From assembly GCF_041821065.1 (NCBI RefSeq), contig NZ_JBGUAX010000001.1, positions 62,001 through 126,000 on the forward strand: a stretch of DNA of 64,000 nucleotides. Reading direction: 5' to 3'. Each line of letters opens with the position of its first letter. The stretch's first letter is position 1. Below the pieces are notes generated by a model. That model was not told where the DNA came from and did no database searches. It saw nothing but the letters and a program-made list of their open reading frames with translations. The translations under genes were made by a program, and so were the position numbers. This document shows, one piece after another, positions 1-64,000 of the stretch. This DNA is from Egicoccus sp. AB-alg2 (GTDB lineage: Bacteria > Actinomycetota > Nitriliruptoria > Nitriliruptorales > Nitriliruptoraceae).

Positions 1-726
1 CAGCGCCGGACCGTCCAGGACCACCTTTGCCAGCTCGAACGGTGCGTCGCGGTCCAGCGGGCAGCTCTGCCCGACCAGCTCGGGGTCCAGTGACGACTGG
101 GCGTCGAGGCAGGCCTTCTCGCCGTCGACGAGGTACAGGGCGGCAAAGGCCACGTCACCGCGATCCTCGCCGAGCACCGGCAGCAGGGCGGCCGGAGCGC
201 CCTCGGAGGAGGTGAGCTCGCGGGCGCGGTCGCTCAGCCGGCCGAGCACCCGCAGGCGGCGGTCCTGCAGCACCCGTTCGGTCGTCTCCGTCACGGCGGT
301 GAAGATGCCGTCGATGCGTCCGTCGGCGCCGGGCACGGGGCTGTAGGAGAAGGTGAAGTAGCTCTCCTCGACGCTGCCGCTGCGGTCTATCCGCAGCAAC
401 TGGTCCTCGGACCACGTGGCCTCACCGCTCATGGCCTGGTCGAGCATCGGACCGATGACGTCCCAGATCTCCGGCCACACCCGCCGGCCGGGGGCCCCCA
501 TCGAGGCCGGGTGCTTGTCGCCCAGGATCACCCGGTAGGCGTCGTTGTAGAGCATGACCAGCTCGTCGCCCCACCAGATCAGCATGGGGAACTTGGACGC
601 GAGGCAGACGTCCAGCGCCGTGCGCAGGTTCTGCGGCCAGTGCTCGGCGGGCCCGAGCGGCGTGGCCGCCCAGTCGATCCCGTCGATCAGGGACGCGCAG
701 GCGGCATCGTCGATGTGTTCGTGCAA
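1..726 (-). CDS. PAS-domain sensor protein, N-terminal part (cut by window edge)
   Basis: The first 242 codons are present; the C-terminus lies off the left edge. Near the N-terminus the protein reads DWAATPLGPAEHWPQNLRTA, a block typical of PAS sensor kinases and SpoIIE-type phosphatases. A PAS core follows (FPMLIWWGDELVMLYNDAYR, then SVEESYFTFSYSPV), with the start of what looks like a GAF domain after about residue 160. A TTG at 726 is the only usual start codon after the upstream in-frame stop, and GGGACGGGGAC lies just before it. The output domain (kinase or PP2C phosphatase) cannot be seen, so the function stays at signal sensing. Confidence 0.75.
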   Translation of the reverse strand, partial: MHEHIDDAACASLIDGIDWAATPLGPAEHWPQNLRTALDVCLASKFPMLIWWGDELVMLYNDAYRVILGDKHPASMGAPGRRVWPEIWDVIGPMLDQAMSGEATWSEDQLLRIDRSGSVEESYFTFSYSPVPGADGRIDGIFTAVTETTERVLQDRRLRVLGRLSDRARELTSSEGAPAALLPVLGEDRGDVAFAALYLVDGEKACLDAQSSLDPELVGQSCPLDRDAPFELAKVVLDGPAL

Positions 727-833
727 GTCCCCGTCCCGCGGCTCGAGAGGTGGGCAATGGGCGAGGATTCAACACCACCGGGTATCGGCTCCGAACGGTC
801 GGCGCGGTCGGGAACGACCCGGAAAGCGGCAAA

Positions 834-857
834 CCCGCCACGACGGGTCGTGGCGGG
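834..857 (-). terminator. Rho-independent terminator of the betaine transporter operon
   Basis: A perfect 9-bp GC-rich stem (CCCGCCACG / CGTGGCGGG) with a 6-base loop lies about 30 bases after the stop of the substrate-binding protein gene. On the minus strand it is followed by a short T run. It fits an intrinsic terminator for the operon. Confidence 0.6.
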
Positions 858-888
858 CCTGCAGGCGGGGTTCGCGGATGGTGATAGG

Positions 889-1881
889 TCAGCCGACCAG
901 ACCCTGCTCCTGGAGCCATTCGCCGGCGATCTCGTTGGGTGCGAGCCCCTCGGCCGCGCGGCTGTTGAGGTCGATGAGCACCTCGGTGGTGAGCTGGGCG
1001 CTGATGCCGTCGATGAGCGAGACCAGGTCGTCGCCGTAGGCGTCGACGACCTCGGTGCGCAGCACCGGCACGATGTTCTCCGGCGGCACGATGGCGTCGG
1101 GGTCCTCCAGGCGCACCAGCGACTCGTCGGCCAGCGGCGGGTCGGTGGAGAACAGCAGGATCACGTCGACGTCACCGGCCTGCAGCGCGGCCAGGCGGGC
1201 GGCCGACTCCTGGATGGACTCGAACTCCACGTCCAGGCCGTAGCCTTCGGTGAGGCCGAGCAGGCAGGTGTCGCGCTCCTCGCACTCGGGCGGACCGGCG
1301 AACGTGATGGCCGTGCCCTGCAGGTCGGCCAGCGAGCTCACGCCGTTCTGCTCGGCGAACTCGGCGGTGGTCACGAACGCGTTGGCGTTCTCCGCCGGCG
1401 CCGGCTCCAGCACCGTGACGTCGTCCTCCTCGAAGGCGGCCCGGAGTGCCTCGACGCCGCTGTCGACGTCGGTGGGCGCCTCCTCGCCGAAGCCGACCAC
1501 CAGGGCCGAGCCGAGGTACTCGGGCAGGAAGTCGAGGTTGCCGCCCGACAGCTCCGGGAAGATCAGCTCACGGGCGCCGAGGTCCAGCTCGCGGCCGACC
1601 GGGTAGCCGGCGTCCTCCATCGCCTGGCCGTAGATCTCCGCCAGGATGGTCGACTCCGGGAAGTTGAACGACGCCACCGCGATCTCCGGGCCCTCGGGCA
1701 CCTCGGTGTCGGCGCCCTGCGGCTCCTCCTCGGCGGGGTCGCCGGTCTGCGCGTCGGGGGTCTCCTCAGCGTCCTCGCCGTCGCCGCCGCAGGCCGCGAG
1801 CAGCAGCGCGAGCGCTGCCACCGGGGCGAGCGTGCGGGTCAGGCGGCGCCGGCGGCCGGCGCGCGCCGCAACGGTACGCAT
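889..1881 (-). CDS. Glycine betaine/choline ABC transporter substrate-binding lipoprotein
   Basis: The 330-residue protein starts with a basic, hydrophobic signal ending in the lipobox LLLAACGG, so it should be a lipid-anchored extracellular binding protein. An acidic Glu/Asp-rich linker follows. The mature part matches the OpuBC/OsmF family of quaternary-amine binding proteins: FNFPESTILAEIYGQAMEDAG near its start and LDFLPEYLGSAL, the counterpart of the PEYxGTAL block. It is the last gene of the four-gene minus-strand operon, 78 bases after the second permease. The ligand is probably glycine betaine, choline or proline betaine; the exact one cannot be read from sequence. Confidence 0.9.
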   Translation of the reverse strand: MRTVAARAGRRRRLTRTLAPVAALALLLAACGGDGEDAEETPDAQTGDPAEEEPQGADTEVPEGPEIAVASFNFPESTILAEIYGQAMEDAGYPVGRELDLGARELIFPELSGGNLDFLPEYLGSALVVGFGEEAPTDVDSGVEALRAAFEEDDVTVLEPAPAENANAFVTTAEFAEQNGVSSLADLQGTAITFAGPPECEERDTCLLGLTEGYGLDVEFESIQESAARLAALQAGDVDVILLFSTDPPLADESLVRLEDPDAIVPPENIVPVLRTEVVDAYGDDLVSLIDGISAQLTTEVLIDLNSRAAEGLAPNEIAGEWLQEQGLVG

Positions 1882-1959
1882 GGGTCGTTCCTCTCGGTCA
1901 GGTCGGTTCGGGAGCGTAGGCGGGGGTCGCGGACCGGAGCGGTCCGCGGCACGAGGTGG

Positions 1960-2703
1960 TCAGCCGGCGGCGCCGGCACGGTTGGCGACGTCGGCGAGGG
2001 CGGTGTCGTCGCGGACGCCGCTGGGGACCAGCAGCCGTTCCAGACGCGTGAAGGCGACGTCGGCGAGCAGGGTCAGGGCGGCCAGCAGCAGCGCGCCCGC
2101 GAGCACGATGTGGCGGGCGCCGGCGCCGCGCGCGAACCCGTCGACGACGTAGCGGCCGAGCCCGCCGCCGTTGGTGACGATCGCGCCGATCGCGGTGGTG
2201 GCGATGACCTGCAGGAACGCGATGCGCACGCCGGCGAGCATCACCGGGCTGGCCAGCGGCAGCTCGATCTGGCGCAGCACCTGCCCTTCGGTGTAGCCCA
2301 TGCCGCGGGCCGCCTCGACGGTGGCGGCGTCGACGCCGCGCACGGCCGTGTAGGTGTTGGTGAACACCGGCGGCATCGCCAGCGCGGTCAGCGCCAGCAC
2401 GAGCGGCCAGAACTGGGTGCCGACCCAGCCGGTGCGGGTTGCCAGGAGCCAGAACAGCACGATCAGGCCGAACGAGGGGATGGCGCGGCCGAGGTTGACC
2501 ACGGCGGAGGCGGCCGCCTCGGCCCGGCGGTGATGGGCGAGGAAGAGCGCCGGCGGGATCGCCAGCCCGACCGCCAGCAGGATCGCGACCAGCGACACCC
2601 ACAGGTGCTGCATGGTGCGGAACGGCACGCCGGCCGGGTCGGTGAGGCTCCACCGGACGGGCTCGGCCAGCCAGGCGGCCGTGTCGCCGAACAGCTCGAT
2701 CAT
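1960..2703 (-). CDS. Quaternary-amine ABC transporter permease 2
   Basis: A 247-residue integral membrane protein with several hydrophobic segments and the inner-membrane permease coupling motif around EAARGMGYTEGQVLRQIELP. It belongs to the OpuBB/OpuBD/OsmW-like permeases. The ATG at 2703 is preferred over longer upstream readings because it overlaps the stop of the preceding permease gene (ATGA), which indicates translational coupling. With the other permease, the CBS-domain ATPase and the lipoprotein it should form a QAT-type importer for compatible solutes. Confidence 0.9.
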   Translation of the reverse strand: MIELFGDTAAWLAEPVRWSLTDPAGVPFRTMQHLWVSLVAILLAVGLAIPPALFLAHHRRAEAAASAVVNLGRAIPSFGLIVLFWLLATRTGWVGTQFWPLVLALTALAMPPVFTNTYTAVRGVDAATVEAARGMGYTEGQVLRQIELPLASPVMLAGVRIAFLQVIATTAIGAIVTNGGGLGRYVVDGFARGAGARHIVLAGALLLAALTLLADVAFTRLERLLVPSGVRDDTALADVANRAGAAG

Positions 2704-3386
2704 GCCGGCAGCCTCCGCCGCGCCCACGGGGTCAGCGCCCGCTCGACGCCCAGCAGCAGCACGTCGATGACGATGGCCAGCACGACCGACAGCAGCGTGC
2801 CGACCACGATCATGCTGGGGAACGGTGGCAGGGTCCGGAACCCGCGCAGGATGAAGGCGCCCAGCCCGCCGCGGCCGAGCAGCGCGGTCACCGTCACCAG
2901 CCCGATCACGGTCACCGACGCGATCCGCAGCCCGGCGACGATGACCGGCAGCGCCAGCGGCAGCTCGATCTCCAGGAACCGGCGCCCGCGCCGGTAGCCC
3001 ATCCCGTCGGCGGCCTCGAGTACCTCGGCGGGCACGCCCTCGATGCCGGCGACGATGTTCCGCACCAGGATCAGGATCGTGTAGGTGATCAGCGCGATGA
3101 TGGCGACCTGGTCGCCGATGCCGGTGAACGGCACCAGCAGCGCGAACAGCGCCAGCGACGGGATCGTGTACAGCACCCCGCCGAACGCCAGGATCGGCGC
3201 GAGCGTGCGTCGGTAGCCCAGGGCGACCAGCGCCAGGCCGAGCGAGATCAGCAGTCCGAAGCCGACGGCCACGACCGTGAAGTACAGGTGCTGGAGGGTC
3301 TGCGCCCAGATCCAGTCGGCGTTGCGCACGACCCAGTCCCACTCCAGCAGCGGGCGGGTGGCCTGGGCGACCACGGCCGTGCTCAC
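2700..3386 (-). CDS. Quaternary-amine ABC transporter permease 1
   Basis: A 228-residue permease starting GTG AGC ACG at 3386, whose GTG overlaps the stop of the ATPase gene (GTGA). It has about five or six membrane segments and the EAA-type loop LEAADGMGYRRGRRFLEIEL, which contacts the ATPase. It is homologous to the second permease downstream, so the importer has two different membrane subunits, as in OpuB/OpuC and OsmFWY systems. The longer in-frame extension upstream is basic, lies inside the ATPase gene and is not convincing protein. Confidence 0.9.
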   Translation of the reverse strand: MSTAVVAQATRPLLEWDWVVRNADWIWAQTLQHLYFTVVAVGFGLLISLGLALVALGYRRTLAPILAFGGVLYTIPSLALFALLVPFTGIGDQVAIIALITYTILILVRNIVAGIEGVPAEVLEAADGMGYRRGRRFLEIELPLALPVIVAGLRIASVTVIGLVTVTALLGRGGLGAFILRGFRTLPPFPSMIVVGTLLSVVLAIVIDVLLLGVERALTPWARRRLPA

Positions 3387-4528
3387 GTCGCGAGCCGCCG
3401 GGCGACGTCCTCGATGAACAACATGCCGAGGTAGTGCGGCCCGTCGGTGACGACGGCGACCTGGTTGCGGGTGGTCACGATCGCATCCAGCGCGCCACGC
3501 AGCGACGTGTCGCCCTTGATGACGACCCGGAACTCGCGGGTGTCGTGGTCGCCGACGCGGCGGGTGGGGTCGAGGTCGTCGACCCACAGCCAGCCGCGCA
3601 GTTCGTCGCCGTCGAGCACCCCGATCCAGTCGACGCCTTCCTCGGTGGCGACGCGGCGGGCGTCGTCGGCGGAGGCGGTCGCATCCACGACCGGGCCGCG
3701 GACGAGGTCGCCGTCGGACGCGGACAGCAGCGACAGCTGCTTGAGGGCGAGTTCGGCGCCGAGGAAGGAGCGCACGAAGTCGTTGGCGGGGGAACGCAGC
3801 AGCTCGGTGGGGGTGGCGTACTGCTCCAGCACCCCGCCGACGTTGAGGATGGCGATGCGGTCGCCGAGCTTGATGGCCTCGTCGATGTCGTGGGTGACGA
3901 ACACGATGGTCTTGCCGAGCTCGCGCTGCAGCTCCAGCAGCTGGTCCTGCAGGCGGGTGCGCACGAGCGGGTCGACGGCGCCGTAGGGCTCGTCCATGAG
4001 CAGCACGGGCGGGTCGGCGGCCAGGGCCCGGGCGACCCCGACACGCTGACGTTGCCCGCCGGAGAGCTCGGAGGGATACCTCGACGCCAGTGCCGGGTCG
4101 AGGTCCATGCGCTGGAGCAGCTCGGTGGTGCGGGCCTGGATGCGGTCCTTGTCCCAGCCGAGCAGGCGCGGGACGGTGGCGACGTTCTGGCCGATGGTCT
4201 TGTGCGGGAACAGCCCGATCTGCTGGATGACGTAGCCGATGTCGCGGCGCAGCTCGTGCGGGGCCCGCTGGGTGGTGTCGGTGCCGTCGAGGAGGACCGT
4301 GCCGCTGGTGGGCTCGATGATCCGGTTGATCATCTTGAGCGTGGTGGTCTTGCCGCAGCCCGAGGGGCCGACGAGCACCACGACCTCGCCGCGCGGGACG
4401 GTGAGGCTGAGCCCGTCCACGGCCGGCGTGTCGCTTCCGGGGAAGCGCTTGGTGAGCTGCCGCAGCTCGATCATCGACTCCCCGCCGGCGGGCGAGGCGG
4501 GAGCCGGCGCCGGGGCGGTCTGTTGCAC
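3383..4528 (-). CDS. Quaternary-amine ABC transporter ATPase with CBS domains
   Basis: The 381-residue ATPase has Walker A GPSGCGKTT (residues 54-62), signature ELSGGQRQR, Walker B VLLMDEP and the switch histidine in VTHDIDEA. After about residue 260 come two CBS-like segments ending in GMLFIEDVARRLAT. CBS modules in OpuA-type ATPases sense ionic strength or nucleotides and gate osmoprotectant uptake. A Pro/Ala-rich stretch precedes the internal Met19 (MIELRQLTKRFPG), which is an alternative start. It is the first gene of the operon and energises the two permeases encoded directly after it. Confidence 0.93.
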   Translation of the reverse strand: MQQTAPAPAPASPAGGESMIELRQLTKRFPGSDTPAVDGLSLTVPRGEVVVLVGPSGCGKTTTLKMINRIIEPTSGTVLLDGTDTTQRAPHELRRDIGYVIQQIGLFPHKTIGQNVATVPRLLGWDKDRIQARTTELLQRMDLDPALASRYPSELSGGQRQRVGVARALAADPPVLLMDEPYGAVDPLVRTRLQDQLLELQRELGKTIVFVTHDIDEAIKLGDRIAILNVGGVLEQYATPTELLRSPANDFVRSFLGAELALKQLSLLSASDGDLVRGPVVDATASADDARRVATEEGVDWIGVLDGDELRGWLWVDDLDPTRRVGDHDTREFRVVIKGDTSLRGALDAIVTTRNQVAVVTDGPHYLGMLFIEDVARRLAT

Positions 4529-4670
4529 GCGGGTCTCCTGTCCGGCGGGCTCGCGGCGGGCACGAAGCCTAGGCGAGCCCGGCAGGGCCCGGTGGGAGCC
4601 GGACCGTGGCGTGTTCGGAGCTACGGTCCTCCCGGCCGGGTGACCGGACCATGGACGAAAGGCGGTCGAG

Positions 4671-5171
4671 GTGTCACTGTCCGATCTGGACGAGGTCTTC
4701 GACGGAGCGCTGGTGTGGGGGATGGAGCTGGATCCCCGCTACCGGGTGCTGGCCGTGACGCTGGAGCCCACGGCCGAGCGCTACCCGTGGGGGGACGCCG
4801 ACGATCGTCGGGTGCAGCTGCTGGTGCATCCAGTGTCGACCGTCCTGGCCTCGTTCCGCTCGGTCGAGGACGGGCGGCGGCTGCTGCACACGTTCACGGA
4901 CGCGCAGTTGGTCGACGTGGCCGGCGCGTTCGGCGGGGCGGCGGTGGCGGCGCCGCTGTTCGGGCGGCCCGAGCCGCGGCCGGGGGAGTGGTCGCCGCAG
5001 TTCAGCATGGAGGGCCGCTCCAGCGCCGCCGACGGCACCCGCCACACCCTGACGGTCCAGCTCCGCGCCGACGACCTCGAGCTCGACCTGTTCGCCCGCT
5101 TCGACGAGGTCGAGGTGAAGGGTCCGGACGGCACGAACCTGGACCTCGACGCCCGGCGCGCGTCGGACTGA
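4671..5171 (+). CDS. Uncharacterised protein, 166 aa
   Basis: Starts with GTG at 4671, with AAAGG about ten bases upstream. The protein is acidic, has no signal peptide or membrane segment, and alternates short strands with Asp/Glu-rich turns. Its last third (LELDLFARFDEVEVKGPDG) looks like a compact beta sheet. I do not recognise the family. It is divergent from the betaine transporter and about 100 bases before a membrane module, with no obvious functional link to either. Codon use is strongly GC3-biased, so it is probably a real gene. Confidence 0.6.
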   Translation: MSLSDLDEVFDGALVWGMELDPRYRVLAVTLEPTAERYPWGDADDRRVQLLVHPVSTVLASFRSVEDGRRLLHTFTDAQLVDVAGAFGGAAVAAPLFGRPEPRPGEWSPQFSMEGRSSAADGTRHTLTVQLRADDLELDLFARFDEVEVKGPDGTNLDLDARRASD

Positions 5172-5267
5172 TCCGCGCGCCGGGTGATCCGACCTGTCGA
5201 ACGTGGGTCGGCGGACGCGATGCTCTGGCACGATTGGTCCTCCAGGGGCGAGGGGCAAGGTCGTGTC

Positions 5268-5912
5268 GTGTCGGTGACGGAACGGTTGGAGTCCGCCAGC
5301 CGCTTCTGGATCGCCTGGTGGGCACTGGGGATCGTGGCGCTCGTCGGCCTGGTCGTCGTGCCGCTGATCCTCGACGTGTCCGGGGGCGTCAGCGTGCCTC
5401 GATTCAACCGCTGGCTCGTCGAGGTCTGGCTGGTGACCGGGCTGGTCGCACTCGTGGTCCGACGGCTGCGCCCCTTCGATCTCTGGAACCGAACGCAGAA
5501 GGTCGTGTTCACCGGGCTGGCGGTGGGTGTCCTCGTTGCCCAGCTGTCGCCGATCAGCCTGCCGATCTACCCGTTCAGCGACTGGGCCATGTACACCGAG
5601 CCTGCCGCCGAAGTGCCGTATCCGGCGTTCGTCATGCTCGCGGACGGCGCAGAGGTCGGCCATCTGCCGATCGCCGACCTCGTTCCGAACGTGCTCGGCC
5701 GCGAGATCATGGACCGGTTCGGCGAGCTGAGTGTTCGCGCGGAGGAGGGGGACACGGGGGCCGAGCAAGCCATCACGAAACTGTTGCACCGACTCCTCGA
5801 CGCGCACGGAGATCCTGACGTGGACGCCGTCGAGGCGCGCTCGTGTCTTGTCGCGGGAACAGGGATCGCTCGGCACACGGACTGCCGGACGGTCCTGGTG
5901 GTGCAGCGATGA
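5268..5912 (+). CDS. Membrane protein of unknown function, partner of the next gene
   Basis: The likely start is the GTG at 5268 (VSVTERLES), seven bases after the ribosome site GAGGGGCAAGG; an ATG at 5184 would add residues without such a site. The 214-residue protein has three hydrophobic segments in its first half (FWIAWWALGIVALVGLVVVP and two more), then PFSDWAMYTEP and a soluble C-terminal domain of about 110 residues. The stop overlaps the ATG of the next membrane gene (ATGA). The pair resembles two-gene modules around HTTM/vitamin-K-carboxylase-like proteins; the biochemical role is unknown. Confidence 0.65.
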   Translation: MSVTERLESASRFWIAWWALGIVALVGLVVVPLILDVSGGVSVPRFNRWLVEVWLVTGLVALVVRRLRPFDLWNRTQKVVFTGLAVGVLVAQLSPISLPIYPFSDWAMYTEPAAEVPYPAFVMLADGAEVGHLPIADLVPNVLGREIMDRFGELSVRAEEGDTGAEQAITKLLHRLLDAHGDPDVDAVEARSCLVAGTGIARHTDCRTVLVVQR

Positions 5913-6784
5913 TCGAGAGCACCGTGGCCGCCCAGCGGCTCGCCGTGGTCCGCATCGTCGTGTTCGGCGTCTGGTTCATCCGACTCGCGACCACACCGGT
6001 CGCCAGCTACGCACTGTTGCCATCGGAGGCGGTGCAGCCGGTCGGCATCATGCAGCTGCTGCCTGTGGCGACGCTGCTGAGCTCGCCGGTGGCGCTGGAG
6101 TTGCTGAGGGGCGCCGGGCTGGTCTTCACGGCCGCATGCGTTCTGGGCCTTCGGCCGTGGCGTCTCCTCGGCGTGACGGCGTTCCTGCTCGTGCTCTGGC
6201 ACGACGGAGCGATGAAGGCGACGCAGGCCTACGTGAACCACGGTCAGGCGCTGGCAATGTTCGCGACCCTGATGCTCGCTGTCTCACCGGCGGCTGACGC
6301 ATTCAGTGTCATGACGAACCGGGTCTCCGCGGCTCGCTCGAAGGCGTATGCCGGCGGCCTCCTGGCGTGCGCCCTGTTCGCCACGACGAGTTACACCTTC
6401 GTGGGCCTGCGCCGCATCATCTACGGCGGCTGGAGTGTCTTCACGGACGGCACGATCGAGCGCTGGGTCGAGGCACGTTCGCTGGAGTACGCCGCCTATG
6501 ACTTCCGCCTGGGTGCGGAGTTGCTCCAGGTGCGTGGCGCAGGTGCGGTGCTGGTTCTCGGCATGCTCCTGGCCACCGTCGCCGAGGCGGGAGCCGTCCT
6601 CATCCTGCTGTGGCGACGTCTGCAAATCCCGTGGCTGGTGGCGATCGTCGGCTTCCACGTGTCGACGCTGCTGCTGATGAACATCTTCTTCTGGGAGAAC
6701 GTGGCGATCCTGGTTGCGCTCTTCGCCACGCCCGAGTTCCTCGAACGTCGCCTTCGCGAGCCAGATGCCGCTCTGACGGTTTGA
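5909..6784 (+). CDS. HTTM-like (vitamin K carboxylase superfamily-like) membrane protein
   Basis: A 291-residue polytopic membrane protein with about seven hydrophobic segments. The stretch YVNHGQALAMFATLMLAVSP followed by AADAFSV resembles HTTM-domain proteins, where a conserved loop sits between two membrane helices after a His-containing motif. HTTM proteins are bacterial relatives of vitamin-K-dependent gamma-carboxylase, but the carboxylase catalytic residues cannot be assigned here. The start at 5909 overlaps the previous stop. The pair ends in a strong hairpin shared with the opposite gene. Confidence 0.55.
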   Translation: MIESTVAAQRLAVVRIVVFGVWFIRLATTPVASYALLPSEAVQPVGIMQLLPVATLLSSPVALELLRGAGLVFTAACVLGLRPWRLLGVTAFLLVLWHDGAMKATQAYVNHGQALAMFATLMLAVSPAADAFSVMTNRVSAARSKAYAGGLLACALFATTSYTFVGLRRIIYGGWSVFTDGTIERWVEARSLEYAAYDFRLGAELLQVRGAGAVLVLGMLLATVAEAGAVLILLWRRLQIPWLVAIVGFHVSTLLLMNIFFWENVAILVALFATPEFLERRLREPDAALTV

Positions 6785-6801
6785 TCAGTCGTTCGGCTCG
6801 T

Positions 6802-6840
6802 CCTCGTGGTGTCGGACGTCGAATGCCCGACACCACGAGG
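6802..6840. terminator. Bidirectional terminator hairpin
   Basis: A perfect 14-bp stem (CCTCGTGGTGTCGG pairing with CCGACACCACGAGG) with an 11-base loop lies between the convergent membrane module (stop 6784) and the LVIVD gene (stop 6849). It should stop transcription from both sides. Confidence 0.8.
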
Positions 6841-6848
6841 ATCCGTCG

Positions 6849-8429
6849 TCAGTCGCTGCGGGTGGCCGGCGGCAGGACGCAGGCGCCGCCGAACGGGCTG
6901 GCCGCCGCACGGGTGGCCAGATCGGCGTTCACGGTCAGCCACGACTGCAGCACCGGTGCGGTGACCGCCGGGGCTGCGCCACGTTCGGCAGGCATGTCGA
7001 CCTCGAGGATCTCCATGCCGCGGGTCGGGTCCTGGGTGTAGACGAGGTTGGTCTTGCGTCCCGTCTGGTGGCCGTCGGCGTCGTACTCGGGCACCCACTT
7101 CGCGCCCCAGGTCTCCTGCACGCCGGTGATCCAGAAGCCGACCTGGCGGATCTCGGTCGGGTCGTTGACGTCGAGGATGCGCAGGCCCTGCTGGTACCAG
7201 CCCTGCGCGACGTAGCCGTCCTGGTGGTAGTCGAAGTAGTGGGCCGAGCAGAACGCGCCGGCGGGCGTCTTGACGCCGGTGTCGAGCAGTTCCGTGTTCC
7301 ACTGGTCGAGTGGCGTGATCGTGCCGCCGTCCTGGACGCCGTCGGGGTTGATGGTCGGGTCGAGGTCGGGGACGTGCCAGGTCTGGAACGAGCCCTCCGA
7401 CGCGCAGGTGGTGTCGATGTAGTCCTCTTCGGTGACCAGCAGCACGTTGCCGCGGTCGACGTGCGGGCTGCCGCTGTCAGTCACGCGATGGCCCTTCGCG
7501 TTTCCCTTCGGGTTGGCCTTGCCGGGACGGTGCCGCGGGCCGGTGAAGTCGTCGGCATTCGGACGCAGGCTGTTGTGGGAGATGAAGTTGTTCCAGGCCG
7601 GGTCGCGGCCGTGGACGTCCGACGAGTTGAGGACGACCGGTGCGGTGGGGTCGGTGACGTCGTAGCCGACGATGCCGCCGGTGCCGACCCACCACGTCAC
7701 CTCGTCGGCGTCCACGTCCCAGTCGTGGCCGATGCCGGTGGAGAAGGCCGCGTTGCCCTCCATCGGCTGGCCGGTGACCTGGTCGAGGACAACCGGGTCG
7801 TCGAGGTCGGTGAGGTCCACGACGTCGAAGGCGGCGCCGCGGCCGGACGAGTAGGCGTGGGTGCACTCGCGGTTGGCGCAGCCGACGGTGTGGGTGTCCG
7901 TGCCGACGTTCACACGTGAGCGGATGTAGGGCGAGGCCGGGTCGGTAACGTCGACAACCACAATCTCGTCGTAGGTGCCGACGTCGGTCGGGTCCTCGGT
8001 CGGTGTGACCCCGATGCTGTCGAAGCCGACGAGCACGAACTTGGTGCCGTCGGCGCGCTCGCCGAGCTTGACGTTCTCGTTCTGGAACAGCGCCATCGGC
8101 ACCGCACCGAGCAGCCGCGGCAGCCGCGGGTCGCTGATGTCGTAGGTGCGGATGCCCGTCAGCGTGGATGCGTACATCAGCGGTGCGTCGCTGGCGAACG
8201 CGACCGAGATCACCGACGGCTCCGGCAACAGGCCGACCGGCGTGACGTTCGGACTCGGCAGCAGCGTGTCGGCCGTCGCCTCGACGATCGAGACCGTGAA
8301 GCCGACGACGCCACCGACGGTGCCGGTCACGTCGTCCAGCGTCGACCCCAGGCCGGTGGCCCCGAGCGGTGAGGTCGCCAGCACCAGCGGCGCGACGGCC
8401 AGAGCGGCGTAGCCGCGGATCCTTGTCAT
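6849..8429 (-). CDS. Secreted LVIVD-repeat beta-propeller protein
   Basis: The ATG at 8429 follows a strong GGGAGGGG site, giving a 526-residue protein with an N-terminal signal (RIRGYAALAVAPLVLATSP). The body has recurring YDISDP, VDVTDPASPYI, VVDLTDLDDP, YDVTDPTAP and LDVNDP blocks of the LVIVD repeat family, which form beta-propellers on cell-surface or exported proteins. Conserved His/Asp clusters (GIGHDWDVDADE, CSAHYFDYHQDG) may bind metal. No enzymatic function can be assigned. It stands alone, facing the plus-strand pilus locus across a 240-base spacer. Confidence 0.8.
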   Translation of the reverse strand: MTRIRGYAALAVAPLVLATSPLGATGLGSTLDDVTGTVGGVVGFTVSIVEATADTLLPSPNVTPVGLLPEPSVISVAFASDAPLMYASTLTGIRTYDISDPRLPRLLGAVPMALFQNENVKLGERADGTKFVLVGFDSIGVTPTEDPTDVGTYDEIVVVDVTDPASPYIRSRVNVGTDTHTVGCANRECTHAYSSGRGAAFDVVDLTDLDDPVVLDQVTGQPMEGNAAFSTGIGHDWDVDADEVTWWVGTGGIVGYDVTDPTAPVVLNSSDVHGRDPAWNNFISHNSLRPNADDFTGPRHRPGKANPKGNAKGHRVTDSGSPHVDRGNVLLVTEEDYIDTTCASEGSFQTWHVPDLDPTINPDGVQDGGTITPLDQWNTELLDTGVKTPAGAFCSAHYFDYHQDGYVAQGWYQQGLRILDVNDPTEIRQVGFWITGVQETWGAKWVPEYDADGHQTGRKTNLVYTQDPTRGMEILEVDMPAERGAAPAVTAPVLQSWLTVNADLATRAAASPFGGACVLPPATRSD

Positions 8430-8568
8430 GTCCCCTCCCAGGTGAGTGAGTTCCTGAGGAGGACAACGATCTCGCCGCGGCGAGGACACGCGACCGGCAG
8501 CCGGGATTGTCGGCAAGGCTGGGGCCGCCCGATCCAGTCGGACCCGCGTATCGGACCGTTCATCAATC

Positions 8569-8584
8569 TTGGCGATTGAGCCAA
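8569..8584. promoter_or_regulatory. Inverted repeat upstream of the pilin gene
   Basis: TTGGC-GATTGA-GCCAA forms a 5-bp inverted repeat about 85 bases before the first Flp pilin start, inside the 240-base spacer between the LVIVD gene and the Tad locus. It lies in a less GC-rich stretch where the pilin promoter would be expected. It could be a regulator site; no regulator can be named. Confidence 0.3.
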
Positions 8585-8669
8585 TCCTGCGGGCAACGGA
8601 TAGTTCCCGACAGCAGGACGACGTCAGCAGTGAGGCGGGCGTCGGAAGCTACACAGGAGATGGACAAGC

Positions 8670-8876
8670 ATGACGCAGGACCTCTTCATCAAGCTGGCCG
8701 TCGCCCGCAACAACTTCGTCGCGCGCACGCGCGACGGGGTTGAGGGTGCCACGGCCGTGGAATACGGCCTCATGGTCGCGCTCATCGCGGTTGCCATCAT
8801 CGGGGCCGTGCGACTGATCGGCACCAACCTCGACACGATGTTCGATGGCGTGGCCAACGACATCGCCGGCACCTGA
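8670..8876 (+). CDS. flp: Flp/Fap-type pilin 1
   Basis: A 68-residue type IVb pilin. A short basic leader ends at Gly26, followed by ATAVEYGLMVALIAVAIIGA, the Flp signature with Glu at mature position +5 beside Tyr, and one hydrophobic helix. It would be cut by a TadV/CpaA prepilin peptidase (not in this window) and assembled by the CpaF/TadB/TadC machine encoded downstream. An AGGAG site precedes the start. The leader is longer than usual for Flp, while the mature part of about 42 residues is typical. Confidence 0.92.
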   Translation: MTQDLFIKLAVARNNFVARTRDGVEGATAVEYGLMVALIAVAIIGAVRLIGTNLDTMFDGVANDIAGT

Positions 8877-8954
8877 GATTGCTCGAATCTAGGCGGGGCG
8901 GCTGACAAGGTGTCGCCGCCCTGCCTGTATAGGCACGATGCAAGCGAGGTCACG

Positions 8955-9107
8955 ATGCTGGAGAAACGCGAAGAGGGAGCGACTGCCGTCGAGTACTCCC
9001 TGATGGCGGGCCTCATCGCTCTCGCCATCATCGCCGCGGTCCGCTCCTTAGGAACGGCCGTGCTGGGCATCTTCGTAGATCTTTCGTCGCGGATGGGCTG
9101 GGGATGA
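8955..9107 (+). CDS. flp: Flp/Fap-type pilin 2
   Basis: The start chosen is ATG 8955 (MLEKREEG), giving a 50-residue pilin with a very short leader, then ATAVEYSLMAGLIALAIIAA. A 15-codon upstream extension has no pilin character. Its stop overlaps the TadE start (ATGA), so it is translationally linked to the minor pilin gene and may be a minor rather than the major subunit. Confidence 0.85.
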   Translation: MLEKREEGATAVEYSLMAGLIALAIIAAVRSLGTAVLGIFVDLSSRMGWG

Positions 9108-9490
9108 CATCGCGGGGAAGAAAGCACCGCAACGAGGGGGCCGCGGCCGTAGAGTTCGCGCTCGTACTGCTGCCCCTGCTGGCAATTGTGGCCGGCATCA
9201 TCGACTTCGGGTTGATGCTCAACGCCCAACTCAGCCTGACGCACGCCGCGCGTGAGGGCGTCAGGGTTCTCGCCATCGGCGACGGAGACGGGGCAGCCGC
9301 AGCGACGACAGCCTTCCAGCCATCGCCGGGCGCGACTGGATTCGCTGCCACGCCGACAGGGTGCCCGAACGCCGCTGGCCGAGCCGTGATGCAGACATCG
9401 GCAACCTACGAGTACTACTTCCTGCGGGTGTTCCTGCCCGAGGACGGACGACCCCTCCAAAGTCGGGCGGTAATGCGATGCAACGGCTGA
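9104..9490 (+). CDS. tadE: TadE-like minor pilin/pseudopilin
   Basis: A 128-residue protein with the TadE-like N-terminus NEGAAAVEFALVLLPLLAIV: a Gly cleavage site, Glu at +5, then one hydrophobic helix ending IIDFGLMLNAQLSLTHAARE, the usual TadE continuation. The C-terminal half carries two Cys and aromatic residues and should be extracytoplasmic. It overlaps the second pilin gene by four bases and the next gene by 13. Third-position GC is lower here than in flanking genes. Confidence 0.85.
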   Translation: MTSRGRKHRNEGAAAVEFALVLLPLLAIVAGIIDFGLMLNAQLSLTHAAREGVRVLAIGDGDGAAAATTAFQPSPGATGFAATPTGCPNAAGRAVMQTSATYEYYFLRVFLPEDGRPLQSRAVMRCNG

Positions 9491-10455
9491 ATCGAGACGA
9501 TGGCGCAGTGACGGTCATCGTCGCCCTCCTGATCGTCACGCTCCTCGGCGTTGCCGCAATCGCCATTGACGTCGGAAATCTGTTCTGGGAACGCCGCGCC
9601 CTTCAGAATGGCGCCGATGCCGCTGCACTTGCGGCCGCTCAGGATTTCGCGTCCGGTAATGGTGCAGCAGCAGCAGAGGTGGCTGCGCGTGACTTCGCCG
9701 ACAGCAACAACAGTCGTGGCGCTTGGGTCGAGTCCTTCACACAACCGACTTCCAACAGCGTCCGGGTGGTGACGCGCTCCGGCAACATCGATGGCGAAGT
9801 GCCACTCAACTCGATCCTCGCGCAGTTTCTTGGCAGGGAGACATACTTCGCTCGTGCCACTGCCACTGCGGCCTGGGGCGGCATGGGTGGTGGGTCCACG
9901 GTCCCGCTCGCCTTCTCCTGGTGTGAGTGGGATCGGTTCACCAACGGGCTCGGGATTGATGCATTGCCGACCGCCAACCTAACGGTATTCCACCACACAT
10001 CCTCCGCGTCGGATGAAAACGACTGCGATGGGCCCGCCGGTCAGGACTATCCCGGTGGCTTTGGCTGGTTGGACACCAATGGTTCCGGAACATGCACCGC
10101 CGATGTGATTCTGGGGCAGGTTGGAGGCGACACGGGCAACTCGCCTCCTGTGCCGGCAAGTTCGACGGGATGCACGAGCGCCTTCTTCGCGGGCTTGATC
10201 GGTCAGACAGTTCTCATGCCCGTATTCGGGGACGTTACGGGCACTGGTAGCAACGCCACGTACGACGTGTTGGGGTTCGCTGCCCTGGAGGTCACAGGCT
10301 TCAGGTTCGGCGGCTCGCTCACCGGTGGTGTGGTGCCCTGCGGCAACCCGAATCGCTGCATCAGTGGGCGATTCGTCGCCTACTACGACCTCGGCCAGGA
10401 ACCCGTGGAGGGTGCGCCGGACTACGGCGCTTACGTCATTGGTCTGACCGGTTAG
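9478..10455 (+). CDS. TadG-like pilus-assembly protein
   Basis: Starting at ATG 9478 gives 325 residues. The N-terminal DDGAVTVIVALLIVTLLGVA is a membrane anchor, followed by AIDVGNLFWERRALQNGADA and ALAAAQ, the TadG/putative Flp-assembly signature. The rest is a Ser/Thr/Gly-rich extracellular domain with several Cys (for example CGNPNRCIS). There is no vWA domain as in long TadG proteins; a separate vWA lies in the TadB fusion downstream. Codon use is clearly less GC-rich than in neighbouring genes. Confidence 0.85.
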   Translation: MQRLNRDDGAVTVIVALLIVTLLGVAAIAIDVGNLFWERRALQNGADAAALAAAQDFASGNGAAAAEVAARDFADSNNSRGAWVESFTQPTSNSVRVVTRSGNIDGEVPLNSILAQFLGRETYFARATATAAWGGMGGGSTVPLAFSWCEWDRFTNGLGIDALPTANLTVFHHTSSASDENDCDGPAGQDYPGGFGWLDTNGSGTCTADVILGQVGGDTGNSPPVPASSTGCTSAFFAGLIGQTVLMPVFGDVTGTGSNATYDVLGFAALEVTGFRFGGSLTGGVVPCGNPNRCISGRFVAYYDLGQEPVEGAPDYGAYVIGLTG

Positions 10456-10465
10456 GAGTATCACC

Positions 10466-11278
10466 ATGGTTCGCAAGGTCTTGGGTGTAGTAGGGGCCGT
10501 GCTGCTCGCGTTGATCGGCACTGGGCTTCTGGTGGCATACGTGCGGGGGGCCGAGGACCGAGCACTCGCCGGGGAGGAGGTCGTCGAAGTTCTGGTCGTC
10601 CGCGAGGACGTGCCGAGGGGCACCGAGGCCGAGGCACTCGGCGACTACGTCGCGGTGGAGCGTGTCCCGAAGAAGGTTCGCGCTATCGGTGGCATCGACG
10701 ACCTCGATGCCCTCAACGGGCAGGTCGCGGCCGTGGACCTCGTGGCCGGCGAGCAGCTGGTGCGGCCGCGCTTCGTCACGCCGGCGCAACTCGAGGAGGA
10801 ATCGCAGATCGAGGTGCCCGAGGGGCTGCAGGAAGTGACGCTGTCCCTCGAACCGCACCGAGCCATGGGCGGGAAGGTGAAGCCCGGGGACACCGTCGGG
10901 ATCTTCGCCTCCTTCGACCTGAACGACAAACGTGAAGACGAGCAGATCGCGGAGGCGGAGAACGAGGACTACCGCCAGCGTCTCAGCGAGACCTCCAAGA
11001 TGATCCTGCACAAGCTGCTGGTCACGAGCGTGCAATGGGAGCAGGTCCCGCAGACGCCCGACAACACCGGTGACGAGGCTTCCTCGGGGGCGTCGGGTGG
11101 GCGGATCGAGCTCGCTCCCACCGGCAACCTTCTCGTGACCTTCGCCGTCAGCGTCGAGCAGGCCGAGCGAATGATCTTCACCGCCGAGCACGGCACCGTC
11201 TGGCTGTCGGCCGAACCGGAGACCGCCGACGAGGACGGCAGCGTCCTGCGGACGCCGGGGAACATCTACAATGACTGA
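10466..11278 (+). CDS. cpaB: Flp pilus assembly protein CpaB/RcpC
   Basis: A 270-residue protein with one N-terminal membrane helix and then a SAF-like domain (VLVVREDVPRGTEAEALGDY; AVDLVAGEQLVRPRFV), followed by the RcpC/CpaB domain (GLQEVTLSLEPHRAMGGKV, KPGDTVGIFASF). CpaB proteins are periplasmic or cell-wall-side parts of the Tad channel that may bind glycan. An AGGAG site lies before the ATG, and the end overlaps the CpaE gene by eight bases. Confidence 0.9.
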   Translation: MVRKVLGVVGAVLLALIGTGLLVAYVRGAEDRALAGEEVVEVLVVREDVPRGTEAEALGDYVAVERVPKKVRAIGGIDDLDALNGQVAAVDLVAGEQLVRPRFVTPAQLEEESQIEVPEGLQEVTLSLEPHRAMGGKVKPGDTVGIFASFDLNDKREDEQIAEAENEDYRQRLSETSKMILHKLLVTSVQWEQVPQTPDNTGDEASSGASGGRIELAPTGNLLVTFAVSVEQAERMIFTAEHGTVWLSAEPETADEDGSVLRTPGNIYND

Positions 11279-12467
11279 CCTGCGCATCCTCCTCGCCACC
11301 CCCCACGCCGGCTATGAGCAGCGCGTCCGGCAGGCCTTCGGTGGACTTCTAAACGGCGACCTGCGCCGCTGGGACGCGGCGCTCGGGGCCGTCAGTCCCG
11401 ACGGGCTGCTCCGGCAACTCAGCGACGCGCAGCCTGATGTCGTCGCCATCGGTCCGGGGCTCGACCTTGACACCGCACTGGCGATGGCGGCTCAGCTTGA
11501 GCAGGACCGCCCGGAGATCAGTGTCCTGCTCATCAGCGAGACCGAGCCGGCACTGTGGGAGCGGGCAATGCGGGCCGGCATCCGCGACGTCCTCGACCCC
11601 AGCGCCGTCGACGCCGATGTACGCGCCGCGTTCGATCGCGCCTTGCACGTCGCCGAGGGACGCCGCCGCAACCTCGTCGGCGTGCCGGACGCCGCGCCTT
11701 CGGGCCGAATCATCACCGTGTTGTCCCCGAAGGGCGGTTCGGGCAAGACGACCCTTGCCAGCAACCTGGCGGTCGGGCTGGCACTGGCCGAGCCCAACAA
11801 GGTGGCGATCGTCGACCTCGACCTGCAGTTCGGTGACGTCAGCAGCGCGCTGCGCATGAATCCGGAAACCAGCATCGTCGACGCCGTGCGCGCCCCTGGG
11901 CACCAGGACGCGATGACCCTGAAGACGTTCCTGACGGCCCACCCGTCAGGCCTCTGGGCTCTGTGTGGTCCCGACGCCCCGGCCGAGGGCGAACTGGTGA
12001 CCGCAGAGCAGGCCAAGGCCGTCGTCCAGACGCTGGCCGGCGAGTTCCGCTACGTCGTGGTCGACACCTGCGCAGGTCTGACGGAGCACACCCTCTCGGT
12101 TCTGGAGGTCTCGACCGACCTGATCCTGATGTGCGCGATGGATGTGCTGAGCGTCCGCAGCCTCCGCAAGGAGGTGGACGCGCTGGAGCAACTCGGGATG
12201 ACGCACCAGCGCCGCCACTTCGTCATCAACCGCGCCGATTCCAAGGTCGGCCTGGACATCAAGGACGTCGAGGCCACCGTCGGCCAGCCGGTGGACGTGG
12301 CCGTGTCGAGTTCGCGGGTCGTGCCGCTGTCGATGAACCAGGGCAGCCCCGTGGTCGAGTCCGAGCCGCGCTCGCAGGTGGCCAAGCAGTTCACCAGCCT
12401 GGTCCACAAGTTCGCCGAACAGCCGCAGCAGAGCGGCTTCTCCCTTCTGCGCAGGAGCGGACGATGA
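11271..12467 (+). CDS. cpaE: CpaE/TadZ-like pilus localisation ATPase
   Basis: The 398-residue protein has a receiver-like N-terminal domain of about 130 residues and a MinD/ParA-type ATPase domain. The deviant Walker A reads SPKGGSGKTTLASNLA near residue 150; Walker B-like VAIVDLDLQFGDVSSAL and VVVDTCAGL follow. CpaE/TadZ proteins place the Tad secretion complex at a cell site. The gene overlaps both neighbours, as expected within a tightly coupled operon. Confidence 0.92.
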   Translation: MTDLRILLATPHAGYEQRVRQAFGGLLNGDLRRWDAALGAVSPDGLLRQLSDAQPDVVAIGPGLDLDTALAMAAQLEQDRPEISVLLISETEPALWERAMRAGIRDVLDPSAVDADVRAAFDRALHVAEGRRRNLVGVPDAAPSGRIITVLSPKGGSGKTTLASNLAVGLALAEPNKVAIVDLDLQFGDVSSALRMNPETSIVDAVRAPGHQDAMTLKTFLTAHPSGLWALCGPDAPAEGELVTAEQAKAVVQTLAGEFRYVVVDTCAGLTEHTLSVLEVSTDLILMCAMDVLSVRSLRKEVDALEQLGMTHQRRHFVINRADSKVGLDIKDVEATVGQPVDVAVSSSRVVPLSMNQGSPVVESEPRSQVAKQFTSLVHKFAEQPQQSGFSLLRRSGR

Positions 12468-13906
12468 AGCTCAGCCAGCGACTCAACGGCGCCGGCGCGC
12501 CGGACTCGCCCGCCGGCGCCGGCGCGGCTGCCGTGTCCGCGCCGACGGTTCCGCCCCCGCCGTCACTCCCGAAGCCCGAGGTGACGCCGAAGGTCGACCC
12601 GCTCCTGCAGATCAAGCAACGAGCGCAGCAGGCCCTGTTCGCTCGCCTGGGCTCACGGCTCTACGACTCCTCGCTCAGCGACGAGCAGCTGCAGGCGTTC
12701 GTCCGTCAGGAACTCGGCGAGATCATCGACGGCGAGCGGATCCCGCTGACCGCCGAGGAGCGGCAGCGACTGACGGCCGACGTCAGCAACGACGTCCTGG
12801 GCTACGGCCCGATCCAGCCGTTCCTCGACGACGAGACTGTCACCGAGGTGATGGTCAACGGCGCTGAGAACATCTACGTCGAGCGCACCGGTCACGTGCA
12901 ACGCACAGAGGCCCGGTTCGTGACCGAGGACCACCTGCGCCGCATCATCGAACGGATCGTTTCCCAGGTCGGACGCCGCATCGACGAATCGTCGCCGATG
13001 GTGGACGCTCGACTTCCCGACGGGTCGCGCGTCAACGCGATCGTGCCGCCGCTGGCCGTCGACGGGCCGTCGCTCACGATCCGCAAGTTCGCCAAGGACC
13101 CCTACGGCATCGATGACCTGATCAGCTTCGGGACAATGACCGGCCCGCTGGCACAGCTGCTGGACGCCGTCGTGCGAGGTCGCCTCAACGTGCTGGTCTC
13201 CGGCGGTACCGGTACCGGCAAGACGACGCTACTGAACGTGCTGTCCTCGTTCATCCCGGAGGAGGAGCGGATCGTCACCATCGAGGACGCGGTCGAACTG
13301 CAACTGCACCAGGAGCACGTCGTCCGTCTCGAATCGCGCCCGCCCAATATCGAGGGCAAGGGCCAGATCACCATCCGTGACCTGGTCCGCAACTCCCTGC
13401 GCATGCGGCCGGATCGGATCATCGTCGGTGAGACGCGTGGTGGTGAGGCACTGGACATGCTCCAGGCCATGAACACCGGCCACGATGGCTCGCTGTCCAC
13501 CGTTCACGCCAACTCGCCGCGTGACGCGATCTCCCGACTGGAGACGATGGTGCTGATGGCCGGCGTCGACCTGCCGGTGCGGGCCATCCGGGAACAGGTC
13601 GCGTCGGCCATCGACCTGATCGTGCAGATCAGCCGGCTTCGTGACGGCAGCCGCCGCATCACCCACGTCACCGAGGTGCACGGCATGGAGGGCCAGGTCG
13701 TCACTCTCCAGGACGTGTTCGTGTTCGACTACGGCGCCGGCATCGACGAGGACGGACGCTTCCGCGGCACCCAGCGGCCGACCGGGATCCGTCCACGCTT
13801 CACAGAGACGCTGGAGCAGTTCGGGATACCGATCCCGGCGCTGGTGTTCGGGGCGCCGATCGACGCCGACGGCCCGTTCAGCACCCATGGCGTGGTGGGA
13901 CGATGA
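12464..13906 (+). CDS. cpaF: CpaF/TadA secretion ATPase
   Basis: A 480-residue PilT/VirB11-type hexameric ATPase that powers Flp pilus extension and retraction. The Walker [20 protein letters not shown] is at about residue 246, with an Asp box ([20 protein letters not shown]), Walker B ([20 protein letters not shown]) and His box ([14 protein letters not shown]). A Pro/Ala-rich N-terminal linker of about 45 residues precedes the conserved N-domain. The start at 12464 overlaps the CpaE stop (ATGA). Confidence 0.95.
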
Positions 13907-15801
13907 GACGCCCGCTCGGCTTCCTCGGCGCGCTGCTCGCGTTGATGTCACTGCCCGCATCGTTGGCTGGGGCACAGGAGTCGGCCACCATCCGGATCGG
14001 GGACGTCGGCCTCGACGCCTTCCCAGATGTGCGGGTAGAGGTCGCCGTCCCCGTTTCCGCTGGGGCGGAGGGGCTCGAGGACGCCTTCACCGTCCGGGAA
14101 GAAGGTGAAGCTCGCGAGGTCCTCGGCGTCCGTCAGGCCTCGAGCTCTGACCTGCAGGTCGCCCTGGTCATCGACACCAGCGGCAGCATGGGCATCGACG
14201 CGATGAACGAGGCCAAGGAGGCCGCGACCTCGTTCCTCGACCAGTTGCCGGAAGCCGCGAAGGTCGCCGTGCTGAGCTACGCCTCCGAGGTGACGCTGCA
14301 CACCGACTTTGAGGCGACGCACGACGAGCACGACGCGGCCATCGACGCGCTCGTCGCCAACGGCAACACCGCCATGTACGACGGCGTCCTTGCGGCCATC
14401 GACGCGTTCCCAGAGCCCGTTGCGGAGACCAAGCAGGCGGTAGTGCTGCTCACCGACGGTGCCGACACGGTCAGTGAAGCGGGACTGGACGCCGTCACGG
14501 CGGCGCTCGAGGCGGGTGGCGTCACGCTGCGTGGCATCGCCTACAAGACCGAGGATGCCGACGACACGTCGATCGCCGCCATGGCGGAAGCGTCGCAAGG
14601 CAGCTGGGCAGAGGCCGACGACCAGGAAGCGTTGAACTCCATCTACGACGCGCTCGCCGCCGAGCTGACCAACCGCTACCTCGTGGACTACCGCTCGGAC
14701 AGCGCCGGCGACACGGAGATCGCGGTCGAGTTGGCGTTGGGCGGCCAGAGAGCCGTCGACCGTCGGACGATCGAGCTGCCAGCCCTGCCCGCTCCGGTCG
14801 AAGAGGAGTCAGAGGTCGCGGTCGCTGAGCCCGCTGTGCCGTCCGTCGTGATACCAGACATCGACGCCCGACCGCTGCTGTACAGCGGTGCAGTGCTCTG
14901 GTTCGTCGCGCTCGCCGTCATCCTGGCCACCGTGCTGGCGCCGCGGGAGCGTCGTGCGCAACTGTGGGGGGCCGCTCGCCGAGCGCGCGGCGGCAGCGGT
15001 CGGGAGTTCGCGAACCGCGCCGCGATGCTGGCCGAGCGCAGCCTCGAACGACGCGGATATCAGTCCGGACTGAACGCAGCACTCGAGCGGGCTGGCATAG
15101 ATCTCCGCCCCGGCGAGTTCATCGTCCTGACATTCAGCGTCATGGTGACCGCCGGAGCGGTCGGTTGGCACCTTGACGGCCTGCCGGTCGGTGCGCTCAT
15201 GGCCCTCGCTGCGGCCGTTGGTGCGCGTCTCGTGGTTTCGGCGAAGACATCGCGACGTCAGGCGAAATTCGCCGATCAACTCGGGGACACCCTCCAGTTG
15301 CTGTCGGGCAGTCTGCGAGCCGGCTACAGCTTCCTCCAAGCAGTCGATGCGGTCGCCCGGGAGGCCGACTCCCCTTCCTCACAGGAGTTTTCACGACTGG
15401 TGGTGGAAAACCGTCTCGGACGCGATTTCACCGATGCACTGCACGCAATGGCCGGACGTATGCAGTCCGAGGACTTCGAGTGGGTCGTACAGGCCATCGA
15501 GATTCATCGTGAGGTCGGTGGCGATTTGGCCGAAGTACTCGACACGGTGGCTGGAACGATTCGGGAGCGCAACCAAATCCGTCGCCAGGTCAAGGCGCTC
15601 AGCGCCGAGGGCCGGTTGTCAGCGTGGGTGCTAGCGCTTCTTCCTGTAGCCGTGGGATTCATGATCTACCTCACGAACCGCCCTTATATCGCCGAGTTGA
15701 CGAACGGTGGGCTGCTCGGTTGGGGGCTCCTGGGCACAGCGGCAGTCCTAATGACTGCCGGCATCTTCTGGTTGCGAAGCGTCGTTAAGCTTGAGTTCTA
15801 G
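13903..15801 (+). CDS. Fusion of an exported vWA domain with TadB
   Basis: This 632-residue protein joins two parts. Residues 1-25 are a signal peptide. Residues about 86-260 form a von Willebrand A domain with the MIDAS motif DTSGS at 91-95 and LLTDGADTVS further on. A Pro/Glu-rich linker and a membrane helix (about 325-345) follow. From about residue 365 the protein is a TadB-type T2SSF subunit with its F domain (LGDTLQLLSGSLRAGYSFLQ) and C-terminal helices ending VVKLEF. TadB normally stands alone, so this links a metal-dependent adhesion fold outside the membrane to the inner-membrane motor platform. It overlaps the CpaF stop by four bases and is followed by TadC. Confidence 0.9.
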   Translation: MRRPLGFLGALLALMSLPASLAGAQESATIRIGDVGLDAFPDVRVEVAVPVSAGAEGLEDAFTVREEGEAREVLGVRQASSSDLQVALVIDTSGSMGIDAMNEAKEAATSFLDQLPEAAKVAVLSYASEVTLHTDFEATHDEHDAAIDALVANGNTAMYDGVLAAIDAFPEPVAETKQAVVLLTDGADTVSEAGLDAVTAALEAGGVTLRGIAYKTEDADDTSIAAMAEASQGSWAEADDQEALNSIYDALAAELTNRYLVDYRSDSAGDTEIAVELALGGQRAVDRRTIELPALPAPVEEESEVAVAEPAVPSVVIPDIDARPLLYSGAVLWFVALAVILATVLAPRERRAQLWGAARRARGGSGREFANRAAMLAERSLERRGYQSGLNAALERAGIDLRPGEFIVLTFSVMVTAGAVGWHLDGLPVGALMALAAAVGARLVVSAKTSRRQAKFADQLGDTLQLLSGSLRAGYSFLQAVDAVAREADSPSSQEFSRLVVENRLGRDFTDALHAMAGRMQSEDFEWVVQAIEIHREVGGDLAEVLDTVAGTIRERNQIRRQVKALSAEGRLSAWVLALLPVAVGFMIYLTNRPYIAELTNGGLLGWGLLGTAAVLMTAGIFWLRSVVKLEF

Positions 15802-15810
15802 GAGCAGGTC

Positions 15811-16734
15811 ATGCCACTCACGGTCTACCTCTCGGCAGCGGCGATCGCACTGTCCGTGCCGCTGCTCTGGTGGTCGGTAGCCGGCGCGCGCGCGAACAAG
15901 TTGGTCGACCGCAGCGTGCTGATGGGTGGCTCCACCGATCTGCGCGCCGCCGTGCTGCAACAGTCCGCGCAGGTGCGTGCGCAGCCCCTGATGGGCGGCC
16001 TTGCCCGGTTCGCACGCCGACTCACACCCGTCGGTTGGTTCGAATCCCTCGAACACCGCTTGATGCTGGCAGGACGACCTGTCGAATGGACGATCGAGCG
16101 TGTGCTCGTTGCGAAAATCGTCCTCGGAGCGGTGGGCCTTCTGCTGGGCTTCTGGCTCTTCGCTGGCAACAGGACTCTATTGTGGCTGCTGTTGTGGGGC
16201 GGGTTGGTAGCGCTAGGCTATTTCACGCCGGACCTGTTGCTCCACAGCCGTGGGATGGAACGCCGAGACGCCATCGCGCGAGCGCTTCCCGACACGCTGG
16301 ATCAGATGACGATCGCCGTAGAGGCTGGACTCGGCTTCGAGGCAGCAATGGCGCGTGCCGGCCGGACAGGTCAAGGGCCGTTGGCCGAGGAATTGGTGCG
16401 CACACTGCAGGAGGTGCAGATCGGCGTGCCGCGGGCCAAAGCGCTGCGCAACCTCGCCGACCGCACCGAGCAAGCAGACCTGCGCCACTTCGTGCTGGCG
16501 GTCGTCCAGGCCGAGTCGTACGGCATCCCGGTGGCCGACGTACTGCGCACGCAGGCGGCCGAGCAGCGGGTCAAGCGCCGCCAGCGCGCCGAAGAACGGG
16601 CGATGAAGATTCCGGTGAAGATCATCTTTCCGCTGATCCTCTGCATCCTGCCGACGCTGTTCATCGTGATCCTCGGCCCAGCGGCCATCCAGATGAGTCG
16701 GACACTGTTCGGCGAGGGCGGCGCCTTCTCCTAG
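15811..16734 (+). CDS. tadC: TadC-like type II secretion F protein
   Basis: A 307-residue inner-membrane protein with helices near the N-terminus, two in the middle and one at the C-terminus. Its T2SSF domain reads LPDTLDQMTIAVEAGLGFEA with RAKALRNLADRTEQADLRHF downstream. TadC pairs with TadB as the platform on which the CpaF ATPase acts. A GGAGCAGGTC site precedes the ATG, nine bases after the vWA-TadB stop. Confidence 0.92.
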   Translation: MPLTVYLSAAAIALSVPLLWWSVAGARANKLVDRSVLMGGSTDLRAAVLQQSAQVRAQPLMGGLARFARRLTPVGWFESLEHRLMLAGRPVEWTIERVLVAKIVLGAVGLLLGFWLFAGNRTLLWLLLWGGLVALGYFTPDLLLHSRGMERRDAIARALPDTLDQMTIAVEAGLGFEAAMARAGRTGQGPLAEELVRTLQEVQIGVPRAKALRNLADRTEQADLRHFVLAVVQAESYGIPVADVLRTQAAEQRVKRRQRAEERAMKIPVKIIFPLILCILPTLFIVILGPAAIQMSRTLFGEGGAFS

Positions 16735-16751
16735 CACCGCAGGGGGACATG

Positions 16752-17780
16752 ATGACCCTTTTGCCCGAGCCAGTCGTCGGAACGCTGACCGACGGGCTGG
16801 TGCGCTCCGTCCGCGAGGCGGCGCACGATGCGCTGTCCGTCGCGCCCGGCCCCGGCCAGCGGCACGCCACGCCGACCCGCACGGGTTTCGACGTCCTCGA
16901 CCGCGTCCTCGGTGGTGGGCTGCGCCCGACGGATCTCGCGCTGTTGGGTGGCTCGCCGGGTGTGGGCAAGACGGTCGCCGCCCTGCAGATGGCCCGCCGG
17001 GCCGCGCTCGACGGACGCACGTGCGTGTACGTCTCGTTCGAGCACGACCAGGCCACGATGCTCGGCAGACTGCTCGCGCTGGAAGTGGCGGAGATCGCCG
17101 ACGCCGACCACGCCGTCGACAGCGACCGGCTGGCACGCGTGCTGATCGACGCCACCGCAGGCTTCCGGTCGCTCAGGGACGTCATCACGTCGGAACCGAT
17201 CGCCGCGAAGGCGTTCTCACGCCTCGACCTCTACAGCGATCGTCTGCTCCTCGTGCGGGGCAGCGGCAGCGAGACGGACGTCACGGCGATCGAAGCCATC
17301 CTCGACCGCCACGCCGACGCCGGTGACCTCCTCGTCGTCGACTACCTGCAGCGGGTCGCGACGCCGTCGCCCGTGGCCGACGAGCACGAACACGTCACGC
17401 TCGTGACACAGGCACTGAAGGACCTCGCCATGCGCCGCCGGATGGCCGTGATGGCGCTGGTCGCGGCCGACTGGGACGGGTTGCGCTCGGGACGCCTGCG
17501 ATTGCACCACCTGCGTGGCTCGTCCGCGCTCGCGTACGAGTGCGATGTCGCGGTCCTGCTCAACGACAAGCACCACGCCGTGGCCAAGGCCCACCTGGCG
17601 TACGACCCGCTGCGGGCCGAGACGTTCCACCACTACGTGGTGTTCAGCGTGGAGAAGAACCGCGGCGGGCCGGCCATGGTGGACCTGGAGTTCCGCAAGG
17701 ACTTCTTGCACTACCGCTTCGACACAGCAGGGGAGTACCTGCGGGAGAGGCTTGTCGACGACCGTCTGGCGGGGGAGTGA
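16752..17780 (+). CDS. DnaB-like RecA-fold ATPase at the end of the Tad operon
   Basis: A protein of 342 residues (an adjacent ATG at 16749 would add one; AGGGGG fits 16752 better). It has Walker A GGSPGVGKTVAALQMARRA (residues 66-74 core), FEHDQ, Walker B DLLVVDYLQRV, and a DnaB-type C-terminal block LHHLRGSSALAYECDVAVLL. This is the helicase-type core of DnaB without its N-terminal primase-interaction domain, so it is unlikely to be the replicative helicase. It directly follows TadC on the same strand, 17 bases away. A role in pilus regulation or assembly is inferred only from position; KaiC/RadA-like signalling ATPases are an alternative reading. Confidence 0.8.
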   Translation: MTLLPEPVVGTLTDGLVRSVREAAHDALSVAPGPGQRHATPTRTGFDVLDRVLGGGLRPTDLALLGGSPGVGKTVAALQMARRAALDGRTCVYVSFEHDQATMLGRLLALEVAEIADADHAVDSDRLARVLIDATAGFRSLRDVITSEPIAAKAFSRLDLYSDRLLLVRGSGSETDVTAIEAILDRHADAGDLLVVDYLQRVATPSPVADEHEHVTLVTQALKDLAMRRRMAVMALVAADWDGLRSGRLRLHHLRGSSALAYECDVAVLLNDKHHAVAKAHLAYDPLRAETFHHYVVFSVEKNRGGPAMVDLEFRKDFLHYRFDTAGEYLRERLVDDRLAGE

Positions 17781-17803
17781 CCGCCCGGAGGATCGACGGG
17801 GGA

Positions 17804-18478
17804 TCAGCCGGACGTCTCGTCCCAACCCGCCTTGCGGGCCAGCGCGACCGCAGAGAGCTGCGAGTTCACGCCCAGCTTCGCCAGCACCGACCGGATCTGG
17901 GTGCGGACGGTCGCCATGGACACCACCGCCTCCTTGGCGATCTGGTCGGCCGTCGCGCCGTCCATGAGGGACCGGAGCACGTAGGCCTCCTTCGGCGTCA
18001 GCCGCTCGAAGACCGCCAGCCGTTCGTTCTCCCGCGCACGATGTTCGGTGAAGTCGTCGATCAGCGCTTCGCGTTGCCCCGGGGTCAGCAGCGTCCCGTC
18101 CGCCAGGACCGTTTTCACCGCGTCGACCAATTCGTCGAACGGCTGCGACTTCCCGACGACCCCGACCGCGCCGGCCTCGACGCAGGCGCCCAGGCGCGGC
18201 CGGTCGGTGACCCCGGTGAGCATGACCACACGCGCACCCAGCTCCGACAGCCGAGGAATCAGGGACAGGCTGGTGCCGAGCTCGCCACCGATGTCGAGGT
18301 CGAGCAGGACGACGTCCGTCTCGTCCTCCGTCACGGCGCCGACGATGGCCTCCTCGGTCAGTTCGTCGCAGATGACGACCCGCATGTCGTTGGCCTGCAA
18401 GGCGAACCGCAGGCTCTGCGCGAGCAGTCCATGATCGTCGACGACGACGACCCGCGGCCGTGCCCCGGTCGGCTCCAT
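17804..18478 (-). CDS. LuxR/NarL-type response regulator
   Basis: A 224-residue two-domain regulator. The receiver domain has the acidic pair at 14-15, phospho-acceptor Asp60 in VVLLDLDIGGEL, the switch Thr in MLTG and the Lys in VVGKSQ. The C-terminal LuxR helix-turn-helix reads LTPKEAYVLRSLMDGATADQ with MATVRTQIRSVLAKLGVNSQ. GGGGGTGAC precedes the ATG. It lies convergent with the Tad operon (24-base gap) and downstream of a histidine kinase gene on the same strand, so it may control the pilus genes; that is inference. Confidence 0.88.
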   Translation of the reverse strand: MEPTGARPRVVVVDDHGLLAQSLRFALQANDMRVVICDELTEEAIVGAVTEDETDVVLLDLDIGGELGTSLSLIPRLSELGARVVMLTGVTDRPRLGACVEAGAVGVVGKSQPFDELVDAVKTVLADGTLLTPGQREALIDDFTEHRARENERLAVFERLTPKEAYVLRSLMDGATADQIAKEAVVSMATVRTQIRSVLAKLGVNSQLSAVALARKAGWDETSG

Positions 18479-18552
18479 GTCACCCCCAGCTTCCCGACGA
18501 TCGTCCCGGACCGCCGGTGGTTGCGACTCTATGGTGAGGGCGGAGGGTTCGC

Positions 18553-18903
18553 ATGAACACTTCGCCGGTCGAGGCGCAGATCCTGGTGCGCGTCAGCCCA
18601 CGGGTACTGGGCGATGCGCTGTGCGTCGCCCTGCGCGAGCAGGCCCTGGACGCGATGGTGTGCCCCGTGCCCGAGCGCCGGCGTGCCCCCCGCGACACGC
18701 GCCACTTCGACGTCGCCGTCGTCAACGAAGCGCTACCGCGCGAGTTGGTCGCGCGCAGTGTCGTGGTGCTCGGTGAGGACGGCCGCCCGGTCCGCGTCCT
18801 GCGTCGCGGAGACGAGGAAGAGGTGCGCGGCAGCGGCGACCTCAGCGACCTGCTCGAGCTCGTCATCGACCTGGCCTCCGACACCGTCCACGGGGCGAGC
18901 TGA
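18553..18903 (+). CDS. Small pseudo-receiver-like protein, 116 aa
   Basis: The ATG follows a good GGAGG site. The pattern of strand, helix and strand (QILVRVSPRVLGDALCVALR, FDVAVVNEALP, RSVVVLGED, a final helix SDLLELVIDLA) resembles a response-regulator receiver fold, but the phospho-acceptor position reads VVNEALP and the acidic pair and switch Lys are not evident. It would then be a non-phosphorylated pseudo-receiver. It sits between the kinase and regulator genes on the opposite strand, and its last 171 bases run antisense to the end of the kinase gene. Its very high GC3 supports real coding. Confidence 0.6.
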   Translation: MNTSPVEAQILVRVSPRVLGDALCVALREQALDAMVCPVPERRRAPRDTRHFDVAVVNEALPRELVARSVVVLGEDGRPVRVLRRGDEEEVRGSGDLSDLLELVIDLASDTVHGAS

Positions 18904-20451
18904 CGACGCGGTGCGCTCGACGAACCCGGGAAGCACGACCGCGAAGCAAGCGCCGGTCGCCGGCTGGTCATCCTCCAGTCGGAGCTCGCCGCCCTGCTCC
19001 GACATCAGTTGAGCGGAGACGTACAGGCCCAGACCGCTTCCTTCGTGTGCCGCACCGGCCCGACCACGCACGCCCCGCTCGAAAATTCGCTCGCGGTCCT
19101 CGGTGTCGATGCCCGGCCCCTGGTCGCTCACGCGGATGACCACGCGGTCGTCATCGAGTGTCGCAGCGACCGTCACCTTCCCGTCGCCATAGCGGTGTGC
19201 GTTCCGCAGCAGGTTCTGCACGACCTCGGCGGTGTCGGTGGGGTTGCCAACGGCGACGAGGTCGTCGGGGACGTCGACGGAGATCCATGCACCGAGCGAG
19301 CGCTGGCAGGTGACGACGGCCGCGATGGCCTCGGCGACGCGAAAGCGGCCGGTCGTGTTGGTGCGGACCGGCCGGCCGACGAGCTCCTGCAAGCGGGCGA
19401 TCTCAGCACTGACCGCGGTGGAAAGCGCATCACGGTCATCGGGCTGGAGCTGGTCGGAGTACGCCTGCAACGCTCGCGTGGCCCCCTCGATGGCAGCCAG
19501 CGCGTTGCGGGCCTCGTGCGCCCTCTCGACCTCCTTCGCGAGGTCAGCCTCGAAGCGAGCCTCGGCGGTGCGCTTCTTCGTCTCCGCTTCCAGCAGGCGG
19601 CCGCTCTGGTCGAAGTAGGCCTGCGCGAGCGCCGCGGTCGCACCGGTCACGGCAGCGAGCAGGCCCGCGACCTCGAGGAAGCGGCTACCAACGTCGGCGA
19701 GGAAGCGTGAGGAGGCAGGCACCACGGCTACCAGGTGGCCGTAGGCAAAGAGCAGGAGCAGAAGACCGATCCAGCCGAGGAAGGCCCGTCCCTCGCGCCT
19801 GCCCCGCCGGACGTAGGCGACGCCGACCGCGGTCCAGGCACAGGCAAGCACGCCGTCGACGAAGCCGCCCTCCATCGGGACAGGCCGCTCGAGGAACGCC
19901 ATCACCGTCATGCCGAGGCCAGCTGTGGCGAGCACGGACATGGCGGCCGCGACCACCAACTGCTGGGGCCGGATCCGCGCGTCGACGACCGGCGCGGCCA
20001 CGCCCCGGTATGCCAGTGAGAGGGCGGTGAGCAGAGCGCCCCATCGGAGCCAGCGGATCGCGTCGCCGGCCAGCAGGTCCGTCGACAGCAGCAAGGCGTC
20101 GGCGACGGCGGTGATCGCCCACAGCGTCATCGCCGGCATGAGCCAGGCCGCCGCGGCGTCGCCAACAAGGCGCCAGCGCAGGTGGCAGAGCACGGCGACC
20201 AGCAGCGCGAACGCGCACGCCGCGACCTCGAGTTGCCCCTCCAGCGTGCCCGGCCGGATGGCGCCCGGAAGCGAGACGGTCATCGCCGTCAGGACCAGCA
20301 CGCATGCCAGGACAGCGCTGGCCACGAGGGCGCAGGTGAGGGCCACACCGGGCGGGTGCCCGCCGATCAGTCCTCGACGGTCCGCCCCGTGGTAGCCCTC
20401 ACGCCGGTCCGTGGACCACGACGTGCCACGCTGCCCCTGCATCCGCCCCAT
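18733..20451 (-). CDS. Membrane histidine kinase
   Basis: A 572-residue kinase. The N-terminal 280 residues hold about eight hydrophobic segments (membrane sensor). A coiled helix then carries the likely phospho-accepting His312 (VERAHEARNALAAIEGA), followed by an HATPase domain: N box NLLRNAHRYGDG, G1 SDQGPGID, G2 GSGLGLYVSAQL. The last 60 residues after VVLPGF lie antisense to the small pseudo-receiver gene and look like weak protein; they are included only because the first stop is at 18733. It is the natural partner of the LuxR-type regulator downstream. Confidence 0.85.
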   Translation of the reverse strand: MGRMQGQRGTSWSTDRREGYHGADRRGLIGGHPPGVALTCALVASAVLACVLVLTAMTVSLPGAIRPGTLEGQLEVAACAFALLVAVLCHLRWRLVGDAAAAWLMPAMTLWAITAVADALLLSTDLLAGDAIRWLRWGALLTALSLAYRGVAAPVVDARIRPQQLVVAAAMSVLATAGLGMTVMAFLERPVPMEGGFVDGVLACAWTAVGVAYVRRGRREGRAFLGWIGLLLLLFAYGHLVAVVPASSRFLADVGSRFLEVAGLLAAVTGATAALAQAYFDQSGRLLEAETKKRTAEARFEADLAKEVERAHEARNALAAIEGATRALQAYSDQLQPDDRDALSTAVSAEIARLQELVGRPVRTNTTGRFRVAEAIAAVVTCQRSLGAWISVDVPDDLVAVGNPTDTAEVVQNLLRNAHRYGDGKVTVAATLDDDRVVIRVSDQGPGIDTEDRERIFERGVRGRAGAAHEGSGLGLYVSAQLMSEQGGELRLEDDQPATGACFAVVLPGFVERTASSARPVDGVGGQVDDELEQVAEVAAAAHLFLVSATQDADRAAVLTEHHDTARDQLAR

Positions 20452-20567
20452 TCGCGTCGCCCCGTGCAGTGCTTGCGACCGGTTCCCCTGAGCCAGCCGC
20501 GAGTCGGCACGTTAGCGTTCAGGATCGACTATTGAGGGCGGTTTGAGCAGCTTCACCAACTCTTCAC

Positions 20568-20585
20568 GACGGCCGTTCGGCCGTC
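20568..20585 (-). terminator. Hairpin at the end of the small membrane gene
   Basis: GACGGCC and GGCCGTC form a 7-bp stem with a 4-base loop that overlaps the stop codon of the 38-residue gene. On the minus strand a weak T-containing stretch follows. It would separate that gene from the kinase gene 130 bases further on. Confidence 0.5.
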
Positions 20586-20700
20586 ACCTGGCCAGCTTGG
20601 ACGACAGCCACGTCGCGAGTTCCATGGCGATGAGCGCGGCGGCGCCGAAGGTGGCGAGGATGGCGAAGAACGCGAGAACCGTGGCGATCGACTGCTGCAT
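20584..20700 (-). CDS. 38-residue single-pass membrane protein
   Basis: The reading from ATG 20700 gives MQQSIATVLAFFAILATFGA followed by AALIAMELATWLSSKLAR. It is one hydrophobic helix of about 22 residues flanked by polar ends, with a basic C-terminus. AGGAGG lies nine bases before the start and a hairpin overlaps the stop, so it has the parts of an expressed gene. Third positions are almost all G or C. No family is recognised. Small membrane proteins of this size often modulate a larger membrane partner; the histidine kinase downstream on the same strand is a candidate. Confidence 0.6.
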   Translation of the reverse strand: MQQSIATVLAFFAILATFGAAALIAMELATWLSSKLAR

Positions 20701-21010
20701 GGTGGGGGCCTCCTGAGTACGTACGGGGGCCTCACGGCCGCGCCGTTGCTCGGGCATCTACTTCGTAACACGACTTCGGAGCGGGCAGGTAGGACCGTCG
20801 GCCAGTACTCACGGAATCCGGTCGACTCCGCCTGCCCCTTCGACCGTCCTGTGACGTCCCACGAAGCGTCGGCCACACAGCCCCTGGGCTTGAGGCCGAG
20901 TACGGCCACTCGTCAGATCGTTGCCGTTTTAGGGCCGACGAACCGGAGATTCCTCATACTTCGGACCCGCACTGGCGGGCGGGGCCGCCGGCCGCCAAAG
21001 GGAGTGTCAC
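20701..21010. other. Divergent spacer of about 310 bases
   Basis: This spacer lies between the small membrane gene (minus) and the 243-residue protein gene (plus). It contains AT-richer patches near 20755-20770 and 20921-20962 (for example CCTCATACTT) that may hold promoters. I see no tRNA, convincing ORF or strong hairpin in it. Confidence 0.5.
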
Positions 21011-21742
21011 GTGGGGCTCGACGCCGACGGGATCGTGCAGCGCATCCGTGAACTGGCCCGTGAGCAGGCGGCGCGCCTGCCATTGTCGGTCGGTGCCACC
21101 GATGGACAGCTCGAGCAGGCCATCGAGCAGGTATCCGCCGCGATACACGACGACCGCAGGCTGCGGCGCTTCTTTCGGCAAGGTGAGGCCGCGTCCGGCA
21201 TTGCCCGGTCCTTGGTGACCTGGGAAATCCTCGTCGCGGCCGTCGGGGAGCGCTGCGCGGAGGCGCGGCTGAACGTCCTGCGCGGACTGCCACCGCCACG
21301 GTCGCCGTTGGCCGAGCAAGTGACCGAGGCGCAGACCGAACTCGGCCCACGTCGGATACCGGGCAGCGTCGTGGAGTCGTCGCGCCGGGTGAAGCGGCGC
21401 GCCGAGCGGCTGCCGCCTCCCACGGTGGCGGACAAGCGTGTGCTGCGTGGCCTCCGCGAGGCCGTTTCCGTCCAACCGACGGAACCCGACGACCCCGTCC
21501 ATGCCGAGGGCTATGACCACGCCGTCTGGCTGGAGGACTGGCTCGGGTTCGCCGTCGGCGACGAGGCGCTGGCAGACCTGGAAGGACGGATCGCCGCACA
21601 TCCCGAGGTCCTCGCCGCCGAGCACGAGGACCGTGAGTGCCTGTTCGTCGCCGCTCCGGACCTGCATCCCGAGGACGTTCGCCGCCTCGTGATCGACCTC
21701 CTCGCCCCGACGTTCGACGGCGACTGGGAAGCGCGGGTCTGA
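21011..21742 (+). CDS. Uncharacterised protein, 243 aa
   Basis: GTG start at 21011 after AAAGGGAG. The protein is mostly charged helices (IVQRIRELAREQAARLP, EQAIEQVSAAIHDDRRLRRF) with a more compact C-terminal half (YDHAVWLEDWLGFAVGDEAL; VRRLVIDLLAPTFDGDW). It has no signal peptide, membrane segment or catalytic motif I can name. It is monocistronic, ending at a strong palindromic terminator. It could be a cytoplasmic regulator or toxin-related protein, but nothing in the sequence proves either. Confidence 0.6.
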   Translation: MGLDADGIVQRIRELAREQAARLPLSVGATDGQLEQAIEQVSAAIHDDRRLRRFFRQGEAASGIARSLVTWEILVAAVGERCAEARLNVLRGLPPPRSPLAEQVTEAQTELGPRRIPGSVVESSRRVKRRAERLPPPTVADKRVLRGLREAVSVQPTEPDDPVHAEGYDHAVWLEDWLGFAVGDEALADLEGRIAAHPEVLAAEHEDRECLFVAAPDLHPEDVRRLVIDLLAPTFDGDWEARV

Positions 21743-21768
21743 CCGCGACGGTCGGGCCGGGACAAGCA

Positions 21769-21800
21769 CGTGCACCCGCCGGCGCGCCGGCGGGTGCACG
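21769..21800. terminator. Perfect 32-base palindrome, bidirectional terminator
   Basis: CGTGCACCCGCCGGCG is followed immediately by its exact reverse complement, giving 16 paired bases in principle. It sits between two convergent genes (stops at 21742 and 21812), where a shared terminator is expected. Confidence 0.75.
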
Positions 21801-21811
21801 AGACGGGCTGG

Positions 21812-23230
21812 TCAGTCCTTGGGGACGTAGAGCCGCAGGTTGGTGATCGAGGCCGAGCCCTCGTAGTAGTTGGTGTGTGGATTGCCGATGATGAAGTAGT
21901 CGGGGTACGCGGAGTCGGACGGCCACAGGCTGCCCATGTCGTAACTGCCGTACGGCCCGTCGATCACGTGCTGGCGGTCGAACTCGCCGTCGTACTCGTC
22001 GGGCGTCTGGTTGTAGTGCCAGATCGGGTGGCCGTCCTGGACGAACTCGCGCTCGAACCGCAGCGTGTCCGGACCGTGCAGGAACGTGCCGCTGACTTCC
22101 TGGACGTAGCTCGTGCCGGTCCGCTCGATCGCGAAGCGGTACGTCTCGCCCGGCAGCAGGTCGGGGCGCAGTTCGCCGACGGAGACGATGTTCACGCCCG
22201 GGTCACCGCCGTGGAAGAAGCCACAGTCGGTCTCCATCATGAACTCGTTGTAGACGAAGCCGGTGTTGCGCTGGTTGTCGTCGGTCAGGAACAGCATGTT
22301 GATGGGGATGCTGCTCAGGCTGCGCGGATCGTGGTGGCTGTAGGTCTCACCCGTCCTCGGGTCGCACACGTCGTAGTTGGCGCCCCAGCTGTGCGTGACC
22401 TGGTACTGGTCCATCACGACCTTGCGCCGGTTGTGGATGAACACGTTGTTCCGCGGTGCCGGATCCGGGTAGTCGACGATGCCGAGGAAGTAGAAGCCGT
22501 TCTCCCCGCGGACGTCGGCGAAGTCGCAGTACGCCGGCGAGGTCGGCTGTCCGACCGTGGCCGTCCACGGATGCTGGGTCTTGCAGCCCTCGGCGCCATA
22601 GCCGTTGATCAACCCGTCGTAGTCCCACGCGCCGTCACGGGGTCCGCCGAAGTCGAGCGCGACCAGCTCGTACTCGATCCGGTAGCGGTCCGGCAGCGGC
22701 TCGGTGGGACGGACGATCGCGCCGTCGGTGTTGTTCGGCAGGTCGAAGTGACCGACCTTGCCGACGCCGGGGACGACCGCATCGCGGAACGTGGGGACCT
22801 GCGCCAGCTCACCGGTCTTGCCCTGGTCCCGGGTCGCGAGCTCGGCGGTGAGCCAGCCGTCACGGCCGAACTCGAAGCTCGCGCGATAGGTGTCGAAGGA
22901 GTCCAGGGCTTCGGCGAAGACGTCACCACCCTTGACGTGGAAGGCCTCGCCGTCGTCGTCGAACGGCCCGTACTGGTCGGACAGGTCGTCACGCTCCCAC
23001 GTGAGGTCTCGTCCGACCGGCGCGCCGAACCGCTCGACATACTTCAGGCGCCACTGCGACGGATCGTGTGGTGCCGCGCGCCGCGAGGTCTCGTCCGACG
23101 ACGCCACCTCGCTGCCCGACGGCGCCGCCTCCTCGGCTGCCCCGGCGGCGACGCCCGGAAGGCTCACCGCCAGGGTGAGGGCGGCGAAACCGATGCCGCG
23201 CCCCCAGGTTCGTGCTGCTCGTCTCGACAT
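21812..23230 (-). CDS. Secreted protein of unknown function (possible jelly-roll carbohydrate-active protein)
   Basis: Start ATG 23230 gives 472 residues with a clear signal peptide (RGIGFAALTLAVSLPGVAAG). The mature protein is rich in Trp, Tyr, Asp and Gly and predicted beta strands, has four Cys, and holds blocks such as YRASFEFGRDGWLTAELATR and GETYRFAIERTGTSYVQEV. The pattern recalls concanavalin-like or jelly-roll sugar-active proteins, but no catalytic motif is certain. It follows the amino-sugar operon on the same strand after a gap of about 130 bases, so it could process or bind the polymer that feeds the operon. That link is inference. Confidence 0.6.
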   Translation of the reverse strand: MSRRAARTWGRGIGFAALTLAVSLPGVAAGAAEEAAPSGSEVASSDETSRRAAPHDPSQWRLKYVERFGAPVGRDLTWERDDLSDQYGPFDDDGEAFHVKGGDVFAEALDSFDTYRASFEFGRDGWLTAELATRDQGKTGELAQVPTFRDAVVPGVGKVGHFDLPNNTDGAIVRPTEPLPDRYRIEYELVALDFGGPRDGAWDYDGLINGYGAEGCKTQHPWTATVGQPTSPAYCDFADVRGENGFYFLGIVDYPDPAPRNNVFIHNRRKVVMDQYQVTHSWGANYDVCDPRTGETYSHHDPRSLSSIPINMLFLTDDNQRNTGFVYNEFMMETDCGFFHGGDPGVNIVSVGELRPDLLPGETYRFAIERTGTSYVQEVSGTFLHGPDTLRFEREFVQDGHPIWHYNQTPDEYDGEFDRQHVIDGPYGSYDMGSLWPSDSAYPDYFIIGNPHTNYYEGSASITNLRLYVPKD

Positions 23231-23357
23231 GCTGCTCCCTTCATTCGGACGGCAGCGAGGTCTCTCCCCGCCCCCGACGACGCCACCGATCCGACCTGCG
23301 GCCGAGGCGGCGACGTCCAGATGCGTGTCCGACACTCCCACTGGTGGACACGACGGT

Positions 23358-24212
23358 TCAGGTCATCGCGACTCGCTCGGCCGCCTGCAGGACCTCGAGG
23401 AGCCGTGCGACCTCGCTGGCCATGACCTGCCGGGCCGGCCCGACGTACTTGCGGGTGTCGACCAGGTCCGGCTGCGCGGCGAGGGTGTCACGCACGGATG
23501 CGGTGAACACCTTGTTGAGGTGCGTGGCGATGTTGATCTTGGTCATGCCCGCTTCGACCGCGCGCGTGAGCTCCTCGTCGGGCACGCCGCTGGAGCCGTG
23601 CAGCACCAACGGGACACCTGCGGCCTTTCGAAGGGCCGCGATCAGGTCCAGGTCCAGCTCGGCCGTGCGTGTGGTCATCGCGTGCGAGGTGCCGACCGCC
23701 ACGGCCAGCCCGTCGACGCCGGTCATCTCGACGAAGCGGCGAGCCTCGTCCGGGTCCGTGCGGACGCCGGGAGCGTGGACGCCGTCCTTGCCGCCGACCT
23801 CGCCCAGCTCGGCCTCGACCCACACCTCACGGCCAGCCGCGCCGGCGACGACCTCGCGGGTGGTCGCGAGGTTCTGCTCCCAGGGCAGCTTCGAGCCGTC
23901 GTACATGACCGAGCCGAAACCCAGCGCGATGGCTTCGTCGACCAGATCCGGCTCAGTGGCGTGGTCGAGGTGGACGGCCACCGGCACGCGTGCCGTCTCC
24001 GCGACGGCCAGCGCTGCTCGAGCCAGGGGAGCGAGCCGCCCGTGCCAGCGCACCGCGTTCTCGCTGATCTGCAGGATCACGCCGGCCCGGGCTTCCTCGG
24101 CGCCCGTGACGTGTGCCTCGGCGTGCTCGAGATGCACCACGTTGAAGGCGCCGACGCCATAGCGGCCTTCGTGCGCAGCCTGGACGAGCGAGGCGGTCGG
24201 GACCAGCGGCAT
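23358..24212 (-). CDS. Class II fructose/tagatose-bisphosphate aldolase
   Basis: A 284-residue zinc aldolase of the GatY/KbaY/FbaA class. Zinc and catalytic blocks are visible: VAVHLDHATEPDLVDEAI, VWVEAELGEVGGKDG, GTSHAM, VLHGSSGVPDEELTRAVEAG and MTKINIATHLNKVFT. It should cleave a ketohexose 1,6-bisphosphate to glyceraldehyde 3-phosphate and dihydroxyacetone phosphate. As the last metabolic gene after a PfkB kinase and an AgaS-like enzyme it probably acts on tagatose 1,6-bisphosphate; fructose 1,6-bisphosphate cannot be excluded. The ATG at 24212 is chosen from the conserved start (MPLVPTASLVQAAHEG). Confidence 0.9.
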   Translation of the reverse strand: MPLVPTASLVQAAHEGRYGVGAFNVVHLEHAEAHVTGAEEARAGVILQISENAVRWHGRLAPLARAALAVAETARVPVAVHLDHATEPDLVDEAIALGFGSVMYDGSKLPWEQNLATTREVVAGAAGREVWVEAELGEVGGKDGVHAPGVRTDPDEARRFVEMTGVDGLAVAVGTSHAMTTRTAELDLDLIAALRKAAGVPLVLHGSSGVPDEELTRAVEAGMTKINIATHLNKVFTASVRDTLAAQPDLVDTRKYVGPARQVMASEVARLLEVLQAAERVAMT

Positions 24213-24241
24213 GGAGTTCCTTGCGTACGCGGGTGGGGGCG

Positions 24242-25162
24242 TCAGATCGTTTCGAGGGTCACATCGGGCAGCAGCCGGCGGTAGGCCGCCAGCTCGAAGG
24301 CGCCCGCCCCGACGACGAGGGTGTTCGCCGCGCCGGCGGCAGCGGCCGACTGCAGGGCGGCCGACCACGGCAGGTCCTGGGCCAGCGCGACGGCCAGGGC
24401 GCCGGCGAACGCGTCACCCGAGCCGGCGGGGTGGCGCGCGTCCACCCTCGGGGCGTGGATCCGTTGCGTCGCCTGTCCGACGCCGGCCGCCACGGCGCCG
24501 TCCGCACCGGCGGTGACGATCGCTCGTCGGCAGCCGTCCAGCAGGGCACGTGCCGCGTCCGCGGGATCCTCCACGCCGGTGACCTCGGCGGCCTCCTCAC
24601 GGTCGACCTTGATCACGTCCACGCCGGTCTTCAGCGCGGCCCGTAGTCCCGGTCCGGAGCTGTCGACGACCACGCTCGCCCCGGCGCCAGCGGCCGACGC
24701 GAGCAGCCAGCACACGGTGTCGAGGTGATCGCCGTCCGGCAGCGAACCGGACACGACCAGGATCCCGCCTGCCAGCAGGTCGGCGAGACACCGCTCGGCC
24801 GATTCGCGGAGCCGCTCGGGCGGGATGGCCTCGCCCCGGTCGTACAGCAGCACCGCGTGCCGGTCGTCGGAGATCACCTGGGTCGTGCGGGTCCGCCACG
24901 TGTCGCTGCGGTCCACCACGAAATCCTCGTCGAGGCCCTCGTCGTGCAGGCTCTCGGCCAGCCACGCGCCGGTGTCGCCCGCGACCACGCCGTGGCAGCG
25001 CACGCTGCCGCCGAGGAGGTGGACGGTGCGGGCGACGTTGATGCCCTTGCCGCCCGCCAGGCGTCGACGCTCGACCGGGCGGAGCGGCACGTCGAAGCGC
25101 AGATCCTCGACCAGGACCGTCTCGTCGACGGCCGGATTCGGGGTGAAGGTACGGATCGTCAC
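24242..25162 (-). CDS. PfkB-family 1-phosphofructokinase/tagatose-6-phosphate kinase
   Basis: The 306-residue kinase starts MTIRTFTPNPAVDETVLVED, typical of FruK/LacC/AgaZ-like sugar-phosphate kinases. It has the N-terminal PfkB motif GGKGINVARTVHLLGG and the C-terminal motif HPAGSGDAFAGALA with the catalytic Asp. It would phosphorylate tagatose 6-phosphate or a related ketohexose phosphate with ATP. Its GTG start overlaps the stop of the SIS gene before it (GTGA). Confidence 0.88.
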   Translation of the reverse strand: MTIRTFTPNPAVDETVLVEDLRFDVPLRPVERRRLAGGKGINVARTVHLLGGSVRCHGVVAGDTGAWLAESLHDEGLDEDFVVDRSDTWRTRTTQVISDDRHAVLLYDRGEAIPPERLRESAERCLADLLAGGILVVSGSLPDGDHLDTVCWLLASAAGAGASVVVDSSGPGLRAALKTGVDVIKVDREEAAEVTGVEDPADAARALLDGCRRAIVTAGADGAVAAGVGQATQRIHAPRVDARHPAGSGDAFAGALAVALAQDLPWSAALQSAAAAGAANTLVVGAGAFELAAYRRLLPDVTLETI

Positions 25163-25905
25163 AGGAAGAAGATGCGGTCGCCGTGCTCGGCCGTCAGGCG
25201 GGCGTTGTACTCAGCCCCGCCATCGACGTTGGCGGCGAGGAAGACCGGTGGCTCGACGCCGCTGTCAGCCACCCGCTGGATCGCTCCCGACACCATCGCG
25301 TGCAGCAGCGCGGTCGACGTGACCCCGGACGCGGGCGTGAACTTCTGTGGCACGTTCGGGTGCTCGAGCACCGCGTCGCCGACGTCCACCTTGTTGTCCA
25401 GCACCACATCGGCGTGGTCGTGCATCTTCGTCCCGGACGGGTGGCGCGACTCCACGCTGCCGCTGTAGGCGACCGACGTCACGGCGATCACCTGCAGACC
25501 CCGCTCCTTGGCGCCCTTGGCCATCTCGATCGGCACGGCGTTGCGGCCCGAGACCGACACGACGATCAGCACGTCGCCGGGCTGGATCGGCGTGGCGTCG
25601 AGCAGCGCGTCCGCGAAGCCCTCGAGCTTCTCCATGGCGGAGGTCAGCGTGGTCGGGCGCGTCTCCAGCGAGGTGATGCCGGGCCCGAAGATCGGGTTGA
25701 TCAGCATCAGTCCACCGGCGCGGTAGATGATGTCCTGCACGGGCAGGGCGGAGTGGGTGCAGCCGAACGCGAAGATGCGCCGACCTTCGACGACCGCGTC
25801 GGCCAGCAGCCGTGCCGCGGCGTCGATGTTGTCCTGTTCCTCGGTCCGGAGGCGCTCGAGCAGCCCGCCGACCGCTGCGAGGTAGTCGTTGGCGAGGTTG
25901 GTCAT
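25159..25905 (-). CDS. SIS-domain sugar isomerase, UPF0309-like
   Basis: A 248-residue single-SIS protein. FAFGCTHSALPVQDIIYRAG corresponds to the FGxGHS...E..YRAGG block of the UPF0309 family, and VLIVVSVSGRNAVPIEMAK is the phosphosugar-binding SIS loop. The start at 25905 overlaps the NagA stop by four bases; an ATG 12 bases upstream is possible. UPF0309 proteins often sit in amino-sugar operons beside nagA, but their reaction is not firmly known. It is the second SIS protein in this operon. Confidence 0.82.
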   Translation of the reverse strand: MTNLANDYLAAVGGLLERLRTEEQDNIDAAARLLADAVVEGRRIFAFGCTHSALPVQDIIYRAGGLMLINPIFGPGITSLETRPTTLTSAMEKLEGFADALLDATPIQPGDVLIVVSVSGRNAVPIEMAKGAKERGLQVIAVTSVAYSGSVESRHPSGTKMHDHADVVLDNKVDVGDAVLEHPNVPQKFTPASGVTSTALLHAMVSGAIQRVADSGVEPPVFLAANVDGGAEYNARLTAEHGDRIFFL

Positions 25906-27062
25906 CGTCGAATCCATCGTTCGTCGGGAAGGGCGTCGTGGGCGACGACGCCCGAGATCAGGGTCAACAGGGGATGGAGCCCGTCCGGCTCCAGGAGGAC
26001 GAGATCGGCGGTCGCCCCGGCAGCGATCGTGCCGCGGTCGTGCAGCCCCATGGCCTGGGCCGGGACGCCCGACGCGGCGTGCAGCGCCGCGGCGAGGTCC
26101 TGGCCGCTGGCCGCCTGGTAGCGCGCCACGCCGTCCAGCAGGTCGAGCGTGCTGCCGGCCAGCCCACCGGCCTGGGTGCGGGCGATGCCGTCGCGGACGA
26201 CCACCCGCTGGTCGGCGAGCAGGTACTCGCCGTCGCCCAATCCGGTGGCGCGCATCGCATCGCTGACGAGCACCACCCGTGCGGGTCCGGCGGCCTGTGC
26301 GACGAGGCGCAGCGTGGTGGGGTGGAGGTGGATCAGGTCGGCGATCACCTGGACGAACACGCGCGGGTCGGTCAGGCATGCGCCGACGACGCCCGGTTCG
26401 CGGTGGTGCAGCGGGGGCATGCCGTTGAACAGGTGGGTGGCCTGCGTCGCGCCGGCGTCGATCGCCGCCTGGGTGTGCTCGACATCGGCGTCGGAGTGGC
26501 CGATCGCGATGCGGACGCCGGCCGCCGATGCTGCCCGCGTCAGGGCCAGGTCGGGGTCGCGTTCGGGTGCGACGGTCAGCAGCGCGACCTCGCCGCTGTC
26601 GAGCCACCGGCGCCACTCGGCCGGGTCGGCGTCGCGAAGGTGGGCGGGGTCCTGCGCGCCGCATCGTGCCGGCGACAGGTAGGGGCCCTCGAGGTGGAGC
26701 CCGATGGAGCGGGCCTCGCCATCGCCGGGGACGTAGGTGCGGTGGGCCTCGATGGCCGCGCGCAGCCCCTCGGGGTGGTGGCTGGCGGTGGTCGGCGCCC
26801 AACTGGTCACCCCACGGGCGGCGAGGTGCCGCGCCACGGTCCGTAGCGCCTCGTGGGTCGCATCGAGGGTGTCGTACCCCTCGGCGCCGTGGATGTGGAT
26901 GTCCACCAACCCGGGGGCGAGGAGCAGGCCCGTGGCGTCCACCACGGGCCCGTCGTCCTCGAGGTCCTGGCCGACGCGCACGATGCCGTCGGCGGCCACC
27001 ACGACGTCGGCGACGCCGTGGCGATGGCCGTCCGACAGGACCTGTGCACCTCGCAGCAGCAT
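25902..27062 (-). CDS. nagA: N-acetylhexosamine-6-phosphate deacetylase
   Basis: A 386-residue amidohydrolase of the NagA/AgaA family. It shows the metal motif DIHIHG (His56, His58), GLHLEGPYLSPARCGAQ with the catalytic-site Glu, IGHSDADVEHTQAAIDAGAT, ATHLFNGMPPLHHREPG and the catalytic Asp in VLVSDAM. It removes acetate from N-acetylglucosamine or N-acetylgalactosamine 6-phosphate produced by the PTS genes just upstream. CGGAGCGG precedes the ATG, which follows the EIIC stop after two bases. Confidence 0.93.
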   Translation of the reverse strand: MLLRGAQVLSDGHRHGVADVVVAADGIVRVGQDLEDDGPVVDATGLLLAPGLVDIHIHGAEGYDTLDATHEALRTVARHLAARGVTSWAPTTASHHPEGLRAAIEAHRTYVPGDGEARSIGLHLEGPYLSPARCGAQDPAHLRDADPAEWRRWLDSGEVALLTVAPERDPDLALTRAASAAGVRIAIGHSDADVEHTQAAIDAGATQATHLFNGMPPLHHREPGVVGACLTDPRVFVQVIADLIHLHPTTLRLVAQAAGPARVVLVSDAMRATGLGDGEYLLADQRVVVRDGIARTQAGGLAGSTLDLLDGVARYQAASGQDLAAALHAASGVPAQAMGLHDRGTIAAGATADLVLLEPDGLHPLLTLISGVVAHDALPDERWIRR

Positions 27063-27064
27063 GC

Positions 27065-28387
27065 TCAGACCGCTCCGAACAGGCGCGCCACGAACCAGAT
27101 CAGGATGCCCGGCACGATCGCGTCGGGGACCGTGAACGCCAGGCCCTCCGCGCCCATGCCGCTGAGGTCGCCGAACACCTGGTAGCGGTACGCAAAGCTG
27201 ATCAGCCACCAGCCGACGAAGCCCCACAGGAACCCGCCGAGGATGGCGCCGCGCTTGCCGCCGGTGGCGTTGCCGAAGATCGCCGCGGCACCGGAGGCGA
27301 AGAACGCCACGATCATGCTCGGGATCGGCACCGGCATCCCGGCCGCCGCCAGCGTCGCCATGCCCGCGACCTGCCCGAACGTGCCGGAGATGAGGCCGAT
27401 CACCAGCGCGTTGGGGGCGAACGGGAAGATCACCGGCACATCCAGCGCCGGGATCGCACCGGGGATCACACGCTCGGCGATGCCCTGGAAGGCCGGCACG
27501 ATCTCACCGATGAGCATGCGCACGCCGTAGAGCAGGATCAGCATGCCGGCCGTGAAACCGGCCGCCTGCAGCAGCGCGAACACGATCCAGTTCTGACCGC
27601 CGGAGATGTCCTCCTCGAGCACGCTGATCCCCACGGCCGACGCGGCCAGGCCGGCCGCGGCCGCGACCACCAGGATCATGACCAGCGTGGTGGACACCGC
27701 GATGTCGCGGAAGAAGTTCAGGCTCTGCGGCACCTCGATGTTCTCGGTCGAGTCGTCGGGCTTGCCGACCAGGCCGCCGAGCCAGCCGGCGGTCACGTTC
27801 AGCAGCGTCTGCCCGTGACCGAAGGCGATGTCGTCGCTGCCGGTGATCTTGCGCATGAACGGCTGGGCGAGGGCCGGCGCCAGGGTCATGTAGGCACCGA
27901 ACACCACCGAGGCCAGCGCGACGGTCGCGACGGTGTTGAGTCCGAACGAGTGGAACAGGATCGCGAAGGCACCCGCGTGGACCCAGATCATGTGCCCGGT
28001 CAGGTAGATGTACTTGAACGGGGTGAAGCGGGCCAGCAGCAGGTGGATCACCAGGCCGAACAGCAGGGTCCAGCCGATCGCGGCGCCGACGTTGCCGACG
28101 TTGGCGTCCTGGACGGCGGAGACCACGGCCTCGTCGAAGGTCACGAACGTCTGGAAGCGTTCGGTCGGCAGCCCGGTCTCGAACATCTGCTGGATCGGGC
28201 CGAGCGCCTCGAGCAGGACGGCGATGCCGCCGCCGATGATCAGCAGGCTCAGCCCGGTCTTGATCGTGCCGGTGACGACCTGCCCGGACGGCGCCTTCTG
28301 GGCCAGCAGCCCGATCAGCGCGATGATCGCCAGGATCACCGCCGGAATCTGTAGCAGTTCCACGAAGAACTGCACCGTGCTCATCAT
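27065..28387 (-). CDS. PTS EIIC, ascorbate/UlaA (SgaT) type
   Basis: A 440-residue transporter with about ten membrane segments. FKYIYLTGHMIWVHAG and DDIAFGHGQTLLNVTAGW match the SgaT/UlaA superfamily rather than the mannose-type EIIC/EIID used by most N-acetylgalactosamine systems. With the separate EIIB and EIIA genes just upstream it forms a complete PTS permease. The genes around it point to an amino sugar as substrate. A second ATG follows directly (28384); GGAGAGG fits the first. Confidence 0.9.
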   Translation of the reverse strand: MMSTVQFFVELLQIPAVILAIIALIGLLAQKAPSGQVVTGTIKTGLSLLIIGGGIAVLLEALGPIQQMFETGLPTERFQTFVTFDEAVVSAVQDANVGNVGAAIGWTLLFGLVIHLLLARFTPFKYIYLTGHMIWVHAGAFAILFHSFGLNTVATVALASVVFGAYMTLAPALAQPFMRKITGSDDIAFGHGQTLLNVTAGWLGGLVGKPDDSTENIEVPQSLNFFRDIAVSTTLVMILVVAAAAGLAASAVGISVLEEDISGGQNWIVFALLQAAGFTAGMLILLYGVRMLIGEIVPAFQGIAERVIPGAIPALDVPVIFPFAPNALVIGLISGTFGQVAGMATLAAAGMPVPIPSMIVAFFASGAAAIFGNATGGKRGAILGGFLWGFVGWWLISFAYRYQVFGDLSGMGAEGLAFTVPDAIVPGILIWFVARLFGAV

Positions 28388-28435
28388 CCCCTCATCCTCT
28401 CCCTGGGTCCCCGTTCCCGGTGACGGCGTGGTGGA

Positions 28436-28720
28436 TCACGCCTCGCCGGCGACCTCCTTGGCCGCCGGCACGACCTTCTCGGCGATCTCGGCCTTGTTGA
28501 CGAGGTTGTCGATGTAGACCACCGGGGTGCTCGAGCCACCGAGGTGCGAGCGCATGTCCGATGGCGCCACGATGAGATCGGCCTGCATCGTCTTGACCGA
28601 GCCGAGGTCGACGGGACTGACCTCGGCGGCCACGCCTGCCTCGCGCAGGATCTTGTCGACGGTGAGCTTCAGCATCATGCTGGTGCCGAAGCCCATCCCA
28701 CAGACGGTTGCGATACGCAT
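28436..28720 (-). CDS. PTS EIIB component, SgaB/UlaB-like
   Basis: A 94-residue protein starting MRIATVCGMGFGTSMMLKLT. The P-loop-like CGMGFGTS holds Cys7, the phosphorylation site of lactose/ascorbate-type EIIB. It takes phosphate from EIIA and gives it to the sugar entering through EIIC. Gene order EIIA-EIIB-EIIC on the minus strand and its size are normal for the Ula type. Confidence 0.9.
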   Translation of the reverse strand: MRIATVCGMGFGTSMMLKLTVDKILREAGVAAEVSPVDLGSVKTMQADLIVAPSDMRSHLGGSSTPVVYIDNLVNKAEIAEKVVPAAKEVAGEA

Positions 28721-28757
28721 GGACGGTTCCTTGTGTGCGTGCGGGTCACTTCACCCG

Positions 28758-29198
28758 TCAGCTGGTGAGCAGTTCCAGGACGGCCTGCGGCGTCTGGGCG
28801 CCCGCGACTCGCTCCACGACGTCGGGATCGCCCAGCCGCACGGCGAGGTCCTGCAGCGCGGCGAGGTGGGCTTCCTTGTCGACGGGTGCGAGGGCGACGA
28901 CCAGCCGCACCGGGTCGTTTGTCGCGTGGCCGAAGGCGACCGGGTCGCGCAGGGTGACCAGCGAGATGCCGGTGCGGACCACGCCGTCCTCCGGCTTCGC
29001 ATGGGGCAGTGCGACGCCCGGCGCGATGACGCAGTAGGGCCCGAGCTCGTCGAGCGCGTCGACCATGGCCTGCACGTAGTCGGGCTCGCAGGCGCCGGCG
29101 TCCCGGAGCAGCTCACCCGCGGCACGGACCGCACCGGCCCGGTCGTCGACCTGCACGCCGGTGCGGATGACGTCGACGGTCAGCAGGTCCTCAAGCAT
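28758..29198 (-). CDS. PTS EIIA component, mannitol/fructose/Ula type
   Basis: A 146-residue EIIA with the active-site His66 in IAPGVALPHAKPEDGVVRTG, the hallmark of the PTS EIIA type 2 domain. It receives phosphate from HPr, here probably the HPr domain of the divergent EI-HPr fusion, and passes it to the EIIB encoded 37 bases downstream. Its start overlaps the preceding SIS gene by eight bases. Confidence 0.92.
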   Translation of the reverse strand: MLEDLLTVDVIRTGVQVDDRAGAVRAAGELLRDAGACEPDYVQAMVDALDELGPYCVIAPGVALPHAKPEDGVVRTGISLVTLRDPVAFGHATNDPVRLVVALAPVDKEAHLAALQDLAVRLGDPDVVERVAGAQTPQAVLELLTS

Positions 29199-30210
29199 CG
29201 AGGGTCACCACCGCGGTGAGGTTCTCGGGCCGGTCGGGGTCGAGCTGCTCGTCGCGCGCCATGGCCAGTCCGAGCAGCTGCACGAACGGCAGGGCCAGCA
29301 CGTCCCGCCAGCCGTCCGGCAGCGCCGAGGAGGCGGCGAGGTCGGCACCGGCGACGTCGTGGCGTGTGGCGACCGTGACCGTCCGTGCGCCGAGGTCGGC
29401 CATGTCCGCCAGCACCTTGCGCTCGAGCGGCTCGTCGCCGTCGAGCAGGCCGATCACGAGCGTGCCGGCGCCGATCATCGACATGGGGCCGTGCCGCACC
29501 TCGAGGGTGTGGAACGCCTGCGCCTCGACGAGCGCGACCTCGGTGAGCTTGAGGGCCGCCTCGCAGGCCAGGCCATAGCGGGGCCCGCTTCCCAGCACGA
29601 CGATGCGTTCGGGGCGGCCCGACGCGAGAACGTCCTCCACCAGCCGGTCTGCGTCGGCGAGCATTCGCGCCCCCGCTTCCTCGATGGCCTCGGACACGCC
29701 GTCGGGTACGGGCCGGAACAGCGAGAGCGCGCCGAGCATCATCGAGGTGAACGAGCGGGTCTGGACGACCGACTCCTCGGCAGCATGGTCGAGGTCCACC
29801 CGTGTCGCGGCCTGCGCTGCCAGATCGCTTCGCGCATCGCAGGTGACCGACAGACGCTGGCCGGGCCAGTCCTGCAGGACGCGCACGGTCTCGCTGGTCG
29901 CACCGGAACGCGAGATCGCCAGCAGCGGGGTCTGCTCCGGCGCCGAGGTCCACGAGGCCCGGTCGAGCAGCAGCTCGGACGCCGGCAGGGACCGCACCGG
30001 CACCCGCAGGTCGTGCTCGACGTGGCGCGCCAGCCAGCGGGCGACGTAGAACGTCGACCCGCACCCGGTCACGAGCAGGTTCGCGCCGTCGGCGGCAGCG
30101 GCCGGCGGTGACGCGATCTGCAAGGTCTGCTTCCAGGTGGCCGGCTGCGAGCGGATCTCACGCTCGGTGACGGCGCCGGGGGTGGCTTCGGGCACGGAAC
30201 TCTCCTTCAT
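29191..30210 (-). CDS. Double-SIS aminosugar-phosphate deaminase/isomerase (AgaS/GlmS-like)
   Basis: A 339-residue protein with two SIS domains and no glutaminase domain. The first reads NLLVTGCGSTFYVARWLARH and LLAISRSGATSETVRVLQDW; the second VVLGSGPRYGLACEAALKLT with AFHTLEVRHGPMSMI. It ends DPDRPENLTAVVTLD, as in GlmS. In this setting it should act like AgaS or NagB, converting an amino-sugar 6-phosphate to a ketohexose phosphate plus ammonia. Its start overlaps the DeoR stop (ATGA). Confidence 0.85.
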   Translation of the reverse strand: MKESSVPEATPGAVTEREIRSQPATWKQTLQIASPPAAAADGANLLVTGCGSTFYVARWLARHVEHDLRVPVRSLPASELLLDRASWTSAPEQTPLLAISRSGATSETVRVLQDWPGQRLSVTCDARSDLAAQAATRVDLDHAAEESVVQTRSFTSMMLGALSLFRPVPDGVSEAIEEAGARMLADADRLVEDVLASGRPERIVVLGSGPRYGLACEAALKLTEVALVEAQAFHTLEVRHGPMSMIGAGTLVIGLLDGDEPLERKVLADMADLGARTVTVATRHDVAGADLAASSALPDGWRDVLALPFVQLLGLAMARDEQLDPDRPENLTAVVTLDA

Positions 30211-30992
30211 GCCGAATCGGCGATCTCGACGGCGACGCCGCGCGCACGGATGGCGGCGAGCAGGTCTGGGTCGGCTTCGGAATCGGTCACCAGGCGGGAG
30301 GCCGCCTCGACCGGGGCGGTCTTCGACGCCGCGACGTGACCGAGCTTGGTGGCATCGGCGACGATGGTCAGGCGATTGCTGGTGCGCATCACGGCCTGGT
30401 CCGTGACCAGCTCGGGCAGGTGCTCGCTGGTCAGGCCGTGGTCGGGGTCGACCCCGCGCATGCCCATGACCACCTCGTCGCAGCGCATCTGCTCCAGCGC
30501 CCGCTCGGCGAGGTGGCCGATCATCGACATCTCTCGATGCCGCAGGAATCCGCCGACGACGACCACGTCGACGGCCGAGCTGGCCAGCGCACTGGCGATG
30601 GGGAGCGCGTTGGTGACGACGGTGAGGTGCTGCCGGCCGGCGAGGTGGTCCGCGACCGCCAGCGTCGTCGTCCCGGAGCCGAGGAAGACGGTCGAACCGT
30701 CCGGGATCGAGCGCGCGACGAGCCGACCGATCGACTGCTTCGCGGCCGCCTGTTGGCCCAATCGCTGCGTCCATGGTGGTTCGTCGGTGGGACGCTCCAG
30801 GGCGACGGCCCCGCCGTGGGTGCGCTCGATCTCGTTGCGGTCGTGCAGCAGCTGCAGGTCCCGGCGAATGGTCATCTCCGAGACCTGGAAACGTTCCGCG
30901 AGCTCGCCGACGGAGACGGCGCCCAGGCGCCTCACGAGCTCCGCGATCGCGCGCGCCCGCTGTTCCCGCAACGGCCCACCACGCTCGGCCAC
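30207..30992 (-). CDS. DeoR-family regulator of the sugar operon
   Basis: The best start is GTG 30992, five bases after a perfect AGGAGG; earlier in-frame Met codons lie inside the operator-like repeats. The 261-residue protein has a DeoR helix-turn-helix (VSVGELAERFQVSEMTIRRD) and a sugar-phosphate-sensing domain with STVFLGSGTTTLAVADHL and VTNALPIASAL. DeoR proteins repress sugar genes until a phosphosugar binds. Being first in the operon and divergent from the EI-HPr gene, it probably controls both sides. Confidence 0.9.
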   Translation of the reverse strand: MAERGGPLREQRARAIAELVRRLGAVSVGELAERFQVSEMTIRRDLQLLHDRNEIERTHGGAVALERPTDEPPWTQRLGQQAAAKQSIGRLVARSIPDGSTVFLGSGTTTLAVADHLAGRQHLTVVTNALPIASALASSAVDVVVVGGFLRHREMSMIGHLAERALEQMRCDEVVMGMRGVDPDHGLTSEHLPELVTDQAVMRTSNRLTIVADATKLGHVAASKTAPVEAASRLVTDSEADPDLLAAIRARGVAVEIADSA

Positions 30993-31021
30993 GCCCACCT
31001 CCTGGACATTTCGCTCGACTT

Positions 31022-31049
31022 CGAACATCATGTCGAACAGAAACGAACA
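31022..31049. promoter_or_regulatory. Operator-like direct repeats (CGAACA x3)
   Basis: CGAACA occurs at 31022-31027, 31034-31039 and 31044-31049, with start-to-start spacing of 12 and 10 bases, about one helical turn. The repeats fill the short divergent region between the DeoR gene and the EI-HPr gene. Clustered direct half-sites are typical for DeoR-type repressors, so this is a likely operator for both transcripts. Confidence 0.6.
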
Positions 31050-31068
31050 ATGACGGTCGGAGCCAGCG

Positions 31069-32991
31069 ATGTCAAGCCCCACCTTCCCGGACGCCCCTAT
31101 TCGTGGAGCTTCAGCATCGCCGGGGCTCGGCGAGGGCCGGATCGCGATCGTTGCCGAGCCAGCGTCCGCGGCGGAAGCGGCGGCAATCGGACACCTGACG
31201 ACCCAGGAGATGTTCGATCGTGCTCGCGCCGGCCTCCGCGCCGAGGCCGAGCGCGCAGCGGGCGAGGTCGCGCAGATCCTGCGCGGTCAGCTGGCTCTGC
31301 TCGACGACCCGAACCTCGCGCGGACGGTCGAGGAGGAACGTGCCGCCGGTCGCTCACTGGCGGAGGCCGTCGATGCCGCGGCGGCACGCCTGCGCGATGG
31401 ACTGCTGGCCAGCGACGTCGAGCGGATCCGTCAACGGGCCAGCGACGTCGACGACCTCGCCGCCCGGCTGCAGACGGCGGCGACCGGGCGCGCGCGGTCG
31501 CCGGTGGTCCCGGACGGGCCCGGCCCGTTCGTGTTGGTGGCCCGCGACCTGCTTCCGTCCCAGACCGCGCAACTGGATGCCGACCGCGTGACCGGGCTCG
31601 TGCTGGAGGACGGCGGTCCGACCGCACACGCCGCCATCATCGCGCGGGCACTCGCGATCCCGCTGGTCACCGGGGTCACGGACGCCCGTGAGCTCCTGGC
31701 CGCCCACTCCTCGGCCCTCGTCGACGGGACCCACGGCGGCGTCTGGCCCGAGCCCGACGACCAGGTCCGGGACCGGCTCACCGCAGCACAGCCCGCCGCG
31801 CCGGCGGAGGCGGCGCAGCCGGTCCGCCGAGTCGAGCTCGGGGGCGGCGAGGTCGTCGAGGTTGCCGTCAACATCGGCGCCGTCGCCGAGGCGGAACGCG
31901 CCTCCAAGGCCGGCGCCCGGGCGGTGGGCCTCCTGCGCAGCGAGCTCCTGGCGTTCGCCGGCGCCCGGAGCCGCGAAGAGCTGGCCGGCGTCCTGCGGCA
32001 GGTCGGGCAGGCCATCGACGGGCCGATCGTGTTCCGGCTCCTCGACGTGGGCGGCGACAAGCCCCTGGACGGCGTGACCGTCGAAGGCGAACCCAACCCG
32101 ATGCTGGGTGCACGCGGTGTGCGTCTGCTCGACACCTCCGAGCAGGTCTTCGTCGAGCAGTTGGCGGCGGTCGCGGCGGTCCTCGACGAGGTGGACGTGC
32201 GGATCAGCGTCCCGATGGTCGCCGACCCGGCCGAGGTGGTGGCCGTGCGTGAACTGTGGTCACGTGTGAGCGACCAGCCGGCCCCGCCGATCGGCATCAT
32301 GGTGGAGACGCCCGCCGCGGTGTTCCTGGCCGAGCCCCTGGCGGCGGTCAGCGACTTCTTCTCCATCGGCACCAACGACCTGACCCAGTACGTGCTGGCG
32401 GCCGACCGCGGGAACCCGGCGGTCGCGCACATGGTCGACGCGACGCATCCCGCCGTACTCGGCGCCATCGGTCACGTGACGCGCGCCGCCCAGGCGGCGA
32501 ACATCCCCGTGGCCGTGTGCGGGCAGGCCGCCGCCGACCCGGTGGCGCAGCGCCTGCTCGTCGGGCTGGGCGTGACCGAGCTCTCGGTGCCGGTCGATGC
32601 CCTGCAGGCCACCGTGGCCGCACTGCGCGGCGTGGCGATCGAGGAGCTCCGCGAGGAAGCCTCTCGGGCCACCGGGGCGCACGAGACGCCGGAACCGGCG
32701 TCGCACGAGGGTCGCGAAGACACGGGCGATGCTGAGCCTGGACGATTCGTGGTGACCAATCCCGACGGCCTGCACGTCCGGCCGGCGAGCCAGCTGGCCG
32801 ACGTCGCGAACGAGCACGGCGTGCGGATCGTGATCCGCACGGCGACGGGGGAGGGGGACGCGAGCAGCGTCTTCTCCATCCTCGCCCTCGGCATCGACAC
32901 GGGCCACGAGGTGGAGGTCGACGTGGAGGGGGACGCCGCCGACATGGCCTGGCCGAGCGTCCGCGCCATCCTCGCCGGGGACACGCCGTAG
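31069..32991 (+). CDS. ptsI: PTS enzyme I-HPr fusion protein
   Basis: A 640-residue fusion. Residues 1 to about 545 are enzyme I, with the PEP-dependent phospho-His187 in EDGGPTAHAAIIARALAIPL (the usual Ser before His is Ala here), VGLLRSELL, FRLLDVGGDKP, FFSIGTNDLTQYVLAADRGN and the catalytic Cys484 in VAVCGQ. After an acidic linker, residues 557-640 are HPr with phospho-His569 in NPDGLHVRPAS. Fusions with HPr in front of enzyme I are better known; here HPr is last. It supplies phosphate to the EIIA encoded in the divergent operon. GGAG lies six bases before the ATG. Confidence 0.93.
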   Translation: MSSPTFPDAPIRGASASPGLGEGRIAIVAEPASAAEAAAIGHLTTQEMFDRARAGLRAEAERAAGEVAQILRGQLALLDDPNLARTVEEERAAGRSLAEAVDAAAARLRDGLLASDVERIRQRASDVDDLAARLQTAATGRARSPVVPDGPGPFVLVARDLLPSQTAQLDADRVTGLVLEDGGPTAHAAIIARALAIPLVTGVTDARELLAAHSSALVDGTHGGVWPEPDDQVRDRLTAAQPAAPAEAAQPVRRVELGGGEVVEVAVNIGAVAEAERASKAGARAVGLLRSELLAFAGARSREELAGVLRQVGQAIDGPIVFRLLDVGGDKPLDGVTVEGEPNPMLGARGVRLLDTSEQVFVEQLAAVAAVLDEVDVRISVPMVADPAEVVAVRELWSRVSDQPAPPIGIMVETPAAVFLAEPLAAVSDFFSIGTNDLTQYVLAADRGNPAVAHMVDATHPAVLGAIGHVTRAAQAANIPVAVCGQAAADPVAQRLLVGLGVTELSVPVDALQATVAALRGVAIEELREEASRATGAHETPEPASHEGREDTGDAEPGRFVVTNPDGLHVRPASQLADVANEHGVRIVIRTATGEGDASSVFSILALGIDTGHEVEVDVEGDAADMAWPSVRAILAGDTP

Positions 32992-32998
32992 GCGACCC

Positions 32999-33013
32999 GG
33001 TGCGCGGCGCACC
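32999..33013 (+). terminator. Possible weak terminator after EI-HPr
   Basis: GGTGCGCGGCGCACC is a perfect 15-base inverted repeat a few bases after the stop. The stem is short once a loop is allowed and no T run follows, so the call is weak. Confidence 0.3.
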
Positions 33014-33053
33014 GTGGCGTCACGGAGGCTGCGCGCCACCTCCGGTAGGACCT

Positions 33054-33061
33054 TATATAAC
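33054..33061 (+). promoter_or_regulatory. Possible -10 element (TATATAAC)
   Basis: TATATAAC stands out as AT-rich in very GC-rich surroundings, about 45 bases before the GTG of the next gene. No convincing -35 element is seen upstream. Confidence 0.35.
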
Positions 33062-33104
33062 GGGGTAGGCTGGCGAGTGAGTCAGCCCCGACCGGAGTGA
33101 TCGC

Positions 33105-33518
33105 GTGCCGACCTCCCGATCCCGAACCGGCGATCGCACACCCTCGGAGCGCAAGCACGTCGGTCTGACGTTGCCGCGACGGGTGAAGCAGCAGGCGACC
33201 GAGGCCGCGTCCGTGCACGACTGGTCCGTGGGGGACTGGGTGCTGGCGGTCGCGGCCGAGTTCGGGCCGGCACTGCGCGAGCGGCTGGGCCGTGTCGAGG
33301 TCCGCAAGCGCCCCAAGGTCGAAGACGCCGCCTTCGCGGCCCTGTATCTGACGCCCGACGAGCGCGACGAGTTGGACGACCAGGCGGTGGCGTGCGGCCT
33401 GAACCGCTCGGCGTTCGTCACCGCCGTCGCACGCCTGGGACTGGGCGACGACCTCGAGGACGTCGTCGCCTCCCTGCGAGCACCCGGCACGAGCGACCAG
33501 CCGGCAGCGGCCCCCTGA
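33105..33518 (+). CDS. Possible DNA-binding protein with two ribbon-helix-helix-like units
   Basis: A 137-residue protein, GTG start with GGAG upstream. Two similar segments can be seen: RKHVGLTLPRRVKQQATEAA continuing into DWSVGDWVLAVAAEFG, and FAALYLTPDERDELDDQAVA continuing into GLNRSAFVTAVARLGLG. Each has a short strand, a helix and a second helix preceded by a Ser/Asn turn, as in ribbon-helix-helix repressors. A single chain with two such units would act as a built-in dimer. The assignment rests on pattern only. Neighbouring genes do not suggest a target. Confidence 0.5.
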   Translation: MPTSRSRTGDRTPSERKHVGLTLPRRVKQQATEAASVHDWSVGDWVLAVAAEFGPALRERLGRVEVRKRPKVEDAAFAALYLTPDERDELDDQAVACGLNRSAFVTAVARLGLGDDLEDVVASLRAPGTSDQPAAAP

Positions 33519-33576
33519 ACCCACCGGGACTCGGGCGACTACGGTCGGGCGCGACGTCCACGGGAGAGGAACCACC

Positions 33577-34008
33577 TTGGCATCGCTGTCGCTCGAGCAG
33601 GCCCAGCAGATCATCGACGGCGCCTTCGCCGCCGCGCAGGAACACGACCTCAAGCCGCTCGCGGTCCTGGTGCTGGACGCCGGCGGGCACGCGAAGGCGT
33701 TCGCGCGGCAGGACGGCGCGGCCAACATGCGCTTCCAGATCGCGCACGGGAAAGCGTTCGGTGCGCTCGGGATGGGAACCGGCTCGCGGGCGCTGATGGA
33801 ACGCGCCGAGCAGCAGGCCTACTTCATCGCGGCGGCCACCGCGGCGTTCGGTGGGGCGCTGGTGCCGGTGCCGGGCGGCGTGCTGATCAAGGACGGCGAT
33901 GGCGAGATCCTCGGCGCGGTCGGCGTGACGGGCGACACCTCGGACAACGACGAGATCGCGGCGGTGGCCGGCATCGAGGCGGTCGGGCTCGTCGCCGTCA
34001 CCGGCTGA
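33577..34008 (+). CDS. HbpS/GlcG-like protein
   Basis: A 143-residue protein starting with TTG after GGGAGAGG. It matches the GlcG/HbpS fold: SLEQAQQIIDGAFAAAQEHD, LAVLVLDAGGHAKAFARQDG, GGVLIKDGDGEILGAVGVTG and a C-terminal EIAAVAGIEAVG helix. HbpS-type proteins bind heme or act in redox stress; others are of unknown function. There is no signal peptide, so it is probably cytoplasmic. It stands alone between unrelated genes. Confidence 0.85.
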   Translation: MASLSLEQAQQIIDGAFAAAQEHDLKPLAVLVLDAGGHAKAFARQDGAANMRFQIAHGKAFGALGMGTGSRALMERAEQQAYFIAAATAAFGGALVPVPGGVLIKDGDGEILGAVGVTGDTSDNDEIAAVAGIEAVGLVAVTG

Positions 34009-34121
34009 CACATCTGCTCAACGGGAGTCCGGTCGGCGGGCCGCTGAGCCGTGCGGGTCCGCCATGACATGGAACCGCACCCGCTTCGTCGGCGTCCAAC
34101 GGGGCGACGAAGGGGAGAAGC

Positions 34122-35729
34122 ATGCGTCCGACGACCCGTCAGATTCTCGCGGCCGCTGGCTGCCTCGCGCTCGTCCTGACCGCGTGCGGCGCGGGGGACA
34201 CGGCCACCGAGGCCGCCCTGGACGTCACGCTGCAGGGCGCCGACGACGAGGCCGCGGAGATGCCGGCGGCCGGCGGCGCGCTGGACGCCGGGGCAGAGGC
34301 CGACGCGGCCGCCCCGCTGGTCGACGAGGACCCCGCGGCGCCGGAGGGGGAGCGCGGCGGGATCGAGTCGGTCGTGTTCGACGACCACGGCGTGGCCGGG
34401 TGGGTCGACACCGGTAGCGACGCCGTCTCCACCTTCCGCACGGACGCGACCGTCGGCTCGTACCGGGTCGCGGAGTCGTGGCTGGTCAACGGCGTGCTGC
34501 CACCCGCCGAGGGCGTACGCGCCGAGGAATGGATCAACGCGCTCGACCACGGTTACCCGGCACCCGCCGGTGACGAGGTGTGGGCCGTGCACGCCGACGC
34601 CGGCGCACCGTGGTGGCAGACCGGACCCGACGCGCCGGCCAACACCCGGCTGTTGCGCGTCGGGTTGCGCGCCACCGACGGCGTGGGGGAGCGGCCCCCG
34701 GCCTCGATCACGTTCGTGATCGACGTGTCGGGATCGATGGAGACCGACGACCGGCTGGACACCGTGGTGGAGGTGCTTGGCCGCTCCCTCGACCGGCTCG
34801 ACGAGCGTGACCAGGTCGCCATCGTGACCTTCCACGACGACGCACGACTGGAGCTGGCCCACACCAGCGACTACGGGCAGGTCCGCGACGTGCTCGCCGG
34901 CCTGCGGCCGCTGAACGCGACCAACACCGGCGCCGGTGTCGTCCTGGGCCACGAGACGGCCGCCGAGGGCCATCGCGAGGGCGACCACTCGAGCGTGGTC
35001 GTGCTGGCCGACGGAATGGCCAACGAAGGCGTCACCGACCCGCGGCAGATCGTCGAACGCCTCGACGAGGTGGGCGGGCCCGCCCGGATCGTGACGCACA
35101 CGGTGGGGATCGGTCGCGAGGTCTACAACGACGCGTTGCTGTCCACCCTCGCCAACGAGTCCGGCGGTACCTACGCCTACATCGACCGCAGCGACCAGGC
35201 CGACCGGCTCTTCGACCGCGACCTGCCGCTGCTGTGGCCGGTGGCCCACGACGTCAAGACCCAGGTGACGTTCGAGCCGTCGAGCGTGCGGGCATGGCGC
35301 CTGATCGGCTACGAGTCGCGGGCGCTGGCGGCGGAGGACTTCCGCGACGACGCCGTCACCGGCGCCTACGTCGGCGCCGGACATGCCGTCACGGCGATCT
35401 ACGAGCTCGACCTCGCGGTCGAGGGCGGCACCGGCGGCGAGCTCGGCCAGGTGCAGGTGCGGTGGGCCGACCCGCGCTCGGGCGACGTCAGCGAGATGGA
35501 GGTGCCGCTGCCGGCGGCGCTGGCCACAGAGGAGTCCGGGTCGGCCACGTTCGGCCAGGCCGCGGCGATGACCGCACTGGTCGAGGCGCTACGCGGCTCG
35601 CCACATGCGCTGGTCAACCTGCAGCAGGTCGCCGACCAGGCCGACGGCGAGCTGGCCGCACTGGTGGAGGCCTCGCGCGCCGCCTTCCAGGGCGCACCCG
35701 CCCAGCGCCGAGAGTTCGTCCAGCCGTGA
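34122..35729 (+). CDS. vWA-domain lipoprotein
   Basis: A 535-residue protein with a lipoprotein signal ending LALVLTACGAG and an acidic low-complexity spacer. It then has the N-terminal domain found in YfbK-like proteins (SYRVAESWLVNGVLPPAEGV), a von Willebrand A domain with MIDAS DVSGSMETDD and VVVLADGMANEG, and a C-terminal DUF3520-like region (FEPSSVRAWRLIGYESRALA). Such proteins sit on the outer face of the membrane and probably bind partner proteins through a metal site. AAGGGGAG precedes the ATG. Confidence 0.88.
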   Translation: MRPTTRQILAAAGCLALVLTACGAGDTATEAALDVTLQGADDEAAEMPAAGGALDAGAEADAAAPLVDEDPAAPEGERGGIESVVFDDHGVAGWVDTGSDAVSTFRTDATVGSYRVAESWLVNGVLPPAEGVRAEEWINALDHGYPAPAGDEVWAVHADAGAPWWQTGPDAPANTRLLRVGLRATDGVGERPPASITFVIDVSGSMETDDRLDTVVEVLGRSLDRLDERDQVAIVTFHDDARLELAHTSDYGQVRDVLAGLRPLNATNTGAGVVLGHETAAEGHREGDHSSVVVLADGMANEGVTDPRQIVERLDEVGGPARIVTHTVGIGREVYNDALLSTLANESGGTYAYIDRSDQADRLFDRDLPLLWPVAHDVKTQVTFEPSSVRAWRLIGYESRALAAEDFRDDAVTGAYVGAGHAVTAIYELDLAVEGGTGGELGQVQVRWADPRSGDVSEMEVPLPAALATEESGSATFGQAAAMTALVEALRGSPHALVNLQQVADQADGELAALVEASRAAFQGAPAQRREFVQP

Positions 35730-35742
35730 CGGCCAGGACCCG

Positions 35743-35756
35743 GGGTGCAAGCACCC
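35743..35756. terminator. Weak hairpin between convergent genes
   Basis: GGGTGC-AA-GCACCC lies in the 33-base gap between the convergent vWA lipoprotein and SLH protein genes. It is short, so its role as terminator is only likely from position. Confidence 0.35.
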
Positions 35757-35762
35757 GATCTG

Positions 35763-36962
35763 TCAGAAGCGGACGGTGGCCGGCACGTGCGCGGCGTTCG
35801 TCCAGGCCGCCTGGGTGCCGGCGAGCCGCCAGAGCAGCGCGGCGGTCTGGGCACGGGTGACCCGGTCGGTGGGGGCGTATTCGGTCGCGGTCTTGCCGGT
35901 GACGACCCCGTGTTCCGTCAGGAACGCCACGGCCGGGTCGAAGTGCTCGCGGGCCCGGACGTCGATGAACGGATGCCGGCCGGCGGGCGCCGGGCTGCCC
36001 ACGAAGCGCCACAGGAACGACGCCATCTGGCCGCGGGTCACGGTAGCCGACGGGTCGAACCGTCCATCGCGGGTCCCGGTCACCACGCCGGCCTGCTGCA
36101 GCCAGGCGACGGCGTCGGCGTAGTAGGCGTCTGCCGGCACGTCCCCGAACGTGTGCGGCGCCCGCGGGGCGGGCTTGCCGGCGGTCCGCCACAGGAACGC
36201 CGCCATCTGTGCGCGCGTCACCGGGCGTGACGAGCCGAAGCTGCCGTCGGCGACGCCGCCGGTGATGTCGTGGCCAACCATCCACAGTACGGCGTCGTGG
36301 TGCCACGCGTCGGCGGGCACGTCGCGGAACGGGCCCGACGTGGACGCCGGCGTCGACGAGTTCACGTCGGGCAGCGGGCGCCAATAGGAGGTCCTGCGCA
36401 GCGCACCGTCCCAGGTGAAGCTGAAGTGGATGTGGTCGGTGTGCGGGCTCGCGCCGGTGTAGGGACGCCAACCCTCGTCGGGCCGGTAGGCGTTCCAGAC
36501 CTGGCGGTTCCAGATGATGTACATGATGCCGAGCCGGCGGGCCATGGCGTGGCGGTTGCCGTGCTCGTCGGTGGCGAGCAGCCAGCCGAGCACCTCGTCG
36601 GCCTTGCGCCGGTCGCTGGCGTTGTTGGCGTTCAGCATCCAGTCGTAGGCGCGGCCCTCCTTGTGCTCGCTCTTGCCGCCTTGCGAGCAGTTGCGCAGGA
36701 TGCCGCCACCGTTGGCGCCGTAGGTGCGCTGCAGGAGTGCGCGGAAGTCACGGACACCGGGCTGCTCCTCGGACAGGCACTGGCTCTGGCCCTCGTAGCG
36801 CGCGTAGGCGTCGATGTTGGCGCCGTACGTGCCGCTCGGCAGCGGGCTGGCCAACGCCGGTGCGACGAGCGTCGCGAGCAGGCCGGCGAGGAGGGCGGCG
36901 ACGGTCAGCGGGCGGAACAGACGGGCGGGCACAGCACAACGCACGGGCTTCCTTGCCTGCAT
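35763..36962 (-). CDS. Secreted peptidase-like protein with three SLH domains
   Basis: Start ATG 36962 gives 399 residues. A signal peptide (LTVAALLAGLLATLVAPALA) is followed by a domain with GGKSEHKEGRAYDWMLNANN and ASPHTDHIHFSF, which matches zinc-dependent M15/ARB_07466-type cell-wall proteins (His, Asp and His ligands). Three S-layer homology repeats follow, starting FRDVPADAWHHDAV, FGDVPADAYYADAV and FIDVRAREHFDPAV. The SLH part would anchor it to the wall polymer, where the first domain could cut or bind peptidoglycan stems. It has an unusually long upstream leader. Confidence 0.88.
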   Translation of the reverse strand: MQARKPVRCAVPARLFRPLTVAALLAGLLATLVAPALASPLPSGTYGANIDAYARYEGQSQCLSEEQPGVRDFRALLQRTYGANGGGILRNCSQGGKSEHKEGRAYDWMLNANNASDRRKADEVLGWLLATDEHGNRHAMARRLGIMYIIWNRQVWNAYRPDEGWRPYTGASPHTDHIHFSFTWDGALRRTSYWRPLPDVNSSTPASTSGPFRDVPADAWHHDAVLWMVGHDITGGVADGSFGSSRPVTRAQMAAFLWRTAGKPAPRAPHTFGDVPADAYYADAVAWLQQAGVVTGTRDGRFDPSATVTRGQMASFLWRFVGSPAPAGRHPFIDVRAREHFDPAVAFLTEHGVVTGKTATEYAPTDRVTRAQTAALLWRLAGTQAAWTNAAHVPATVRF

Positions 36963-37307
36963 GGGACGGGCGACACCTGCCGGCAGCCTCGGCGTGAGCG
37001 CGCGCGAGCAGAGATGCGGGCAGGACCCCTTGCTTCGGACGTTGGCCGCGACAGCTTCAACGCAGCGGCACGAACGCGCGGGCTGCGCCCGGCCACGCCG
37101 CTGCCGTGGCGGGGCTGACAACGACCCCACGACGGAGCTGCTCGCCCCAGTTCGCGGGTGGCGGCACACCTGAGGGGAGCGACCGTCCGCGCGCGCAAGT
37201 TTACGTAATGTCGCTTATGGGGGAACTGCGAGGTGCCGGGAGAGGGGTCGCGCGGACGACTGCGACATGGAATGGTCGCGCCTCAGTCTCGCGGTCCATC
37301 GCCCACC
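36963..37307 (-). promoter_or_regulatory. Long leader and promoter region of the SLH protein gene
   Basis: These 345 bases hold no supported gene. A minus-strand TAAACT at 37198-37203 in an AT-rich patch (TTACGTAA nearby) is a plausible -10 element, giving a transcript leader of about 230 bases rich in G/C self-complementary blocks (for example GCCCCGCCACGGCAGCGGCG). Leaders of this kind before cell-wall hydrolase genes are often riboswitches such as the c-di-AMP ydaO type. A GGGGCGA block is present, but the conserved AGCTAACCTCG block is not seen, so no riboswitch is claimed. Confidence 0.35.
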
Positions 37308-37697
37308 TCAGTCAGTCTCGACGACCTCGAACCAGAGCTCGCCGCCGCCGTCGGCGCGGTACGAGACGGTGATCTCTTCGTTCTTGGCGATCGGCCGCAG
37401 TGACCACAGTTCGGCCGACTCGGTGTCGGGCACCAACCACAGGTACGCGTTCGGGTCCGGGCTGTGGTTGCACATCGACGACACACCCAGGACCAGGCCG
37501 GCGGACCCGTCGTCGTTCCACTCGTAGACGTAGTCGTCGACGATCGTCTGCTGCAGCGCGGCGCGCTGCTCGGCCGGGACGACCAGGACCGGCGCCTGCA
37601 TGAGCAGCGTGTCCGCCGCGATGCGACGGGTGGCGAACAAGCCTCGTCCGGCGACGGGCGACTCGCGGACTTCGTACAACACCGGGCCTCCGGGCAT
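37308..37697 (-). CDS. SET-domain protein (putative protein-lysine methyltransferase)
   Basis: A 129-residue protein from ATG 37697. It has the SET-domain motifs in order: SPVAGRGLFATRRIAADTLL at the N-terminus, SSMCNHSPDPNAYLWLV (the NHS.xPN cofactor and pseudoknot motif) and KNEEITVSYRADGGG (the GEExxxxY motif). It lacks the Cys-rich post-SET segment. SET enzymes methylate lysines using S-adenosylmethionine; the substrate here is unknown. The upstream in-frame extension belongs to a pseudogene scrap, so the internal ATG is preferred. Confidence 0.8.
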   Translation of the reverse strand: MPGGPVLYEVRESPVAGRGLFATRRIAADTLLMQAPVLVVPAEQRAALQQTIVDDYVYEWNDDGSAGLVLGVSSMCNHSPDPNAYLWLVPDTESAELWSLRPIAKNEEITVSYRADGGGELWFEVVETD

Positions 37698-37754
37698 GCG
37701 TGGACGCGGGATCGTGCCGCATCGCCACCGCAGGCTCGTTATATCACGTGCTGT

Positions 37755-38016
37755 CGACCACTCCCCGACGCTCCTGGCCCGAACATAGGCGGGCTCCTGC
37801 TCGGTCAACTCCAGTGCCACCCACAGCCGGGTGCCGGTCGCGGCCGCCACCCGCCGCTCCTCCCCCAGCAACGCCAGCTGTGCCTCGGGAGTGTCGCGGT
37901 AGGCCATCACCACGATCCCGTCCACGACCGCGGCGATCTTGTCCAGCAAGGTCCCCCGGCCGCTGGAGGCCGGGACCGTCCGTGGTCACCACCACCACCT
38001 CGATCGGCACGTCGGA
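37755..38016 (-). pseudogene. Remnant of an uncharacterised gene, frame-shifted
   Basis: Two minus-strand readings join only with a frame change near 37945: VPIEVVVVTTDGPGLQRP in one frame and LLDKIAAVVDGIVVMAYRDT followed by EERRVAAATGTRLWVALELT in another. The second reads like the C-terminal part of a conserved actinobacterial protein family that I recall only by its DGIVVMAYRDT-type motif. No start, no complete domain and no ribosome site are visible, and it fades into the leader of the SET gene. It is most likely a decayed gene end between the protease and SET genes. Confidence 0.5.
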
Positions 38017-38090
38017 CGACCCGCCACAGGCGGGGCGCCGGCAGCGCGCCTCCCTTGACATGGCCGTGCGACGCTGCCAGCCGCCGCAGG

Positions 38091-39059
38091 TCAGTAGGCC
38101 GGGTAGCCGTGCTTGGCGGCCGACGCGGCGTCCAGCACCTTGATCGCCTCGTCGATGCTGTCGACCGGCAGCAGTCGCATCCGCCCCGGGTTGAAGTCCT
38201 CGAGCTCGTGTGCCTGCACGGCGGGGAACACCAGCACGTCGGCGCCACGGTTGCGTGCGGCGGTCGCCTTCGCCGGCAGGCCGCCGATGCGGGTGACGGC
38301 GCCGTCGCCGCGGATGCCGCCGGTGCCGGCGACGTGACGCCCGTGTGCCAGGTCGTGGTTGGCCACCTCGGCGTAGGTCATCAGCGCGATCATCAGCCCG
38401 TGCGAGCGGCCGAGCGCGAGGTCGCGGAACCAGCCGATCGGCGCGAAGCTGGCGAGCTGGCCGCCGATCGCCGCGTCGAGGTCCCCCGGCGCGAGGTCGA
38501 CGACGTGGATCTCGTCGAACGGCAGCAGCGGGCCGGGAGCGGCATAGGTCTTGCCCTCGTCGGACTGGAAGATCACCGGTGACTCGGCCTTGGCGACCGC
38601 GCGCTGCCAGGCGCGGCGGTCGACGAGGTCGACGCCGTTCATACGGGTGATCGTCATCTGCTCGGGCAGGTAGCCCTCGGTGGGGCCGACGCCCTCGACC
38701 AACAGGCCGAAGTCGACGTCGATCCCGGCACGCGAGAGCCCGACCGCGACGGCGGCCGGCTCGTTGACGCGTGGACGCTGCGCCCCGGCAGCCGTCCGCA
38801 TGTTCCGCGTGTGACCGACGTCGACGAGCCGGTCGGCCACCACCTCGGCCACCATGGGCGGCCGGCCGACGGTCAGCCACGACCAGCGGCCGGGCGGGTT
38901 CACGACCTGCCCTTCGACGACCAGCCGGCCGTCCAGCCGCCAGGCGTTCCCGGGCGGGTCCTCGTCCACCAGGTGGACCCAGGGCACGGGCGCCAGCAGC
39001 ACCAGCATCGCGAGGATCAGCAGCTTCGTGGCGCGCATACGGCGTCGCGGCTGCGTCAT
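38091..39059 (-). CDS. Membrane-anchored PDZ/Lon-type (S16) protease, YlbL-like
   Basis: A 322-residue protein with one N-terminal membrane helix (LLILAMLVLLAPVPWVHLV), a middle PDZ-like part (FGLLVEGVGPTEGYLPEQMT continuing) and a Lon proteolytic domain. The catalytic Ser219 is in GRSHGLMIALMTYAE and Lys264 in RIGGLPAKATAA, spaced 45 residues as in Lon. The serine loop differs from the usual GPSAG. HVAGTGGIRGDGAV is the conserved block between them. It should cut membrane or extracytoplasmic proteins. GGGAGG lies seven bases before the ATG. Confidence 0.85.
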   Translation of the reverse strand: MTQPRRRMRATKLLILAMLVLLAPVPWVHLVDEDPPGNAWRLDGRLVVEGQVVNPPGRWSWLTVGRPPMVAEVVADRLVDVGHTRNMRTAAGAQRPRVNEPAAVAVGLSRAGIDVDFGLLVEGVGPTEGYLPEQMTITRMNGVDLVDRRAWQRAVAKAESPVIFQSDEGKTYAAPGPLLPFDEIHVVDLAPGDLDAAIGGQLASFAPIGWFRDLALGRSHGLMIALMTYAEVANHDLAHGRHVAGTGGIRGDGAVTRIGGLPAKATAARNRGADVLVFPAVQAHELEDFNPGRMRLLPVDSIDEAIKVLDAASAAKHGYPAY

Positions 39060-39098
39060 GCAGTGGCCTCCCAGTTGCCGTTGTCCCGGTTGCTCTCC

Positions 39099-39110
39099 AC
39101 GTTCGAACGT
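39099..39110. promoter_or_regulatory. Perfect 12-base palindrome upstream of the protease gene
   Basis: ACGTTCGAACGT lies 40 bases before the start of the PDZ/Lon protease gene. A perfect 12-base palindrome in a promoter position is a good operator candidate. It shares GTTCGAAC-type sequence with several regulator boxes but does not match the spacing of the actinobacterial LexA box. Confidence 0.4.
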
Positions 39111-39219
39111 ACCGGGTGGTCACTGTCCAGACGAACAGGGGGAGGGCTTCTTCACGACTCCGGCAGCGCCTACGCACCTGGCGCGCAGCGGGAACTCGCA
39201 CGGCATCGTGCGCACACGC

Positions 39220-39248
39220 CTCGCCCCCGGCACGTGGCCGGGGGCGAG
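39220..39248 (-). terminator. Strong terminator hairpin
   Basis: CTCGCCCCCGGC and GCCGGGGGCGAG form a perfect 12-bp stem around a 5-base loop, starting 16 bases after the stop of the small acidic gene on the minus strand. Confidence 0.7.
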
Positions 39249-39264
39249 CGTCGTTCCTACGCGC

Positions 39265-39393
39265 TCAGTCGTCGTGATCGGGCGCCGGACCGCCGTGATC
39301 CTCGCCGGGCTGCGCGGTGTAGTCGTCCGGCTGGGTCTCGGGCGCGGGCTGGCCCTCGTGCTCCTCGTCGGTCGGCTGCGGATGCTCCGACAT
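39265..39393 (-). CDS. Small acidic protein, 42 aa
   Basis: From ATG 39393 the protein reads MSEHPQPTDEEHEGQPAPET and continues DDYTAQPGEDHGGPAPDHDD. It is all hydrophilic, rich in Asp, Glu, His and Pro, and has no predicted fold. GAGGCAAGC precedes the start and a strong terminator follows the stop, so the unit looks expressed. It could be disordered and stress-related; no family is recognised. Confidence 0.5.
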   Translation of the reverse strand: MSEHPQPTDEEHEGQPAPETQPDDYTAQPGEDHGGPAPDHDD

Positions 39394-39481
39394 GCTTGCC
39401 TCGTTTCGCCTCGGAATCGGCGGATGGGGATGGTCGAGGTCCGGCGCGACGCGCAGACGCGCGGCGCGTCCGGCCCTCGCG

Positions 39482-39760
39482 TCAGGCGCGTCGCGTCCCG
39501 CGGTCGGTGCTGTCGCCACGGCCGACGCGTTCGGCCACGAACAACACGATCAGCACACCGATGATCGAACCGAGCAGGCCCGCCGTGCCGAGTGCCAGGC
39601 CCTCGCCGCTGATGAGCGAGCCCAACACGCCACCGACGACCGAGCCGACCATGCCCAGCGCGGCGGTCGCCACGAAGCCCATCTTCTGACGGCCCGGCAT
39701 GATCAGGCGGCCGAGATAGCCGGCCACGATGCCGAGGATGATGAAGGCGATGATGCCCAC
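39482..39760 (-). CDS. GlsB/YeaQ/YmgE-family stress membrane protein
   Basis: A 92-residue protein starting with GTG 39760 (GGAG eight bases before). It has three hydrophobic helices with GIVAGYLGRLIMPGRQKMGF, MVGSVVGGVLGS and LLGSIIGVLIVLFVAERV, the pattern of the transglycosylase-associated GlsB/YeaQ family. Members are small stress-induced inner-membrane proteins whose exact task is unknown. Confidence 0.85.
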   Translation of the reverse strand: MGIIAFIILGIVAGYLGRLIMPGRQKMGFVATAALGMVGSVVGGVLGSLISGEGLALGTAGLLGSIIGVLIVLFVAERVGRGDSTDRGTRRA

Positions 39761-39921
39761 GGAGACGCTCCTTGTCGCTGGTTGAGAATCCAGCGTCGTC
39801 GCTGGTTTCCGAGAATCCCAGCGTCCGTGTCCAGGGCGCAGGCTCACAGCAGGACCCCCCGGCCGTTCGCCGGTCCCGGCCGCGTACCGGGACGGATGAC
39901 CACCGGCGGGGGGCGGCACCC

Positions 39922-39938
39922 GGCCCGGCCACCGGGCC
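39922..39938 (-). terminator. Terminator hairpin after the ABC exporter
   Basis: GGCCCGG-CCA-CCGGGCC forms a 7-bp stem about ten bases after the stop of the ABC-2 permease gene on the minus strand. Confidence 0.5.
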
Positions 39939-39948
39939 AGACCCGGCG

Positions 39949-40761
39949 TCAGTCGATGCGGCGGTAGCGACGCACCGAGGCCGGGACTGCGATCGCCAGG
40001 ATCGCACCGGCCCACGCGAGGGTGAGCAGCACGGGCCGCAGCGTCGGGCCCCCGATCGACAGGGCCCGGGCCGCATCGGCGGCGACCGTCACGGGACTGT
40101 TGGCCGCGAATCCCTGCAGCCAGCTCGGCATCGTCTCCACCGGCACGAAGATCGAGCTGGCGAAGACCAACGGGAAGACGGCCACGAACCCGGCGGTCTG
40201 CGCCGCCTCGGCCCCCGGCACCGCGAGGGCGACGTAGGTGAAGATCCAGCTCAGCACGAACCCGAACAACCCGACCACCGCGAGCGCACCGACCGCCGCC
40301 AGGAAGCCTTGCGTGAATCGGAACCCGAGCAGGTAGCCCACCGCCGTCATGAGCAGCAGGACGGCGAGGTTGCGGGTCAGGTCGGCGAAGGTGCGCCCCG
40401 CCAGGACCGCGTAGCGGGCCATCGGCATGGAACGGAACCGGTCGATGACGCCGCGCTCGAGGTCCTCGGCGAGGCCGACCGCCGTCTGCGTGGACCGGAA
40501 TGCCGCCGACTGCACGAAGATGCCGGGCAGCAGGAAATCGAGGTACTCGATCCCCTCGGGCAGCGCCGCGCCGGCCACACCCCCGAACACGGCCGAGAAC
40601 AGCACCACGAACATCACTGGCTGGATCGTCGAGAACACCAGCAGCCGCGGCTGGCGCAAGAAGTGCCGCAGGTTGCGCTTGGTCACGGTCCACGCGTCGC
40701 GCACCGCCAGGCGCGTGGCGGGACCCTCCAGCGGCTTGGCGGGCAGGCTCGGCGCCGTCAT
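39949..40761 (-). CDS. ABC-2 type exporter permease (DrrB-like)
   Basis: A 270-residue permease with six hydrophobic segments of the DrrB/ABC-2 family. Visible are FLRQPRLLVFSTIQPVMFVV near the N-terminus, LPGIFVQSAAFRSTQTAVGL, and SSIFVPVETMPSWLQGFAAN before the last helices. It forms the membrane part of an exporter with the ATPase encoded just before it (ATGA overlap). DrrAB-type systems export drugs, lipids or glycolipids; the substrate cannot be told. Confidence 0.92.
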   Translation of the reverse strand: MTAPSLPAKPLEGPATRLAVRDAWTVTKRNLRHFLRQPRLLVFSTIQPVMFVVLFSAVFGGVAGAALPEGIEYLDFLLPGIFVQSAAFRSTQTAVGLAEDLERGVIDRFRSMPMARYAVLAGRTFADLTRNLAVLLLMTAVGYLLGFRFTQGFLAAVGALAVVGLFGFVLSWIFTYVALAVPGAEAAQTAGFVAVFPLVFASSIFVPVETMPSWLQGFAANSPVTVAADAARALSIGGPTLRPVLLTLAWAGAILAIAVPASVRRYRRID

Positions 40762-41735
40762 GGCGTCACCTCCTCGACGGGGCCGGTCGGCGGCGCACCC
40801 TCCGCGGAGCGGGTGCCGGTGAGCTCCAGGAAGACGTCGTCCAGCGTCGGACGGCGCAGACCGACGTCCCGGACCTCGACCCCGCGGGCGGCCAGGCGTC
40901 GTGCCACCTCGGCCAGCACCTCCAGCGGCGCGTCCTCCTCGACGTGCACCAGCACGCGGCGGGCATCGGGGGCGGCCTCGGCCTGCGGCAGGGCGTCCAT
41001 GGCCACCTCGACGTCGCCGTCGTCGGCCAGCAGGACGTCGACCACCCGGCCGCCGATGCGGTCCTTGAGCTGGTCGCCGGTGCCTTCGGCGATGATGTGC
41101 CCGCGGTCGATCACGGCGATCCGATCGGCGAGCACGTCCGCCTCCTCGAGGTACTGGGTCGTCAACAGCAGCGTCGTGCCCTGTGCGACGAGGTCCCGGG
41201 TCACCTCCCAGATGGCGTTGCGGCTGCGCGGATCCAGGCCCGTGGTCGGCTCGTCGAGGAACAGCAGCCGCGGCTGCACGACGAGGCTGGACGCCAGGTC
41301 CAGGCGCCGGCGCATGCCGCCCGAGTAGGTCCGGGCCGGACGGTCCGCGGCCGTCACGAGATCGAACCGCTCCAGCAGCTCGTCGGCACGCTCGCGGGCG
41401 GCCCGCAACGGCAGGTGGAACAGCTCACCGAACATGCGCAGGTTCTCGCGGCCGGTCAACAGCTCGTCGACGGCCGCGTACTGGCCGGTGAGGCCGATCA
41501 GCCGGCGCACCTGCGGGGCCTCACGCACCACGTCGTGACCGAAGACCGTGGCCCGGCCGCCGTCGGGCGTCAGCAGGGTGGCGAGCACGCGCACGAGGGT
41601 CGTCTTGCCGGCCCCGTTCGGCCCGAGCAGACCCAGCACCTCCCCCACGCCCACCTCGAGGTCGACCCCGGCCAGGGCGTCGTGTCCCCCGAAGCGCTTT
41701 CGCACCTGCTGCACCCGGACGGCGAGTTCGCTCAC
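40758..41735 (-). CDS. ABC exporter ATPase (DrrA-like)
   Basis: GTG 41735 with GAGGAG upstream gives 325 residues. Walker A is GPNGAGKTTLVRVLATLL, the signature YSGGMRRRLDLASSLV, Walker B LLFLDEPTTGLD and the switch LTTQYLEEAD. The C-terminal 90 residues are the DrrA/CcmA regulatory domain ending LRRPTLDDVFLELTG. It pairs with the DrrB-like permease downstream. Confidence 0.93.
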   Translation of the reverse strand: MSELAVRVQQVRKRFGGHDALAGVDLEVGVGEVLGLLGPNGAGKTTLVRVLATLLTPDGGRATVFGHDVVREAPQVRRLIGLTGQYAAVDELLTGRENLRMFGELFHLPLRAARERADELLERFDLVTAADRPARTYSGGMRRRLDLASSLVVQPRLLFLDEPTTGLDPRSRNAIWEVTRDLVAQGTTLLLTTQYLEEADVLADRIAVIDRGHIIAEGTGDQLKDRIGGRVVDVLLADDGDVEVAMDALPQAEAAPDARRVLVHVEEDAPLEVLAEVARRLAARGVEVRDVGLRRPTLDDVFLELTGTRSAEGAPPTGPVEEVTP

Positions 41736-41832
41736 GTGGTCGTGCTCCTCGCTCGGGCGCCGCGCGCGTCCCACGCTAGGGCAGCCCGGGTCCGGCCGTT
41801 TCCGGCGCGGCTGCCCGCGCCACGCGGTCGCC

Positions 41833-42435
41833 TCAGGTGTATTCGATGAGCAGCACGGCCCGCGTCCCGTCCGAACGGGCTTCGTAGCGGTGTGGCACGT
41901 CGCCCGGGAACGTGGCGAGGTCTCCCTCTTCGAGTTCCACGAGCCCGCCGACCGGACCGACCAGCAGGCGACCGGCGGTGACCAGCACGTGTTCGACGGT
42001 GCCGACGGTGTGCGGCTCGGCGTTGCCGCCCTCCCCCGCCGGGTTGCCCGGTTCCAGCTCCAGCACCGACAACTCGACCCGGGCGAGGTGCGTGGTGGTC
42101 AGCAGCACCCGGGCTTCGAGGTTGTAGCGCTCGCTGCGCAGCCGGGGCGCGTCACCGGCGCGCACGACCCGGACCGGTGGGACCGGCGGTTCGAGCAGCG
42201 CGCCGAACGGGACCCCGAGCGCGCGTGCGAGTGCCCACAGCGTCTCGATGCCGGGGTTGGCGTCGCCCGCTTCGATCGCGTGCAGCGTGGACTTGCCGAT
42301 GCCGGCCGCGGCCGCGACGTCCGCCAGGCTGCGGCCCGCCCGCGAGCGCAACTCGCGGACCGTGGCGGCCACCCGTGCCCGCAGTTCCGCGGCACCCTCG
42401 CCGTTGTCGAGGTCTCGCGGTCGGTCCTCGTGCAC
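41833..42435 (-). CDS. XRE-family regulator with cupin domain
   Basis: GTG 42435, seven bases after AAGGA, gives 200 residues. The N-terminal helix-turn-helix reads LRSRAGRSLADVAAAAGIGK with STLHAIEAGDANPGIETLWA. The C-terminal cupin has EPGNPAGEGGNAEPHTVGTV and GDLATFPGDVPHRYEA. XRE-cupin regulators often sit divergent to azlCD and sense a small amino-acid-like ligand. Here it lies 92 bases from azlC, so it likely controls that exporter. Confidence 0.88.
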   Translation of the reverse strand: MHEDRPRDLDNGEGAAELRARVAATVRELRSRAGRSLADVAAAAGIGKSTLHAIEAGDANPGIETLWALARALGVPFGALLEPPVPPVRVVRAGDAPRLRSERYNLEARVLLTTTHLARVELSVLELEPGNPAGEGGNAEPHTVGTVEHVLVTAGRLLVGPVGGLVELEEGDLATFPGDVPHRYEARSDGTRAVLLIEYT

Positions 42436-42527
42436 CGAGGTGTCCTTGCTCGTCGCCGTGGTGACTGCCGTGCTCGTTGCGCCGGCGGCTTGCGTTGCCG
42501 CCCGCGGTGCGTACAGAATACCGAACG

Positions 42528-43337
42528 ATGAGTTCACTTCACCGAACGCCCGTGTCACCGCCGCTGGTCGGCGGCATCGTCGCACGCACGCTGCCCGTCG
42601 CGGTGGCGGTGGCCGCCTACGGCGTCTCCTTCGGGGTGCTGGCGGTCGCGGCGGGTCTGTCGCCGCTGCTCGCGACGCTGTCCAGCCTGCTGGTCTGTGC
42701 CGGGGGCAGTCAGTTCGCGTTCATCGGCGTGCTCGCCGCCGGTGGCAGCCCGATGACCGGCGCGGTCGGCGGGTTGCTGCTCAACCTGCGTTTCCTCGCC
42801 TTCGGGCTCGCGATGCGACAGCACCTGCCGCGTGACGCGTCGCGGCCACGCCGGCTGGCCGACGCCCACCTCGTCGTCGACGAGACGGTCGCCCTCACGC
42901 TGGCCGGCCCCGACGACCACCGCCCACGCCGTTTCCGGGTGATCGGCGTCACGCTGGTCTCGACCTGGGTGGTGACCACGGCGATCGGCGCCTACGGCGG
43001 CAGCCGGCTGGGCGACCTGGACGCATGGGGCCTGGACGTGGCGTTCCCGGCCGGGTTCGTCGCACTGCTGGCCCCGTGGCTCCGCACGCGCCGCGGGAAG
43101 GTTGCCGCGGCGGTCGGTGGACTCATCGCCCTCGCGTTGACTCCCCTGCTGCCACCGGGCATCCCCGTCGTCGTGGCGGCCGCGGGCGCTGCGCTCGCGC
43201 TCCGGGTCCCGGAGCCGGCTCCCGCGCCCGACACCCGGCCGACGTCGGCGCGCCCGACCGGTACGGCCGACGGCGCCGACACCTCCGCGGACACCGGCCC
43301 CGGCACCGGCGCCGATCCCGGCTCGAAGGAGGGCTGA
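42528..43337 (+). CDS. azlC: Branched-chain amino acid exporter, large subunit AzlC
   Basis: A 269-residue membrane protein from ATG 42528. AAYGVSFGVLAVAAGLSPLL, CAGGSQFAFIGVLAAGG and LLLNLRFLAFGLAMRQHLP are typical AzlC motifs. The last 45 residues are a Pro/Thr/Asp-rich tail not usual for AzlC. No ribosome site is visible before the start, which could mean leaderless translation. With AzlD it exports branched-chain amino acids or analogues. Confidence 0.92.
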   Translation: MSSLHRTPVSPPLVGGIVARTLPVAVAVAAYGVSFGVLAVAAGLSPLLATLSSLLVCAGGSQFAFIGVLAAGGSPMTGAVGGLLLNLRFLAFGLAMRQHLPRDASRPRRLADAHLVVDETVALTLAGPDDHRPRRFRVIGVTLVSTWVVTTAIGAYGGSRLGDLDAWGLDVAFPAGFVALLAPWLRTRRGKVAAAVGGLIALALTPLLPPGIPVVVAAAGAALALRVPEPAPAPDTRPTSARPTGTADGADTSADTGPGTGADPGSKEG

Positions 43338-43338
43338 C

Positions 43339-43647
43339 ATGGTCCTGTTGGCGCTCGCCCTGCTCACGGTCGGGACCTACGCCGCCAAGGCCGCGGGCCT
43401 GCTGGTCGCCACCGACCGGGAACTGCCGCTGGGGCTGCGGCGGGCCGTTGACCTGCTGCCGGCGGCGCTGCTCGCGGCCCTGGTCGTCACCCAGACGGTC
43501 GCCGACGGGCAGGCGCTGCACCTCGACGCCCGCATCGCCGGCGTGGCCGCCGCCGGGCTCGCCGTGTGGCTGCGCGCGCCGTTCGCCGTCGTCGTGGTCG
43601 CCGGCATGGCCACCACCGCCGGGTTGCGCGCGCTCGGCGTCGGCTGA
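43339..43647 (+). CDS. azlD: Branched-chain amino acid exporter, small subunit AzlD
   Basis: A 102-residue protein with four hydrophobic segments, beginning MVLLALALLTVGTYAAKAAG, with LRRAVDLLPAALLAALVVTQ in the middle. Size, position and TAAKAAG-type start fit AzlD. GGAGG precedes the ATG, one base after the azlC stop. Confidence 0.9.
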   Translation: MVLLALALLTVGTYAAKAAGLLVATDRELPLGLRRAVDLLPAALLAALVVTQTVADGQALHLDARIAGVAAAGLAVWLRAPFAVVVVAGMATTAGLRALGVG

Positions 43648-43701
43648 CCACCGCCCCGACCGAGCGTTGTTCCCGAACCGGACCCGCGGGCGTTGGCCGT
43701 G

Positions 43702-44355
43702 TCAGAGCTGGTCGCGGGCGTAGGCGGTCGCCAGGCTGTCCGCGTACTCGTTCCAGCGGTTGCCGGCGTGCGCCTTGATCCAGCGCACGTCCAGCTCCGG
43801 GCGGGCCGAAACGGCCTCGTAGAGCGGGCGCACGAGGTCGAGGTTCTCCACCGGCCCGGTCTTGCGCCGCCACCCGCGTGCCGCCCAGCCCGCGGCCCAC
43901 TCGTTGATGGTCCGTACCGCCAGGTTGGAATCGGAGTAGACGACGGCGGGCGTGCCGGCCGGCACCAGCTCGATGCCGTGCAGCAGGGCGGTGAGCTCCA
44001 TGCGGTTGTTGGTCGTGTGCGGTTCGTGGCCGCGGTCCTGGGCGACCACCTCGCCGTCGACGACGTAGACCGCGCCCCAGCCGCCGGGACCGGGGTTGGG
44101 GCTGGCGGCCCCGTCGGTGAACACCCCGGAATCGGGGCCGCCCGCGTACTTGTCGAGTACCTCGGCGAGCGTCAGCTGCTCCTCGCCGGCCAGGGCGGCG
44201 GCATCGCGCGACCCACTGCGGGTGCGCGTGCGGCCGCCGCGGTAGCAGCGGGGGCACTCCTTCGGCGTCCAGCCCGGATAGCGGGCCAGGAGGTCGGGCG
44301 ACGGGGTGAACGTCTGCCCGCAGGAGGCACAGGTCAGCGGCGTGGTGTCGGACAT
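43702..44355 (-). CDS. rnhA: Ribonuclease H with N-terminal zinc ribbon
   Basis: A 217-residue protein. Residues about 7-40 hold two Cys pairs (CASCGQTF and ECPRCYRG), a likely zinc ribbon. From about residue 70 there is a type I RNase H domain with the acidic active-site residues in VFTDGAASPNPGPGGWG, NNRMELTALLHGIE, VVYSDSNLAV and the last in HAGNRWNEYADSLA. It removes RNA from RNA-DNA hybrids. The zinc part is not found in E. coli RNase HI and may help substrate binding. Confidence 0.88.
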   Translation of the reverse strand: MSDTTPLTCASCGQTFTPSPDLLARYPGWTPKECPRCYRGGRTRTRSGSRDAAALAGEEQLTLAEVLDKYAGGPDSGVFTDGAASPNPGPGGWGAVYVVDGEVVAQDRGHEPHTTNNRMELTALLHGIELVPAGTPAVVYSDSNLAVRTINEWAAGWAARGWRRKTGPVENLDLVRPLYEAVSARPELDVRWIKAHAGNRWNEYADSLATAYARDQL

Positions 44356-44416
44356 GACGCGCGAGCCTACTGGCCTGCGCGCCACCCCCGGACGCCGCGA
44401 GGCGGTCTCCGGATGC

Positions 44417-44680
44417 CTAGAGCCGGTGCTCGGCGAGGACGAGCCGCGAGCCGAACACGTCCTTGGTGTAGCGGCTGGGCGAACCACGGTCGATGAGGAA
44501 CTCGGCCGGGTCGGCCTCCAGGTCGAAACCGACGGTCATCGCGCAGTGGTCGCAGCGGTACTTGCCCAACCCGACCATGCCGCCGATGAGGTGCTGCTCA
44601 CCGTCACAGCGCGTGCACGAACGGCGGGACGGCACGTCGGCGAGGGCCGTGCCGCCTGCGGGAAACCTGGTCTCGTCCAT
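44417..44680 (-). CDS. Small zinc-ribbon protein, 87 aa
   Basis: The protein has CTRCDGEQHLIGGMVGLGKY followed by RCDHCAM, a four-Cys zinc ribbon, then an acidic helix and a basic tail. Size and architecture suggest a small metal-binding cytoplasmic protein; the function is unknown. It lies on the same strand as and just upstream of the RNase H gene, which also carries a zinc ribbon. Confidence 0.65.
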   Translation of the reverse strand: MDETRFPAGGTALADVPSRRSCTRCDGEQHLIGGMVGLGKYRCDHCAMTVGFDLEADPAEFLIDRGSPSRYTKDVFGSRLVLAEHRL

Positions 44681-44775
44681 GGCGTCAGCCTACCTGCCGT
44701 CCCGGGTCCGCCGCGGCACGTGTCCCCCGTGACCGCGTCGTCCCAACCTACTATCGCTGTCGGAAACGGTACTGC

Positions 44776-45984
44776 TCAACGCCCGTCCGTGCGGCCATCT
44801 CGTGTGACGAGCACGCGGCCGCCCGCGTCCGTGCGCACCACCTCGAGCCGCCACCCGCGAGGCCCTCGCGGGGGCCGACCCAGCGCCCGCCACCAGGCGG
44901 CGACGTCGATCTCCATGCCGTGGGTGGCGATCTCCACCTCGTCCACGTCGACGCTCCGCAGCCAGGCCCGCACGGCCTTGGGGCGCACCGGCAGCACGGC
45001 GTGGATCTGCGACGCCCGGTACCACGGGCTCGGCGAGGGCGGCTCGTCGAGGGTCAGCAGCGCCCGTGCGTCCGCGAGCCGCCGGGCGCCGACCTCGGCA
45101 CCGATCGTGTCGTGCAGGCGTGCCCGCACCGCGGCCGGCGCCACCCGCAGCAGCACCGCACCGGGCGCACCGACCGGCAGGCGGGTGCGCGGCGCGTCGG
45201 CCGGGCGGGTCCGGGTCACGCCCGATGGCAGCAGCGTCGCCCGCGCGCCGACCCCCGGCGTGCGCAAGGCTGCCGTCCACACGATCGACTCGCGCAACTC
45301 GCCCTCGACCTGGACGAACTCCAGCTCCGCGTCGCCGGGCAGGTCCGGGTCGGCGAGGTCGACGGCCGGCGAGAGCACCACGCCGCCGCCGCGTGCGTGG
45401 GACTGCGCCGCCAGCAGCGCCCCGACCGGCGGGAGGTGCTCGGCCAGTCGACGCACCCGACGCCCGTCGCGGCGACGGCCGGGGTCGGCGTGGAACACCG
45501 CGTCGTCCGGCACGGCGACGTGGAGCGCGTCCGCGCAGCACGTCCCCACCTCCAGCCCCAGCTGTCGCGCGTTGTGCCCGAGCAGGACGAGCCGGGCCTC
45601 GTCGAGATCGACGGCGGTCACCTCGGCGCCGTGGGCGGCCGCGGCGAAGGCGTCGCCACCGAGCCCGGCACACAGGTCCCACACGGCGCCGCTGCCCAGC
45701 CGGCGGGTCCGCCAGTCGCTGACCGTGGGGTCGCTGGCCTGTTCGAGTCCCTCGCGCGTGAACAGCAGCCGGTCGGCCTGCGGCCACCGTGCCCGTGCCC
45801 GCCGTCGGGCCACGGCCGCGGCCACGACCGCCGACGACGCCGCCGGCGACAGACCGGTCCGGCGCAGACGCGTGACGACCGCGAGCTCGGCCTCGCCGGC
45901 GTCCAGCGCCGCCGTCACGTCGTCGACGTGAGGCGTGCCGTCGGTGACGAGCCACCGGGCGGTGGCGGCGTCGAGCGTGTCCAC
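44776..45984 (-). CDS. THUMP-like class I methyltransferase
   Basis: A 402-residue protein starting with GTG after AGAGGGA. The methyltransferase core shows VWDLCAGLGGDAFAAAAHGA (motif I), VTAVDLDEARLVLLGHNARQ (motif II) and DAVFHADPGRRRDGRR, a DPxR active-site-like block. The C-terminal region (HDTIGAEVGARRLADARALL; AVRAWLRSVDVDEVEIATHG) is the THUMP-like domain of this actinobacterial family. RNA is a likely substrate but unproven. Confidence 0.82.
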   Translation of the reverse strand: MDTLDAATARWLVTDGTPHVDDVTAALDAGEAELAVVTRLRRTGLSPAASSAVVAAAVARRRARARWPQADRLLFTREGLEQASDPTVSDWRTRRLGSGAVWDLCAGLGGDAFAAAAHGAEVTAVDLDEARLVLLGHNARQLGLEVGTCCADALHVAVPDDAVFHADPGRRRDGRRVRRLAEHLPPVGALLAAQSHARGGGVVLSPAVDLADPDLPGDAELEFVQVEGELRESIVWTAALRTPGVGARATLLPSGVTRTRPADAPRTRLPVGAPGAVLLRVAPAAVRARLHDTIGAEVGARRLADARALLTLDEPPSPSPWYRASQIHAVLPVRPKAVRAWLRSVDVDEVEIATHGMEIDVAAWWRALGRPPRGPRGWRLEVVRTDAGGRVLVTRDGRTDGR

Positions 45985-46146
45985 GGGTCGTCGGATCCCT
46001 CTTCGGCGTCGCCAGCGGTCGCGTGCGCGGGCAGCGGCTTCGACAGGATGGCGGGAGGTACTAGGAGGTTTGCACAGGTTTCTCTACAGTTTCGCGCCGT
46101 GTACCGCCGTGGGGTGGTACGGCACCCGATGGGAGGCACGAACCCG

Positions 46147-46500
46147 ATGGCACCTGCCAAGAAGGCCGCGAAGTCGACCGCCAAGAAGACGGCGGCGAAG
46201 AAGACGGCCGCGAAGAAGACGGCGGCCAAGAAGACCGCGAGCAAGAAGACCGCCAAGAAGACGGCGGCCAAGAAGACCGCGGGCAAGAAGACCGCCAAGA
46301 AGACCGCTGCCAGCTCGGCAGGCGCCCGCGAGAACGTGATCGTCACGTCGAAGCTGCGCGAGGCGGTCCGCTCGCACGACGTGCGCATGTCCTCGGACCT
46401 GGTCGAGGCCCTCAACGAGCAGGTCCACGAGCTGCTCGCCAAGGCCGTCGACCGGGCCAAGGGCAACGGTCGCGGCACCGTTCGCGCGAACGACCTGTAG
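46147..46500 (+). CDS. Lysine-rich H1-like tail fused to a bacterial histone fold
   Basis: A 117-residue protein; ATG 46147 lies 11 bases after GGGAGG (an ATG at 46129 would overlap that site). Residues 4-56 are about ten KKTA/KKTAA units, as in H1-like and HupB tails. Residues 63-117 read as a histone fold: helix 1 SKLREAVRSHD, loop VRMS, helix 2 SDLVEALNEQVHELLAKAVD continuing RAKGNG, then RGTVRANDL. This aligns with archaeal histones (RVSDDA...LARHAGRKTIKAEDI), keeping the Arg-x-Thr pair and the Asp of the third helix, though the last helix is short, as in known bacterial histones. It should bind and compact DNA. It is not HU: the HU arm motif is absent. A strong terminator follows. Confidence 0.8.
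   Translation: MAPAKKAAKSTAKKTAAKKTAAKKTAAKKTASKKTAKKTAAKKTAGKKTAKKTAASSAGARENVIVTSKLREAVRSHDVRMSSDLVEALNEQVHELLAKAVDRAKGNGRGTVRANDL
46156..46314 (+). repeat. Tandem coding repeat of the KKTA tail
   Basis: Short imperfect tandem units of 12-15 bases (AAGAAGACGGCGGCC-like) encode the lysine tail. The units differ at third positions (GCG/GCC, ACG/ACC), so they are not freshly copied. Such tracts are prone to length change. Confidence 0.8.
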
Positions 46501-46516
46501 TCACCCGCGAAACGGC

Positions 46517-46558
46517 GACGGCGGTGGTGCGGGCCCCTGGGCTCGCACCACCGCCGTC
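46517..46558 (+). terminator. Strong intrinsic terminator after the histone-like gene
   Basis: GACGGCGGTGGTGCG pairs perfectly with CGCACCACCGCCGTC (15 bp) around a 12-base loop, followed by TCTGT. It begins 17 bases after the stop. Confidence 0.85.
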
Positions 46559-46629
46559 TCTGTCCCCGCTTGCGGGGACGAGGCGCAGGTGACCGAAGTC
46601 CGCCGGCCCTCCCCCGCTACGGTGACGCC

Positions 46630-47532
46630 ATGAGACTTCTTCGACTCGACGACGACGCGCCGGACCTCGGTCCCGACCCCGTACTCGTGCTCTCGCTCGA
46701 CGGGTGGACCGACGCCGGCGAGGGCGGCACGGCCGCCGCCGACGCGCTGCGCGGCACCGCCCATCCCGTGCCGTTGGGCACGTTCGACGGCGACGCGCTC
46801 TACGACTACCGCGACCGTCGGCCGCAGCTGGCCATCGACCGCGGCATGCTCGCCCAGCCGGTCTGGCCGGAGCTCACGCTCGAAGCGCTGCGTCCGACCA
46901 GCGGACCGGCCCTGCTGCTGGTGACCGGCGCCGAACCGGACCTGTCGTGGCAGCAGCTGGGCCGTGACCTGCTCGAGCTGGCCAACCGCTTCGGTGCCAC
47001 CCGCTACGTCGGTCTCGGCGCCGTGCCCGGACCGATCCCCCACACCCGGCCGGTGCAGATCCTGGCGACCTCCAGCGACCCGCAACTGCTGGAGCGCATC
47101 GGCCGGCCGCACGAGCAGCTCGTGGTCCCCTCGTCGTGCCAGTCGGCGATGGAGGCGCTGCTCGCGGCCGGGGGCCTGACGACGCTGGGACTGTGGGCGC
47201 GGATCCCGCACTACATCGCGGGCGAGTACCCGGAGGCGGCGCGCGCCTTGCTGGAACGGTTCACGGGTTACCTCGGCACGCCCGTGGACCTCACCCCCTT
47301 CGACGAGGCGGTGACCGACAACCGCGCCAAGCTCGACCTCGCCGCGGCCTCGTCCGACGAGGTCACCGAGCACGTCCGCCAGCTCGAGCGGCTCTACGAC
47401 GCCGAACTGGAGGCCGAACGGCTGGCCGACGGCAACGGTGCCGGGGGCGCCGACTTCACCGAGGCGCAGGTCCCCTCCGCCGACGACCTCGCCGCGGAGA
47501 TCGAGCGGTTCCTGCGCGGTCGCACGGAGTAG
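46630..47532 (+). CDS. PAC2-family protein
   Basis: A 300-residue protein of the PAC2 (proteasome assembly chaperone 2-like) family: VLVLSLDGWTDAGEGGTAAA near the N-terminus, LLVTGAEPDLSWQQLGRDLL, YVGLGAVPGPIPHTRPVQIL and LGLWARIPHYIAGEYPEAAR. The C-terminal 60 residues are charged helix. Actinobacterial PAC2 proteins are of unknown function, though linked by homology to proteasome assembly. Only a weak ribosome site is seen. Confidence 0.88.
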   Translation: MRLLRLDDDAPDLGPDPVLVLSLDGWTDAGEGGTAAADALRGTAHPVPLGTFDGDALYDYRDRRPQLAIDRGMLAQPVWPELTLEALRPTSGPALLLVTGAEPDLSWQQLGRDLLELANRFGATRYVGLGAVPGPIPHTRPVQILATSSDPQLLERIGRPHEQLVVPSSCQSAMEALLAAGGLTTLGLWARIPHYIAGEYPEAARALLERFTGYLGTPVDLTPFDEAVTDNRAKLDLAAASSDEVTEHVRQLERLYDAELEAERLADGNGAGGADFTEAQVPSADDLAAEIERFLRGRTE

Positions 47533-47547
47533 CGCGACGTGGACACA

Positions 47548-47573
47548 CGGCCGGGCCCGCGCGGGCCCGGCCG
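47548..47573. terminator. Perfect 26-base palindrome, bidirectional terminator
   Basis: The palindrome CGGCCGGGCCCGC and its reverse complement lie between the convergent PAC2 gene (stop 47532) and aldehyde dehydrogenase gene (stop 47591). Confidence 0.65.
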
Positions 47574-47590
47574 GTGTCGTCCACGGTGTC

Positions 47591-49141
47591 TCAGATGGTG
47601 AAGTGGAGGTCGGCCTCGATCTCGGCGACGTCCATCTGCGCCTTCTGCAGCTTGCCGCTGTAGTCCCAGTTGAGGCTCTGCCAGCGGGTCACCTGGTCCA
47701 GCATCCAGATGCCCGATTGCCGGGCGCCGTTGCCGGACTTGCCGTTGCCGCCGAAGGGCAGGTGTGCCTCGGCACCCGAGGTGGAGTTGTTGACGCTGAC
47801 CATGCCGGCCGAGACCTGCTCGCGGAACCGGAAGGCCGACTTCGGGTCGCGGGTGTAGATCGCCGACGACAGCCCGTAGCCGTGTCCGTTCGCGAGGGCG
47901 ATGGCCTCGTCGAAGTCGTCGAAGCTGGCCACCGGCACGATCGGCCCGAACGTCTCGTTCTGGTAGAGCGCGTCGTCGGCCGTGACGCCGTCGACGATGA
48001 CGGGGTGCTCGAAGATGCCCCGCGCCGGGTCGCCGACGAAGCCCTCGCGCGGGTTGTCGGCCGTGATGCGCCCGAGCGCCTGCGAGCCCGACGTGCGGTG
48101 ATGCGGCTGGATGTGCTCGAGCCAGTTCTCGAACCCGTCGGCGAACTTCTGCGAGATCATCGGGCCGTAGAGCACCGACTGGAACGGGTCGCCGACCGGG
48201 GCCCCCTCGACCGCCGCGGTGAAGCGACGCAGGAAGTCGTCGTGGACGGACTCGTGGACGATGGCGACACCCAGCGAGGTGCAGCGCTGGCCGGCCGTGC
48301 CGAAGCCGGAGAACAGCGCCCCCTCGACGGCGAGGTCCAGGTCGGCGTCGGGCATCACGACCAGCGGGTTCTTGCCGCCGAGCTCCAGGGTCGGGGTGAC
48401 CAGGTGCCGGCCGCACAGGGCGGCGATGTCGCGGCCGACGGTCGACGAACCGGTGAACCCGACCTTCTGCAGCAGACCGGCCTCCAGGGCCCGCTCGAGA
48501 CCGGCCGCGGTCTCCTGCCCGTCGGTCACCACCAGCTGCACGACGCCGGCCGGGATGCCGGCCGCCTCGATGCAGCGCACGAACGCCTCGGCGATGGCCG
48601 GGGCGTACTCGGCCGGCTTCCACACGGCGGCGTTGCCCGCCACCAGGGCCGGGACCAGATACCAGGACGGCACCGCGATCGGGAAGTTGCCGGCCGTGAT
48701 GACGGCCATCGTCCCGACCGGCTCACGGAAGGTGAACAGCTGCTTGTCGGGCATCTCGCTGGGGACGGTCTGGCCGTACAGGCGCCGGCCCTCGGAGGCG
48801 AAGAACACGCAGGTGTCGATGACCTCCTGCACCTCGCCCAGCGCCTCGGTGTAGGGCTTGCCGATCTCGCGGGTGACCAGCCGTGCCAACGCCTCCTTGT
48901 TGTTGGCGATGATGCGGCCGAGGTCGCCGATCGCGACCCCGCGGATGGGCGCGGGCACGGCGGCCCAGGCGGCCTGCGCCGCGCGGGCGGCCTCGGCCGC
49001 ACGCACGAAGGTGTCGGCATCGCCCAGCGACACGCGTGCGACGAGGTCGTCGAGGTCGGCCGGGTTGCGCAGCTCCACCGTCCGGCCGCCCTCGATGGGC
49101 TTGCCGTCGATGCGTGAGCTCAGTTCCTGCACGTCTGCCAT
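47591..49141 (-). CDS. Aldehyde dehydrogenase, probably 2-aminoadipate-6-semialdehyde dehydrogenase
   Basis: A 516-residue NAD(P)-dependent aldehyde dehydrogenase. It has ITAGNFPIAVPSWYLVPALV, VGFTGSSTVGRD for cofactor binding, the general base Glu in LELGGKNPLVV, the nucleophile Cys287 in FGTAGQRCTSLG and NETFGPIVPV near the C-terminal third. Directly upstream is the lysine 6-aminotransferase gene, so the substrate is most likely 2-aminoadipate 6-semialdehyde (in balance with piperideine-6-carboxylate), giving 2-aminoadipate. Succinate semialdehyde is an alternative by homology. AAAGG lies nine bases before the ATG. Confidence 0.88.
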   Translation of the reverse strand: MADVQELSSRIDGKPIEGGRTVELRNPADLDDLVARVSLGDADTFVRAAEAARAAQAAWAAVPAPIRGVAIGDLGRIIANNKEALARLVTREIGKPYTEALGEVQEVIDTCVFFASEGRRLYGQTVPSEMPDKQLFTFREPVGTMAVITAGNFPIAVPSWYLVPALVAGNAAVWKPAEYAPAIAEAFVRCIEAAGIPAGVVQLVVTDGQETAAGLERALEAGLLQKVGFTGSSTVGRDIAALCGRHLVTPTLELGGKNPLVVMPDADLDLAVEGALFSGFGTAGQRCTSLGVAIVHESVHDDFLRRFTAAVEGAPVGDPFQSVLYGPMISQKFADGFENWLEHIQPHHRTSGSQALGRITADNPREGFVGDPARGIFEHPVIVDGVTADDALYQNETFGPIVPVASFDDFDEAIALANGHGYGLSSAIYTRDPKSAFRFREQVSAGMVSVNNSTSGAEAHLPFGGNGKSGNGARQSGIWMLDQVTRWQSLNWDYSGKLQKAQMDVAEIEADLHFTI

Positions 49142-49184
49142 GTCGGGAGGCCTTTCGGGCGGGCCGGCGCGTCCTGGCGCCGGC

Positions 49185-50501
49185 TCAGGCGGTCAGGGAG
49201 GTCAGCACCCGGTCGAGGGCCGCGACGCCCTCCTCCAGGTCCTCCTCCGTGACGGTGAGGGTGGGGCGGAACCGCACGCTGTTGGTGCCGCAGCCGAGCA
49301 GGAACACCTGCTCGTCCGTGAACATGCGCGCGGTGACGGCGTCACGCAAGTCCGCGTCGGGCAGGTCCAGCGCGCACATCAGCCCGCGACCGCGGACACC
49401 GCTGACGATCCGGTGGCGGCCGGCCAGCTCGTGCAGGCGGCCGAGCAGCACCTCGCCGAGTTTGGCGGCCCGCTCGACCAGCCCCTCGCGCTCGATCGCC
49501 TCCAGCATGACGGTGGCGCGCACGATGTCGCTGAGCCCGCCGCCGAAGGTCGAGTTGATCCGCGACGAGGTCTGGAACACGTGGCCGGGCACCTCGTCGA
49601 GGCGGCCGCCGGCCATGATCCCGCACACGTGGGTCTTCTTGCCGAAGGCCACCACGTCGGGCTGCAGCCCCAGTTGCTGGTAGGCCCAGGCGGTGCCGGT
49701 GAGTCCGACGCCGGTCTGCACCTCGTCGCACACGAACAGTGCGTCGTGCTCGTGGGCCAGCGCCTGCAGTTCCTGCAGGAAGCGGGGTGAGAGGTGGCGG
49801 TCGCCGCCCTCCCCCTGGATCGGCTCCACCAGCACGCAGGCGATGTCGTGGGCGTTGGCCGTGAAGGCGTCGCGGGCCTGTCGGAGGGCGACGTCCTCGG
49901 CGGCGAGGTTGGCGTCGGCGTTGGCCTCCAGCGGAAAGGCCAGGGCCGGCGTGTCGATGCGGGGCCAGGCGAACTTCGGGAACCGCGCGACCTTGTTGGG
50001 GTCGGTGTTGGTGAGGCTCATCGTGTAGCCGGTGCGGCCGTGGAACGCACCGGTCAGGTGCAGCACCTGCATCCCGAGCGCCGGGTCGCGTCCAGCGGCC
50101 TCGTTGAAGCGCGACTTCCAGTCGAACGCCGTCTTGATGGCGTTCTCCACTGCCAGCCCACCCCCCTCGACGAGGAACAGGTACGGCAGCGCCGGGTCGC
50201 CCAGCACGCGCGAGAACGCGTCCACGAAGGCAGCCAGCTCGACGGTGTACACGTCGGAGTTGGACGGCTTGTGCGAGGCGGCGCGCGCCAGCGCGGTCTG
50301 CGTCTGCGGGTCGGTGATGGCCGGGTGGTTCATGCCCAGCGCGTTGGACGCGAAGAACGTGAACAGGTCGAGGTAGGGGGTCCCGGTCCGGGCGTCGACC
50401 AGCCGCGACCCGGCGCTGGCGTCGAGGTCGAGCACGAAGTCGTACCCGTCGACGAGCAGGTGGTCGCGCAGGACGTCCTGCACGCGCGCCGGCGTGATCA
50501 T
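49185..50501 (-). CDS. lat: L-lysine 6-transaminase
   Basis: A 438-residue class III PLP aminotransferase. MITPARVQDVLRDHLLVDGY at the start, NALGMNHPAI, LHLTGAFHGRTGYTMSLTNT, LVEPIQGEGGDRHLSP, DEVQTGVGLTGT and the PLP Lys in VVAFGKKTHVCG match the actinobacterial Lat family closely. It moves the epsilon-amino group of lysine to 2-oxoglutarate, giving 2-aminoadipate semialdehyde. In some actinobacteria this step feeds beta-lactam or ectoine-like metabolism; here the dehydrogenase follows after 43 bases. GGAGAAGG precedes the ATG. Confidence 0.93.
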   Translation of the reverse strand: MITPARVQDVLRDHLLVDGYDFVLDLDASAGSRLVDARTGTPYLDLFTFFASNALGMNHPAITDPQTQTALARAASHKPSNSDVYTVELAAFVDAFSRVLGDPALPYLFLVEGGGLAVENAIKTAFDWKSRFNEAAGRDPALGMQVLHLTGAFHGRTGYTMSLTNTDPNKVARFPKFAWPRIDTPALAFPLEANADANLAAEDVALRQARDAFTANAHDIACVLVEPIQGEGGDRHLSPRFLQELQALAHEHDALFVCDEVQTGVGLTGTAWAYQQLGLQPDVVAFGKKTHVCGIMAGGRLDEVPGHVFQTSSRINSTFGGGLSDIVRATVMLEAIEREGLVERAAKLGEVLLGRLHELAGRHRIVSGVRGRGLMCALDLPDADLRDAVTARMFTDEQVFLLGCGTNSVRFRPTLTVTEEDLEEGVAALDRVLTSLTA

Positions 50502-50651
50502 CCGCAGTTCCTTCTCCCTGGAGTGGCGCGAACGCTAGACCGGCAGGGCGCGCACCATGAGCACGCGAGCGGGCCCGACCGATAGGCGCACGTGGTTTGC
50601 CCCCCGCCGTCGACGGCCGCACTCGTCGCGGGCGGAACGGCACGTTACTCT

Positions 50652-50665
50652 ACCGACCAGACGGT
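50652..50665. promoter_or_regulatory. TetR-type operator candidate
   Basis: ACCG-ACCAGA-CGGT is an inverted repeat of the form commonly bound by TetR-family repressors. It lies between the divergent lat and tetR genes, about 20 bases before the TetR start and inside the less GC-rich promoter patch. Confidence 0.45.
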
Positions 50666-50683
50666 TCAGTAATCGAGGTCTTC

Positions 50684-51226
50684 TTGCCCCGCCCGAGTGC
50701 CCGCCTGCGCCTGCTGAAGTGCGCCGCCGAGGTCGTCCGCCGCGACGGCGCCGGCGCGCTGACCCTGGACGCCGTCGCGGAGGAAGCCGGCGCCAGCAAG
50801 GGAGGCGTCCTGTACCACTTCCCCACCAAGGCCGCCCTGGTCAAGGCGCTCGTCGACGACGTGCTCGACACGTTCGAGTCCGAGGTGGACAGCCGTGCCG
50901 CCCACGACCCGCGGGCCGGCGCCTGGGCGCACGCCTACGTCGACGCGACCTTCGACGTGGCCGTCTCCCAGCCGGACCTGGCCGTGGCGTTGCTGTTCGT
51001 CACCGGCCCGGACGGCAGCCTGCTGCACCAGTGCGCCGCCCGGCTGGACGCGTGGCACCGCACCCTGTTGGCCGACGGCCTGTCCCCCGCCACCGGCGCG
51101 CTGGTCCGCTACGCGTGCGACGGCTGGTGGACCGTGGGGACGCTCGGCGCCGGCGAGGATCGCGAGGTGACGGCCGCCCTGCGCCAGCGCCTGCATGCCA
51201 TGATCGACGACGAGGTCGGTCCATGA
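50684..51226 (+). CDS. TetR-family regulator
   Basis: The TTG at 50684, after GAGGTC, gives 180 residues (LPRPSARLRLLKCAAEVVRR); longer in-frame starts would cover the operator-like repeat. The TetR helix-turn-helix reads LTLDAVAEEAGASKGGVLYH followed by FPTKAALVKAL. The C-terminal ligand domain is short. It may repress the small exporter gene that overlaps its stop, the divergent lysine genes, or itself. Confidence 0.85.
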   Translation: MPRPSARLRLLKCAAEVVRRDGAGALTLDAVAEEAGASKGGVLYHFPTKAALVKALVDDVLDTFESEVDSRAAHDPRAGAWAHAYVDATFDVAVSQPDLAVALLFVTGPDGSLLHQCAARLDAWHRTLLADGLSPATGALVRYACDGWWTVGTLGAGEDREVTAALRQRLHAMIDDEVGP

Positions 51227-51744
51227 CGACCCTGTTGACCTACCTGGGCGTGTTCGTCGCGGCCGCCATCCCGTGGCTCGAGGTGCTGCTCGTGGTGCCG
51301 GCCGGGATCGTGGCCGGGCTGCCGGCCGTGCCGGTCGTGGTCGTGGCCGCACTCGGCAACGCCGCGACCCTGGTGCCGCTGGTGCTGGCCGGTGACCGGT
51401 TGCGGGCGTGGTGGCGCCGCCGGCGAGGCGCGGGCGACGTCGCGGCGGACGACGTTCAGGCCGACGGTGCGGACGGTGGGCCGACCGCCGGCGGCCGGGG
51501 TGCTCGCGCACGACGGGTCTTCGACCGCTACGGCCTGCCGGGCCTGGCGGTGCTCGGTCCGTTGCTCACCGGCATCCACGTCGCCGCCGTCGTCGCCCTG
51601 GCCGCCGGCGCCGAGCGTCGCCGCACGCTGCTGTGGCTGACCGCCGGCCTGACCGTGTGGGCCGTGCTGGCCGCCGCGGCGACGCTGCTGGGACTGGACA
51701 CGTTCGTCGACCGCGAGTCGCTGCCTCGGTTGCCCGGCACCTGA
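51223..51744 (+). CDS. Small multidrug-export-like membrane protein
   Basis: A 173-residue protein with about four hydrophobic segments: TYLGVFVAAAIPWLEVLLVV, then VVVVAALGNAATLVPLVLAG, a charged loop, and RYGLPGLAVLGPLLTGIHVA. The last block and the general shape match the small multi-drug export (PF06695-type) family. Its ATG overlaps the TetR stop (ATGA), so the regulator likely controls it. The substrate is unknown. Confidence 0.75.
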   Translation: MTTLLTYLGVFVAAAIPWLEVLLVVPAGIVAGLPAVPVVVVAALGNAATLVPLVLAGDRLRAWWRRRRGAGDVAADDVQADGADGGPTAGGRGARARRVFDRYGLPGLAVLGPLLTGIHVAAVVALAAGAERRRTLLWLTAGLTVWAVLAAAATLLGLDTFVDRESLPRLPGT

Positions 51745-51760
51745 CCGGGCCGCACCGAGG

Positions 51761-54616
51761 TCATGCGGGACGCGAGCCGGTCGTGGACATCGCCCGGCGC
51801 CGCGTATCCAGGGCTGATGGAACGTCGCCGTGCAGCACGTCAGGGTGTGCTCTCAGTGCCCTTCGGGAGTCGACGCCCAACTTCCCGAACACATTGCGCA
51901 GGTGCCACTCGACCGTGCGGGGGCTGAGGAAGAGCCGGCCGCCGATCTCCGAGTTCGTCATGCCTTCGGCGGCGAGACGGGCGACGTGCTCCTCCTGAGC
52001 CGTGAGTTCGCGCGTCCCGGCACCCCGCTTGCGAATCTTCTCCCCGGTGGCGAGCAGTTCGTGCCGCGCCCGCTCGGCGAAGCCATGGGCGCCGACCTGG
52101 TCGAAGTAGTCGAAGGCGGCGCGCAACTCTCGACGCGCATCCAGTCGTCGGTTCTCGCGTCGGAGCCACTCGCCGTACAGCAACTGCGTGCGGGCACGTT
52201 GCAGCGTGACGCGGCAGCGACCGAGCCGCTCGAGCGACTCCCGGTAGTGGGACTCGGCCGCCTCGGAGCCGCTGAGCAGCGCGCGAGCCCGGGCCCTCAT
52301 GCCCAACGCCCACTCCGTGGTCACGGCCCCGACGCGTGTCTCGAGATGACCGTTGGCATCAGCGGCGGTGTCTCGCCGCCCCGTGCGGACGGCGGCTTCC
52401 ACCAGCTCGGAGAGCGCCCAGTTGAAGAGACCGAGCTGCTCGTGCTCGCATGCGCGCTGCGCCGAGACGTACGCCGTGTCGTGATCCGCGAGACCGTTGT
52501 GGAGCACGGCGTTCGCATACTCGGCAAGGCCGGACAGCCGTCCCCTGGCGGCGGCCGACACATCACGGGACCCGGCGTCGAGACTCGGCACCATCGCCGG
52601 TTCGTCGCAACGCCATGCCTCGAGGAGCAACCGGCCGTCATGGGCCGTCCGCGCTCCGGTGGCCTCCCGGATCGCCGCCGCCTCGTCGAGGAGCGTGGCC
52701 GCATCGTCGAGCCGGCCGGAATGCAGCCGGGCGTCGGCCAGGACCTCGAGCGCCATCGGCAGCGCCGCGAGCGCGCCCCGTTCGCGCGCGACCTGCACCG
52801 CGCGTTCGGCCAGCGAATGCCACGCCTGGTCGTCCCAGACCTCGTGTGCGACCGCGGCGACGAGGCAGGGGCCGGCAGCCCCCGCTCCGGACGACGGCGC
52901 CTTCCGGAAGGCTCGCAGCGCGCACTGCAGCGCTGGCACCGCTGGCGTGTAGCCGTCGGTGAAGCGAAGCGCGAGGCCGTCGACGAGCCAGTCCCGTGCC
53001 CGACGGCCACCCGCACCGTCGGGCGCGGCGCGAGCGGCTTCCGCGACGTCACGCAGGGCTCGCACCCCGTCACCGCCTCCGACACGGACGCCCGCTGCGA
53101 ACGCGTCGAGGTAGGCGTCACGCGCCGACTCGGCGTCCAACGGCTCGAGACATCGGGCGGCGTGGAGCAGCCGCGTCGACGCCTCGATGTCACCGCGGCA
53201 CATGGAGCGGATACGGGCGTCGAGTTGTTCCGCGCGGACGCTCGGGAGCGCGTCCGGGTGCTGCCTCGGCACCGTCGAGAGGAGTACGAGGGCGGCGTCC
53301 GAGGCCCCGGCCTCGAACTTTACCTCCGCGGCGGCCAGCGCGCGCACCGCCCGCCTCGCAGGATCCACGGTGAGCGTGGCCGCCCGCGCGAGGAGCGCTG
53401 CGGCCGCCGCCAGACCGGCGCGGTGCTGGGCCCGTTGGGCCGAACGCTCGAGCTCCGCAGCGACCTGCTCGTCGGGACCGAGCACCGCGTGCGCGCGGTG
53501 CCAGGCGCGCCGGTCGGGGTCCTGTTCGCCGTCGGTGACCTCGGCCAGGGCGCGATGCACCCGGCAACGATCGGCGGCGTCCGCGCCGTGGTAGGCGGCC
53601 GACCGGGCGAGCGGATGCGCGAATCGCACCCGCTGGCCCAACTCCAGCAGCCCGGCGTCCAGCGCCGGTGCCACGGCATTCATGGCGATGCCGAGACGTT
53701 CGGCGGCGCGGTGGACCATCACCGGGTCACCAACGGGCTCCGCCGCGGCGGCGAGGAGGAACAGGCGAGTCTCCGGGGACAGGGCGAGCAGCCGTCGCGT
53801 GTAGCTCTGCTCACCCCGCTCGACCAGGCCTCGACCGTTCGGGAGACCGAACCCGCCGGCCAACTCCTCCACCGTCGTGAACCTCGGCAGCTTCAGGAGT
53901 TCGCCCGGGTTCGCGTGGCTCTCGTCGACCATCCGCTCGCACACGGCGGCATCCAGACGACCGTGCACATGGTCCATCAGGAGTGCGCGTGCCTCGCCGT
54001 TCTGCAGCGCCCTGACGACCAGCTCGGGGCACCCTGCGAGGACGTCGTCCCCGCTACCCGTGCGGGCCGCACACACGACGGCGACCCGGTCCGCGGCGAG
54101 CCGGCGGGCCACGAAGCCGAGCACCCGCACCGATGCTGGATCGAACCAGTGCACGTCGTCGACGATGCAGGCAAGCGGTCGGCGCGCCGCGGCGTCACCG
54201 AACAACGTCAGCGTGGCCAGGGCGACGAGGAACGGCTCGGGCGGTGCGCCGGGGACTCGCCCGAACACGGTCGCGAGCGCCTGTCGTTGCGGGGATGGCA
54301 GCCGTTCGAGCCCATCCGCCAACGGTGCGCACAGCTGGTGGAGACCGCCGTACGTGAACTCCCGCTCCGCCTCGACCCCTCTGGCCCTGGTGACCTGCCA
54401 GTCGGTGACGCGGTCGGCCACGTGCCCGAGCAGCGCACTCTTGCCGACGCCGGCCTCCCCTCGGATGACGGCCACGCCGCCGTGACCGGCGAGGACGTCC
54501 GCCAGCAGCCGCCCGAGCGCTTCGCGTTCGGCATCACGTCCGCGCAGCTTCAAGCCCGCCTCCGATTGGGCTCCAACGACCGAGGGTCCGCCTGCTCGCG
54601 CAGAGTGTCCAGGCAA
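51761..54616 (-). CDS. Large LuxR-family ATPase regulator (LAL/MalT type)
   Basis: A 951-residue protein. An N-terminal AAA/STAND ATPase domain has Walker A IRGEAGVGKSALL (residues 51-63) and Walker B CIVDDVHWFD. A long helical, TPR-like middle region follows, then a C-terminal LuxR helix-turn-helix: LTAQEEHVARLAAEGMTNSE continuing to GRLFLSPRTVEWHLRNVFGK. A TTG at 54616 is the first available start and has no clear ribosome site. It is divergent from the sulfite-oxidase-like operon and is the likely activator of that side, which is inference. About 50 extra residues follow the helix-turn-helix. Confidence 0.88.
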   Translation of the reverse strand: MPGHSARAGGPSVVGAQSEAGLKLRGRDAEREALGRLLADVLAGHGGVAVIRGEAGVGKSALLGHVADRVTDWQVTRARGVEAEREFTYGGLHQLCAPLADGLERLPSPQRQALATVFGRVPGAPPEPFLVALATLTLFGDAAARRPLACIVDDVHWFDPASVRVLGFVARRLAADRVAVVCAARTGSGDDVLAGCPELVVRALQNGEARALLMDHVHGRLDAAVCERMVDESHANPGELLKLPRFTTVEELAGGFGLPNGRGLVERGEQSYTRRLLALSPETRLFLLAAAAEPVGDPVMVHRAAERLGIAMNAVAPALDAGLLELGQRVRFAHPLARSAAYHGADAADRCRVHRALAEVTDGEQDPDRRAWHRAHAVLGPDEQVAAELERSAQRAQHRAGLAAAAALLARAATLTVDPARRAVRALAAAEVKFEAGASDAALVLLSTVPRQHPDALPSVRAEQLDARIRSMCRGDIEASTRLLHAARCLEPLDAESARDAYLDAFAAGVRVGGGDGVRALRDVAEAARAAPDGAGGRRARDWLVDGLALRFTDGYTPAVPALQCALRAFRKAPSSGAGAAGPCLVAAVAHEVWDDQAWHSLAERAVQVARERGALAALPMALEVLADARLHSGRLDDAATLLDEAAAIREATGARTAHDGRLLLEAWRCDEPAMVPSLDAGSRDVSAAARGRLSGLAEYANAVLHNGLADHDTAYVSAQRACEHEQLGLFNWALSELVEAAVRTGRRDTAADANGHLETRVGAVTTEWALGMRARARALLSGSEAAESHYRESLERLGRCRVTLQRARTQLLYGEWLRRENRRLDARRELRAAFDYFDQVGAHGFAERARHELLATGEKIRKRGAGTRELTAQEEHVARLAAEGMTNSEIGGRLFLSPRTVEWHLRNVFGKLGVDSRRALRAHPDVLHGDVPSALDTRRRAMSTTGSRPA

Positions 54617-54833
54617 CCGTCAGCCCTGGCACAGACCCGGTGGACCCCCGGGGGTGCTGACGATGCCGGGCTCCACCTCGGTGCCCGTGCCCCCGGCTGG
54701 ACCAGGGACGCGAACAGGTGCTCCCACGGGCGCGAGCCCGGCGTGTGACGGTCAGACTCGATGGCATTCGACGACGCCGTGCCGCGGTCGAGGCGCGACG
54801 GAAGACCATGGCAGCGCAACCGGGAGGATCGAC

Positions 54834-55442
54834 GTGGCACTCGTCTCACGGAGATTCACGGGCCGTCCGCACACCCGAGACGGCGCCGGGCTGCTCCCGC
54901 CGGGTCAGTACGACGTCGGCGACGACTTCCCGGTCCTGTCGGCCGGTCCGACGCCGACGACCAGTCTGGCGGAGTGGGACTTCCTGATCACCGGCGAGGT
55001 CGACGGTACGCGGCGCTGGACGTGGGAGGAGTTCCAGCAGCTACCGCGGGAAGAGGTGACCGCCGACATCCACTGCGTCACGAAGTGGTCCAAGTTCAAC
55101 ACCTCGTGGGAAGGTGTGTCGGTCGACACCTTGCTGGACGGCGTCGAGACGGCCGCCGACTTCGTCCTGGCCTTCAGCGACCACGACTACACGACGAACC
55201 TCCCGCTGGCCGACGTGACCAACGGCCGGGCCTGGGTCGTCGACCGCTACGAGAACGAGCCCCTGGAGCCGGAACACGGTGGGCCGGCTCGGCTCCTCGT
55301 GCCGCACCTGTACTTCTGGAAGTCAGCCAAGTGGGTACGCGGCCTGCAGCTGTCGAGCTTCGACGAACCCGGCTTCTGGGAGACACTCGGATACCACGAA
55401 TACGGTGACCCATGGCGGGAACAGCGCTACGCCGGCGACTGA
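54834..55442 (+). CDS. Sulfite-oxidase-like molybdopterin oxidoreductase
   Basis: GTG 54834, six bases after GGGAGG, gives 202 residues. The molybdopterin-binding domain of the SUOX family is clear: FLITGEVDGTRRWTWEEFQQ, the molybdenum ligand Cys81 in ADIHCVTKWSKFNTSWEGVS, and RLLVPHLYFWKSAKWVRGLQ. There is no Tat signal, so it is cytoplasmic, unlike MsrP/YedY. Electron supply is probably from the reductase whose gene overlaps its end by 31 bases. Confidence 0.92.
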   Translation: MALVSRRFTGRPHTRDGAGLLPPGQYDVGDDFPVLSAGPTPTTSLAEWDFLITGEVDGTRRWTWEEFQQLPREEVTADIHCVTKWSKFNTSWEGVSVDTLLDGVETAADFVLAFSDHDYTTNLPLADVTNGRAWVVDRYENEPLEPEHGGPARLLVPHLYFWKSAKWVRGLQLSSFDEPGFWETLGYHEYGDPWREQRYAGD

Positions 55443-56146
55443 TCTGGCAGATCGCCACCGTCATCACGAACCGGCCCGTCAGCGACGCGGCCAGGCGGGT
55501 GACGCTGGACGTCGCCGACTGGCCGGGCCATCGGCCGGGGCAGCACGTGGACGTCCGGCTGACGGCACCCGACGGGTATCAGGCGCAGCGCAGCTACTCC
55601 GTCGCATCGGCGCCAGAGCGCCCGCAGGTCGACCTGGTCGTCCAGCGAGTAGCCGGCGGGGAGGTCTCCCCGTACCTGACCGACGAGCTCCGCGATGGCG
55701 ATCAGATCGAGTTGCGTGGACCGATCGGCGGGTACTTCGTCTGGCATTCGACCTCCGGCGGGCCGGTGCAGCTCATCGCGGGAGGTTCCGGCATCGCACC
55801 GTTCCTCGCCATGCTCGAGCATCACGAGGCGAGCGGCTCGACCGCTGCCCTCCGCCTGCTGTACTCCGCCCGCACGCCGTCGGCCGTCATCGATGCGCAC
55901 AGGCTCGACGCCCACGCACGACGAGGCGTCGCCACCACGATCACCCTGACCCGTGCTGCCTCCCCGGACGGCGTCCGACGACGCCGGCGCGTCGACGCAC
56001 AGCTTCTCGCAGACGTCGTTTGGCCCGTTCCCGCGCGACCGCAGATCTTCGTGTGTGGGCCGACCACGTTCGTGGAGTCGGTCGCGAACGACCTCGTCGG
56101 GCTCGGCCACACCCCCGCGTCGATCAGAACGGAACGCTTCGGCTGA
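55412..56146 (+). CDS. FAD/NAD(P)-binding ferredoxin-reductase-type protein
   Basis: A 244-residue flavin reductase of the FNR superfamily. RSYSVASAPE binds FAD, GGEVSPYLTDELRDGDQIEL continues the FAD domain, LIAGGSGIAPFLAMLEHHE binds NAD(P), and IFVCGPTTFVESVANDL closes the family pattern. There is no 2Fe-2S domain. The gene overlaps the SUOX-like gene and is followed by the DUF6510 gene, an arrangement that recurs in actinobacteria as an electron-transfer unit. Confidence 0.92.
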   Translation: MAGTALRRRLIWQIATVITNRPVSDAARRVTLDVADWPGHRPGQHVDVRLTAPDGYQAQRSYSVASAPERPQVDLVVQRVAGGEVSPYLTDELRDGDQIELRGPIGGYFVWHSTSGGPVQLIAGGSGIAPFLAMLEHHEASGSTAALRLLYSARTPSAVIDAHRLDAHARRGVATTITLTRAASPDGVRRRRRVDAQLLADVVWPVPARPQIFVCGPTTFVESVANDLVGLGHTPASIRTERFG

Positions 56147-56163
56147 CGGAAGAGGAGAAGCTC

Positions 56164-56445
56164 ATGAGTCAGGTCTCACACCGGCTCGACGGCAACGTCG
56201 CCGCCGGACCCTTGGCCACGCTGTTCGCGTTCGACATCACGACCACACGGTGCACGTGCGCCACCTGCGGCGCGGCAGCACTGTTCGCCGAGTATCACGC
56301 CTACACGGATGCCCCAGGCACGGTCGTGCGCTGCCCGAGGTGTGAAGGAGTGCTCGTGCGCCTCGCCGAGACCCCCGGGCACCTGTGTGTCGACCTGCGC
56401 GGCGCACGCCTGGTCGACGTGGCCGATTCGGATGGCGCGACGTGA
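56164..56445 (+). CDS. DUF6510-like zinc-ribbon protein
   Basis: A 93-residue protein with LDGNVAAGPLATLFAFDITT, then CTCATCGAAALFAEYHAYTD and VVRCPRCEGVLVRLAETPGH. Two Cys pairs form a likely zinc or iron site. The pattern fits DUF6510, a family found after SUOX-like and ferredoxin-reductase genes. It may be a small electron carrier or assembly factor; this is inference. AGGAG precedes the ATG. Confidence 0.8.
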   Translation: MSQVSHRLDGNVAAGPLATLFAFDITTTRCTCATCGAAALFAEYHAYTDAPGTVVRCPRCEGVLVRLAETPGHLCVDLRGARLVDVADSDGAT

Positions 56446-56774
56446 TGTCCGAACCATCGATCGAAGGACGACGACGCACGTCCGGCGACGAGCACCGCAC
56501 GCTGCAGGTCGTGGTCCTGCCGGTGGCCGACATCGAACGCGCAAAGGACTTCTACCGGGCCGCAGGCTGGCGCGTCGACGGCGACTTCGACGACCACGGA
56601 TACCACGTGATCCACGTCACGCCGCCCACGTCGGCCTTCTCGATCATCTTCGCCGGCGCCATCGACGGCCAGCACCACTCACTTCCCGCCACGGCATGGG
56701 AGCTCGAGTCGCCGGAAACGGCCTGGTTCTGGTGGTCGCCCGCCGCGAACACACCCAACCCCCCGTGGCCGTGA
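56445..56774 (+). CDS. Truncated glyoxalase/VOC protein, possibly a pseudogene
   Basis: Starting at ATG 56445 (overlapping the previous stop as TGATG) gives 109 residues. The first beta-alpha-beta-beta-beta module is normal (VVVLPVADIERAKDFYRAAG, HVIHVTPPTSAFSIIFAGA), but the second module is missing. After residue 80 the frame reads Trp/Pro-rich nonsense, while another frame gives NGLVLVVARREHT, like the expected start of module two (GLHLVVADIEA). A frameshift plus deletion is likely, so the protein is probably not functional. Confidence 0.5.
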   Translation: MSEPSIEGRRRTSGDEHRTLQVVVLPVADIERAKDFYRAAGWRVDGDFDDHGYHVIHVTPPTSAFSIIFAGAIDGQHHSLPATAWELESPETAWFWWSPAANTPNPPWP

Positions 56775-56813
56775 ACCGCCAGACCTTGCCAAGCCACGAA
56801 CGAGGAGCCCAGC

Positions 56814-57527
56814 ATGCGAAGCGATGGGGGTGTCCCCCGCCGGACCGACCCGTACCCGCGTCACCTGACCGCCCTGGTGCTGTCCGGGTCCCGACGATCG
56901 AAGTCGCTCAACACACGGTTGGCGCGATTGGCAGCACGACATCTCACGGTCATCGGCGTCGAGGTCACACTGGCCACCCTGGCCGAGTTCGATGCGCCCA
57001 ACTACGACCAGGATGCCGAAGACGCATCCGGCGTCCCGGAGTCGCCGGCGCGCTTGCGAGACCTGCTGGCGTCGTCCGACGCGTTCCTCATCGTGTCACC
57101 CGAGTACAACGCGTCGATGCCTGGCGGGCTGAAGAACCTCGTCGACTGGGTCTCCCGGTACCGGCCTCAGCCCTTCCACCAGCAGCACGGCCTGCTCATG
57201 TCCGCGTCGCCCTCGATGGCCGGCGGCAATCGCGGCCTGTGGGCCCTGCGTGTCCCGCTGGAGCACCTGGGAGCCCGGGTCTACCCCGACATGTTCTCGC
57301 TCGCTCGTGCGCACGAGGCGTTCGACGACGTCGGCCGACTCCGCGACGAGGGCCTCACGAGCTTCTTCGAGTCGACCATCGAGGGCTTCGTCGATCTGGT
57401 CGAAGCGAGGACGCACTACCCCTCGTTGAAGACCGCGTGGATCGAATTCCTGGGCGAGCCGCACAGCCACGCCACCGCTCGCATCGATGCACCATCGCAG
57501 CCGACCCCGGCCGCTCCGCGGAACTGA
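56814..57527 (+). CDS. NADPH-dependent FMN reductase
   Basis: A 237-residue flavodoxin-fold protein. TALVLSGSRRSKSLNTRLAR is the FMN phosphate loop and DAFLIVSPEYNASMPGGLKN the typical NADPH:FMN reductase block, followed by GLWALRVPLEHLGARVYPDM. The last 40 residues are a variable tail. It reduces FMN or quinones with NADPH. GAGGAG lies before the ATG. It is in the same direction as the redox cluster upstream. Confidence 0.9.
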   Translation: MRSDGGVPRRTDPYPRHLTALVLSGSRRSKSLNTRLARLAARHLTVIGVEVTLATLAEFDAPNYDQDAEDASGVPESPARLRDLLASSDAFLIVSPEYNASMPGGLKNLVDWVSRYRPQPFHQQHGLLMSASPSMAGGNRGLWALRVPLEHLGARVYPDMFSLARAHEAFDDVGRLRDEGLTSFFESTIEGFVDLVEARTHYPSLKTAWIEFLGEPHSHATARIDAPSQPTPAAPRN

Positions 57528-57649
57528 CCTGCCGCGCGGCGCCACCGCGGCCGCCGTCCTGCAGGCCAGGGGTCCGGACCAGGGTGCCCGACGGGTGCGC
57601 CGTGCCGGCACGAGGACCAGCCTGTTGGCGTCACCGAGAAGGGCGCGCC

Positions 57650-58855
57650 ATGAGCACCACCGTCGACACCGCGACCGACATTCGGCCATTTCGCATCGAC
57701 ACCTCCGAGGAGCAGATCGACGACCTGCGCCGGCGCATCGCGACGGCGCGTTGGCCCACCCGGGAGCTCGTGCCTGATCGATCACAAGGTGTACAGCGAG
57801 CGACGCTACAGGCGCTCGCCCGCTACTGGACGAGCGACTACGACTGGCACCGGTGCACCACGAGGCTGAACGCACTCCCGCAATTCACGTGCGAGATCGA
57901 CGGGGTCGACATCCACTTCATCCACGTCAGGTCACCGCATGAGCAGGCGCTCCCGCTGATCATGACGCATGGCTGGCCGGGCTCGGTCATCGAGCTGCTG
58001 CACACCATCGGCCCACTGACCGATCCGACGGCGCACGGCGGCCGCCCCGAGGACGCGTTCCACGTCGTGCTGCCGTCCCTGCCGGGTTACGGCTTCTCGG
58101 GCGAACCGACCGAGCTCGGCTGGGAGTCCGGCCGCATGGCACGCGCCTGGGCGGAACTGATGAACCGCCTCGGCTACACGCACTACGTCGCTCAGGGCGG
58201 TGACGTCGGCGCCACCGTCACCGACGCGATGGGCCGCCAAGCTCCCGAGGGGCTGCTCGGCATCCACGTGAACCTGCTCGCCGCGGCGATCGCCCTCGCG
58301 GACCAGCTGCCGGCGCAGTCCGGGCCGGAACGCGCCGCGCATGCCGCGCTCACCACGTTCACGACGGACGGCTTCGGCTACTTCCTGGAGCAGTCCACCC
58401 GCCCCCAGACGATCGGCTATGCCCTGCTGGACTCGCCACTCGGGCTGGCAGCCTGGATGCTCGATCACGACACGGACAGCTACTACAAGATCGCCCGTGC
58501 GTTCGTCGACGGTGAGCCCGTGGGCAACCTCACCAGGGACAACGTCCTCGACAACGTCACCTTGTACTGGCTGACGGGCACCGGTGCCTCGGCCGCCCGG
58601 TGGTACTGGGAATTCGGACGGTCCCTCGCCGCGGCCGGTGCGGCCGGGCTGGCCCCGCCGCCGGTCTCGGTCCCCGTCGCCTTCACGACCTTTCCCGGTG
58701 AGATCTGGGCGGCGCCGCGCAGCTGGGTCGAGACGGTCTACCCGGAGCTCGCCTACTTCAACGAGGTCGAGATGGGCGGTCACTTCCCCGCCTGGGAGGA
58801 ACCACAGCTCTTCACCGACGAACTGCGGTCGGCGTTCCGGCCACTGCGTGGATGA
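57650..58855 (+). CDS. Epoxide hydrolase (alpha/beta hydrolase)
   Basis: A 401-residue protein with the epoxide hydrolase N-terminal domain (IRPFRIDTSEEQIDDLRRRI, RWPTREL) and an alpha/beta hydrolase domain. The oxyanion block is MTHGWPGSVIELLH, the nucleophile Asp185 is in AQGGDVGATVTD and the catalytic His378 in MGGHFPAWEEP. PSLPGYGFSGEP is conserved in the family. It opens epoxides to diols. The length is normal. The gene follows the FMN reductase gene by 122 bases. Confidence 0.92.
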   Translation: MSTTVDTATDIRPFRIDTSEEQIDDLRRRIATARWPTRELVPDRSQGVQRATLQALARYWTSDYDWHRCTTRLNALPQFTCEIDGVDIHFIHVRSPHEQALPLIMTHGWPGSVIELLHTIGPLTDPTAHGGRPEDAFHVVLPSLPGYGFSGEPTELGWESGRMARAWAELMNRLGYTHYVAQGGDVGATVTDAMGRQAPEGLLGIHVNLLAAAIALADQLPAQSGPERAAHAALTTFTTDGFGYFLEQSTRPQTIGYALLDSPLGLAAWMLDHDTDSYYKIARAFVDGEPVGNLTRDNVLDNVTLYWLTGTGASAARWYWEFGRSLAAAGAAGLAPPPVSVPVAFTTFPGEIWAAPRSWVETVYPELAYFNEVEMGGHFPAWEEPQLFTDELRSAFRPLRG

Positions 58856-58906
58856 AGGTCGCGGCTCGATCGGCGAGCGCCGATCGACGTCCACCAGAAC
58901 TGACGA

Positions 58907-60025
58907 CTACGGCGAGGTGAGTTCCTCGACGACGCGGTCGACGCAGGCGGTGTAGGCCTGCACGTCCGCCAGGTCGACCGCCGGGAACATGCCGACGCGC
59001 AGCTGGTTGCGGCCGAGCTTGCGGTAGGCGTCCGTGTCGAGGATCCCGTTCGCGCGCAGGACCGCGTTGACCTGGTCGGCGCTGACGGCGTCGTCGAGGT
59101 CGATCGTGGCCACCACCAGCGAGCGGGCGTCGGGGTCCTGCACGAACGGGGTCGCCCAGTCGCGCGCCTGCGCCCAGCCGTAGACGGCGTCGGCCTTCTT
59201 GCGCTGCTCGGCGACGACGCCGTCGAGCCCACCGAAGGTCTCGTTCATCCAGTCGACCTGCTCGGCGGCGAGGAACACCGTCGACACGCTCGGCGTGTTG
59301 TAGGTCTGGTGCTTGCGGCTGTTGTCCAGCGCGGTGGCGAGGTCGAGGAAGGTCGGCACGTAGCGGTCGCTCTCGGCGATCCGCACGATCCGCTCCACCG
59401 CCGCGGGCGACACGATCGCCACGACCAGCCCGCCCTCGGAGGCGAAGCCCTTCTGCAGGCTGAAGTAGTAGACGTCGGTCTGCGCCAGGTCGACCGGCAG
59501 GCCGCCAGCGCCGGAGGTGGCGTCCACCACGACCAGCGCGTCGTCGGTGCGCCGGGGCTGCTGCAGAACGCCGGTGGACGTCTCGTTGTGCGTGAAGGCC
59601 TGCACGTCGCAGCCGTCCGCGGGCGACGCGACGGGGACGGCACCGAACGCGGCCTCGATCACGTCGGGGTCCTGCAGCCACGGGGCCGCGGTGGTCACCT
59701 TGGCGAACTTGCCGCTGAACTCCCCGAAGACGTAGTGGCGAGCACGCTGCTCCACGAGTCCGAACGCGGCCGCCTCCCAGAACGCCGTGGCACCGCCGAC
59801 GCTCAGCAGGATCTCGTAGCCCTCGGGCAGGCCGAACAGGCTGCCCAGGCCCTCCTGCAGCCGGCGGACCTGGTCCTTGACCCGCGGCTGACGGTGCGAG
59901 GTGCCGAGCAGCTGGTCACCGACCTCGGCCAGGCGCGCCAGCGCCTCGGGCCGGACCTTGGACGGACCGCACCCGAAGCGGCCGTCGGCGGGCAGCAACT
60001 CGGCGGGCAGGACGAGATCGGTCAT
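58907..60025 (-). CDS. serC: Phosphoserine aminotransferase, mycobacterial type
   Basis: A 372-residue class V PLP aminotransferase starting MTDLVLPAELLPADGRFGCG (GAGG upstream). FGCGPSKVRPEALARL, LLGTSHRQPRVKDQVRRLQE, LLSVGGATAFWEAAAFGL, VVDATSGAGGLPVDL and the PLP Lys in YYFSLQKGFASEGGL match the actinobacterial SerC group. It makes 3-phosphoserine from 3-phosphohydroxypyruvate and glutamate in serine synthesis. Confidence 0.94.
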   Translation of the reverse strand: MTDLVLPAELLPADGRFGCGPSKVRPEALARLAEVGDQLLGTSHRQPRVKDQVRRLQEGLGSLFGLPEGYEILLSVGGATAFWEAAAFGLVEQRARHYVFGEFSGKFAKVTTAAPWLQDPDVIEAAFGAVPVASPADGCDVQAFTHNETSTGVLQQPRRTDDALVVVDATSGAGGLPVDLAQTDVYYFSLQKGFASEGGLVVAIVSPAAVERIVRIAESDRYVPTFLDLATALDNSRKHQTYNTPSVSTVFLAAEQVDWMNETFGGLDGVVAEQRKKADAVYGWAQARDWATPFVQDPDARSLVVATIDLDDAVSADQVNAVLRANGILDTDAYRKLGRNQLRVGMFPAVDLADVQAYTACVDRVVEELTSP

Positions 60026-60207
60026 GGGTGTGCCTCGGCTGGAGGAAGCGGAGCGTGCGGGTGACGACAGCGGAAGCCGGCGGGCCGGTGGCGGTGGCCG
60101 ACCACGACCGGGTGACGAGTCAACCCCCTGCCGCGGCCGACCGCCAACCGGGCGAGGGATAGGCTCGCAACCGGTTGGCGTTCTTCCGACGACAAGCGAG
60201 ATCACAC

Positions 60208-61398
<1,191 letters not shown>

Positions 61399-61415
61399 GC
61401 CGGTCAGCGTCCGCG

Positions 61416-61637
61416 TCACGGCGCCGGTGGGGATTCCTCCCCGCCGGCGTCGTCTTGGTGGTCGTCGCCGGCGCTGCTGGCGATGCGCCGCACCAGCGGC
61501 CAGGCCAGCACGCCGGCGAGCCAGGCCGTGACGGTCGGGCTGCCCTGGCGGCGCAGCATGACCGCCGTGCGGATCCCCATCCCGACGTACAGCAGCAGCG
61601 CCAGGACCAGGAACGCGACCAGCCAGTTGCTGGTCAT
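61416..61637 (-). CDS. Small membrane protein, 73 aa
   Basis: From ATG 61637 the protein reads MTSNWLVAFLVLALLLYVGM, then a basic loop, a second hydrophobic part (VTAWLAGVLAWPLVRRIA) and an acidic tail (DDHQDDAGGEE). Its start overlaps the stop of the nucleoside permease gene (ATGA), so it is coupled to the transporter. No family is recognised; it might be an accessory subunit. Confidence 0.65.
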   Translation of the reverse strand: MTSNWLVAFLVLALLLYVGMGIRTAVMLRRQGSPTVTAWLAGVLAWPLVRRIASSAGDDHQDDAGGEESPPAP

Positions 61638-62881
61638 TCCTTCTCGTAGGGCTGGCCGTCGGCGGCCGGCGCCCGCAGCCGCCCGATCAGGCCGGCCACC
61701 ACGAAGATCGTGACGATGTAGGGAATGGTCAGCAGCAGCGACGAGGGCACCCCGGTGTCCAGTAGCTGCAGCGCGGACGCGAGGGCGGTCGCGAATCCGA
61801 ACAGCAGTGCGGCGCCGAACGCGCCGACCGGGCTGTAGCGCCCGACCAGCATGGCGGCCAGGGCGATGAAGCCGCGCCCGCCGGTCATCTCGCGGCTGAA
61901 GGAGCCGACCGAGTCGAGGGTGAACCAGGCCCCACCCATGCCGGCCACCACGCCGCCCAGCAGCACGGCCTTCCAGCGGGTCGCGATCACCGGGATGCCG
62001 ACCGTGTCGGCCGCCCGCGGCTTCTCGCCCACCGACCGCAGGCGCAGTCCCCACCGGGTGCGGAACAGCGCGTGGTGCAGCCAGCCGACGGCGATCAGCA
62101 TCGCGAACGTCAGCGGTGTGGCCACGAACAGCAACGGTCCGATGACCGGGATGTCGGACAGGATCGGGATCGCCCACGTCCCGAACCGTGGCGGCCGGTT
62201 GAGCCCGGCGGAGCCGGCCAGCACCTGCGAGGTGAGGAACGACGTCAGGCCGGTCGCGAACACGATCAGGACCACGCCGGTGACGATCTGGTCGGCCTTG
62301 AAGGTGATCGACAGGCCGGCCAGCATGGCCGCGACGAGCACGCCGGCGGCGATGCCCCCCAGCAGGCCGAACCAAGAGTTGGCCGTGACGCTTCCCACGA
62401 CCGCGCCGGTGAAGGCGGCGGCGAGGAACTGGCCCTCGATCGCGATGTTGATCACCCCGGCGCGTTCGCACAGCACGCCCGCGAGGGCGCCGAAGGCGAT
62501 CGGCGTGGCCGCGAACAGCGTGGAACGCAGCAGGCCGATCATGGACAGCGACTGCTCGGCCGCCGCCCAGGTCAGGAACGCGAGCACGAACAGCAGCGTC
62601 GCCCCGCCCAGCGCGAGGACGGCGCGCTCCCCGAAGCCCTTGACGACCTGGTAGAGCGCGACGGCGACGACGACCACGCCGAGCACGACGACGGTCGGCA
62701 GGACCATGACCTGGATCGGCGGGACGCCGCGGGTCGGGTCCATGATGAAGCGAGCCGTGGTGCCGCCCGAGCCGGGCGCGAAGACGCCCAGCATGACCGC
62801 CCCGAGCAGGAGCGAGAACAGGCCGAAGCGCTGGTTGCGGCGACGGAGCGCCGACTCGCTGCGAACGGTGACGGCGCTCAC
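61634..62881 (-). CDS. Nucleoside-type ABC transporter permease 2 (YufQ/NupQ-like)
   Basis: GTG 62881 overlaps the stop of the upstream permease (GTGA) and gives 415 residues. After an N-terminal extension with three helices comes the BPD_transp_2 permease core: TLFAATPIAFGALAGVLCER followed by AGVINIAIEGQFLAAAFTG, ADQIVTGVVLIVFATGLTSF and MTGGRGFIALAAMLVGRYSP. It pairs with the other permease in BmpA-type importers for nucleosides. The ATPase and BmpA genes are expected beyond the right edge. Confidence 0.9.
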   Translation of the reverse strand: MSAVTVRSESALRRRNQRFGLFSLLLGAVMLGVFAPGSGGTTARFIMDPTRGVPPIQVMVLPTVVVLGVVVVAVALYQVVKGFGERAVLALGGATLLFVLAFLTWAAAEQSLSMIGLLRSTLFAATPIAFGALAGVLCERAGVINIAIEGQFLAAAFTGAVVGSVTANSWFGLLGGIAAGVLVAAMLAGLSITFKADQIVTGVVLIVFATGLTSFLTSQVLAGSAGLNRPPRFGTWAIPILSDIPVIGPLLFVATPLTFAMLIAVGWLHHALFRTRWGLRLRSVGEKPRAADTVGIPVIATRWKAVLLGGVVAGMGGAWFTLDSVGSFSREMTGGRGFIALAAMLVGRYSPVGAFGAALLFGFATALASALQLLDTGVPSSLLLTIPYIVTIFVVAGLIGRLRAPAADGQPYEKE

Positions 62882-64000
62882 GAGCCCCACCCCTTGGCGA
62901 TCTGGCCGGTGCCGGTGTCTGCGGTCTTGATGCGGTAGATGGCGCGCACGAGACCCGGGGCGGCGATGAACACGATGATCAGGGCCTGGATGACGACCAC
63001 CAGGTCGAGCGACGTGCCGGTCGTGGCCTGCATGGTGCGCCCGCCCGCGCGCAGGGCGCCGAACAGCAGCCCGGCCGCGACCGTGCCGCCGACGCCGCCG
63101 CGGCCGAGCAGGGCCACGGTGATGCCGTCGAAGCCGAGACCGGCGGAGAAGCCCGGCGTGATGCGGTGGTGGATGCCGAGGATCTCGGCCGCGCCGCCCG
63201 TCCCGGCCAGGGCCCCGCCCAGCGCCATCGCCAGGATGACGACCCGGCCGGGGTTCATGCCGGCCGAGGTGGCGGCGTGCGGGTTCTGACCGACGGCGTT
63301 GATCTCGAAGCCGCGGGTCGAGCGCTCCAGGAACCAGAACATCGCGATCGCGACGACGATCGCGAGCACCAGCCCCCAGTTGACGCGCTGACCGTCGATG
63401 AACGGCAGGCGCGGCAGCCGGGCCGGCTCCTCGACCGACCGCGAGATCGGGTCGGTGCGGTCGGGGCGGCGGAACAGCGCCGTCGTGAGCAGGAAGTTGG
63501 TGCCGAGGATGGCGACGTTGTTGAGCATGATGGTCGTGATGACCTCGTGCGCCCCGGTGCGGGCCTTGAGGACCCCCGGCAGCCACCCGTAGAGGAACCC
63601 GCCGACGACCCCGCCGAGCACCGCCAGCGGCAGGTGGATCGGCAGCGGCAGGCCGGTCAGCGCGAACCCGACCAGCGCGGCGGTCAGACCACCGGCGATC
63701 AGCTGGCCCTCCGCACCGATGTTGAACAGCCCGGCGCGCAACGGGATGGCCACGGCCAGGCCGGTCAGGATCAGCGGGGTGGCCGCGACCAGCGTCTCCG
63801 ACACCTGCCCGACCCCGCCCAGCGAGCCTCGCAGCAACGCGCCGTAGGCGCTGCCGACCGCGTCCCAGGCGGCTGCCAGCGTGTCGGTGGGCCGCGCGGC
63901 GAAGTAGCCCATGGCGTCGCGCGTGGCGTCGTCGGAGAGGACGATGACCACCGCGCCGACCACCAGGGCGCTGAAGATCGCCAACAGCGTGGTGATGACG
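62878..64000 (-). CDS. Nucleoside-type ABC transporter permease 1 (YufP/NupP-like), cut by window edge
   Basis: At least 374 residues; the start lies off the right edge, since the frame stays open with hydrophobic residues (VITTLLAIFSALVVGAVVIV) to the last base. LVAATPLILTGLAVAIPLRA followed by GLFNIGAEGQLIAGGLTAAL, and VITTIMLNNVAILGTNFLL are the permease core of this family. GFDGITVALLGRGGVGGTV is also conserved. It is the upstream partner of the next permease and probably follows an ATPase gene. Confidence 0.92.
   Translation of the reverse strand, partial: VITTLLAIFSALVVGAVVIVLSDDATRDAMGYFAARPTDTLAAAWDAVGSAYGALLRGSLGGVGQVSETLVAATPLILTGLAVAIPLRAGLFNIGAEGQLIAGGLTAALVGFALTGLPLPIHLPLAVLGGVVGGFLYGWLPGVLKARTGAHEVITTIMLNNVAILGTNFLLTTALFRRPDRTDPISRSVEEPARLPRLPFIDGQRVNWGLVLAIVVAIAMFWFLERSTRGFEINAVGQNPHAATSAGMNPGRVVILAMALGGALAGTGGAAEILGIHHRITPGFSAGLGFDGITVALLGRGGVGGTVAAGLLFGALRAGGRTMQATTGTSLDLVVVIQALIIVFIAAPGLVRAIYRIKTADTGTGQIAKGWGS

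Follow-up and report, generated by a model that had tools for sequence, protein, structure and literature searches.

Nine genes on the minus strand of a 64,000-nucleotide stretch of Egicoccus sp. AB-alg2 (the window), together with a divergent gene and a gene for a secreted protein, most likely serve the import and catabolism of N-acetyl-D-galactosamine (GalNAc) by means of a family of transporters annotated in databases as vitamin C importers. Judged from its genomic context, the operon is probably a self-contained phosphotransferase system (PTS) for GalNAc that works through tagatose-6-phosphate, and not an ascorbate system.

Gene set and transporter

The nine genes were found by profile searches and from the sequence to form one tightly packed operon with ATGA and GTGA overlaps. 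In gene order they encode a DeoR-family regulator (30207..30993, start approximate; PF08220, PF00455), a two-domain SIS protein (29191..30210; PF01380), EIIA (28758..29198), EIIB (28436..28720), EIIC (27065..28387), a NagA/AgaA N-acetylhexosamine-6-phosphate deacetylase (25902..27062), a UPF0309 SIS_2 protein closest to NagS (25159..25905), a PfkB-family kinase of the 1-PFK/tagatose-6-phosphate kinase group (24242..25162) and a class II ketose-1,6-bisphosphate aldolase of the Fba/GatY/KbaY family (23358..24212). The UPF0309 gene overlaps that of NagA by ATGA and that of PfkB by GTGA. An EI-HPr fusion (PtsI-PtsH; 31069..32991, plus strand; PF02896, PF00391, PF00381) is divergent from the operon. 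Every part named in the first-pass annotation was found in its place and matched its family profile.

The DeoR start was set at a GTG behind AGGAGG; the longest open reading frame starts at 31082. A TGTTCG direct repeat between the regulator and EI-HPr (31034..31049, minus strand; exact match of TGTTCGNNNNTGTTCG) is a weak candidate for an operator. With one mismatch allowed, 0.31 matches are expected in the window.

EIIC is a member of the UlaA/SgaT family (PF03611, 1e-106, 357 bits against a cut-off of 24) and exceeded the cut-off of NF006919, 'PTS ascorbate EIIC' (402 against 380 bits). The best matches of EIIB (PF02302; phospho-Cys in CGMGFGTS) were UlaB/UlaBC models, and profile searches found no EIID in the operon. 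As first annotated, EIIC and EIIB are of the SgaT/SgaB type and not of the mannose family. EIIA (UlaC/Mtl type; PF00359, 6.4e-29; active-site His in ALPHAKP) is Ula-like as well, with UlaC as best model, which the annotation had not noted.

The L-ascorbate PTS UlaABC (SgaTBA, TC 4.A.7) has the same EIIC, EIIB and EIIA families, and the window EIIC shares with it H135, H194, D314, R288 and the pivot Gly58 and Gly286; I358 and F362 are also kept. The window system differs in its substrate contacts, in the absence of UlaD/UlaE/UlaF/UlaG from the operon (profile searches) and in the position of EIIC in the tree. Six of the 11 ascorbate-contacting residues of E. coli UlaA are changed in EIIC (T86, Y87, I136, Q139, Q195 and M410; E. 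coli UlaA reference), and these changes are near-invariant, and in the same direction, across its clade. The phylogeny proposed as a check placed EIIC in its own clade, separate from E. coli and Vibrio UlaA. SgcC fell far outside, and a GatC/SgcC-like identity was rejected.

Conservation in other genomes

Members of the EIIC clade occur in Actinomycetota, Chloroflexota, Bacillota and Mycoplasmatota, nearly always accompanied by SIS and UPF0309. Among 24 EIIC-related loci from three phyla, UPF0309 and SIS were each present in 23, and the misses lay on truncated contigs; these counts argue that the gene set is not a product of chance. NagA was found in 17 of the 24, and PfkB with class II aldolase in 15. 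Tagatose-1,6-bisphosphate aldolases stood where the window has PfkB and aldolase (GatZ/KbaZ in 6/24, LacD in 4/24). An AgaS-family deaminase replaced the SIS protein in five loci (L022, L026, L032, L034, L035), with 37-42% identity to E. coli AgaS and 407-455 bits, under the AgaS cut-off of 529. No NagA was found near EIIC in L022, L024, L026 and L030, and tblastn found no match to UlaD/UlaE/UlaF/UlaG in the loci whose context was inspected. A second Ula-type group has UPF0309 and no kinase or aldolase match.

The association of the EIIC clade with UPF0309, SIS, NagA and either kinase/aldolase or GatZ/KbaZ/LacD favours GalNAc over ascorbate. The first of two options in the first-pass annotation, that the SgaT/UlaA family has a new substrate here, is supported by the separate clade, the altered near-invariant pocket and the linkage to GalNAc-pathway enzymes in several phyla. 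One clade member counts against the GalNAc explanation. It is 69% identical to the window EIIC and has the same pocket residues, but lies in an unrelated operon (L095) beside SDR, UxaC-like, creatininase-family, phosphotriesterase-family and YhfZ-type genes, and its surroundings gave no UPF0309, NagA or SIS match. Clade and pocket therefore do not fix the substrate.

Catabolic enzymes and proposed pathway

NagA scored 272 bits with TIGR00221 (cut-off 226). The aldolase matched PF01116 (E 5.7e-88) and passed TIGR00167; the kinase matched PF00294 (8.8e-39) and scored 185 bits with TIGR03168, under the cut-off of 216. The SIS protein passed no equivalog cut-off. GlmD and GlmS models (121 and 103 bits) scored above AgaS (90 bits, cut-off 529), and NF041128 gave 121 bits, below its cut-off. 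Of its earlier description as AgaS/GlmS-like, the AgaS part fits some relatives but not the window protein, which is nearer to GlmD/GlmS. SIS, PfkB and aldolase did not reach galactosamine- or tagatose-specific cut-offs, and for PfkB and the class II aldolase the fructose-type models scored level with those for tagatose.

In the proposed pathway, EIIA and EIIB would receive phosphate from PEP by way of EI-HPr, and the UlaA-family EIIC would bring in GalNAc as GalNAc-6-phosphate. NagA would deacetylate this product, and the SIS protein, a predicted galactosamine-6-phosphate deaminase/isomerase, would deaminate galactosamine-6-phosphate to tagatose-6-phosphate. PfkB would then form tagatose-1,6-bisphosphate, which the class II aldolase would cleave to triose phosphates. 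The DeoR protein would act as a sugar-responsive repressor. UPF0309 may draw on the HexNAc-6-phosphate pool, opening the ring as SIS enzymes do and acting at C2-C3. This would be either a dehydration as in NagS, giving 6P-chromogen as a side product, or an isomerisation.

The Aga/Gam route consists of the AgaVWEF/AgaBCD PTS, AgaA/NagA, AgaS and KbaY/KbaZ, with LacC/LacD in some. The predicted steps of the window set match those of this GalNAc-galactosamine pathway, with PTS import, deacetylation, SIS deamination, a kinase, a ketose-bisphosphate aldolase and a DeoR-family regulator; the NagA deacetylase alongside a PTS, above the TIGR00221 cut-off, is an Aga-type feature. The PTSs listed for the GalNAc pathway are AgaPTS, GamPTS and GnbPTS (PMC5583593). 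These are of the mannose family, whereas the window transporter is of the UlaA family. The window SIS protein is not AgaS-family by score, and UPF0309 and the secreted protein are additional.

UPF0309 and the secreted protein

The UPF0309 protein (SIS_2, PF13580, 1.5e-44; NF002805, 291 bits against a cut-off of 135) had been annotated as a second SIS protein of unclear reaction. It is present, but a solved and characterised relative exists: it matched the structure of NagS (PDB 9eol, E 1.4e-76) and was 50.6% identical to NagS SCO4393. NagS is a GlcNAc-6-phosphate dehydratase and toxicity enzyme, described as unprecedented and confined to Streptomycetaceae, with a minimum identity of 58.7% among reported orthologues (PMC12680351, PLoS Biol 2025). 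It takes the C3 hydroxyl off HexNAc-6-phosphate, and three serines bind the phosphate, as in MurQ (PMC12680351). The window protein, at 51%, is below that minimum, and its gene lies inside a PTS operon, whereas that of NagS lies beside dmdR1. All nine NagS residues tested are kept (H53, S54, R64, S91, E94, S119, S121, D179, N228); residue 227 is Ala, where NagS has Gly as a main-chain contact. Distant UPF0309 proteins also keep most of the nine catalytic and binding residues, and assayed distant relatives had negligible or no activity on GlcNAc-6-phosphate (PMC12680351), so these residues cannot decide the reaction and were rejected as a guide to it. NagS itself does not bind GalNAc-6-phosphate (PMC12680351), so any role of UPF0309 in the GalNAc route is putative.

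The family was enriched near GlcNAc/GalNAc genes of several transporter types. About 20 of 34 UPF0309 loci had NagA/NagB/NagE/AgaC/AgaS/KbaZ or Ula-type PTS genes nearby, against 0 of 16 control stretches; AgaC-AgaS-NagA sets adjoined UPF0309 in L230 and L231. One locus (L235) carried RpiR, BadF-type kinase and ABC permease genes, a neighbourhood which we take to resemble muropeptide-type operons. Streptomyces sp. AJS327 has a NagS (74%) as well as the operon UPF0309. Trees placed NagS inside the operon group (98/89 and 89/86; joint group 99/95), but a sister relation was not rejected (AU test, p 0.26), and the claim that NagS arose inside the operon group was dropped. We tentatively raise the possibility that amino-sugar import systems across bacterial phyla use UPF0309 as an enzyme dedicated to HexNAc-6-phosphate, be it a dehydratase, a 2-epimerase or an anomerase. 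In this reading NagS would be a branch of the family that has been domesticated, and the UlaA family would hold at least two amino-sugar clades annotated automatically as ascorbate PTS.

The first-pass set started too late, at 23358, and missed an orphan gene that belongs to it ('F14'; 21812..23230, minus strand). This gene lies 127 nt past the aldolase stop with no terminator-like site between. It adjoins the operon in the window, and the examined homologues, including those of Corynebacterium and Rothia, adjoin the same operon. It encodes a signal peptide and a predicted ConA-like jelly roll of ~410 aa; sequence searches of Pfam, NCBIfam and the PDB gave no match. A first model was too poor to use (pLDDT 51). 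A second AlphaFold model (pLDDT 68) gave jelly-roll matches in Foldseek/VIA, among which PL7, GH16, L-type and legume lectins scored equally at Z ~12, which suggests a lectin/GH16/PL7-like fold. As this jelly roll is common and several families tied, no activity was assigned and a family name was dropped. The protein may help to release or capture a GalNAc-containing glycan.

Alternative substrates

An L-ascorbate PTS, as NF006919 names EIIC, is extremely improbable. The EIIC score and the Ula models of EIIA and EIIB speak for it, but all six pocket positions are altered, Ula catabolic genes were not found nearby and EIIC lies outside the UlaA branch; ascorbate use was rejected on the altered pocket and the missing genes. 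A PTS for GlcNAc or ManNAc, with kinase and aldolase as a fructose-phosphate branch, is improbable. It would fit the GlmD/GlmS-like SIS, the equal scores of fructose-type models and the second Ula-type group. GlcNAc catabolism, however, yields fructose-6-phosphate, so a dedicated kinase and aldolase would be superfluous, which favours GalNAc; GatZ/KbaZ, LacD and AgaS-family replacements occur in the same EIIC clade, and a NagB-family gene is present elsewhere in the genome.

The other option of the first-pass annotation was an unusual acetylated amino sugar. Those replacements point to ordinary GalNAc and make this option unnecessary, but UPF0309 leaves room for it. An acetylated amino sugar other than free GalNAc could be the substrate, such as a HexNAc disaccharide or a HexNAc with a 3-O substituent, with UPF0309 performing a MurQ-like beta-elimination before NagA and SIS. 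UPF0309 occurs in 23/24 loci while a plain GalNAc route has no need of it, and the NagS chemistry, its MurQ-like phosphate site (PMC12680351) and L235 would agree with such a substrate. We consider this unlikely, as the conserved set includes neither a phosphoglycosidase nor any other enzyme for disaccharides, and UPF0309 is found next to plain NagE/NagB and AgaC/AgaS/NagA sets as well.

Implications

A search of mainly open-access literature found no earlier description of the gene set, no paper on UPF0309 and none on a 'PTS ascorbate' in combination with galactosamine. NCBIfam labels EIIC an ascorbate transporter, while its context in several phyla indicates an amino sugar; predictions of vitamin C use are thus probably wrong for these genomes. 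The secreted protein is a candidate for a new family, either carbohydrate-active or carbohydrate-binding, that is linked to this amino sugar. If the GalNAc reading is true, an amino-sugar branch would be added to the ascorbate/galactitol PTS superfamily. For NagS, the operon proteins are close relatives whose metabolic context is clear, and they make its evolutionary origin and the general reaction of the family directly testable.

Operon architecture

The gene set listed in the first-pass annotation was recovered in the window with Pfam and NCBIfam family tests. Genes on the minus strand (23358-30993) are ordered DeoR, SIS, EIIA, EIIB, EIIC, NagA, UPF0309, PfkB and class II aldolase, with the EI-HPr gene divergent. 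Four overlaps were present (ATGA at DeoR/SIS and NagA/UPF0309, GTGA at UPF0309/PfkB, 8 nt at SIS/EIIA) and terminator-like sites were not seen within the minus-strand operon. Phosphorelay active-site residues were readable in EIIA (ALPHAKP), EIIB (CGMGFGTS) and HPr (GLHVRPAS). The small protein 3' of EI-HPr (33577-34008) looks like a member of the GlcG/HbpS group.

A further ORF (21812-23230), starting 127 nt 3' of the aldolase gene, encodes a putatively secreted protein whose start resembles a signal peptide and whose orphan domain was modelled (pLDDT 68) as a ConA-like jelly roll, a fold found in lectins and in GH16 and PL7 enzymes. In Corynebacterium and Rothia, homologues likewise adjoin this operon. 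The protein was found in 10 of 201 Corynebacterium genomes, all among the 11 with an EIIC of the window's clade, these species not being independent. Among 396 genomes of the phylum, only the window gave a full match.

Recurrence across genomes

The window EIIC (27065-28387) was scanned once against 84,980 species genomes, yielding 57 loci. One group of 24 (52-71% identity to the window EIIC) comprised Corynebacterium, Rothia, Streptomyces sp. AJS327 and Actinomycetaceae, together with Anaerolineaceae and other Chloroflexota, Halobacteroidaceae, Fermentithermobacillaceae and other Bacillota. Near these EIICs were found UPF0309 (23/24), an SIS protein (23/24), NagA (17/24) and the PfkB and class II aldolase pair (15/24); loci without the full set include truncated contigs (L012, L020, L031). 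The set was complete in two Mycoplasmatota loci (L034, L035; EIIC 43-45% identity) and missing from EIIC loci at ~39-42%. Close EIICs were rare in the phylum sample (two of 396 genomes, the window's and G064) and absent from the sampled members of the same genus and family, which makes it probable that the operon is mobile.

EIIC transporter

As the first-pass annotation had proposed, the EIIC was compared phylogenetically with UlaA. It fell in a 26-row clade (support 99/99) that excludes the UlaA proteins of E. coli and Vibrio; the position of the long UlaA branch is insecure. Ascorbate is contacted in UlaA by T86, Y87, H135, I136, Q139, H194, Q195, D314, I358, F362 and M410 (PMC6048161). The corresponding residues in 27 clade members were D, E, H, M, V/I, H, G (L in two), D, I, F and V, with columns 86, 87 and 410 least certain because HP1 and HP4 carry gaps near these sites.

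One clade EIIC, in G064 (L095, G064:C15:45500-65400, at about 9384-10718; 69% identical to the window EIIC), has the clade's pocket letters, with I instead of V at 139. Its partners are SDR, UxaC-like, creatininase-family, phosphotriesterase-family and YhfZ-type regulator genes, reflecting either a switch of partners or a wider substrate range of the clade. This EIIC sits in an unrelated operon and restricts how far the pocket signature can serve.

The window's genome carries a second PF03611 EIIC (38% identical), in a separate group, within an Ula-type EIIC-EIIB-EIIA and UPF0309 locus (L094, G000:C1:326500-346400, about 9138-12160). Among its relatives in other genomes, L102, L103 and L113 additionally matched NagA, SIS and EI-HPr, and L102 and L103 a GntR regulator and an HAD protein (both confirmed by Pfam in L103); kinase or aldolase matches were not found in the three. 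The group looks like another amino-sugar branch. In L104-L107, loci of Actinomycetota genomes, UPF0309, at times in two copies, adjoins an Ula-type PTS with no nearby NagA or SIS match, and in L107 a PRD-type regulator is also present. On E. coli plasmid pC16EC0292-1 (L123:5001-8180) a UlaA-like EIIC (38.7% to E. coli UlaA) and EIIB adjoin a sulfatase gene, which suggests a PTS whose substrate is a sulfated sugar or is freed by a sulfatase.

UPF0309 and NagS

The window UPF0309 (25159-25905) is 50.6% identical to NagS (SCO4393), the Streptomyces GlcNAc-6-P dehydratase, and keeps all nine NagS residues studied in PMC12680351. NagS orthologues were reported solely in Streptomycetaceae, at identities of at least 58.7%, and homologues at 26-36% had negligible or no activity (PMC12680351); the closely related proteins from operons in Actinomycetota and Chloroflexota, at 40-51% to NagS, lie between the two. 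Streptomyces sp. AJS327 has two proteins, one 74% identical to NagS (L137) and the operon UPF0309 (49.6%). Trees placed NagS inside the operon group; a sister position was not rejected by the AU test.

For context, 34 non-NagS UPF0309 loci from a draw of 396 genomes were compared with 16 control stretches from genomes of the same draw. NagA, NagB, NagE, AgaC, AgaS, KbaZ, aldolase or Ula-type PTS genes lay near about 20 of the 34 and near none of the controls, an enrichment rather than a probability since matches (tblastn) were counted by eye and the genomes are related. Partner transporters vary (NagE, Aga mannose-type, Ula-type, ABC), so UPF0309 seems to track the sugar phosphate rather than the transporter. 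L235 (G277:C1:3157500-3176500) resembles an amino-sugar locus and gave no PTS match. Next to its UPF0309 gene are genes for an RpiR regulator, a BadF-type kinase, a ROK protein, an SIS protein and a class II aldolase, along with ABC permeases.

Predicted substrate

The window SIS, kinase and aldolase all fell below NCBIfam substrate-specific cut-offs, and the assignment therefore leans on gene replacements in relatives. A GatZ/KbaZ gene adjoins the operon in Chloroflexota L011, L012, L013, L017 and L023, and also in L022 (PF08013, E = 1.9e-164 in L013 and 9.7e-185 in L022); the PfkB and class II aldolase pair was not found at these loci. A LacD-type tagatose-1,6-diphosphate aldolase lies by the operon in four Chloroflexota loci (L013: NF009498, score 264 over a cut-off of 184). 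The SIS protein is AgaS-family in L022, L026, L032, L034 and L035 (37-42% identity to E. coli AgaS; 407-455 bits against a cut-off of 529). Together with NagA, these replacements point to a route from GalNAc-6-P through GalN-6-P and tagatose-6-P to tagatose-1,6-bisphosphate. The locus is a conserved operon, predicted to be of GalNAc type, in which the transporter is a non-orthologous member of the UlaA family and one enzyme belongs to the NagS family.

Follow-up and report, generated by a model that had tools for sequence, protein, structure and literature searches.

The window analysed here, a stretch of 64,000 nucleotides from Egicoccus sp. AB-alg2, carries a gene for a compact SET-domain protein and, on the opposite strand, a gene for a histone with a lysine-rich tail (Table 1). 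The first-pass annotation had described a compact SET protein with NHSPDPN and EEITVSY motifs, and this description is borne out: the motifs lie at residues 77-83 and 107-113, respectively, and the Pfam SET match (E = 6e-15, 56 bits) is above the cut-off of 22.4. SET was the only domain found when the 129-aa protein was searched against Pfam up to E 1, and an NCBIfam search up to E 0.1 gave no match. The protein is composed of this single domain, with one cysteine per 129 residues and without a Cys-rich post-SET region. The genome (4.84 Mb, 29 contigs) has one PF00856 match, namely this gene.

Table 1. Features around the SET gene and the tailed histone gene in the window.
Feature	Position	Strand	Basis and remarks
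Compact SET-domain protein, 129 aa	37308..37697	-	ATG start at 37697; Pfam SET, 17-row alignment, AlphaFold model
C-terminal remnant of another gene	37755..37946	-	tblastn match in L054 9431-9595 (78% over 55 aa)
PDZ/Lon_C-like protein	38091..39059	-	Pfam Lon_C 4.3e-05; synteny
THUMP-like class I methyltransferase	44776..45984	-	Pfam Thump_like 6.9e-08; synteny; conserved divergent neighbour of the tailed histone
Lysine-tailed histone, FtF type by model and signature, 117 aa	46147..46500	+	Residues 1-60 form the tail, with 21 K, and residues 61-117 the histone fold
PAC2-family protein	46630..47532	+	Pfam PAC2 2.7e-42; synteny; conserved downstream neighbour of the tailed histone

Twenty-four columns are invariant in the 17-row alignment of SET orthologues, among them G17, R18, N77, H78, P82, N83, E108 and Y113. 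The NHxxxPN residues and the tyrosine of the C-terminal motif (N77, H78, P82, N83 and Y113) are therefore among the positions conserved in 17/17 rows; we take the invariant motif residues to be those of S-adenosylmethionine binding and the catalytic tyrosine. From these residues we infer catalysis, and since invariant residues alone do not prove it, the activity of the SET protein stays predicted. In pairwise comparisons of seven SET orthologues by the Nei-Gojobori method, dN (0.09-0.30) was lower than dS (0.46-0.86) in 21/21 pairs, with dN/dS of about 0.15-0.47, the dS values being rough because the host genome is very GC-rich. Matches to this SET protein were found in 17 of the 61 genomes searched, own genome counted. 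Because dN is below dS in all pairs and the gene recurs in these 17 genomes, it is kept well beyond chance. A scan of named contig records for relatives yielded three only, from Nitriliruptoraceae or Actinomycetota MAGs.

The open frame of the SET gene continues upstream to 37949. A longer SET protein starting in this extension was ruled out, because the extension contains the C-terminal remnant of a different gene, and also because the aligned orthologues start near 37697. By tblastn, no slice other than L054 matched the remnant; its counterpart at the same place in the congener G003 is a long open frame, signal-like at its start. A gene remnant directly upstream might suggest that the SET gene itself is decaying or encodes a non-catalytic leftover. 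This is highly improbable, since the upstream remnant belongs to a different gene, whereas the SET gene has an intact frame, evolves under purifying selection and shares conserved motif residues across 17 orthologues.

The next gene upstream encodes a PDZ/Lon_C-like protein and is the same-strand upstream neighbour of SET in 4/4 genomes of the genus. In G001 this protein is matched on two contigs (L052 923 and L079 4467), one match adjoining SET and the other close to the tailed histone, where the contig ends, which may reflect two copies or an assembly matter. On the other side of SET, positions 35763-37169 encode a protein with three S-layer homology stretches, without a match in the other slices searched. 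Using a rough ORF picker within 6 kb, with several contigs ending near SET, we found that SET neighbours recur mainly inside genera (g1, g4, g5 and g11). Two clusters span two genera, cluster 6 (g4 and g5) and cluster 17 (g7 and g10), and may be wrong-frame ORFs; no neighbour is common to more than two genera. The gene neighbourhood was thus dropped as a hint of the substrate. A mobile origin of the gene was also considered and rejected: only distant relatives, with 30-34% identity, were found on eight plasmid and four phage records, among them Priestia, Cytobacillus and Agrobacterium plasmids and a Stenotrophomonas phage, the four phage records being two phages that are each apparently listed twice. 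Elsewhere in the window, Flp pilin and RcpC/CpaB genes at 8670-11278 are probably part of a Flp/Tad pilus cluster.

By sequence, the nearest solved relatives of the SET protein are Schizosaccharomyces pombe Set7 (5h6z, 1.4e-16) and PBCV-1 vSET (1n3j, 1.9e-9), followed by MLL-type domains. An AlphaFold model built from 17 sequences is of moderate quality (mean pLDDT 76.1; residues 115-129 under 50). A Foldseek search with this model ranked Set7 first (5h6z, 1.9e-10, 36% identity) and vSET second (3kma, 2.1e-10). The gene is real, and its product is a predicted, probably active compact protein-lysine methyltransferase of a known kind.

The second protein had been described in the first pass as a lysine-tailed histone-like protein. 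It is real, and its core is in fact a histone fold, as indicated by sequence matches and by the core model. In the PDB, the core matched HLp (9qt0, 4.7e-6), Bdellovibrio HBb (8fvx and 8cmp) and HTkC (9f2c). Pfam matches stayed below the cut-offs, with DUF1931 (0.0053) and CBFD_NFYB_HMF (0.037) on the core and HC2 (7.7e-9) on the low-complexity tail when the whole protein was searched. The core model has a pLDDT of 94.3 and TM scores of 0.93-0.96 to HLp of Leptospira. Its helices span residues 7-15 and 25-46, and the short alpha3 is a three-residue helical stretch at 54-56. The R-N-R-T-D signature that PMC11390915 gives for face-to-face (FtF) histones corresponds to R43, N47, R49, T51 and D56 of the core, all invariant in 17 rows. 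The first R and the N of this signature are reported to be missing from bacterial dimer histones (PMC11390915, PMC12701072). Judged from the single-chain model and the signature, the protein is an FtF-type histone closest to Leptospira HLp, in a category that is itself defined by a torus-shaped tetramer. A tailless histone paralogue is encoded on contig 5 of the same genome (G000:C5:31848).

The tailed histone gene has its own conserved locus. It lies between the genes for the THUMP-like methyltransferase and the PAC2-family protein in 12 of 14 genomes with a tailed histone; of the remaining two, the G023 contig covers the PAC2 side only and G020 was outside the comparison. The THUMP-like methyltransferase is a more constant neighbour of the tailed histone than SET is. 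G035, from a sister family, has an apparent doublet with two histone cores in one frame (L088 7465-7818) in addition to its tailed singlet.

The first pass had placed the SET gene within 9 kb of the histone gene and had noted that the two do not form one operon. Both statements are correct: the genes are 8.45 kb apart from start to start, and an operon link is ruled out by the opposite strands and the several genes between them. SET shares a slice with the tailed histone in the own genome and G002 only, both of one genus, and was found in none of the 12 other tailed-histone slices, which are 3.5-20 kb long and include two from G006. Separate contigs carry the two genes in G001. For G010, G018 and G019, the slices are 19-20 kb long and contain the block from the ABC genes to PAC2 without SET. 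Contig ends limit the view in several genomes, and in some MAGs a linkage could be missed because the contigs are short. The test for a conserved linkage thus came out against it. Since slices such as those of G010, G018 and G019 lack SET, the closeness of the two genes seems to reflect a chance position of SET in this genus.

We then compared the distribution of the two genes in 36 genomes of the order Nitriliruptorales. Any SET was found in 19 genomes and the compact orthologue in 17; the other two carriers, G010 and G029, have divergent SETs, that of G010 with a Cys-rich end. A tailed histone was found in 14 (G000, G001, G002, G006, G007, G010, G012, G018, G019, G020, G023, G026, G030 and G035). 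This status was assigned by eye from the sequences: G011 was scored untailed from a 77-aa open frame alone, and the genomes without any histone core (G015, G021, G024 and G033) were also scored untailed. Two cores were left out of the tailed count, a tailed one of G006 (L097) that is Lys-poor and Arg-rich and one of G030 that is cut off; both genomes have a tailed histone regardless.

By genome, with p values that ignore shared descent, any SET was present in 11/14 tailed versus 8/22 untailed genomes (p = 0.019), in 8/9 versus 6/17 of those at least 80% complete (p = 0.014) and in 5/6 versus 2/9 of those at least 90% complete (p = 0.041). The corresponding numbers for the compact SET were 10/14 versus 7/22 (p = 0.039), 7/9 versus 5/17 (p = 0.038) and 4/6 versus 1/9 (p = 0.089). 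By genus (n = 15), where the power is low, any SET was present in 5/7 tailed versus 3/8 untailed genera (odds ratio 4.2, p = 0.31) and the compact SET in 4/7 versus 2/8 (p = 0.31). Misses in incomplete genomes, such as G026 (75%) and G020 (71%), may be false. The first-pass annotation had named co-occurrence of the two genes across genomes as one check on their link. An association is present by genome and is not significant by genus, so that a lack of co-occurrence is not clearly what we found.

Several genomes hold one gene without the other. G003 is a congener assembled as a single contig (97% complete). It has kept SET near the PDZ/Lon-like gene as well as the PAC2 and THUMP-like genes, with about 130 bases between the latter two at the place where its relatives have the tailed histone. 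No tailed histone was found in G003, the only histone found being a tailless one. In genus g11, the compact SET is present in 5/5 genomes and the tailed histone in 0/5 (73-83% complete). Hence SET is not gone wherever the tailed histone is absent; it persists in G003 and in genus g11. Conversely, no SET was found in G035 (96% complete), whose tailed histone occupies the same locus, and G010 (one contig) has a tailed histone without the compact SET. RpoB was usable for 18 of the 36 genomes (two partial; G011, a weak 19th match, was left out). In the 18-row tree, of whose inner branches 5/15 are firm, the four SET/tail combinations need at least seven changes. One weakly supported group of nine rows (80/77) includes 7/8 compact-SET rows and 6/7 tailed rows. 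Combinations vary inside this group, where G007 (both genes) stands beside G024 (SET only), and G003 (SET only) falls within the genus of the window.

A sample of 396 Actinomycetota genomes, which we take as identical across the SET, histone-core and compact-SET profile (A1) searches by its size and handles, gave a wider view. Any SET was found in 29/396 genomes, 9/20 in the order versus 20/376 outside. The first pass had called bacterial SET enzymes uncommon, which fits the phylum but not this order, where 19/36 genomes have one. The histone core was found in 19 genomes, of which 18 are among the 20 of the order and one, from outside it, is a borderline match (6.6e-4). Lysine-tailed FtF-type histones are thus present in Actinomycetota, with the core almost only in Nitriliruptorales in this sample. 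Both SET and the histone are enriched in the order, and this is one evolutionary contrast. The A1 profile matched 16 genomes, 12 of them at E < 1e-15 (seven in the order and five outside). A histone match was found in 0/5 of the outside carriers (G089, G164, G203, G233 and G292). Therefore, SETs of this type are not dependent on the histone.

If the SET protein is a methyltransferase, several substrates compete within that reading. One is the KKTA tail of the nearby FtF-type histone, with the SET protein as a chromatin writer. The tail offers 21 lysines, the genome-level association, with an odds ratio still at 4.2 by genus, and the shared enrichment in the order are in its favour, and there are precedents: in PMC3980110, cpnSET is reported to methylate Hc1 and Go1-SET to methylate MC1-alpha. 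It is, however, quite unlikely. The genus-level comparison, the retention of SET in G003 and genus g11, the tailed histones of G035 and G010 and the tailed-histone slices without SET all stand against it. Moreover, NUE did not methylate Hc1 according to PMC2904774, and Go1-SET left the M. mazei histone-like protein unmethylated according to PMC3980110. The first-pass idea of a link between SET and the lysine tail was reasonable in view of the precedents, but the proximity on which it drew was seen in two genomes of one genus only, and the two genes occur apart naturally. The writer-tail pair is plausible, its chemistry having precedent; the association by genome is weakly for it, and the separations and the missing linkage are against it.

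Another candidate substrate is a different lysine-tailed protein. A strict lysine-pair pattern matched three further places in the own genome besides the histone. As named from a reading of their sequences, the proteins encoded there are a phasin-like coiled-coil protein whose KKTA tail is long, a short protein that has KKTA at its N-terminus, and topoisomerase I with its C-terminal tail. The phasin-like protein is encoded at about position 7000 of G000:C1 (L139), and relatives of it with similar tails were read in several genomes. The pattern matches all seven genomes that have the compact SET and no tailed histone, and lysine-tailed proteins were read in 7/7 of them from part of the matches. 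However, the pattern matches 52/61 relatives, mostly without SET, and a reversed control pattern also matches many, so that co-presence says almost nothing. We regard such a protein as an unlikely substrate.

A third candidate is a translation or other housekeeping protein, such as a ribosomal protein or an elongation factor, without a connection to chromatin. Several eukaryotic SET enzymes act on ribosomal proteins and elongation factors. The A1-profile SETs of actinobacteria without a histone match and the plasmid- and phage-borne relatives are not predicted by a histone-tail role and are in favour of this candidate, whereas the patchy presence of the compact SET (17/36 genomes of the order) argues against an essential mark. 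A housekeeping substrate is possible but somewhat doubtful.

Taken together, the SET protein is fairly likely to be a protein-lysine methyltransferase of the compact Set7/vSET-like kind, made up of a single domain and dependent on S-adenosylmethionine. Its gene is conserved but accessory and free-standing in Nitriliruptorales. The enzyme would methylate a single lysine or a small number of lysines in an endogenous protein of the cell, to which the gene neighbourhood does not point. The substrate may be lysine-rich or nucleic-acid-associated, a class suggested by precedent and by the abundance of lysine tails, the tailed histone being one candidate among several. A broader proposal is a chromatin marking system of Nitriliruptorales, in which the compact SET would methylate the lysine repeats of the tailed FtF histone or, where this is absent, other KKTA-tailed nucleoid proteins. 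We consider this very unlikely. If true, bacteria would have a counterpart of the histone-tail methylation of eukaryotes, and on a genuine histone fold. The order is a good testing ground, because its genomes include carriers of both genes, of SET alone and of the tailed histone alone, and the single-contig genome G003, which keeps SET while the tailed histone is absent, is a natural experiment.

To our knowledge, the substrates of SET enzymes from free-living bacteria are largely unknown. Among the matches listed in our literature search, which mostly did not cover subscription papers, none dealt with a SET enzyme whose target is a histone-fold protein of bacteria, and a search for Nitriliruptor and histone turned up no relevant title among the matches listed. 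Prokaryotic chromatin proteins have already been published as targets of SET enzymes, in the disputed case of cpnSET and Hc1 and in that of Go1-SET and MC1-alpha.

Among known systems, S. pombe Set7 (5h6z, 5ww0) resembles the SET protein as a compact SET domain aligned over query residues 8-124, with the SM.NH...PN and.SY motifs and the WFE end common to both. It differs in being eukaryotic, and its PDB title names a histone methyltransferase, a substrate class not assigned to the bacterial protein. PBCV-1 vSET (1n3j, 3kma) is likewise a single-domain SET of 119 aa, presumably also without a post-SET domain. It is viral, however, and its PDB name, histone H3-Lys27 methyltransferase, gives a target not assigned to the bacterial protein.

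Bacterial SET genes are reported from more than 500 genomes in PMC3980110. As described there, the chlamydial system is alike in having a bacterial SET enzyme (cpnSET/NUE) and a histone-like protein in one genome. It is unlike in that Hc1 and Hc2 are described as histone H1-like and NUE as a secreted effector (PMC2904774). Go1-SET of Methanosarcina mazei is also a prokaryotic SET enzyme, with a native DNA-binding protein, MC1-alpha, as its in vitro target, but it is archaeal and left the histone-like protein of its host unmethylated (PMC3980110).

Two papers state that singlet histones of prokaryotes or bacteria generally or mostly lack tails (PMC12701072, PMC10627809), and most bacterial FtF histones are described with positively charged tails (PMC11390915, PMC12701072). 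The tailed histone resembles FtF histones of other bacteria, for example HLp of Leptospira: residues R41, N45, R47, T49 and D54 of D4GZE0 correspond to R43, N47, R49, T51 and D56 here, and in both proteins, judging from the text, the chain ends one residue past the signature D (PMC11390915, PMC12701072). It differs from them in its host phylum, Actinomycetota, which is outside the phyla given as predominant in the main text of these papers, and in having a KKTA repeat tail together with a tailless paralogue in the same genome.
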